From positions 1 through 27,163 of the IMG/VR virus record IMGVR_UViG_3300037234_000416: DNA of 27,163 bases; one strand, 5' to 3'. Each line of letters starts with the position of its first letter. Positions within the stretch are counted from its first letter, which is position 1. The translations under genes were made by a program, and so were the position numbers. The notes beneath the pieces were generated by a model. The model had not been told where the DNA came from, made no database searches, and worked only from the letters and a program-made list of their open reading frames with translations. Below are positions 1 to 27,163 of this stretch, in pieces. This DNA comes from a virus.

Positions 1-135
1 TTTGTATGGTGCCAATTTGCTTGGTGCCAATTTGCGTGGTGCCGATTTGTATGGTGCCAATTTGTATGGTGCCAATTTGCGTGGTGCCGATTTGTATGGT
101 GCCAATTTGTATGGTGCCGATTTGCGTGGTGCCAA
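1..135 (+). repeat. Nine tandem 15-bp units encoding pentapeptide repeats
   Basis: Exactly nine copies of a 15-bp unit of the form TTTGyryGGTGCCrA fill positions 1-135. They differ only at the bases that set residue 1 of each unit (Tyr, Leu or Arg) and the Asn/Asp/Lys position. The order Tyr-Tyr/Leu-Arg repeats three times, giving a 45-bp higher-order period. DNA-level identity is higher than protein function alone would need, which suggests recent expansion by slippage or recombination. Confidence 0.9.
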
Positions 136-379
136 ATACACCGATGAAATCACCCTTGAAAGGACACCTTTATTTATCCAGGGTTTAAACTGGGACGTAA
201 TTATTCTTGATGAACACATGAAAATAGGCTGTGAGTTACACAGTTTAAAAGAGTGGGAATCTTACGATAACAAACGTATTTTAGAAATGGACGGTAAAAC
301 CGCTCTAAAGTTTTGGAAAGAAAATAAAGAAGGTTTACTAGCAATTGCTCACGGGGATAAGCGAGGGTTGAAATCATGA
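2..379 (+). CDS. Pentapeptide-repeat protein, 5' end cut by the window edge
   Basis: The frame is open to the left edge, so this is the C-terminal part of a longer protein. The visible N-terminal 45 residues are nine consecutive pentapeptide units of the A(N/D)L-x-G type, which normally stack into a right-handed quadrilateral beta helix. A non-repetitive tail of about 80 residues follows, with conserved-looking aromatic and charged blocks ([23 protein letters not shown]). Pentapeptide proteins in phages and bacteria have varied roles, including DNA mimicry and structural roles, and nothing here selects one. The TTG at position 2 is only an in-frame codon and is unlikely to be the start. The gene ends where a 12-codon ORF begins (ATGA overlap). 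Family assignment is firm; function is unknown. Confidence 0.8.
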
Positions 380-414
380 ACTTCGCAGTTAACAACACGG
401 ACTTGAAGCTATGA
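376..414 (+). CDS. Possible 12-codon coupling ORF
   Basis: An ATG at 376 overlaps the stop of the pentapeptide gene (ATGA). The 12-residue frame ([12 protein letters not shown]) stops with a TGA that overlaps the ATG of the next gene at 411. A GAGGG block lies about nine bases upstream. The double ATGA overlap would let ribosomes pass from gene to gene by reinitiation. There is no other evidence that the peptide itself matters, and it could be chance. Confidence 0.25.
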
Positions 415-707
415 GATTCGACCATGCACCTATGATTATTTATTCCGAGTCAAAGGCAGTAGAACAAATGAAGACAGGAGTATTCACTTGCAGACGGTGC
501 GGTAGCTTAATTAAATGGGACAGTCGCACTGCAACATATATAAAGAGCGTCGAACTCAACCCCGAACAAACGCAACTGTGGGAAAACTGCTACTTCGACA
601 ATCCACCGGGCGACTTGTGGCTGATTAACTTATTTGCCAATGAGCACTATTACTTGAAAAACGGTCAGATTGATAACAGTAGACTTGTAACTGATTTTAA
701 TTGTTAA
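411..707 (+). CDS. Hypothetical 98-aa protein with one CxxC knuckle
   Basis: I do not recognise this protein. It carries a single CRRC motif near residues 27-30 followed by GSLIKWD, which looks like the first half of a zinc ribbon. Further isolated cysteines at about residue 60 and at the C-terminus could complete a metal site. The ATG at 411 has only a weak purine-rich site (TTGAAG) upstream, so it may depend on coupling to the preceding ORF. ATG 432 is an in-frame alternative. No signal peptide or membrane segment is visible. Confidence 0.6.
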   Translation: MRFDHAPMIIYSESKAVEQMKTGVFTCRRCGSLIKWDSRTATYIKSVELNPEQTQLWENCYFDNPPGDLWLINLFANEHYYLKNGQIDNSRLVTDFNC

Positions 708-719
708 GGGAGAGTGACA

Positions 720-1097
720 ATGAGTGATTCAGTATTGATATCGAAAGATGAGTGGTTTAGAGCAGCGGGATTAGTTCCCGACAACTACTACGGAGCGTTT
801 AATGCTCTGTGGAGTGAGTACGAACAGCAGACCAAAATGCTGTTGAGAATGCAGGAATCGTTAATCGAACGACCCATTGTACTTAAAACAATGGAAGATG
901 CTGATGTGATAGAACAGCGTCAACAACTCAACACCGCAATCGAGTTACTTGAAGCATGCTCAGAAGACCTGTTCATATCAGGTGATGATGCTGAACTTGA
1001 AACACGTGTTGATGAGTTCATTAAATCGGTGAAACACTCAGGGGCGCATCCCAGAGAACGAAGTGAACGAACTTTATTTATTTGTTATGTGTTTTAA
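720..1097 (+). CDS. Hypothetical 125-aa acidic helical protein
   Basis: The sequence is acidic and mostly helical, with no family that I recognise. I start it at ATG 720 because AAGGGAGAG at 706-713 is well spaced for it. The in-frame GTG at 714 lies inside the ribosome-binding block and is a decoy. The last 16 residues (from about HPRERSER) differ in character from the rest and run through the TTTATTTGTTATGT end of an attC-like boundary. The original C-terminus may therefore have been replaced when cassette DNA joined here. Function unknown. Confidence 0.6.
   Translation: MSDSVLISKDEWFRAAGLVPDNYYGAFNALWSEYEQQTKMLLRMQESLIERPIVLKTMEDADVIEQRQQLNTAIELLEACSEDLFISGDDAELETRVDEFIKSVKHSGAHPRERSERTLFICYVF
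1072..1090 (+). repeat. Right half of an attC-like end, copy 1
   Basis: This 19-base segment ends in TTTATTTGTTATGT and matches 1342-1360 at 18 of 19 positions. Both copies are followed after a few bases by TTAACTG, a purine-rich ribosome-binding site and an ATG. Unlike the second copy, this one has no matching ACATAAC arm on its left, as expected at the outer boundary where a cassette joins foreign DNA. Confidence 0.45.
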
Positions 1098-1113
1098 CTG
1101 AAAGGATTTAATG

Positions 1114-1275
1114 ATGCCGAAATATAGAATTATTTACAATCGAGTACCTAGTGATCCTTGTATTTGGCAATTACAGCAAAGGGTTTATTTTTTCTTTTGG
1201 GAAGAAATGTATAACTTTAGCAGCGCAACATCAGCAGCTAATGAAATATTATTATTAATGAAAGACGACACATAA
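1114..1275 (+). CDS. Small 53-aa protein, lone gene of an attC-flanked unit
   Basis: This short protein has a basic N-terminus (PKYRIIYNR), then WQLQQRVYFFFWEE and an Ala/Ser-rich helix ending in EILLLMK. The W-x-x-Q-x-R plus FFW pattern resembles small proteins of unknown function that I associate with phages and mobile DNA. AAAGGA at 1101-1106 favours ATG 1114 over ATG 1111. The stop codon lies inside ACATAAC, the left arm of the attC-like element. One promoterless ORF ending in attC is the usual layout of an integron gene cassette. Function unknown. Confidence 0.55.
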   Translation: MPKYRIIYNRVPSDPCIWQLQQRVYFFFWEEMYNFSSATSAANEILLLMKDDT

Positions 1276-1360
1276 CGACTTTTAATAAGCGAGCGCCACA
1301 ACAAGGCTCGCAGGAAACAAGCGGAACTCTACAGCGTCCGCCTTAATTTATTTGTTATGT
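1270..1360 (+). other. Integron attC-like recombination element
   Basis: The 91-bp element is bounded by a perfect 7-bp inverted repeat, ACATAAC (1270-1276) and GTTATGT (1354-1360), matching the outer core sites of attC. Inside these, TAAGCG and CGCCTTA form a second imperfect complementary pair with one unpaired base, like attC L boxes. The centre holds two further hairpins, GCGAGC/GCTCGC (1289-1294/1306-1311) and GCGGA/TCCGC (1321-1325/1337-1341). Known attC sites are imperfect palindromes recognised as folded single strands by integron integrases. The core GTTATGT deviates slightly from the classical GTTRRRY, so the assignment is probable rather than certain. Confidence 0.5.
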
Positions 1361-1383
1361 TGAAGTTAACTGGAGAGTTAAAA

Positions 1384-1557
1384 ATGGAAACGATTTTCGA
1401 TAATTTAAGAAACGAAGCTCTTACTAGGCTGATCAAGTTAGAGCCAAAAAATGCAAGACAGGATATGTGCTTGGAAAATGAAGCTTTAGAACTGGCTGGG
1501 AAAATAACTGTAGCCTTTTTTGATGAGCTATTAAAAAGCAAGAAATTAGAAGCATAA
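1384..1557 (+). CDS. Small 57-aa helical protein, second cassette gene
   Basis: This is an amphipathic all-helical small protein (ends FFDELLKSKKLEA) with no family I can name. ATG 1384 is chosen because TGGAGAG at 1370-1376 is correctly placed. An ATG at 1357 lies inside the GTTATG core of the attC-like element and is an unlikely start. The gene begins 24 bases after the element and its stop sits in GCATAAC, again mirroring cassette architecture. Role unknown. Confidence 0.5.
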   Translation: METIFDNLRNEALTRLIKLEPKNARQDMCLENEALELAGKITVAFFDELLKSKKLEA

Positions 1558-1567
1558 CATAAGAGTA

Positions 1568-1602
1568 GGCGGCCATGGGCGCAATGTATTACGCCCCGCG
1601 CC
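1568..1602 (+). other. GC-rich hairpin after the second cassette gene
   Basis: GGGCG (1577-1581) pairs with CGCCC (1592-1596) around a 10-base loop. An outer GGCG (1568-1571) pairs with CGCC (1599-1602). It lies just after GCATAAC (1552-1558) but no GTTATG partner follows, so it could be the left part of a decayed attC. The T run after it (CCTTTTAAA) is too short for a convincing terminator. Confidence 0.4.
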
Positions 1603-1629
1603 GTATATCCTTTTAAAAATAGGATTGTG

Positions 1630-1806
1630 ATGACTGATAAACATTTACTATTTAAAGCAGGGTTGAATCAGGGGATGTTAGCTGAGAAACTGGGTACTAA
1701 AGCACCCTATGTTTCCAATTTCCTCACCGGTGAAGGTCATCTACCCCGCTGTGATTGGCAATTAATACATGAATATTTTCTTGAATTGAGGTGTAAGGAT
1801 GAATAA
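1630..1806 (+). CDS. Small helix-turn-helix DNA-binding protein (Cro/XRE-like)
   Basis: The 58-residue protein is essentially one helix-turn-helix. LNQGMLAEKLGTKAPYVSNF gives the two helices, with Ala and Gly at the usual turn positions, and FLTGEGHLPRCDW follows as in Cro/C1 proteins. This fold binds operator DNA as a dimer and usually represses transcription. GTG 1627 directly precedes ATG 1630, and AGGA at 1621-1624 serves either. The 3' end overlaps the next gene by eight bases. Which operator it binds is not visible. It is a candidate regulator for the palindromes near 6980 or 12978. Confidence 0.65.
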   Translation: MTDKHLLFKAGLNQGMLAEKLGTKAPYVSNFLTGEGHLPRCDWQLIHEYFLELRCKDE

Positions 1807-1993
1807 GCAAGGTAGCTTCACAATAAAGTTCCAAGATGTTCCATTGGGTTCATGGAATCTAAACGGTAACTGGTTTCATAACTCGTTGTTAATGATGAGT
1901 GAATCTGAACAACGTGAGCATAATGTTAAAGGTGGTCATTTTGACAAGATGAAATGTTCACCGGGTATTGTATCATTGAAGGCAGTACCGTGA
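1799..1993 (+). CDS. Hypothetical 64-aa protein
   Basis: I do not recognise this protein. It is rich in Trp, Asn and Met in the middle (GSWNLNGNWFHNS), with a charged stretch SESEQREHN. GAGG at 1787-1791 lies seven bases before the ATG. It overlaps the HTH gene by eight bases at its start and shares GTGA with the next gene at its end, so it sits inside a translationally coupled run. No membrane or metal motif is convincing. Confidence 0.5.
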   Translation: MNKQGSFTIKFQDVPLGSWNLNGNWFHNSLLMMSESEQREHNVKGGHFDKMKCSPGIVSLKAVP

Positions 1994-2232
1994 ATAACCG
2001 CCCACCAAAATGCAAAGCATACGTCGAAGGTCAACAATGGTTCTGTGATCAGTGTCAGTATACGTGGGACATGGACGATGACGAGCCGCCTAAGTGTGAC
2101 GTTGCTGCTGAACCTATAGGTACGCATGTTGACCATGGTGCACCGAGCCGTGACAAAGAGAAAGCACATCAAGCTGTTAATGATATGAGAAATATTTTTA
2201 ATAATAAAGGGGATGATGATGGGAATTTATGA
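1990..2232 (+). CDS. Small zinc-ribbon/rubredoxin-like protein
   Basis: The 80-residue product contains KCK, then CDQC, then DDEPPKC, spaced like a zinc ribbon or rubredoxin knuckle (CxxC...C). The block W-x-M/D-DDDEPPKC is characteristic of small phage zinc-binding proteins. GTG 1990 is preferred because it overlaps the previous stop in GTGA. Starting at ATG 1954 would add an unrelated N-terminus read through the upstream gene. Probably cytoplasmic; partner unknown. Confidence 0.55.
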   Translation: MNNRPPKCKAYVEGQQWFCDQCQYTWDMDDDEPPKCDVAAEPIGTHVDHGAPSRDKEKAHQAVNDMRNIFNNKGDDDGNL

Positions 2233-2356
2233 GATGTTTTTCAATGCTTTATTCATGGAACTTAAAATAATTGCTGGATGTTTCCTAGTATACATTTCTA
2301 TTGTGTGCTTTTGGCTATGGCTTTTAGTTAAAGAACTTTCATCAGAAGAGTATTAA
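2219..2356 (+). CDS. Small single-pass membrane protein, 45 aa
   Basis: The peptide has one strongly hydrophobic stretch (about residues 17-37, IIAGCFLVYISIVCFWLWLL) flanked by Lys/Glu, typical of a single inner-membrane helix. Three consecutive ATG codons occur (2213, 2216, 2219). AAAGGGG at 2206-2212 is best spaced for 2219. The start overlaps the end of the preceding gene by 14 bases. It could be a superinfection-exclusion or holin-like peptide, but nothing demonstrates this. Confidence 0.5.
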   Translation: MGIYEMFFNALFMELKIIAGCFLVYISIVCFWLWLLVKELSSEEY

Positions 2357-2358
2357 TC

Positions 2359-2514
2359 ATGAAATGCGTAAAGTGTCATAAAGAACACGACAACAGTACC
2401 AATGATATGTGTTATAGGTGTTTCACATCAATTCAAGATGACCGTAAAAAGTCACAGAAGAAGTGGCGTGAAGTCCGAGTACGTAGAAGTAAACAAAAAA
2501 GATATTATGTATAA
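2359..2514 (+). CDS. Small basic double-CxxC zinc-finger protein, 51 aa
   Basis: CVKC (residues 3-6) and CYRC (18-21) form a compact four-cysteine zinc finger. The C-terminal half is strongly basic (KKSQKKWREVRVRRSKQKR), suited to binding nucleic acid. It begins two bases after the previous stop and reads in the same direction. No Shine-Dalgarno is obvious beyond GAAGAG upstream. Similar tiny zinc-finger/basic-tail proteins are common in phage early regions. Specific role unknown. Confidence 0.55.
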   Translation: MKCVKCHKEHDNSTNDMCYRCFTSIQDDRKKSQKKWREVRVRRSKQKRYYV

Positions 2515-2577
2515 ATAAATATGTTACAGTATAACTACTTTATAAAGTTCTTTAACTAGTGAAAGGAGTAAAGAAAG

Positions 2578-2898
2578 ATGAATAAGAAATATCTATTTTC
2601 AATTTTATTAGCGTGTGTGTTTTTAATCTCACCCGTGACCTATGCCGCTGATGTTGCCACACCTGTGTACCAGGTAAATGTGATGGCCACCACCAGTGAC
2701 GAAACGATAGTTCGACCGGCGGCTGCTGTTGCAGTGCAACCGAGCGAAACTATGCAAAGCGTAGCAAACATAACATTAGAACCTGCTGACCTGGTTAATA
2801 AAGTTAGTCAATGCAACTCATGTCATTCTATTAAAGCTGCTGCTGGTATCATTGGGGTTTCTGGAGGTGACTCCATTGGCATTGGTAAACCGGTTTAA
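2578..2898 (+). CDS. Exported protein with a CxxCH haem-attachment motif
   Basis: The N-terminus is a clear Sec signal peptide: MNKK, a hydrophobic core to about residue 18, and probable cleavage after TYA-A near residue 23-24. The mature part of about 80 residues is Ala/Val/Thr-rich. It then carries CNSCH at residues 79-83, the consensus for covalent haem c attachment in the periplasm, preceded by a cytochrome-like LVNKVSQ helix. Only 23 residues follow the motif and contain no Met, so a complete class I cytochrome c fold with a distal Met ligand cannot form. The gene has its own AAAGGAG site (2562-2568) and a terminator directly after it. Export is likely; haem binding is inferred. Confidence 0.6.
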   Translation: MNKKYLFSILLACVFLISPVTYAADVATPVYQVNVMATTSDETIVRPAAAVAVQPSETMQSVANITLEPADLVNKVSQCNSCHSIKAAAGIIGVSGGDSIGIGKPV

Positions 2899-2910
2899 TA
2901 CACATTGAAG

Positions 2911-2936
2911 AAAGCCCCTTAATTGGGGCTTTTTTG
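2911..2936 (+). terminator. Rho-independent terminator
   Basis: AAGCCCC (2912-2918) pairs with GGGGCTT (2925-2931) around TTAATT and runs into a T tract to 2935. It ends the plus-strand accessory block, and the first minus-strand gene stops at 2937 right beside it. The opposite strand has only a weak T run (CTTTC), so termination is mainly for the plus strand. Confidence 0.85.
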
Positions 2937-3116
2937 TTATAGGAAACAAGGTAACTCTTCTTCTTTCCATTTCATTATCAGCTTATCAACTTCAGCTTGC
3001 AAATAGTCTAGGTCGCAAATAATACCGCGTGCATAAGATCGTTCACTTATTAGCGTTGAATCTTCTTTCGTGAACGTGAGTTCATACTTATCAAATAACT
3101 GTTTCTTTTTACTCAC
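2937..3116 (-). CDS. Hypothetical 59-aa protein
   Basis: The short charged protein starts at GTG 3116 with a strong AGGAG seven bases upstream (inside the preceding gene). A helical stretch (ICDLDYLQAEVDKLIMKWKEEE) could form a small coiled coil. It overlaps the previous gene by eight bases and is the last gene of the minus-strand replication operon. No family recognised. Confidence 0.5.
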   Translation of the reverse strand: MSKKKQLFDKYELTFTKEDSTLISERSYARGIICDLDYLQAEVDKLIMKWKEEELPCFL

Positions 3117-3228
3117 TTTCTAACTCCTGTCGTGCAAAATCACGCATAAAGAAAGCTTTCAAATGACGACCTTTCTGCTCTGCTAACCAGCCTAGCCACC
3201 GATAATATCGATACACATGTGCATTCAT
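3109..3228 (-). CDS. Hypothetical 39-aa basic protein
   Basis: The tiny ORF starts in TGATG, sharing one base with the primase stop, which is a strong coupling signal. The product is aromatic and basic (MNAHVYRYYRWLGWLAEQKG, then KAFFMRDFARQELESE). This resembles short phage proteins whose core is a W-L-A-E-Q-K-G helix, but I cannot name a function. Its 3' end contains the ribosome-binding site of the next gene. Confidence 0.45.
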   Translation of the reverse strand: MNAHVYRYYRWLGWLAEQKGRHLKAFFMRDFARQELESE

Positions 3229-5837
3229 CAATTCACCACCTGCATTGTTAATTCACCGCGTACTTCAGCAAGTTGACGCTCATATTCTTGGTACAATGCG
3301 TTGCTATCCATCGAATTATATTTTAAATCGCTACGTAACACCCACAGCATCACCCTTGTACCAAGGTGATATGTTTTAACCTGGGTATATCGACCGATTT
3401 CTTTTATCACCATTCCTGTTTTTGTCGGTGTGAAATATTTACTATCAACATACATGTCATTCGGTGCAAATATTCCACCGCTTCTTAATGTGTCTGACAT
3501 ATCACTTGCAGTAACCAGATCACACTTGAACACACCGTGTTGTTTTTGTATGAATGTTTCAATTGTTTGTTGCATCGGTGACTTAGATGCTTCTTTAATA
3601 TCACGCAAGAAGTCCGTCATCGGCGGTGCTTCAGCAGGATTGAAGTCAGACAAGTCAACTTCATACATCAGGTGATAAGCGACGGCTTTCCAACCGCCTT
3701 GTTTCATCCAGTCCCATCTGTCGTTCCAATAATCCAACCACTCAGGTTTCATATTGTCATCAGCATCACGTATGTTTAAGTCAGACCACAAGCCGAAAAT
3801 ACGACGTGATGGACCATTCAATCGAATAGGCATCATGGAATTTGTTGTCATTGATGTGCTGAGAATATTACGTACATCAATAGCTTTAATACCTTTTTGA
3901 TTCACACGCAATGTGTCGGGTGGTGCAGCAGCAAGCGGTTTCAATTTGTTACTGACCGCCATTGCTTCACGACGGTCACCGAGTTCTGCTTCATTAATGT
4001 GAAGATATTTAGTTGATAAAACATAATCATTAAACCCGGTTAAAAGTTCTTCACCACTGATGACGGTATAGTTCTCACCCATTGCTTTAGTGAGTGGATA
4101 CAATAAATAATCTTTACCGGCACCTTCACCACTGCCTAGCATTAACATGTGATTGATTTTCACATCAGGGTGACGAAGTGTATGCGCTAACCATTGTTTA
4201 ATATGTTTAAGATGTTCACCCCACCCCATTACTTCAAAATGTTGTTCCCATCGAACAATGTCACCCTTAGCACCATAGTCTTGAGTCACCTCAGTCCAGG
4301 TGTTTGCATAAAGAGTACCGTTCTCATTAAAGATACGCGGATGTTTCGGTGCGTAGTCAAGACGGTCAACTTTCTTCACGCGACCATCTTGCAGTGCAAT
4401 CTTACGGGCTTCAGCATCTTCATGTGAGAAACTGTTTTGAAAAGCATCAGTGGTGAAAAAGATACGTGATTTCCAGTCATAGAATTGATTCAACTCTTTA
4501 ACGTACACCACATCATCATAGAACTCAGCACTGCCTGATTTATCGGTGTACCACTGTTGACGTAGATCTTTTAATATTTCTTTGAACTCACCCTTACCCC
4601 ATCCCATTGCATCACACACTTCATTGTGCCACTGCATTTTATCTAACTTAGGTAAATCATCAGTGTATTTCAGCACGTTGGTTGCATGTTCACGTGCTTC
4701 AGGAGTGCGTGGGTTCACCAGTCTCAGCTTATCCATCAACATTTGAATAGCGTCGATGGGTTGCACTGTTGGTACCGGTTCGAGAAAACTTACCTGTGCT
4801 GCACTCGGTACTGTCGTCGGTGCCGGGGACATAAAGCTGACTTGTTCAACTGCGACGACGGGTGCCAAGAAGCTCGGTTCTGCGACCGCTGCAAACTCTC
4901 GTAATATTTGCCAGTTTTTAAGAGTTCCAGAGAATCCGGCTGACAGGCCATCAATGAATCGAATAAGGTCCCGTCCTGTACGGTGTTGGCAAGCACCATG
5001 GTGGCATTTAAACCCAATACTACCATCGGCGTTCGTGAACACTGCCGAACCACTGTCATCAGCTCCTGTATGTTCGTTGACCCATGGGCAGGTAATATCA
5101 AAACGTCCATCTGAACGCACCTCTTTAACATGTATAATTTCAGGGATATTGATTAACGGGTGATCGGAAACCGCAGCTGCACCATCAATCCGTGATTCAC
5201 GTCGTACTGCATCAAGGTCAACGTGGAAAGGTTCAGCGAGCTGTTCAATAGTAACCCGGCTGAACGGCTCCCATAGTGTCAACTGACACTTATAAGGTAG
5301 ACCATTGACCAGTTTAGATGCTTTATTATTAGAACCTTCAGGGAGGCGCACATAACGTGTGACCCCCTTCATACCTGGATCTTTTCCATCAGGGGCAAGC
5401 CCGTTTGCAACAAGACCATCGAGTAAATTTTCTACTCTGGCACGATCAGTGCATGGTGTGTTGAGAATGTAACCCCATTGTTCTGAACCTTGTGATGTCT
5501 CAAGTACCCATGATGGACGGGGGAGTTTTGACACCTCATCCATCGACAACTTTTCTTTCACATCATCAAGCACAATCACCGGTGTATGTCTGAAGAGTGC
5601 CTTACGACGACGCGCCTGATTTTCATCATCACAGTAGAAGTTACTGATGGTGAAGTACTGATTGCTACCCGGTTGCATGTGGTACCGGCTGAAGTAGTCA
5701 CCCATCCATGCAATTAGATGTTTATCTTTTGGAATGTTCCCAGGGTCATAGGGGAAGTCAGTTACATGCACCCATGCTGCGTCATCACCAAATAACGCAG
5801 TCAGAAATTCGCTGTTTGTCACCATCATTGAACTCAT
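3228..5837 (-). CDS. Bifunctional primase / SF3-type replicative helicase
   Basis: The N-terminal part (about 50-180) looks like a RepB-type archaeo-eukaryotic primase domain: VIVLDDV with the acidic pair near 91-92, TSQGSEQWGYIL near 114-125, and TRYVRLPEGSNNK near 160-172. A zinc-binding segment follows, with C250, H256, C278, C283 and H285 (KCHHGACQHRTGRDL). A Pro/Ala-rich linker (about 315-362) with three SFxxP repeats leads to a DUF5906/SF3-like ATPase. This has Walker A GSGEGAGKD (568-576) and a Walker B-like YLHINEAEL (611-619). It would prime and unwind phage DNA at the fork. The start overlaps the PAPS-like gene by four bases. M4 or M5 are possible alternative starts. Family-level call is strong; exact enzymology is inferred. 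Confidence 0.85.
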   Translation of the reverse strand: MSSMMVTNSEFLTALFGDDAAWVHVTDFPYDPGNIPKDKHLIAWMGDYFSRYHMQPGSNQYFTISNFYCDDENQARRRKALFRHTPVIVLDDVKEKLSMDEVSKLPRPSWVLETSQGSEQWGYILNTPCTDRARVENLLDGLVANGLAPDGKDPGMKGVTRYVRLPEGSNNKASKLVNGLPYKCQLTLWEPFSRVTIEQLAEPFHVDLDAVRRESRIDGAAAVSDHPLINIPEIIHVKEVRSDGRFDITCPWVNEHTGADDSGSAVFTNADGSIGFKCHHGACQHRTGRDLIRFIDGLSAGFSGTLKNWQILREFAAVAEPSFLAPVVAVEQVSFMSPAPTTVPSAAQVSFLEPVPTVQPIDAIQMLMDKLRLVNPRTPEAREHATNVLKYTDDLPKLDKMQWHNEVCDAMGWGKGEFKEILKDLRQQWYTDKSGSAEFYDDVVYVKELNQFYDWKSRIFFTTDAFQNSFSHEDAEARKIALQDGRVKKVDRLDYAPKHPRIFNENGTLYANTWTEVTQDYGAKGDIVRWEQHFEVMGWGEHLKHIKQWLAHTLRHPDVKINHMLMLGSGEGAGKDYLLYPLTKAMGENYTVISGEELLTGFNDYVLSTKYLHINEAELGDRREAMAVSNKLKPLAAAPPDTLRVNQKGIKAIDVRNILSTSMTTNSMMPIRLNGPSRRIFGLWSDLNIRDADDNMKPEWLDYWNDRWDWMKQGGWKAVAYHLMYEVDLSDFNPAEAPPMTDFLRDIKEASKSPMQQTIETFIQKQHGVFKCDLVTASDMSDTLRSGGIFAPNDMYVDSKYFTPTKTGMVIKEIGRYTQVKTYHLGTRVMLWVLRSDLKYNSMDSNALYQEYERQLAEVRGELTMQVVN

Positions 5838-6586
5838 ATTTTACAAATCTCACAACTTCCTTGGTCTGTGTCGTACATTTCATACTTTTGACCTATTTCA
5901 ACTTCAAGTTGCTTTATTACCTTTAATCGTTCTTGTCCTACTTTTGTAGCGAACATTTTTTCCTGTACTTTTTTACCTGCCAATAAACACGGGTAACACC
6001 CTACTCTGTCGTTTGTGCCTTCATCGTAAAGCGGGTTCTTAGCCATGCCGTGTGTTTTTAGGTATGTAAAGATTTTATCCTCTGACCATTCAACAACAGG
6101 CAGCCTGACTTGTATTGTTGCTCTTAACTTCTTGTTATAACGACTAGGAAATAAATCCTCCATATCAAATAAGTCATCAGACGTTAACCCTGCGTATTTT
6201 CTTGCTCTTTGACCGCTTTCTTGAGTGCGCATACCGAACCAGAATTCATACTGAGTTTCGCCGTCAAATAAGTTATCCTTATACCAATCACGTAGTGCAT
6301 ACTGCTTTAAGTACATAGTGCAAAAACGACCTCGACCGAAGGGGAACTTACCAACATCTTTAATTAGATCAACTAGATTTTTACCTCGTTTACCGCCGCT
6401 GGTGGAATGAATCTCTTTACCTATAAACTTTTGCATATATTGGATATGCTCGTAAGTTAAAGGGTGATCCCAGCCCGTGTCATTGAATACAGGTATGACG
6501 TTATCAATCCCAACCTTATCTATAGCAAGCAGCATACACACTTGACTGTCTTTACCGCCTGATACTGGCACTAATATTTTTGTCAT
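5834..6586 (-). CDS. PP-loop PAPS-reductase-like protein with five cysteines
   Basis: SGGKDS at residues 9-14 is the PP-loop that binds the nucleotide phosphate in PAPS reductases, ATP sulfurylase subunit CysD and DndC-type proteins. Downstream are RGRFCTMYLKQ (Cys 89), GCYPC (197-200) and a C-terminal CEIC (245-248), a layout that could hold a 4Fe-4S cluster. The spacing is not that of classical CysH, which relies on a C-terminal ECGLH. The start is ATG 6586: GAGGTGACA precedes it, and the GTG at 6598 is part of that ribosome-binding site. It overlaps the primase gene by four bases. It may supply activated sulfur for DNA or RNA modification, or assist sulfur metabolism. Substrate unknown. 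Confidence 0.75.
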   Translation of the reverse strand: MTKILVPVSGGKDSQVCMLLAIDKVGIDNVIPVFNDTGWDHPLTYEHIQYMQKFIGKEIHSTSGGKRGKNLVDLIKDVGKFPFGRGRFCTMYLKQYALRDWYKDNLFDGETQYEFWFGMRTQESGQRARKYAGLTSDDLFDMEDLFPSRYNKKLRATIQVRLPVVEWSEDKIFTYLKTHGMAKNPLYDEGTNDRVGCYPCLLAGKKVQEKMFATKVGQERLKVIKQLEVEIGQKYEMYDTDQGSCEICKI

Positions 6587-6605
6587 TGCTATTGTCACCT
6601 CAGTT

Positions 6606-6896
6606 TTAATTATTAATAGTTACTGTTTTAAATCGAACTTCAATCACATTGTCATTGCGTGACATAACATCACCGCGATTCATTCCAGAATCTTTAGCCC
6701 AGTCAACACCTATGAATATAGGGTAATCAAGACCTTTTCTTCTTTTAATTTTATTAGACTCATCTTGTACTTCCATAAACATATTTTTATACCAATTATT
6801 TTTATGCGTCGGATTACTTTCAAAAAAGAAATAATCTATAAAAGTTCCAAAATCATTTCTCAATTCTTCAATAGAAGGTTTATCATCATCTTTCAC
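6606..6896 (-). CDS. Hypothetical 96-aa protein, first gene of the minus operon
   Basis: I do not recognise this protein. It begins at GTG 6896 after a perfect GAGGTGA. The N-terminal half is acidic and aromatic (FGTFIDYFFFESN). The centre has YPIFIGVDWAKDSGMN, which recalls the first beta strand of RNase H-like folds (GVDWAxD), but the rest of that fold is absent. It is the promoter-proximal gene of the replication operon. No membrane or metal motif. Confidence 0.55.
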   Translation of the reverse strand: MKDDDKPSIEELRNDFGTFIDYFFFESNPTHKNNWYKNMFMEVQDESNKIKRRKGLDYPIFIGVDWAKDSGMNRGDVMSRNDNVIEVRFKTVTINN

Positions 6897-6954
6897 GGTA
6901 TCACCTCAGTTGAATTATCTAATATAAACTATCACAATATTCCTGTCAGCCTGT

Positions 6955-6983
6955 ACATTAAAATAAATGTAGAACAATGTCAA
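6955..6983 (-). promoter_or_regulatory. Candidate sigma70 promoter for the minus-strand operon
   Basis: On the minus strand, TTGACA (6983-6978) is followed after 17 bases by TAATGT (6960-6955). The -35 box is a perfect match and the -10 is moderate. It points at the gene starting at 6896. Confidence 0.5.
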
Positions 6984-6998
6984 ACAAAAGTGTTGACA
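6978..6998. promoter_or_regulatory. Palindrome TGTCAA-N9-TTGACA, likely shared operator
   Basis: Perfect 6-bp arms separated by nine bases lie exactly at the middle of the divergent region. Each arm is the TTGACA -35 box of one of the two opposing promoters, so a dimeric protein bound here would block both. No binding protein can be assigned from sequence alone. Confidence 0.45.
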
Positions 6999-7021
6999 AG
7001 TACCACGCGATTCACTAAGGT
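6993..7021 (+). promoter_or_regulatory. Candidate sigma70 promoter for the plus-strand operon
   Basis: TTGACA (6993-6998) is followed after exactly 17 bases by TAAGGT (7016-7021), a weak -10. It would start transcription just upstream of the gene at 7055, whose ribosome-binding site TGAGGA lies at 7043-7048. The weak -10 suggests either a need for activation or a regulated promoter. Confidence 0.45.
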
Positions 7022-7054
7022 TCAATTGTGACATATTTTTAATGAGGAACGACC

Positions 7055-7270
7055 ATGGGAACAACAGATGAAGATAAAGCACTCGTTGGGCAACTGCGCG
7101 TACGCTGTGATGCAAAAGAACTTGAAATTTTCATAGCGAAAGCCGAACGTACTACGGGAAAAACTTATGCAGAATTAATACGTGAAATTATCACAGCATT
7201 TAATGACGATAAGTTACGTATCATTCCAACCAAAGAGTTTCACGCTGGAAAGATATACAGTAAATTTTAA
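7055..7270 (+). CDS. Small ribbon-helix-helix-like protein, possible regulator
   Basis: The pattern LVGQLRVRCDAKELEIFIAK then TGKTYAELIREIITAF fits a beta strand followed by two helices, the order of Arc/MetJ-type ribbon-helix-helix repressors. Such proteins bind palindromic operators as dimers. As the first gene after the palindromic divergent promoter, it is a natural candidate for autoregulation. The C-terminal GKIYSKF is encoded in a 28-bp repeat that recurs at the end of the next gene. The fold is suggested, not proven. Confidence 0.5.
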   Translation: MGTTDEDKALVGQLRVRCDAKELEIFIAKAERTTGKTYAELIREIITAFNDDKLRIIPTKEFHAGKIYSKF

Positions 7271-7273
7271 TTA
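7246..7273 (+). repeat. 28-bp direct repeat, copy 1
   Basis: The segment covers the last codons, stop and following bases of the upstream gene. It matches 7464-7491 at 27 of 28 positions. The copies lie 218 bp apart and flank exactly one gene. Confidence 0.85.
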
Positions 7274-7287
7274 GAAGGAGAATTAAC

Positions 7288-7488
7288 ATGGGTACTTTTA
7301 ATAGTGAAGAACTTCGCACCGGTTACTGTTCTATATGCGGTGACAAAATAGGGATGGGGTTTAATCATGATGAATGTGCTCAAGCAAAAAAAGAAATATA
7401 CGGCGAATCAGATGTAAATAAACACCCGCACAAGAAGTTGTCAAAAAAAGAAACAGATTATCTTGGAAAGAAATACAGTAAATTTTAA
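7288..7488 (+). CDS. Small zinc-knuckle protein, 66 aa
   Basis: CSIC at residues 14-17 followed by HDEC (27-30) gives a CxxC...HxxC metal site in a short protein. The remaining half is Lys-rich (KKLSKKETDYLGKKYSKF). AAGGAG precedes the ATG. Its C-terminal tail is nearly identical at DNA level to that of the preceding gene because both end in the 28-bp repeat. The gene is unrelated to its neighbour elsewhere. Role unknown. Confidence 0.6.
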   Translation: MGTFNSEELRTGYCSICGDKIGMGFNHDECAQAKKEIYGESDVNKHPHKKLSKKETDYLGKKYSKF

Positions 7489-7491
7489 TTA
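7464..7491 (+). repeat. 28-bp direct repeat, copy 2
   Basis: Second copy of the segment at 7246-7273, with one substitution (A for T, changing Ile to Lys in the encoded tail). The boundary falls just after the stop codon. Confidence 0.85.
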
Positions 7492-7514
7492 TTAATAATT
7501 TGGAGAAGTAAAAT

Positions 7515-7949
7515 ATGGCTATTGAAAAAGATTTAAAACGTATTGCTGATGCACTTGAAGCATTGGTTGCACAAGGTAACGCTGTAGCTGGACTTAAAGC
7601 TGCTGTTGTTGAACCACCTAAACCTGCACCATCCGCTGTTATCAATTCAGCACCTGCACCCGTAACTCCAACCCTTGCGCCAGCAGCAGCACCCGCAACA
7701 ATGTCACCCCCTACACCTGCACCACCTGTAGCAGCAGCACCGCCAGCCGCTGCACCAGCAGCACCTATACCAATGGCCGCTAAGACAGATATCGAAATGA
7801 ATGACATCTTAATTGTTGAGTTCAAACGTTTAGGTACTGCTGATCCAATTAATAATTTATTAAGTTCAATGGGTCTCACGGGTGTCACGGGTCTAACTGC
7901 TGATGTTCAGCAAAAACTCATCACCGCTGCACAGGCGTTGCAGCCATGA
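7515..7949 (+). CDS. Hypothetical 144-aa protein with a Pro/Ala-rich linker
   Basis: There are three parts: an N-terminal helix (IEKDLKRIADALEALVAQG, possible coiled coil), a long disordered Pro/Ala linker (about residues 33-90), and a small C-terminal helical domain (about 92-144, MNDILIVEFKRLGTADPINN). Two binding domains on a flexible tether suggest an adaptor. It overlaps the Cas4-like nuclease gene by ATGA and shares the operon with the ssDNA-binding protein, so a replication or recombination accessory role is plausible. TTGGAGAAG precedes the ATG. No family recognised. Confidence 0.6.
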   Translation: MAIEKDLKRIADALEALVAQGNAVAGLKAAVVEPPKPAPSAVINSAPAPVTPTLAPAAAPATMSPPTPAPPVAAAPPAAAPAAPIPMAAKTDIEMNDILIVEFKRLGTADPINNLLSSMGLTGVTGLTADVQQKLITAAQALQP

Positions 7950-9325
7950 GCCACGGTCACGCACGCTTAGGGCCTTCTAACAAACGATGGCCTAAGTGTG
8001 CGGGTTCGGTTCGTGAAGAAGAACGTTATCCTGATATAGCCGGTGAAGCGGCCATTGATGGCACTGGTTCACATTTGTTGCTTGAATTGTGCATGAAGAA
8101 CAACGTGCGTGCAGACCAATACGATCAACAAATTATCGGTGTAAACCATGAAGATAATATGAATGGTTGGATGGTTGACCCTGCGAGAATTGGACGTGTA
8201 CAAATGGCACTGGATTACATCGCACGTCGTGTTGCTGAACTTAAAGAAATGTTCCCAGGCTGTAATGTGCTTGTTGAATCTGAATCGAAGTCTGATCCAG
8301 GCGGTGCGTTTGGTCGTGAAGATTGGTGGGGTACGTGTGACATCACCATTACTGCACGTCATGCAATGGACCCGAGTGAAATTTATTTCATCGAAACGGC
8401 TGATTATAAAGATGGTCGTGGTTATGTTTCTGAAAAGAATAACACGCAGAACGATAGTTATCTTTTCGGTAAATTGCGACCTCATGTGTGCAGTGGTCCT
8501 GAGTTAGTTCGACCTTTTGTTAATAAAAACATCGGTGTACGCATGACTATCATACAACCGAAAACGAACCCTGTTGTACGTTATGTGTGTTCAACACGAT
8601 CTGAAGACAATGTGAGTGTTGCAACTGTTATTGAAACAGCTGATAAATTGTCGGATGCAGCATATGCAACTGATAAAGCAGACGCACCTTGTACACCAGG
8701 TGAACATTGTTTGTGGTGTAAAGCGAACCCTAAACGTGGCGGTCATTGTGACGCTGAATCTAATCAATCATTACAAGTGGTGGAGAATATGAGCAACACT
8801 GAAATGGTAACAGGTGACCAAACCCTGTTTGAAGTATTCAGACAGGTGATGGCAGATCCAAAGTCACTGACTGAAGAACAGCTGTCTGATCTCGCAGATG
8901 CTGAACCGGGTATACAAGCGGTGTTTGATAAAGTGAAAACTGAAATCAAAGATCGTATTGATCAAGGTATCACGGTACCAGGCTATGCAATGGTGCCGGG
9001 TAAAGGTTCAAATGTGTGGAATGAAGACGAAGAAACAATCATTAAAAAGTTGAAAGCGCGAAGGCTTAAACTTGCTGATATTTTCCCGCCGAAACTCATT
9101 TCACCGGCTCAAGTTTTGAAGTTAGATAAACTGTCTGACGATCAGAAAAAACGTATCGAGAATGATCTGATTACTTTCAAAGGTGGTAAGTTAGCACTGA
9201 AAAAAGTAGCACGTGATCATGTCGATGAGAAACTTGTTACACAAGAAGACTCAGCAAAGTTAATGTTTGCTGATGTTCCTACACAACCAGTTGCAGAAGA
9301 AGCAGCTGAACCTTCATTCTTTTAA
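7946..9325 (+). CDS. DUF2800 family Cas4/RecB-like nuclease
   Basis: The opening HARLGPSNKRWPKCAGS, then a GTGSH motif (H43), GTCDITI (D132) and IETADYKDG (D153, K155) follow the order of a PD-(D/E)XK nuclease of the DUF2800 family. C18 plus C249, C255, C258 and C268 match the one-plus-three cysteine layout that holds a 4Fe-4S cluster in Cas4- and AddB-type nucleases. It would resect DNA ends in phage recombination or replication. The C-terminal region after the cluster (about 280-459) is a charged helical extension, and the protein ends in EPSFF. It is coupled to the gene upstream (ATGA) and is followed by the ssDNA-binding partner, a pairing typical of phage genomes. Confidence 0.75.
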   Translation: MSHGHARLGPSNKRWPKCAGSVREEERYPDIAGEAAIDGTGSHLLLELCMKNNVRADQYDQQIIGVNHEDNMNGWMVDPARIGRVQMALDYIARRVAELKEMFPGCNVLVESESKSDPGGAFGREDWWGTCDITITARHAMDPSEIYFIETADYKDGRGYVSEKNNTQNDSYLFGKLRPHVCSGPELVRPFVNKNIGVRMTIIQPKTNPVVRYVCSTRSEDNVSVATVIETADKLSDAAYATDKADAPCTPGEHCLWCKANPKRGGHCDAESNQSLQVVENMSNTEMVTGDQTLFEVFRQVMADPKSLTEEQLSDLADAEPGIQAVFDKVKTEIKDRIDQGITVPGYAMVPGKGSNVWNEDEETIIKKLKARRLKLADIFPPKLISPAQVLKLDKLSDDQKKRIENDLITFKGGKLALKKVARDHVDEKLVTQEDSAKLMFADVPTQPVAEEAAEPSFF

Positions 9326-9336
9326 GAGGTGACATT

Positions 9337-10137
9337 ATGTTAGTAAAAGGTATTTTATCATTCCCCACTTTGTTTACACCACAGATAGCAAAGGGTGCAA
9401 CAGAGGCAAAGTATAGTTGTGCTGTATTGTTACCACCTAATGATCCACAGGTAGCTATAATTCAAGCTGAAGTTGAAGCGGCTAAAGTAAACGGTTGTCC
9501 TAGTGGTTACAACGGTGCTGATGAATGTTTTGGATTATATGAACATAAAATTCCAGCCGATAAAAATTATTATGACCCACGGTTCAACGGCTGGTATCTT
9601 TTCACTTGTACTGCAAAAGAAGTTGATCGACCTTCTGTTGTGGATATGGCTTTCACACCGATTATTGACCCCGGTGCTGTATATTCAGGCATGGTGGGTT
9701 ACGTAAACGCAGGTATTAGTTACTATCCTAAAGGTAAAGCAGGTATCGGTGGCTGGTTAAACGGTGTCATGGTTACAGCTGAAGAACCACCAATGGGTCG
9801 TCTTGATAACAAACCATCGGTTGAACAGATGTTTGCTGGTGTGCAAGGCGGCGCACAGGTACAAGCTGCACCACAAATGGCTGCACCAATGGCACCCCCG
9901 GTTGTAGCAGGTCAACCACCAGTGACTAATCCACCGCATATGCAAGCACCTGCTCCAATGACACCTGTTCGAGCTGCACCTGCTCCAATGACACCTGCTC
10001 CTCCTGCTCCTGCGTCTATTGCATTACAAATGACAGCAGCTGCAAACGGTGCAACATACGAAAGTATGATTGCAGCAGGTTGGACTGATGAAACGTTACT
10101 TGCTCAAGGTATGGCAATTAAACCTTCATTTGCTTAA
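9337..10137 (+). CDS. DUF2815 family ssDNA-binding protein
   Basis: The N-terminal 170 residues match the DUF2815 pattern: LVKGILSFPTLFTP at the start, KYSCAVLLPPNDPQ, and PIIDPGAVYSGMVGYVNAG. This fold binds single-stranded DNA in phage replication or recombination. A Pro/Ala/Met-rich disordered tail (about 175-225, with APAPMTP twice) leads to a short C-terminal helical segment ending in KPSFA. The tail may contact partners, as SSB tails do. GAGGTGACA at 9326-9334 is an excellent ribosome-binding site. It directly follows the DUF2800 nuclease and is followed by a terminator. Confidence 0.75.
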   Translation: MLVKGILSFPTLFTPQIAKGATEAKYSCAVLLPPNDPQVAIIQAEVEAAKVNGCPSGYNGADECFGLYEHKIPADKNYYDPRFNGWYLFTCTAKEVDRPSVVDMAFTPIIDPGAVYSGMVGYVNAGISYYPKGKAGIGGWLNGVMVTAEEPPMGRLDNKPSVEQMFAGVQGGAQVQAAPQMAAPMAPPVVAGQPPVTNPPHMQAPAPMTPVRAAPAPMTPAPPAPASIALQMTAAANGATYESMIAAGWTDETLLAQGMAIKPSFA

Positions 10138-10152
10138 ACGATTGTAGTACTT

Positions 10153-10198
10153 ACCTTCCTCTCTTTATTCCCCAACCCCTGGAGAGGAGGGTCTTTTT
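10153..10198 (+). terminator. Rho-independent terminator after the ssDNA-binding protein gene
   Basis: An 11-bp stem with one G-T wobble (10153-10163 with 10182-10192) closes an 18-base loop and is followed by CTTTTT. The long loop is slightly unusual, but stem and T tract are good. Its T tract is also the outer part of the next inverted repeat. Confidence 0.7.
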
Positions 10199-10279
10199 AA
10201 ATGTAGTGAACTTGGTGCTGGAATTGCATGTATGGAGATGAGTTCGAATCTGTCCGCCAGCTTCACTGCATTTAAAAAG
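10193..10279 (+). other. Long imperfect hairpin, possible structured RNA
   Basis: The 18-base arms at 10193-10210 and 10262-10279 pair at every position with one G-U. Directly inside, GCTGG (10217-10221) pairs with CCAGC (10257-10261), leaving a six-base bulge CTTGGT on one side. The 35-base apical region includes GTTCGAATC, a sequence typical of tRNA T loops. It sits between a terminator and the ribosome-binding site at 10292, so it may be a leader RNA, a processed small RNA or a tRNA relic. No full cloverleaf can be drawn. Confidence 0.5.
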
Positions 10280-10303
10280 ATTAACAATAACGAGGTGACA
10301 CTT

Positions 10304-10522
10304 ATGGCTATTGAATTCAATGCACAAAATGCTATTGCAAACTGTGCACTCGATATGCACAACAAATTTCTTGATACGTTAAAAGAACCGCGGTCAGTTC
10401 ATCCGATTGATTTGAATGTCAGCCGTGATGAACTGTTGAAAACCACATACATTAGACTTCTTGAAACTGCGAAAGAGTTAATCGATGCAGAAATCGAAGC
10501 CGCACGCATGGTGACACTATGA
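10304..10522 (+). CDS. Hypothetical 72-aa helical protein
   Basis: ATG 10304 is fixed by GAGGTGACA at 10292-10300. An upstream in-frame ATG at 10232 lies in the hairpin and lacks a ribosome-binding site. The product is mostly helical, with a charged middle (DLNVSRDELLKTTYIRLLETAKELIDAE). It overlaps the next gene by ATGA. I recognise no family. Confidence 0.6.
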   Translation: MAIEFNAQNAIANCALDMHNKFLDTLKEPRSVHPIDLNVSRDELLKTTYIRLLETAKELIDAEIEAARMVTL

Positions 10523-10710
10523 CTGAATACTCCTTCAACAATGATTCAAAAAGCATTGATTTTGTGATAAACGAACTTTCACATAACCCTGCACTTTCAG
10601 ACTGGGAAGATAACTTCATTAAAGACATCAAAGAATACTGTATCAATAAACACGGTTTCTTATCTGATAAACAGTTGCAAAAACTTAGTGATTTATGGGA
10701 GAAATATTAG
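10519..10710 (+). CDS. Hypothetical 63-aa acidic protein
   Basis: The C-terminal half, with WEDNFIKDIKEYC and then GFLSDKQLQKLSDLWEKY, resembles a small motif seen in many phage proteins (W-x-x-x-F-I...LS-x-K-Q-x-x-x-L-x-x-I/L-W-E-K) whose function is unknown to me. It starts in ATGA overlap with the previous gene, and the next tiny ORF starts directly after its stop. Confidence 0.6.
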   Translation: MTEYSFNNDSKSIDFVINELSHNPALSDWEDNFIKDIKEYCINKHGFLSDKQLQKLSDLWEKY

Positions 10711-10806
10711 ATGGAGGGCGTTATTTTATTTTTCATAATTATGTATGTGTTTAATAAATATATTACTAAGTGGATTATTGAAATAATAAAGGAATCTAAA
10801 AAATGA
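10711..10806 (+). CDS. 31-aa membrane peptide
   Basis: The ORF begins at the base after the preceding TAG and ends in ATGA overlap with the polymerase gene, so it sits tightly in a coupled operon. Residues 4-14 (VILFFIIMYVF) plus a second amphipathic segment suggest a single membrane helix followed by a basic tail. Short length keeps confidence moderate. Confidence 0.45.
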   Translation: MEGVILFFIIMYVFNKYITKWIIEIIKESKK

Positions 10807-12968
10807 GTGGGTTAACTTGTCAAGAATGTTTCAATGCAGAAGCAACAATGTACTTTGAAACTGTAGAGGTATGTGATGATTGCTATCACAATAAAAGTAA
10901 TTTAATACCTTATTCAAACTTTGTCACACCCCCCGATTTCCTCTACGGTGTAACCCCCGGTGACATCATCTATGATATTGAAACATTCCCTAATGCTTTC
11001 ACCATAGGTTTAATGCACACCGTCACAAAACGTAAGTGGTACTTTGAAATAAGCATCAGACGTAATGACATACAACAGTTCTGCCAGTTCATTGACATCA
11101 TGGGTGAGCAACAGTGTCGCATGGTGGGGTATAACAACATCGGGTTCGATTACCCTGTTATCCATTTCATTCACCGTAACGCACAGGCTGGTATCAGCGT
11201 CACTGAAATCTATGACAAAGCAATGAGTATTATCGGTGCTCATGGACCTGCTAGATTCGCTCACATGGTCTGGGAATCAGAGTGGTTAGTACAACAGCTT
11301 GACCTGTACAAGATTCACCACTTCGATAATATGGCTAAAGCCACCAGTCTCAAAGTGTTAGAGTTCAACATGAGAATGGACAGCATTGAAGACTTACCCT
11401 TCCCCGTAGGTACTGTACTCACCGTTGAACAGATACAAGTGCTTGCTGATTATATGTGGCATGACATTGATGCAACGATGATGTTCTATGACAGAACTGC
11501 ACCGCAGATTAAATTGCGTGAAGACTTATCAATCAAGTTCAACACAAATATGACGAATATGAACAATGGTAAGATAGGGGAAACAGCACTGGTACAAGCG
11601 TTAGAATCAAAAGGTGTAATGTGCTATGAATATCAGGGGAACAAGAAAGTTAAGCGTCAAACTAAACGTGAGTCAATTGATTTAGCGCAAGTAATATTCC
11701 CCTATGTACAATTTGAAAACTTGGCATTCCAACAAATTAAAGTTTATCTGGAATCAAAAGTCATCACCGAAACGAAAGGTGTGTTTAAAGGACTCACCGC
11801 AGACATTGACGGTCTTAGTTATCATTTCGGTACCGGGGGATTACATGCCTCAGTCGAATCTCAGGTTGTGCACACTACTGATACCCATCAACTTGTGGAC
11901 GTAGATGTTAAAAGTTTTTATCCGAAACTAGCTATTAAAAATAAAATATTCCCCGCGCATTTGAGTGAAGTGTTTTGCGATACGCTTGATAACATATACC
12001 ATACACGTACAACGTATGATAAAGGTACATCAGAGAATGAAGCTTATAAAGAAGCATTAAATGTACCCTACGGTAATTCAAACAATGAGTTTAGTGTATT
12101 CTTCGATTCATTCTACACCATGAGCATCACCATCAACGGTCAGTTGCTGTTGTGTATGTTGGTTGAACAACTATTGAAGACACCGGGGTTACGCATGATA
12201 CAGGCGAACACAGACGGTGTGACGTACCTTTGTCCTTATGAACATTTGGAACACACCCGTACAATTTGCCGATGGTGGGAACAGCTAACGAACCTTGAAC
12301 TTGAAGAAGCGTTGTACAGTCGTATGTTTATTCGTGATGTGAACAGTTACATTGCTGAGAAAACTGATGGTAAATTGAAACGTATAGGAGCATATGCACA
12401 TGTCACTGCTGAAGAGAATCCAGGCACTAGGGAATTACCGTATCACAAAGATTGGTCGGCACGAGTGGTTGCTCTTGCTGCTGAAGCGGCTCTTGTCCAC
12501 GGCACTGACATTAGGGAGTTTATTACAAATCATGCTGATGAGTTTGATTTTTTCCTTCGTACTAAAGTGCCAAGAAGCAGCACCCTCGAATGGGGTGGTC
12601 AAAAAGTATCTAACATCGTTCGCTATTATATTAGCACAGAAGGTAAGCCACTTGAAAAAGTGATGCCACCGAAAGGTCAAGCTGGTGAATATAAACGTGC
12701 TAACAAGTTGACAGACTCATACTTCAATGAGGTCATGACAGAGATAGGTTACGGTGTCTGGGATGAACGTATTCACACCAAGAATAAATCAACCTATGGT
12801 GAACGTCGCAGCGGTATCAACACCGGGTATAATGTGATGTTGTGTAACAATTTAGATGATGTACTGGTACAACCTGACGGTGGTAGTCCTATGTTTAACA
12901 TCAACCATGAATGGTATATCGCTCAAGCAGAGAAACTTGTGAAACCATTGTTGCAAGGCTCAATGTAG
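10803..12968 (+). CDS. Family-B-like DNA polymerase with 3'-5' exonuclease and N-terminal zinc ribbon
   Basis: Exonuclease motifs are YDIET (57-61), GYNNIGFDY (109-117) and YMWHD (217-221). Polymerase motif A is DVDVKSFYP (366-374), close to the DxxSxYPS of family B. Motif B is probably K416...NVPYG (420-424). Motif C is NTDG (469-472) instead of the usual DTDS. The N-terminus carries four cysteines (C6, C9, C24, C27) forming a zinc ribbon not needed for the polymerase core. At 721 residues it is compact. It would replicate the phage genome with the primase-helicase encoded on the other strand. The weak ribosome-binding site (AAAGGAATC) and ATGA overlap suggest coupling. Family B is favoured over A because no family A motifs are present. 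Confidence 0.8.
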   Translation: MSGLTCQECFNAEATMYFETVEVCDDCYHNKSNLIPYSNFVTPPDFLYGVTPGDIIYDIETFPNAFTIGLMHTVTKRKWYFEISIRRNDIQQFCQFIDIMGEQQCRMVGYNNIGFDYPVIHFIHRNAQAGISVTEIYDKAMSIIGAHGPARFAHMVWESEWLVQQLDLYKIHHFDNMAKATSLKVLEFNMRMDSIEDLPFPVGTVLTVEQIQVLADYMWHDIDATMMFYDRTAPQIKLREDLSIKFNTNMTNMNNGKIGETALVQALESKGVMCYEYQGNKKVKRQTKRESIDLAQVIFPYVQFENLAFQQIKVYLESKVITETKGVFKGLTADIDGLSYHFGTGGLHASVESQVVHTTDTHQLVDVDVKSFYPKLAIKNKIFPAHLSEVFCDTLDNIYHTRTTYDKGTSENEAYKEALNVPYGNSNNEFSVFFDSFYTMSITINGQLLLCMLVEQLLKTPGLRMIQANTDGVTYLCPYEHLEHTRTICRWWEQLTNLELEEALYSRMFIRDVNSYIAEKTDGKLKRIGAYAHVTAEENPGTRELPYHKDWSARVVALAAEAALVHGTDIREFITNHADEFDFFLRTKVPRSSTLEWGGQKVSNIVRYYISTEGKPLEKVMPPKGQAGEYKRANKLTDSYFNEVMTEIGYGVWDERIHTKNKSTYGERRSGINTGYNVMLCNNLDDVLVQPDGGSPMFNINHEWYIAQAEKLVKPLLQGSM

Positions 12969-12987
12969 TGTGCTACATTGTAGCACA
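12951..12987 (+). promoter_or_regulatory. Candidate promoter with overlapping 19-bp palindrome
   Basis: TTGCAA (12951-12956), a 17-base spacer and TACATT (12974-12979) form a fair sigma70 promoter at the end of the polymerase gene. The palindrome TGTGCTACATTGTAGCACA (12969-12987) has perfect 9-bp arms around one base and covers the -10, as a repressor operator would. As RNA it would also form a hairpin, but no T tract follows. Confidence 0.45.
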
Positions 12988-13009
12988 GGTTAATTGAAGA
13001 GGTGATGAC

Positions 13010-13351
13010 ATGAGTGAAGTAAGCCAAGCAGTAAAAGACTGTGTTGATGCGATTGACTACGCTATTAATGACGCAGATGGTGAAGGGGTTTTATTCCTTA
13101 AATTATGGCAAGAAGGTGACTGGAAATCTATCGATGAAGAGTTCTCTGATTTCGAAATATCTGATGAACTCAGAAACCCGAATATTGTTGATCGAAATAC
13201 AACGTTAAAAATAATGTTTAAAAACGGAGATGTGCGAGAGTACACCGTCACAGACCAAGTTGAGGATTTAATCAGTAAAGGTCATTTGTTTGAGATCACG
13301 GCAGCACACCCTTGTAAAAGTGAAATGTTTCAATTATCGATTCTTAACTAG
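13010..13351 (+). CDS. Hypothetical 113-aa protein with a small repeated domain
   Basis: The N-terminal half is acidic and unrecognised. The C-terminal half (about 62-103, with FKNGDVREYTV and SKGHLFEIT) is clearly related to the start of the protein encoded at 13975 (YANGSIREFVA, NEGHMFSVT). The shared pattern is NG-x-x-RE-F/Y followed 16 residues later by GH-x-F-x-x-T. It looks like a small beta-rich module of unknown function. GAGGTGA precedes the ATG. It is the first gene after the palindromic promoter. Confidence 0.6.
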   Translation: MSEVSQAVKDCVDAIDYAINDADGEGVLFLKLWQEGDWKSIDEEFSDFEISDELRNPNIVDRNTTLKIMFKNGDVREYTVTDQVEDLISKGHLFEITAAHPCKSEMFQLSILN

Positions 13352-13360
13352 GTGACACTC

Positions 13361-13609
13361 ATGCTGAAAGAAATTAAAAAAGCACGTGATGAATTTATCG
13401 AAAGTGAAAATACAGCACCCAGAACGATTGCACTGAGTTACCTTGATGGGTTAGATTTATTAGTTGAGTATAGTAAGACCACCGGTTATTTCTGCGAAAA
13501 AGAAATTGATACCATACTGATGAAAGGTGATCGCGCTGAGATAACAAAGAAACTCAACACCATGATAATCTATGGTATGAAGTTAACGATAACCGATATA
13601 ACTATTTGA
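13361..13609 (+). CDS. Hypothetical 82-aa helical protein
   Basis: The start is placed at ATG 13361 because AGGTGACA lies just upstream. The in-frame GTG 13352 falls inside that site. The protein is helical and charged, with LSYLDGLDLLVEYSKTTGYF in the middle. Spacing to neighbours is nine bases on each side. No family recognised. Confidence 0.55.
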   Translation: MLKEIKKARDEFIESENTAPRTIALSYLDGLDLLVEYSKTTGYFCEKEIDTILMKGDRAEITKKLNTMIIYGMKLTITDITI

Positions 13610-13618
13610 GGTGACACC

Positions 13619-13975
13619 ATGTTAAAAGCAGAATTGGAACGACGGTTAAAAGAATCGGATTTAAAGGTAGCTGAGTTGCGTATTGATAATACTAAAATTA
13701 CATCTCAAGCATACACACACGCTAAAGAAGTTGAACGGTTAAATGATCAGCTGAGATTTACATCAAATCAAATAAAACTTATTGATCATTCACTTCATAC
13801 AATGATTCAAGTTAAACATCCTGAAAATAAGCCGATGGACCTAACAGCAGGTGCAGTGAATACTGCATGGACACCTGACAGTGAAGAAAAAAGATTCTTG
13901 TTATTCTTGCGTGACTTATGTACCACCGGTGTACATTCGGTAGAAGATTTATTTAATCATTTAGGAAGGTCATAA
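13619..13975 (+). CDS. Hypothetical coiled-coil protein, 118 aa
   Basis: Residues 1-60 have heptad-like Leu/Ile spacing (LERRLKESDLKVAELRIDN and VERLNDQLRF), indicating a coiled coil. A small C-terminal domain (about 85-118, FLLFLRDLCTTGVHSVEDLF) follows. GAGGTGACACC directly precedes the ATG, and its stop shares one base with the next start (TAATG). Likely an oligomeric accessory protein. Function unknown. Confidence 0.6.
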   Translation: MLKAELERRLKESDLKVAELRIDNTKITSQAYTHAKEVERLNDQLRFTSNQIKLIDHSLHTMIQVKHPENKPMDLTAGAVNTAWTPDSEEKRFLLFLRDLCTTGVHSVEDLFNHLGRS

Positions 13976-14502
13976 TGTCAAACACCAAAGTAACAATCAC
14001 CTACGCTAACGGTAGCATTCGTGAGTTCGTCGCATCCGATAACTTAGAACAGATGATCAATGAAGGTCACATGTTTAGTGTCACCACGATGCACAGTGAC
14101 ATGGGTGTTGCTGAAGAAATGCTTGTATCAAAAATGTATGTGGGTAACCCGGTTGCTGCAATGGGTCACATGATGATGATGCTACGTAATGCTCAGACAA
14201 TGAGAAAAAGTAAATCGAACCGTATTGTTAAACAGGTACTGACAGCGTGCATCAAGCTGATGAGTGATGAAATCACATCGTTCCAATCTGAAATGTCGCC
14301 GGTTGATACTAAGCCTGATTTGAAACTGGTTAAAGATACAAGTTCTGACATATACACGTGTCTCGTTATCGGTGAGCCTTGCGAACACATTGTCATTGCA
14401 GGGTTAAAAGGCCCCAACCGATGTACTCATTCTGATAACTCTCGTGATGGTGATTGCACAGATCGAGCATGCCCTTTACATGAAGATTTCGTACCGTTCT
14501 AA
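13975..14502 (+). CDS. Hypothetical 175-aa protein: repeated N-terminal module plus Cys-rich tail
   Basis: Residues 1-42 match the C-terminal module of the protein at 13010 (NG-x-x-REF, GH-x-F-x-x-T). A Met-rich helical segment follows (about 55-75). The tail (about 124-175) holds six cysteines and several His, in CLVIGEPCEH, NRC, GDC and RACPLH, which suggests a metal-binding domain. Coupled by TAATG to both neighbours. No family name can be given. Confidence 0.6.
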   Translation: MSNTKVTITYANGSIREFVASDNLEQMINEGHMFSVTTMHSDMGVAEEMLVSKMYVGNPVAAMGHMMMMLRNAQTMRKSKSNRIVKQVLTACIKLMSDEITSFQSEMSPVDTKPDLKLVKDTSSDIYTCLVIGEPCEHIVIAGLKGPNRCTHSDNSRDGDCTDRACPLHEDFVPF

Positions 14503-14786
14503 TGGGTGTTCGTGAAAACAAAGTAGAAACCTATCTCGATGATGAGGTGACTAAGCTAGGGGGCATCACCCGAAAATGGGTGTCACCAGGACGTGATGGT
14601 GTACCTGATCGCATTGTTATTTATAAAGGTCTTATCATCTTTGTAGAGGTGAAAACTATTGATGGCTCATATGAGCCGGGGCAAGAACGCGAGCACGCTA
14701 GATTAATGGAAGCCGGTGCACGTGTTGATACGGTATGGGGTCATGACGGTGTTGATGCTTGGATTAGAGAGGTGTTGTTGAAGTGA
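14502..14786 (+). CDS. VRR-NUC domain nuclease
   Basis: The whole 94-residue protein is one VRR-NUC module of the PD-(D/E)XK superfamily: VSPGRDGVPDR (D36), FVEVK (E49, K51) and Gln 61. Stand-alone phage VRR-NUC enzymes cut branched DNA and are thought to act on replication or recombination intermediates. It starts in TAATG overlap with the upstream gene. In many phages this gene directly precedes an SNF2/DEAD helicase. Here an HNH-AP2 gene separates the two. Confidence 0.85.
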   Translation: MGVRENKVETYLDDEVTKLGGITRKWVSPGRDGVPDRIVIYKGLIIFVEVKTIDGSYEPGQEREHARLMEAGARVDTVWGHDGVDAWIREVLLK

Positions 14787-14835
14787 ATGAACTAATCATG
14801 TACTATTTTACCTTTAGTATATAGCGAGCAACAAC

Positions 14836-15339
14836 ATGGTTAGTCAAAGCAAACTGAAACGTCTTTTTGAATATAACCCTGACACTGGTTTATTCACACG
14901 ACTGGTCCAGCAAAGTGCAAACGCAATGGTGGGTCAGGTTGTAGGTACGGTAGATGGGAAAGGTTACTTGCACGTTAGCATCGATAAGCAATTCTATTTA
15001 TTACACCGTTTAGCTTTCCTGTATATGACAGGTTCAATCCCTAAATATGTTGACCATAAAAACAGAATTAGAATTGATAACAAGTGGTGTAATTTAAGAT
15101 CATGCGACTGTAAATATAACGCAGGTAACTCAGGTATTCATAAACACAATACATCAGGTTACCGTGGTGTGTCACAGAATAAAAAATCAGGTAAGTGGCA
15201 CGCTCAAATAAAAATATATGGTAAGCAGACATACTTAGGTCGCTTCGATACACCTGAAGAAGCTGCTGATATATATGATAAAGCAGCAAAGGAGCATTTC
15301 GGTGAGTTCGCAACTCTTAATACCTCAACAGTTATTTGA
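14836..15339 (+). CDS. HNH homing endonuclease with AP2 DNA-binding domain
   Basis: The N-terminal half is HNH type: LLHRLAFLYMTG around H57, VDHKNR with D73-H74, N82, then CNLR ending with N86. The C-terminal half is an AP2/ERF-like DNA-binding domain (about 107-160: GYRGVSQNKKSGKWHAQI, then TYLGRFDTPEEAADIYD). This combination is typical of free-standing phage homing endonucleases that spread into conserved gene junctions. It sits between VRR-NUC and the helicase, with no strong ribosome-binding site upstream, and its 3' end overlaps the helicase start by 38 bases. Confidence 0.85.
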   Translation: MVSQSKLKRLFEYNPDTGLFTRLVQQSANAMVGQVVGTVDGKGYLHVSIDKQFYLLHRLAFLYMTGSIPKYVDHKNRIRIDNKWCNLRSCDCKYNAGNSGIHKHNTSGYRGVSQNKKSGKWHAQIKIYGKQTYLGRFDTPEEAADIYDKAAKEHFGEFATLNTSTVI

Positions 15340-16801
15340 ATATCAGAGGCAGTGCGTTATGCACATGCTGCAACATGACGATTCTATGTTATGGCTTTCA
15401 ATGGGTCTTGGAAAAACGCCAATAACACTGACTACCATCGTTGACAGAATGCGTGCAGGTCAGGTGAAGAAGACTCTCATCTTTGGACCACTCAGAGTTA
15501 TACAAGCTGTCTGGGCGAGAGAATCACGTAAATGGACTCACACTAAACACCTGCGGTTCAGCGTGATACACGGCACTAAAGAGAAGCGTGCACGTGCAAT
15601 GTTTGCTGATGCTGATATTTATCTTATCAACTATGAAAATATGAACTGGCTCGCAGAGCAGCTTGATCACTATTACATTTCCCAGGGTAAAGAATTACCG
15701 TTCGAGATGGTGGTCTATGACGAAGTGTCGAAGCTGAAGAACAGCACCACGTTACGCATGAAAGGCGGTAACCGTGACCGTAAAGATGGCCGCGGTGAAA
15801 CATATAAAATCAATGTCACCGGTTGGAGGAAGATACTTAAACATTTCAAATATCGAACTGGCCTCACCGGGACACCTGCATCAAATGGTTATCTGGATCT
15901 ACATGGTCAATTCTTAGCAGTCGATGGCGGTCAACGACTCGGTGAATTCATCACACATTATAAAGACAGTTACTTCATGAGTGACTACAGCGGTTGGAAG
16001 TACACACCGACTGAGTTAGGTAAGCAATGGATTGAGCACCATATCAGTGACATCACTGTGAAGATGGATGCACGTGATTACTTAGATTTACCTGATTGTA
16101 AAGTAACAAACCTCATGGTTGACCTACCTGCCCCAGCACGTAAAGCCTATAAAGAAATGGAAAAGAAAATGTTCACACAGCTTGATAGTGGGCATGAGGT
16201 TGAAGTATTTAGTCGTTCATCAGTATCAAATAAGACACTTCAATTCTGCAACGGCTCTCCATATTTAAGCAGTGAGTCACCTGAGTTCCAACCATTGCAT
16301 GACGCTAAACTTGATGCACTTGAAGAAGTGTTAGAAGAAGCAGGTGGTTCACCGGTGCTGTGTAGCTATTCATTCAGAGCAGATGCTGAACGTATCATGA
16401 AGCGTTTTAAAAAGTACAAGCCGGTGAACCTGACTAAGACACCCTCAAAAGACACCGAGAAAGTTATTGATAAGTGGAACAGGGGTGAGATTAAACTGCT
16501 CATTGGCCATCCTGCGAGCATGGGGCATGGTGTGGATGGGCTACAGGACTCAGGTCACATTGTTGTGTGGTTCGGCATCAACTGGTCACTTGAATTATAT
16601 CTACAAATGAACGGGCGTATTGATCGTCAGGGTCAGAAACACCCAGTATCCATCATCAGGATCTTATGCAATGATACAATTGACCTGGCTGTTGCTGATG
16701 CTATTGAACGTAAGACTGATGATGAAGAAGGATTGAAAGCCGCGTTACAACGGTACCGTGACGGTCATACTACAAATGAATTAAAAGTAAACTTTTTTTA
16801 A
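15302..16801 (+). CDS. SNF2/DEAD-type DNA helicase
   Basis: The superfamily 2 helicase motifs are in order: Q-like FEYQRQCV (12-19), Walker A MGLGKTP (34-40), DEVS box VVYDEVSKLKN (137-147), motif III LTGTPASNG (about 188-196), and motif VI MNGRIDRQGQ near residue 440. It would remodel or unwind DNA at the fork with VRR-NUC. GTG 15302 is chosen because AAAGGAG (15288-15294) lies exactly seven bases upstream. ATG 15275 has no such site and would add residues read through the endonuclease gene. Its stop codon overlaps the convergent late-operon stop. Confidence 0.8.
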   Translation: MSSQLLIPQQLFEYQRQCVMHMLQHDDSMLWLSMGLGKTPITLTTIVDRMRAGQVKKTLIFGPLRVIQAVWARESRKWTHTKHLRFSVIHGTKEKRARAMFADADIYLINYENMNWLAEQLDHYYISQGKELPFEMVVYDEVSKLKNSTTLRMKGGNRDRKDGRGETYKINVTGWRKILKHFKYRTGLTGTPASNGYLDLHGQFLAVDGGQRLGEFITHYKDSYFMSDYSGWKYTPTELGKQWIEHHISDITVKMDARDYLDLPDCKVTNLMVDLPAPARKAYKEMEKKMFTQLDSGHEVEVFSRSSVSNKTLQFCNGSPYLSSESPEFQPLHDAKLDALEEVLEEAGGSPVLCSYSFRADAERIMKRFKKYKPVNLTKTPSKDTEKVIDKWNRGEIKLLIGHPASMGHGVDGLQDSGHIVVWFGINWSLELYLQMNGRIDRQGQKHPVSIIRILCNDTIDLAVADAIERKTDDEEGLKAALQRYRDGHTTNELKVNFF

Positions 16802-17136
16802 CTCTTAAAATAATCAATCAGCCACGTTATCCAAGTCACTATACCTGCACCAATCGCGCCCCATTTCAGCAACCACAGCATGAAGCCCTGCACACCTTTA
16901 CCGATACGCGCAGCACCTTGGAAATCTTTGTGGAGTTGTACAACATCACCGGTGTTAGTGACCAGTGTTGTTATCGAAATGGTTAACTCATTAATAGCTT
17001 TTGTGTTTGACTCCTGAGCAGTGATGAGGTTATCAAATTTCATAATGTCATCACGCTCATGTTGTTCAAATCGCTTCACATGCTTTTTCAATTTGTCATG
17101 TAACTCTTGGTATAGTTTCTCAGCGTTACTCGCCAT
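16798..17136 (-). CDS. Coiled-coil protein with C-terminal membrane helix, lysis-region
   Basis: The N-terminal 65 residues are charged and helical. The C-terminus (about 86-108, LWLLKWGAIGAGIVTWITWL) is a membrane segment. This resembles XhlA-type phage proteins that accompany holins. It is the last gene of the late operon, two bases after the o-spanin. It could be a second holin, an anti-holin or an accessory membrane protein. Its stop overlaps the helicase stop on the other strand. Confidence 0.6.
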   Translation of the reverse strand: MASNAEKLYQELHDKLKKHVKRFEQHERDDIMKFDNLITAQESNTKAINELTISITTLVTNTGDVVQLHKDFQGAARIGKGVQGFMLWLLKWGAIGAGIVTWITWLIDYFKS

Positions 17137-17138
17137 GG

Positions 17139-17390
17139 TTATTCCCGTATTTTCTCAAGTCTAAAGTTACCGTCGAGTAACTCTTTAAGATTGAACTCAA
17201 ACTTACGAAGCAATGAGCGCGGTGTATCCGCTTGAGTACGTTCCTCAAAATCCATTGGCAATGTCAAAGCACCATCAGGCTTTCGCGTGGTGTCGCCGGT
17301 GCTACTGCAACCCGAAACCCATATCAGTGAGCTTAGTATCAGCACAACCCGTAGTGTCTTTAACTGAATCAATGTATTTAATTTTGTCAC
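17139..17390 (-). CDS. o-spanin (Rz1-like outer-membrane lipoprotein)
   Basis: Starting at GTG 17390 gives a lipoprotein signal: a hydrophobic run LRVVLILSSLIWVSG followed by Cys 28, which fits the lipobox LxGC pattern (VSGCSS). AAAGGTGG lies six bases upstream. The mature protein is about 56 residues. The start lies inside the i-spanin gene in another reading frame and the gene runs 163 bases past its end. This is the embedded/overlapping layout known for Rz/Rz1. It would bridge the periplasm to fuse inner and outer membranes at lysis. It has little Pro, unlike lambda Rz1. Confidence 0.7.
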   Translation of the reverse strand: MTKLNTLIQLKTLRVVLILSSLIWVSGCSSTGDTTRKPDGALTLPMDFEERTQADTPRSLLRKFEFNLKELLDGNFRLEKIRE

Positions 17391-17598
17391 GGTACACCAC
17401 CTTTTCTCTGTCACGATATTTAATGATCGTTTTAACATCAGCTTTATCTTCTTTAACGGCATCATCTTTAATGTCAGAAATCTCAGATTTGTGAGCATTG
17501 TAACCTTGCTCCCATACTTGAGTATGACCCCATTTGATGAAGCCGATTACAATGACCGCAATAATTAAGTAGATATGTATTTTAGGTATCTTAGGCAT
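17302..17598 (-). CDS. i-spanin (Rz-like inner-membrane protein)
   Basis: The 98-residue protein has an N-terminal membrane anchor (about 8-21, IYLIIAVIVIGFI) and a periplasmic coiled-coil region with repeated KYRDREKVVYRDKIKYI. This is the usual i-spanin plan. ATG 17598 is preferred: it overlaps the upstream stop by eight bases and has GGGAG upstream. An earlier in-frame start would add a non-conserved leader. It partners the overlapping o-spanin. Confidence 0.7.
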   Translation of the reverse strand: MPKIPKIHIYLIIAVIVIGFIKWGHTQVWEQGYNAHKSEISDIKDDAVKEDKADVKTIIKYRDREKVVYRDKIKYIDSVKDTTGCADTKLTDMGFGLQ

Positions 17599-17764
17599 TT
17601 TTAGATTTCTCCCTATCACGCCACATATAGAGAATACCGGTGACAGCAATACCGTATTCTGCTAATCCACCATTGATTTTATCAAACCACAGCATGAGGT
17701 GGAGAGCGATTAGAGAGCCTACAACCAGTTTAAGTGTGGTTGATTCTGCTAATTTGCTAATCAT
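17591..17764 (-). CDS. Small membrane protein, holin candidate
   Basis: The 57-residue protein has two hydrophobic segments (about 11-27, LKLVVGSLIALHLMLWF, and about 37-47, YGIAVTGILYM) with a charged C-terminus (WRDREKSKNA). This size and topology fit a class II holin. It lies between endolysin and spanin genes, where holins are common. Start ATG 17764 shares a base with the endolysin stop (TAATG). The assignment rests on context and topology. Confidence 0.6.
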   Translation of the reverse strand: MISKLAESTTLKLVVGSLIALHLMLWFDKINGGLAEYGIAVTGILYMWRDREKSKNA

Positions 17765-18111
17765 TACATGTGTCCGTTGTGAGTTATTGAATAATGGTTG
17801 CCATCTTTCTTTTTAAAGTCGCCGCCCCAACAACAAAGCGGATTTAATGATTTCCAATACTCGCCAAATACAGCGTGTGCTTTTGTGCTTGTGAGGAATT
17901 TACCGTCTTTAAATAAATTTATATCTTGAGCGAGTTTAAGTTTATGGCATGAGTTTTTATGTCCGTACCCTTTTTTTACGCCCATTGCACCGTGTAGACG
18001 GGGAGCGCGAAAACCATCCCCCCATCTAATCTTGTAGCCTTTTCCGTAAATATAGTGCACAAGACTCATTAATAACAGGGGGAACAATTCTTGTTTTTCG
18101 CCTAACTTCAT
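17764..18111 (-). CDS. Peptidase M15-type endolysin
   Basis: The zinc ligands of the M15 (D-Ala-D-Ala carboxypeptidase / L-alanyl-D-glutamate endopeptidase) family are visible: SCHKLKLAQD (H56, D63) and GGDFKKKDGNHYS (H106), in 115 residues. It would cut peptidoglycan cross-bridges. There is no signal peptide, so release through a holin is expected. It is coupled by ATGA to the small gene upstream and by TAATG to the holin candidate downstream. Confidence 0.8.
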   Translation of the reverse strand: MKLGEKQELFPLLLMSLVHYIYGKGYKIRWGDGFRAPRLHGAMGVKKGYGHKNSCHKLKLAQDINLFKDGKFLTSTKAHAVFGEYWKSLNPLCCWGGDFKKKDGNHYSITHNGHM

Positions 18112-18209
18112 AATGTGCCACCTTTGTTTGTGCTGATGAATTCTTTTAATAGGTTAGGTACAGTGCCTGACACTAAACCTGTTACTGTTGATATTAATGC
18201 TGTGATCAT
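18108..18209 (-). CDS. 33-aa hydrophobic peptide before the endolysin
   Basis: ATG 18209 follows a perfect GAGGTGACA. The product (ITALISTVTGLVSGTVPNLL then a polar KEFISTNK tail) has an amphipathic/hydrophobic N-terminus and a GLVxGxVPxLLKE motif that I associate with short phage proteins near lysis genes. It could be a holin-like or structural peptide. Overlap ATGA with the endolysin supports translation. Confidence 0.5.
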   Translation of the reverse strand: MITALISTVTGLVSGTVPNLLKEFISTNKGGTL

Positions 18210-18273
18210 TTTGTCACCTCTTATTTAAATAGTATGTTCTTATTCGACTCTTATATTTATAATGCTCATAATA

Positions 18274-21200
18274 TTAAAACAACACCATCATAGAACCAAG
18301 TAATTTGAAATTTCCTGACGCGCTGTTAATCGTTGTAGGATCAACTACACCAGGTGTACCTGCCAATCCTACTTGGACAGAGGCACGTATCATTCCTACT
18401 GAGGCTCCTGCCAAATACTGGGGATTCGTAGCAAATGTTTCATCGGGTGAAACATTAAACCCCATAACTGCCCAAACTAGATCACTGTAAGTAGCATAGA
18501 TAAAGCTTGTATCATCTTCGATAAATGAAAACCCTCTTCTTATATGTGAGCTATCTTCTAACGCATAAAAACCATCACCGACATTTCTAAGGCTGGCTGT
18601 TAGAGTGATTTCTCTTGACGGAACGCCGTCTATGATATGCGCTCTACCCGCATCAAATAAATATGGTTGATGTAAATTAGAGCCGATAGATATACGTGAT
18701 CCTGAATTATAAAATTGAGATATGTCTGCCTCACCAGATTCAAATATTGCAAACTCATCTATTTGATTACTGTAAGCGTCCGGCGTAATCATTCCTGTGT
18801 TTAAATATTTAACAACATCCCAATGAGCACCACCACTGGCTGAAGCAGAAGAAGCAAAATTACCAACCCCAATCTCATTACTCGCATGGGCTGATGCCAT
18901 TTGTCCTGAGCCGTCTATCTTCAATTCACCGTTGACATATACGTAATAATCACTTCCTTTCCCTGTTATTAAGATATCGATGAAACGGGTATGAGGTGCA
19001 AACGGTTGTAACTCTGCACTTCTAGTATCCGTAGAATTAGTCGTGTATATAGTAGATCGCGTTACGCGATGACTGATCCGTTTAACTCCGTCTTTAACAT
19101 CTATAACGATTCCAGAGGCGTTAGGATCAGTCTTATCTACTTTCACACGCACATTTACTGCCCAACCCGTTGCATTATTAAATGACGGATTTATTATATA
19201 ATTACCCGGATTTGCTCCATAACCTTCGTAATTTTGTGCAAGTACACCACCACTAACCTGCATCGCTGTTGATTCGGTAGCAGTACCAAACCAAGTCCAC
19301 CCATCTGCACTTGGTAAAACATTCATATCCGTAATTTTAGACCATGCTGGAGCATCTCGAAACCCACCGCCAAGCCATGCATGACCATCATTAAAGTTAT
19401 CTGAAAATATAAAGGTCTGCGCTATCAATGTATCCTCTTCCGCCCCATTCACAACAAGCGTTATGAAATCAGCTCCATCCCCCTCGATTCTCCACTTAAC
19501 TCCAATATCATGATCCCCTACGCTAACATCAGTAGAGCCAGTTAATGTAACTGTTGATCCATCTTCTTCATAAATCTTTACAGATGCAAAACCTGTGCTA
19601 GCATCACACCTTATTGTTATTCTATTTGATTCGATACCTTTAATTAAATCTAAAACAACCCCGTCTTTTTGAAAAGCACCACCACGAACAAGAGCTGTAC
19701 CTACCTTACCTTTAATAAAATCAGACAAAGGTTTAATGAGTGCTGCACCTTGCGAATTTTTAGATCCAGTAAAACAATTTAACCGACCTTTAAACGCACC
19801 ACCAACCGGATCTAAAAAAGCATCAGAACTTTGTGGAATTAAAACGCAGTTGTGGTCGCCACCGTGAGGATATCTTGCAGTAAATGATTTTAACCAAACA
19901 ATAGAAGCACCGGCAAACGCCACATTTAATTGATAAGTGACTCCCGCACTTAATACAGGCGGAGTACTAAATTCAACTCTATGCCATGATAGATCAGAGC
20001 CTACATCCTCCGCTTGTAGCGTCCCTGTTTGACCATTTAGAGTAACTGTGATTGCGCCAGTTGGAGTTCCTGTTTTTGAAAGATGTAAGAGGGAATGAGT
20101 TATAGCAGTGTCCTTACCTACTGATACTGCATTATTCACGCTACCGGCTGAAATCGTAGAGCCGTTAGCTTTTGAGTTGCTCGCACCTAACATTCCAGCA
20201 GCGATTTCACCCTCACCACTATCGGGCATTCCACCCCAATGAGCACCCGCCCACATGTTATTATAGAAAGCTGGTCGCCAACCAGCCGCAACAATACTAG
20301 GCCAATCAGAGGGTGTTAGATAATCGGATAACTTAGGTATAACAACATTTCTGACATTCTGCACTATTAAGCTGCTGTCTCCAATAATAATTGGCGATAG
20401 ACCGAAGCAATGGAATAATTTACCGATGAACTTAGTGCCAGTACCAGTGTTGATAGTTACCCCGATGGGAAGCTCTACACTATTTGTGCTTTCAGATGCG
20501 GAAAGCAATGAAAGAGAATCATCGGTCGTCCCGTTAAATACAGCACCGTATCTCGCTGCATGAGGGTTACCTATACCCTGCAACACAGCAATATTATTAT
20601 TCGCCAATTCATGGTCACCATAACCATCAAATGTTTGAGGTGCTACAATCAAATATGTCGCGCCTCCATCACCTGCCGTGTAATAACCACGTGTTTGTAT
20701 AAGTAAACCGGTGGCAAGTGAGTCAACTTTCATCAAAGCTACACTGTCATAAATACCATCAACAGTAAGAAGTTGCGGTGCTACTGATACTTGTAAATCA
20801 CCTGCACTATCAAAACTTAAATGTTTACCGCTTCTATTTGCAGCATCAGCATCAATAGTAAAATCACCATCGATGTCAATTTCATCAGATAGTCGGAATG
20901 TACGATTAAGGATGTCTTGTTGTTGTTGTGATACAAAAGTTCGCTTATCAAAAACATCTTCATGAATATCGGGAAAGAACGCACCTTGACTAGAAAACCC
21001 AGTCTTTTGATCGTCGTCATAATCAGACCGAATATACCATATGTAATCAGTTGGTAGATTACCTGCAACACGAGTAATAATACCACCTGCATCATTGCCA
21101 ATACCTGCGACAGTGTAATCAGTATCAACAACTAATTCAGTACGTGCACCGAGGTCAGTTGTTTCAAATATTTTTAATTGAGTTTTATCAGTAACTCTGA

Positions 21201-21276
21201 AAGTGTATGAATATGTATCTGATAAACCATTACCGGTATATGGCCCTGATGTGATGTTTACAGTGTTAACAGTCAT
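18274..21276 (-). CDS. Tail fibre / receptor-binding protein
   Basis: The first ~140 residues match the T7 gp17-type virion-attachment domain (YTYSYTFRVTDKTQLKIF-like strand, DTDYTVAGIGNDAGGIIT, then FPDIHEDVFDKRTFVSQQ). The 860-residue remainder is beta-rich. A GDGGATYL segment around 200 recalls pectate-lyase-type spikes. Two stretches, about 480-625 and about 670-830, look like concanavalin/LamG lectin folds (for example YYVYVNGELKIDGSG). It would bind surface glycans. GAGGATG precedes the ATG. Placed just downstream of the giant protein and upstream of lysis genes, as in many podoviruses. Exact C-terminal fold uncertain. Confidence 0.7.
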   Translation of the reverse strand: MTVNTVNITSGPYTGNGLSDTYSYTFRVTDKTQLKIFETTDLGARTELVVDTDYTVAGIGNDAGGIITRVAGNLPTDYIWYIRSDYDDDQKTGFSSQGAFFPDIHEDVFDKRTFVSQQQQDILNRTFRLSDEIDIDGDFTIDADAANRSGKHLSFDSAGDLQVSVAPQLLTVDGIYDSVALMKVDSLATGLLIQTRGYYTAGDGGATYLIVAPQTFDGYGDHELANNNIAVLQGIGNPHAARYGAVFNGTTDDSLSLLSASESTNSVELPIGVTINTGTGTKFIGKLFHCFGLSPIIIGDSSLIVQNVRNVVIPKLSDYLTPSDWPSIVAAGWRPAFYNNMWAGAHWGGMPDSGEGEIAAGMLGASNSKANGSTISAGSVNNAVSVGKDTAITHSLLHLSKTGTPTGAITVTLNGQTGTLQAEDVGSDLSWHRVEFSTPPVLSAGVTYQLNVAFAGASIVWLKSFTARYPHGGDHNCVLIPQSSDAFLDPVGGAFKGRLNCFTGSKNSQGAALIKPLSDFIKGKVGTALVRGGAFQKDGVVLDLIKGIESNRITIRCDASTGFASVKIYEEDGSTVTLTGSTDVSVGDHDIGVKWRIEGDGADFITLVVNGAEEDTLIAQTFIFSDNFNDGHAWLGGGFRDAPAWSKITDMNVLPSADGWTWFGTATESTAMQVSGGVLAQNYEGYGANPGNYIINPSFNNATGWAVNVRVKVDKTDPNASGIVIDVKDGVKRISHRVTRSTIYTTNSTDTRSAELQPFAPHTRFIDILITGKGSDYYVYVNGELKIDGSGQMASAHASNEIGVGNFASSASASGGAHWDVVKYLNTGMITPDAYSNQIDEFAIFESGEADISQFYNSGSRISIGSNLHQPYLFDAGRAHIIDGVPSREITLTASLRNVGDGFYALEDSSHIRRGFSFIEDDTSFIYATYSDLVWAVMGFNVSPDETFATNPQYLAGASVGMIRASVQVGLAGTPGVVDPTTINSASGNFKLLGSMMVLF

Positions 21277-21306
21277 AGTGCATCCTCAATAATTTATATA
21301 AGTCTA

Positions 21307-24300
21307 TCACCGCTTAGGGCCAAATAACAGTTCACGCGTGGTGAGTTCTTCACCTTCTTCAATGACATCGTACAAATGCTCACCTGTAGCCCAGACTTGG
21401 TTTATACCTGGGATACCCAGTGTAGCACCTGCTAATTTACTAACATTCTTAATTTGACTCTTTGTGATCTCTTCATCGGTGAGAATGTTCTTAACTAACC
21501 CTTTACCTGACTCGATCCCGCGTTCCATTAGTGAAGCAACCGGTGTTGAGTTGTAACCAAAATCTGACAATGCACCACTGGCAACATCACGGACGAAAGG
21601 TATTGAGGTCAACGGATATAGAGCGACACCGGTTAAAAACTTACTCATTCTCTCATCTTCGTCATCGGGCTCGTCCAATTCACCGCGCATCAACATCTCA
21701 AAAAACACAGGTAAAGTAAACAAGAACATTACTTTAGCTGCGGTCGATGTTAGCGAGTAATCACCTGACTTTGCACCCCTAGCGAGGTCGCGGGTCAAAT
21801 TACCGAGTGAACTGAAGTAAGTCATGAACATGGTGAACGTGCTGTGAATCTTCGACTGGTTACGCATGATACGCGCCATGTCTTTAGTGGCACCGGAACC
21901 TTGTATGTTCTCAATAGTTGCATCTGCAAACTGCACCGCTTTTGCTTCATCACCATTGTTACTCAGGTGTTTGTCATAGGCTGCGTGCCAAGTCGGTAAA
22001 TCCACCATGTAAGTCTGGATCAATGCAATATGCTTCATTGAGGTTTCTTGAATAGCGGCCAATGCACCTGTTTTCTGGCTCAACCGGTTCATTGCATTTC
22101 GGATTTCACGATCCATTGTTTTAGTACGGTGGTTCAGCACTTTCGACCGCTCGCTTGCAAACTCCCACCCTGATTGTAAGTCATCACGGTTACCGAGTAA
22201 CTTGCGTGCTGCTCTCATGTACCAGCTGCGACCGATGGTTGTCTGTACACCTTTGATAGTTGGACCTGCACCGAGTTCAGCCGCAGACGTTAACAGACCA
22301 AATAACTGCATAATACCGGTGGTCGCTTTGAACCCCATGACACCGAGTGTAGTACCAAAACGTAACTGTTGGAACGCTTCGTCAATATAGGTCTTCACCG
22401 GTTGTTGACGACCATCTTTAGCAATATCATTTAACCAGGGTTTAAGTTCTTTGAACTCAGCTTCACCCATCACTGCTGTAATTGCGCTGGCAACATCAGG
22501 TGATTGTATCAATCGGTTTATTTGCCGCACTGCATCGTGGTGGGTGATGTAATGTATTGTTTCATTGAAGTGATCAGGTACGACTTCTAAACTCAGGTAA
22601 ATACGGTCATAGAATCCTGTACGCTCGTTCGTCGCACCGGCATTCACTGATGACTGAATACTGGCCGTATTGTTAAACATTGACTCTGTTTCCGCTTCAC
22701 GTTTCTCAGCGTTCTTTTCAGCTTTGTGAGAGCGTTTAGGGGAGTATTTAACGGGATAGTAACCACCTTTGAATGTACCGTGTTTAGTCTCAATAGGTGT
22801 CGCTTCAACCTTAGGTGGCACTAAACCTGTAGTACGACGGTGCACCTCAGAAAGTTGCGGATATAATGTTTCCATCTGATCCCATATTAACTGTACTAAC
22901 TCCCAATCACTCTTTGTCATATGAGCAAGTACGGCCTGTAATTTTGGGTTATCAAATGTTATTTCAGCGTCATTCTCAGGATTAGCCCAACCCTCACCGA
23001 GCAACAGTTTTTTCAAGTTACCCTGATTACCTGTGTTGAGTGCAACAGCAAGTATCTGATGACCTAATAATGTGTCATCAATCTCAGGGATGTATATATT
23101 AGTCATGTGACGTTTCTGATCTTCTTTGCTGCGACCCGCAATCGCTTTAATCACCGGTGTGGCCACGTCATCAACCATCTTCATTTTAACGTCGAGCGCA
23201 TTGGTGAACGGTTGTACTAATATGTCGTGACTGATACCGACGCGATCACCGCCATCTAGCCATGATGCAAGGAACGGTACTTTAGTCAGTTGTGAAATCC
23301 ACCGTTGAATGTGTTCTTGCGCGGTTGACTTGCGTGCATCATCTATGCGGCTGCGGCTTTCTTTCGTTTTGAAACGCGCATCTTGTTTGCCGATGCTGTC
23401 AATCCAGTTCGCTTTCAATGTTCTGAAATCAATCTCTTCTTGCATGGTGGTCATTTTGTTCGAGTACCGGGCAACATGCTCAATGTTCTTCACAGAGTCA
23501 TTGACACCCTGTAAGTCTGAGAAAGGTATATTTTTCCAATGGGTGACAAACGACTCATTCAGAACAGCGTTAGACAATACTAAACCGTCACCGTCTGACT
23601 CCATGCGTTCTTTCATCCACACGTTCAGACTCTCAATCTCTTTTAATGTGACTGATTTTCTGAACTCGAAGCGTTCGAGAATCTTGACAATTTGGTCCCA
23701 GTAACCCCCCTCCGCTTTCATTATTTCTTCACGTACTTTCTTCTTGTTGTAACGTGCCATGCGGTCAACAATTTTAGTCGTTTCATTCTTTGCATCAGTC
23801 GCAGCCATACCAAGGTAATAATTCATCACCTGACGCATTTTAGCAGTCGCAGCACCTTCTTTATTGCCAGCCGCTAACATTGTCGCGGCTTCCTGTGCGG
23901 CTCTTATTTCAGCTTTACGGTACTTACCTGGGTGAATCTCACGGAAAGATAATTTACCTATATTAGTCTTTGCTAAATCTTTAATTGTTTGACGGTCAAT
24001 CGTTGGGGCGTTGGTGCCTTTAGCAAGTGCCTTGAGTTCAGCAAGGATTAATTTACCACGCTCCTCATTTCGCACCGCTTCATCAGCCTCACGCTCAATG
24101 GTACCATCGGTGAGAATGTCACCGTGACGGTCAATCATACGTACTTCAGCATTCACCTCAGCTTGTACTTTAATTTTCGGTGCAGTGGTTAAATCATGTA
24201 ACATTTCAGAACCTGATTTGTAACCCAAGAACGCAGCCGCTTCATCAGGGTGAATACCCTCTTGACCTTTTGCAGTCATGCCACGTAACTCAGGGGGAAT

Positions 24301-27163
24301 GACAACGGATTTACGACCCAGCTTGTTTGTTTTCTCTTCACCCACCATTTCTTTAACAGTGGCATGGTCAAGCTTGATATCGCCGTCTTTTAACTGGTTA
24401 CGGGCTTCATAGACCTGCTGCTTATTTAAGCTTTCAATCTCTTCATCAATGATGTCCTGCTTTTCTTCCTTCCACCCTTTCTTCCTTTGCCGGGTAAGTT
24501 GCTTGATGATTTTGTCACGTAGAGTTTCAGACTGTACATCTTTAACTTTTTCCTGACGTGTTTGATAATCAGCAAACTCTTCTTCAGTCATCCCTGCCAT
24601 AGCAGCATCAGTGAACATCGGTTCAACTCGTGCACGTGCCTCAGCAGCTGCAATCTGTTCTTCAGTGGCAAGAAGACGGTCGAACACTTGACGCATTTCA
24701 GGGTCAAGTTTCACACCGAGTTGACCTTTCATTGCTTGGTAAATACGTGACAACCATCGTGCAAACGCTCTGAATGCATTACGCAATTCAATCGACGGTG
24801 CTTTACCTTCCATCAGATATGTTTCAAATCCACGTGCAAATTGCTCATGCACAGCACGACGTATTGCTGAATCTTTGTCTTTGTTATCAGTGGTACCATC
24901 GTCAAGGAACGTGATGACATCTTCAGGGGTGATTTCAACAGGTGTTTTATCAGTACGCTCACCTTGTTTTAGTACATCGAATTCACCATCAACATAAGTC
25001 ATTGCTTCTTTAGCAACATCTTCAGCATTACGCTTGTACCAGCTGTTGATACTCTGAAGCATCTCAGTATTACCGTTGACTTCCATCTCATACATGAAGT
25101 GTGCGAACTCATGCAGGAATGTTGAAAGGTCAGCAGCTTCAGTCAGGCGGATGACACTGTTAGCAGGATCATAGTAACCGCGTGCTTCTTGTTTGAATGT
25201 AGTACCGGTGCTTATGTCCAATCCGCGCTCAGTTGCTGATTCACCGTTAACAAACGCGTCAAGCACTCGCATATCAGCAGCAGCTAACATATTAGCTACG
25301 TTTCTTTCATTAACATCTAGCTTCTTCGTGTTCAGCATGACAGCAGCTGCATTGGTGGACTCGACTGCTTTTAGTAGTGTTGCAAGTTTACCGCCTCTTA
25401 ACTGACCACCATGTTTCTCGAAATCAAACGGTAAGAAACCGACAGGCACATGTTGACCATTCAGAAGTAACACACCTTCATCACCTTGTGATAAGTCTTC
25501 AATAATTGATTTCGCAGTAGCAGGTGATGTTATGGCTTTTCTATTTTTTGTCGATAGTCTCTCTAAAGTACGTTCAACTAAGTCAACTTTATTAGAGGTT
25601 TCCGCTATAGGTATGAAGTCACTCGTACCATCTTCATGAGTAAAATCTACAGGTGTCACAGCCATAATACCTTTCGACTCAACACCGCTACCGTCTAGTA
25701 GGTTTTTTATTTTCGCTGATATGGTTTTATCAGCACTAGATAAAACCGATATGTCTGAAGGGTGATTGTGTGAAAAGTAAACTTGTGTCGCACCTTCTAC
25801 ACTCACAGCCCAACCTGCGACAGCAGCAGGGTCAACACTGGCTGCATCTTTGACACCCATAGTGTGATTCAAGATCGCAAGGGGTTTATTATCTTTATCG
25901 AGCGTAATAGCCCAAAACTTTTCTTGAGGTGACTTACTTAAAGCAATTGTTGCCAGAGCAACTTTAGCCGGTGTATCAAGGGTTTCAAATCCGACTTCAA
26001 CTTGCTTAATAGTTTCACGCCCGGTGATGATCGCTCTGTCTCGTACTTCATCGGTGGGCTGTACGTCCCCTGGTGTTTCTGTGTATTTTCCTGATTCATC
26101 TAAATTACCTTCTAATAAGTCGGTAGGAGCTTCCTGTGCAAACATCGCTTCAACATCACCGAAATCTTCTTGAATTTCTGTGAATGAGTCACTTTCAAAT
26201 GCAACCACCCAGTTAAGGCCTTGCACCATTAATCCGTCATGACCTTCAGATTTAAAGAATTCACGTTTAGCAATTGCTTCTTCAGCGGTCATACCCTCAG
26301 TGACAGCTTCAAATGTTTCAGCACTGATAGTAAGCGGCTTCTTTAACTGAATCTTATGGACGGTAACATCGTTACCGTGACGCGCTGCATTACCAACATC
26401 CTGTGCGCCGGTATAATGGCCAAAGTACGCGGATGGTGTTTTCTTCGGATCTATTTCGTCAAGTTTTTGATCGTTGAGCTTACCTTCTGGATCGTGCGCT
26501 CGATGAACGACGGTGATTTCTTCTCCACGTTCTGCTCGCTGGAACTCGGATAAAGCTTGTTCGTCAGTTCTTGTTTTCGCTTCTTCGATAAGGGCTTGGT
26601 TTTCGGTGATGGGTCTTCGTCCACGATCTCCATCTTCTCGTTCAAGTATTTTGCCATCTTCAATTACTCCGCGTTGTTCTAACAGTGTAGCACGTTGTTC
26701 CACATCTGCAAGCAATACATCATTAAAGTTACTTTCAGCAGTGTCCATATCGCCACGACCACCTAGTTCTTGGTCTTCTCTTTGCTCTTGCCTGTACGTG
26801 CTCACCGCTTTACTGAGGTCGGTGAAGTCACCCTCTGAGTCTTCAATAAACGCTTCAATTTCATCAACTAAGTCAAGGTGTGTGATTTCACCGGTGTCAT
26901 CATACTGGTTAAATAAATCATTTAATGCGTCTGATTCAACCTGTGCTTGTTCAAGTATCAACTCACCCTCAAGACGTGCACGCTCTCCGGTTGCGGGACC
27001 TTCAATGATTAACCCTGAATCTTGGTACACTTGTTGCACAGTCTTACCTTGACGACGTGCTTGAGCAGTCGCCCATGCAGGGACAATCTGAGCCATGATT
27101 GATGCATTCGCAGGTGTCACAGCACCGGTGTCAATCAGTTGGTCACGAACCTGTGTATAAATT
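21307..27163 (-). CDS. Giant multi-domain virion/polyvalent protein, 5' end outside the window
   Basis: The frame is open to the right edge. GTG 27120 is internal, and upstream residues (IYTQVRDQLIDTGA) continue naturally. Numbered from that GTG, visible parts are: an N-terminal VTPANASIMAQIVPAWATAQ segment common to such proteins; a possible ADP-ribosyltransferase-like or related small domain (about 203-310, ending DGLMVQGLNWVVAF); a RadC/JAB metalloprotease-like domain with HNHPSD...SSAD (451-464); a zincin motif HEFAH (670-674); long charged helices; and near the C-terminus a hydrophobic helix (VMFLFTLPVFFEML) and a TTRELLFGP ending. Such proteins are carried in the virion and injected with DNA. 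Enzymatic activity is inferred from motifs. Confidence 0.7.
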   Translation of the reverse strand, partial: IYTQVRDQLIDTGAVTPANASIMAQIVPAWATAQARRQGKTVQQVYQDSGLIIEGPATGERARLEGELILEQAQVESDALNDLFNQYDDTGEITHLDLVDEIEAFIEDSEGDFTDLSKAVSTYRQEQREDQELGGRGDMDTAESNFNDVLLADVEQRATLLEQRGVIEDGKILEREDGDRGRRPITENQALIEEAKTRTDEQALSEFQRAERGEEITVVHRAHDPEGKLNDQKLDEIDPKKTPSAYFGHYTGAQDVGNAARHGNDVTVHKIQLKKPLTISAETFEAVTEGMTAEEAIAKREFFKSEGHDGLMVQGLNWVVAFESDSFTEIQEDFGDVEAMFAQEAPTDLLEGNLDESGKYTETPGDVQPTDEVRDRAIITGRETIKQVEVGFETLDTPAKVALATIALSKSPQEKFWAITLDKDNKPLAILNHTMGVKDAASVDPAAVAGWAVSVEGATQVYFSHNHPSDISVLSSADKTISAKIKNLLDGSGVESKGIMAVTPVDFTHEDGTSDFIPIAETSNKVDLVERTLERLSTKNRKAITSPATAKSIIEDLSQGDEGVLLLNGQHVPVGFLPFDFEKHGGQLRGGKLATLLKAVESTNAAAVMLNTKKLDVNERNVANMLAAADMRVLDAFVNGESATERGLDISTGTTFKQEARGYYDPANSVIRLTEAADLSTFLHEFAHFMYEMEVNGNTEMLQSINSWYKRNAEDVAKEAMTYVDGEFDVLKQGERTDKTPVEITPEDVITFLDDGTTDNKDKDSAIRRAVHEQFARGFETYLMEGKAPSIELRNAFRAFARWLSRIYQAMKGQLGVKLDPEMRQVFDRLLATEEQIAAAEARARVEPMFTDAAMAGMTEEEFADYQTRQEKVKDVQSETLRDKIIKQLTRQRKKGWKEEKQDIIDEEIESLNKQQVYEARNQLKDGDIKLDHATVKEMVGEEKTNKLGRKSVVIPPELRGMTAKGQEGIHPDEAAAFLGYKSGSEMLHDLTTAPKIKVQAEVNAEVRMIDRHGDILTDGTIEREADEAVRNEERGKLILAELKALAKGTNAPTIDRQTIKDLAKTNIGKLSFREIHPGKYRKAEIRAAQEAATMLAAGNKEGAATAKMRQVMNYYLGMAATDAKNETTKIVDRMARYNKKKVREEIMKAEGGYWDQIVKILERFEFRKSVTLKEIESLNVWMKERMESDGDGLVLSNAVLNESFVTHWKNIPFSDLQGVNDSVKNIEHVARYSNKMTTMQEEIDFRTLKANWIDSIGKQDARFKTKESRSRIDDARKSTAQEHIQRWISQLTKVPFLASWLDGGDRVGISHDILVQPFTNALDVKMKMVDDVATPVIKAIAGRSKEDQKRHMTNIYIPEIDDTLLGHQILAVALNTGNQGNLKKLLLGEGWANPENDAEITFDNPKLQAVLAHMTKSDWELVQLIWDQMETLYPQLSEVHRRTTGLVPPKVEATPIETKHGTFKGGYYPVKYSPKRSHKAEKNAEKREAETESMFNNTASIQSSVNAGATNERTGFYDRIYLSLEVVPDHFNETIHYITHHDAVRQINRLIQSPDVASAITAVMGEAEFKELKPWLNDIAKDGRQQPVKTYIDEAFQQLRFGTTLGVMGFKATTGIMQLFGLLTSAAELGAGPTIKGVQTTIGRSWYMRAARKLLGNRDDLQSGWEFASERSKVLNHRTKTMDREIRNAMNRLSQKTGALAAIQETSMKHIALIQTYMVDLPTWHAAYDKHLSNNGDEAKAVQFADATIENIQGSGATKDMARIMRNQSKIHSTFTMFMTYFSSLGNLTRDLARGAKSGDYSLTSTAAKVMFLFTLPVFFEMLMRGELDEPDDEDERMSKFLTGVALYPLTSIPFVRDVASGALSDFGYNSTPVASLMERGIESGKGLVKNILTDEEITKSQIKNVSKLAGATLGIPGINQVWATGEHLYDVIEEGEELTTRELLFGPKR

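Follow-up and report, generated by a model that had tools for sequence, protein, structure and literature searches.

The DNA analysed here (hereafter the window) is an IMG/VR phage fragment of 27,163 bp, corresponding to positions 1 to 27,163 of record IMGVR_UViG_3300037234_000416. It encodes tail proteins, a helicase, a DNA polymerase, an ssDNA-annealing protein, an exonuclease and a primase, and proteins from Vibrio siphophages were found to be about 70% identical to the DNA polymerase. A second contig, L012 (11,285 bp), shares 99.7% identity with window positions 1–1942 and carries the phage genome leftwards beyond the window, into portal and terminase genes. The left end of the window (1–135; about 9248–9480 in L012) lies in a pentapeptide-repeat ORF whose DNA repeats in tandem almost perfectly; L012 seems to have more copies, the window contig starting within the repeat. 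At 5834–6598 on the minus strand, a gene encoding a phosphoadenosine phosphosulfate reductase domain adjoins the primase gene.

The region studied comprises two small plus-strand ORFs on either side of a palindromic element. ORF1 (1114–1275) encodes 53 amino acids from the ATG at 1114, or 54 from position 1111, and ends in ACATAAC, where the palindrome begins that closes at GTTATGT (1360). ORF2 (1384–1557; 57 amino acids) is preceded by a ribosome-binding site and starts 23 nt past the palindrome; its stop codon lies inside a GCATAAC box (1551–1557). Family searches gave no match for either ORF. To the left of ORF1, positions 1072–1090 repeat the right end of the palindrome (1342–1360) at 18 of 19 bases, with ATTTATTTGTTATGT occurring exactly at 1076–1090 and 1346–1360, and both copies are followed by TTAACTG and a ribosome-binding site. 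All of these coordinates and repeats had been given in an initial annotation of the sequence and were confirmed by reading it; no further copies of the repeat were present in the window when up to two mismatches were allowed.

The palindrome at 1270–1360 is a true integron attC site inside a phage, 91 nt long and canonical on the minus strand. The R'' box, located from the sequence and the model position, occupies 1354–1360 (ACATAAC on the minus strand, GTTATGT on the plus strand), and the R' box occupies 1270–1276 (minus GTTATGT, plus ACATAAC) and holds the TAA stop codon of ORF1 (1273–1275), with a predicted cleavage point at 1275/1276 of the plus strand. The two boxes are complementary at 7 of 7 positions and each deviates once from the RYYYAAC and GTTRRRY consensus. 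The site was scored with a home-made two-arm attC model trained on 61 attCs taken from class 1 plasmids, marine chromosomal arrays and an integron borne by a Vibrio phage, the window contributing none; left-out loci score about 22–58 bits under this model. The minus strand from 1360 to 1270 scored 27.3 bits, a value reached by none of 500 dinucleotide shuffles (best score per window: mean 11.2, sd 3.1, max 25.1), and no comparable match was found on the plus strand of the window. A plus-strand reading of the attC was abandoned, since bacterial arrays had the opposite spacer signature. The initial annotation had proposed an integron-like element within a phage and had named the lack of an attC model hit as evidence against it; the hit obtained here upholds that proposal. 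The folding check suggested alongside was less decisive, with energy z-scores of −2.5 or −1.9 for the plus strand and about −1.0 for the minus strand, but folding energy separates attCs from shuffles poorly and is by itself weak evidence. The extra-helical base in the L'' arm was marginal for this site (6 vs 5).

The left repeat extends beyond a recombination box. When read on the minus strand from 1090 to 1069, it ranks second among all R''-L'' arms of the window at 18.5 bits, with the next at 10.4, and it closely resembles the R''-L'' arm of a complete attC in another phage contig, L042. As the entire R''-L'' arm is present, the repeat at 1069–1090 is not a bare recombination point but the remaining half of another attC, whose partner arm is missing; an ORF at 714–1097 runs through it. 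The window thus holds one complete attC and one half.

The orientation of the genes relative to the attC changes how the locus is divided into units. Bacterial attCs have AACAA at their start and CGTT at their end, and the genes begin just past R'. The window site carries this bacterial-type spacer signature on the minus strand, while ORF1 and ORF2 are both on the plus strand. A standard cassette has its gene upstream of and parallel to the attC; the window instead shows the three features by which we propose to recognise an inverted cassette, namely an attC antiparallel to the gene, a gene start 10–30 nt past R'' and a stop codon in the R' box. With an attC canonical on the minus strand and cleavage at R', the predicted mobile unit is the attC together with ORF2 (about 1276–1556), running on the plus strand through the attC body, the leader and ORF2 to GCATAA|C, and not ORF1 plus attC, which the initial annotation had taken as the repeating unit. 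Its suggestion of a second cassette at ORF2 was right in that ORF2 belongs to a cassette, but no attC lies 3' of ORF2, only the GCATAAC box. ORF1 is best read as the unit before that of ORF2, and half of its own attC is lost. In the stretch 1551–1620, the GCATAAC box is followed by an unrelated G+C-rich hairpin, possibly a decayed attC or an array edge.

The inverted arrangement was also found in other phages. A very similar attC occurs in contig L042, followed by the same leader (GTTATGTGTTTTAACTGA) and then a gene, inverted relative to the attC as in the window. The likeness is limited to leader and attC, the ORFs being different, and the DNA polymerase of the window had no match in the L042 phage. 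Contig G047 is colinear with the phage of the window over the stretch running from the capsid, portal and terminase genes to the primase; it carries seven inverted attCs, likewise between terminase and primase, with the array running in the opposite direction. No attC was found in seven further related viral contigs, some of them partial, or in two Vibrio phages. The terminase-to-primase region looks like an accessory hot spot. A comparison with an empty site gave little, as L012, the closest relative, is identical at the feature and carries the same attC, and more distant relatives were too diverged.

IMG/VR was scanned with sequence patterns blind to gene direction, and polarity was assigned from a ribosome-binding-site-bearing ORF starting at most 50 nt away or from a stop codon at the box, using mechanical ORF calls. 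Under this strict test, 105 viral sites were antiparallel, 4 parallel and 31 tied, compared to 75 parallel and 3 antiparallel sites at control loci of bacterial, plasmid or integron-bearing origin. The identical pattern applied to 369 sampled gammaproteobacterial genomes, plus one named-genome match, gave 31 parallel and 2 antiparallel sites. The viral-bacterial contrast corresponds to a Fisher p of about 1e-24 with sites treated as independent, which they are not; after dereplication of the viral contigs, 43 clusters were antiparallel, 5 parallel and 37 undecided. A second viral pattern, with GTTAGG boxes, yielded 20 antiparallel and 11 parallel sites, 7 of the latter from the single contig L168. 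That contig, classed as viral and derived from an isolate genome, holds a mostly gene-parallel array of eight attCs (8749–11970), which is probably a bacterial integron in a viral-classed contig. Contig L100/L116 has attCs in both orientations. Matches in L038, L041, L045 and L047 were discarded as chance pattern matches to one repeated non-attC sequence.

The antiparallel relation of gene and attC is therefore general among the sampled phage sites, which were drawn from contigs matching narrow patterns and among which ties were common. The layout with a stop codon in the R' box was seen at 88 viral sites, and the phage identity of several contigs was supported by terminase, portal or capsid genes. 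The extra-helical base of an attC sets the choice of the bottom strand; among sites where it could be called, it fell in the L'' arm at 75 of 77 bacterial and 86 of 87 inverted viral ones. This equal polarity shows the viral sites to be structurally ordinary attCs around which only the genes are reversed. With both neutral patterns, attC sites were found in dozens of viral contigs, many of them in arrays of 2–9, and integron parts in phages had already been published in 2023 by Qi et al. (PMC9892861); the initial description of integron cassettes in phage DNA as rare was thus too strong. The gene inversion goes unmentioned in that article, and no report of inverted or reverse cassettes was found in the literature searched, a collection that excluded bioRxiv preprints and most subscription papers.

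Integron units travel as circles closed inside the box; agreement between the boxes on either side of a gene is consequently expected to exceed that between the two boxes within a single attC. This was the case for the phage arrays: across 114 consecutive viral pairs, the mean box match was 3.55 of 4 across the gene, 2.65 within the attC and 2.34 for random pairs, the across-gene value being reached by none of 2000 shuffles. A perfect match was seen for 85 of 114 pairs flanking a gene as compared to 29 of 114 within one attC. The 68 bacterial pairs behaved alike (3.85 across the gene, 2.53 within the attC, 2.31 random). In the window, the boxes around ORF1 and in the attC all read ATGT, so the test says nothing for this locus. 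Unit edges like those predicted at 1276–1556 do occur between two related phages, L095 and L138, which are 97–99% identical in their shared blocks and differ in array blocks and cassette content, a pair that offers a natural experiment in cassette turnover. Two of the block edges are clean at AA|C of R', a third resumes at AAC and a fourth is ambiguous; these edges are what IntI cleavage at R' of an inverted unit would predict. One difference without relation to attC is an indel, present as an extra 493-bp block in L138 (6496–6989). A second pair, L078/L083, was rejected as a case of cassette exchange, their difference falling at a place other than an attC. The cargo of the phage cassettes includes a DNA methyltransferase and a homing-type endonuclease.

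Integron integrases were searched for with profile TIGR02249 at a cut-off of 265 bits. No match was obtained in the window or in its sibling L012, both sequence fragments, and 38 of the 40 attC carriers searched, many of which are fragments, likewise had no match above the cut-off. A complete integron (intI, attI and array) is accordingly not present in the window, the integrase being absent from the sequence of the fragment. The two exceptions are phage contigs in which attCs with inverted genes adjoin the integrase gene: L188 (contig G026; 3160–4134, 418 bits), which additionally encodes a phage integrase, terminase, portal and protease, and L190 (contig G034; 15686–16705, 310 bits), which also encodes terminase and portal. 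G026 shows the usual integron layout of integrase and three attCs, with the genes inverted. In the other carriers, the integrase is likely to be a host IntI supplied in trans.

Taken together, we consider it probable that 1069–1557 is the remnant of a phage-borne array of inverted cassettes whose units are exchangeable by an integron integrase. A mobile unit would consist of the attC and then, in the direction of transcription, a leader bearing a ribosome-binding site and a single small gene whose stop codon falls in the next R' box. The integrase would be supplied by the host or, in some cases, by the phages themselves; IntI would fold the bottom strand of the attC, here the coding strand, and units would be swapped at G|TT of R', the loaded genes being expressed from phage promoters. 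That IntI carries out this recombination and acts on the window attC is inferred.

A different explanation is that the attCs are conserved linkers, between copies of which homologous recombination by the phage swaps genes with no involvement of an integron integrase. These phages do have recombination genes of their own (in the window, those for an exonuclease and an ssDNA-annealing protein), most carriers have no integrase, and one L095/L138 junction shows identity across the entire attC. However, the box match across genes far exceeds that across attCs, the signature of circularised units cut in the box, and the attC bodies of one array are often too unlike to pair. The two clean L095/L138 edges inside R', with a third compatible, and the integron integrases of two carriers also speak against linkers, and we regard this explanation as unlikely.

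More doubtful still is the origin put forward in the initial annotation, in which a host integrase placed a normal bacterial cassette (ORF1 followed by attC) at a secondary site in the phage. The gene start just past GTTATGT and the stop codon in ACATAAC do resemble a standard cassette, and temperate phages are known to take up bacterial integron pieces (PMC9892861), those examined here being gene-parallel at most sites. In a captured ordinary cassette, gene and attC would remain parallel; the antiparallel genes in the window and in almost all other sampled phages do not fit such an event, and the inversion speaks against the phage having captured a cassette of the usual host type. Furthermore, the left repeat is a full R''-L'' arm and so represents half an attC rather than a simple secondary site. 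No match was found when the cassette DNA was searched against plasmid and phage sequences, and an exact-style attC pattern search of bacterial genomes was also empty, revealing no similar bacterial cassette and, consequently, no host integron. It is very improbable that the palindrome is a merely attC-like transcript element of an early operon (a terminator, RNase site or translational control element): its position between small co-directional genes would suit one and attCs are thought to be weak terminators (PMC9892861), but boxes and spacers match attC, an Rfam search of the palindrome matched no family, and the phage set as a whole shows the bacterial extra-base polarity and a cassette-type box pattern.

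When compared to known systems, the closest are the phage CALINs, clusters of attC lacking an integrase, with examples in the Pseudoalteromonas phage H101/PH101 and in MW202573 (PMC9892861). Like the window, these have attCs and small genes in phage DNA with the integrase absent; they are defined by a threshold of two sites, under which the window falls with its one and a half. According to the same article, IntI1 recombined 5 of 6 attCs tested from three virulent phages including PH101, the bottom strand more than the top. By our attC model both H101 (the PH101 of PMC9892861) and MW202573 have antiparallel genes. The sedentary chromosomal integrons of marine gammaproteobacteria (Vibrio, Shewanella, Colwellia, Photobacterium and Marinobacter) share with the phage arrays the attC arms, the extra base in L'', the one-gene units, the stop codon in the R box and the across-gene box matching, but have genes parallel to attC whereas those of the phages are antiparallel. 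Class 1 mobile integron cassettes, used in training the model, have the same attC architecture and differ in their parallel genes, Pc-driven expression and resistance cargo. Integron pieces of temperate phages (Va_90-11-286_p16 and Shewanella phage M16-3) are likewise integron DNA in a phage record; unlike the window, they are mostly gene-parallel and hence of the bacterial type.

The wider reading, to which we give about an even chance, is that phages keep a separate inverted cassette pool that is shuffled by host or phage integrases and isolated from bacterial integrons by the inversion, and whose active strand may sit on the lagging-strand template, making the arrays unusually fluid. The inverted polarity would keep the two pools apart, since any gene crossing from one to the other would land antisense to the local promoter. 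The inversion itself could stem from a founding inverted pool, in which foreign units would be antisense and kept apart, or from selection. An attC bottom strand on the lagging-strand template is reported to fold and recombine more, a configuration that bacterial superintegrons are said mostly to avoid (review PMC8946536), and inversion of a Vibrio array increases excision (PMC11023631). Co-directional replication of the phage genes, combined with the inversion, might place the active strand on that template.

For annotation, presuming that gene and attC are co-directional would misplace the borders of phage cassettes. If the proposed reading is true, the polarity rule would explain the limited mixing of phage and bacterial pools, the reshuffling of small accessory genes in some phages would gain a testable account, and phage-encoded integron integrases would be available for study. 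Integron recombination would then not be just a bacterial device occasionally acquired by phages; phages would run a cassette trade of their own.
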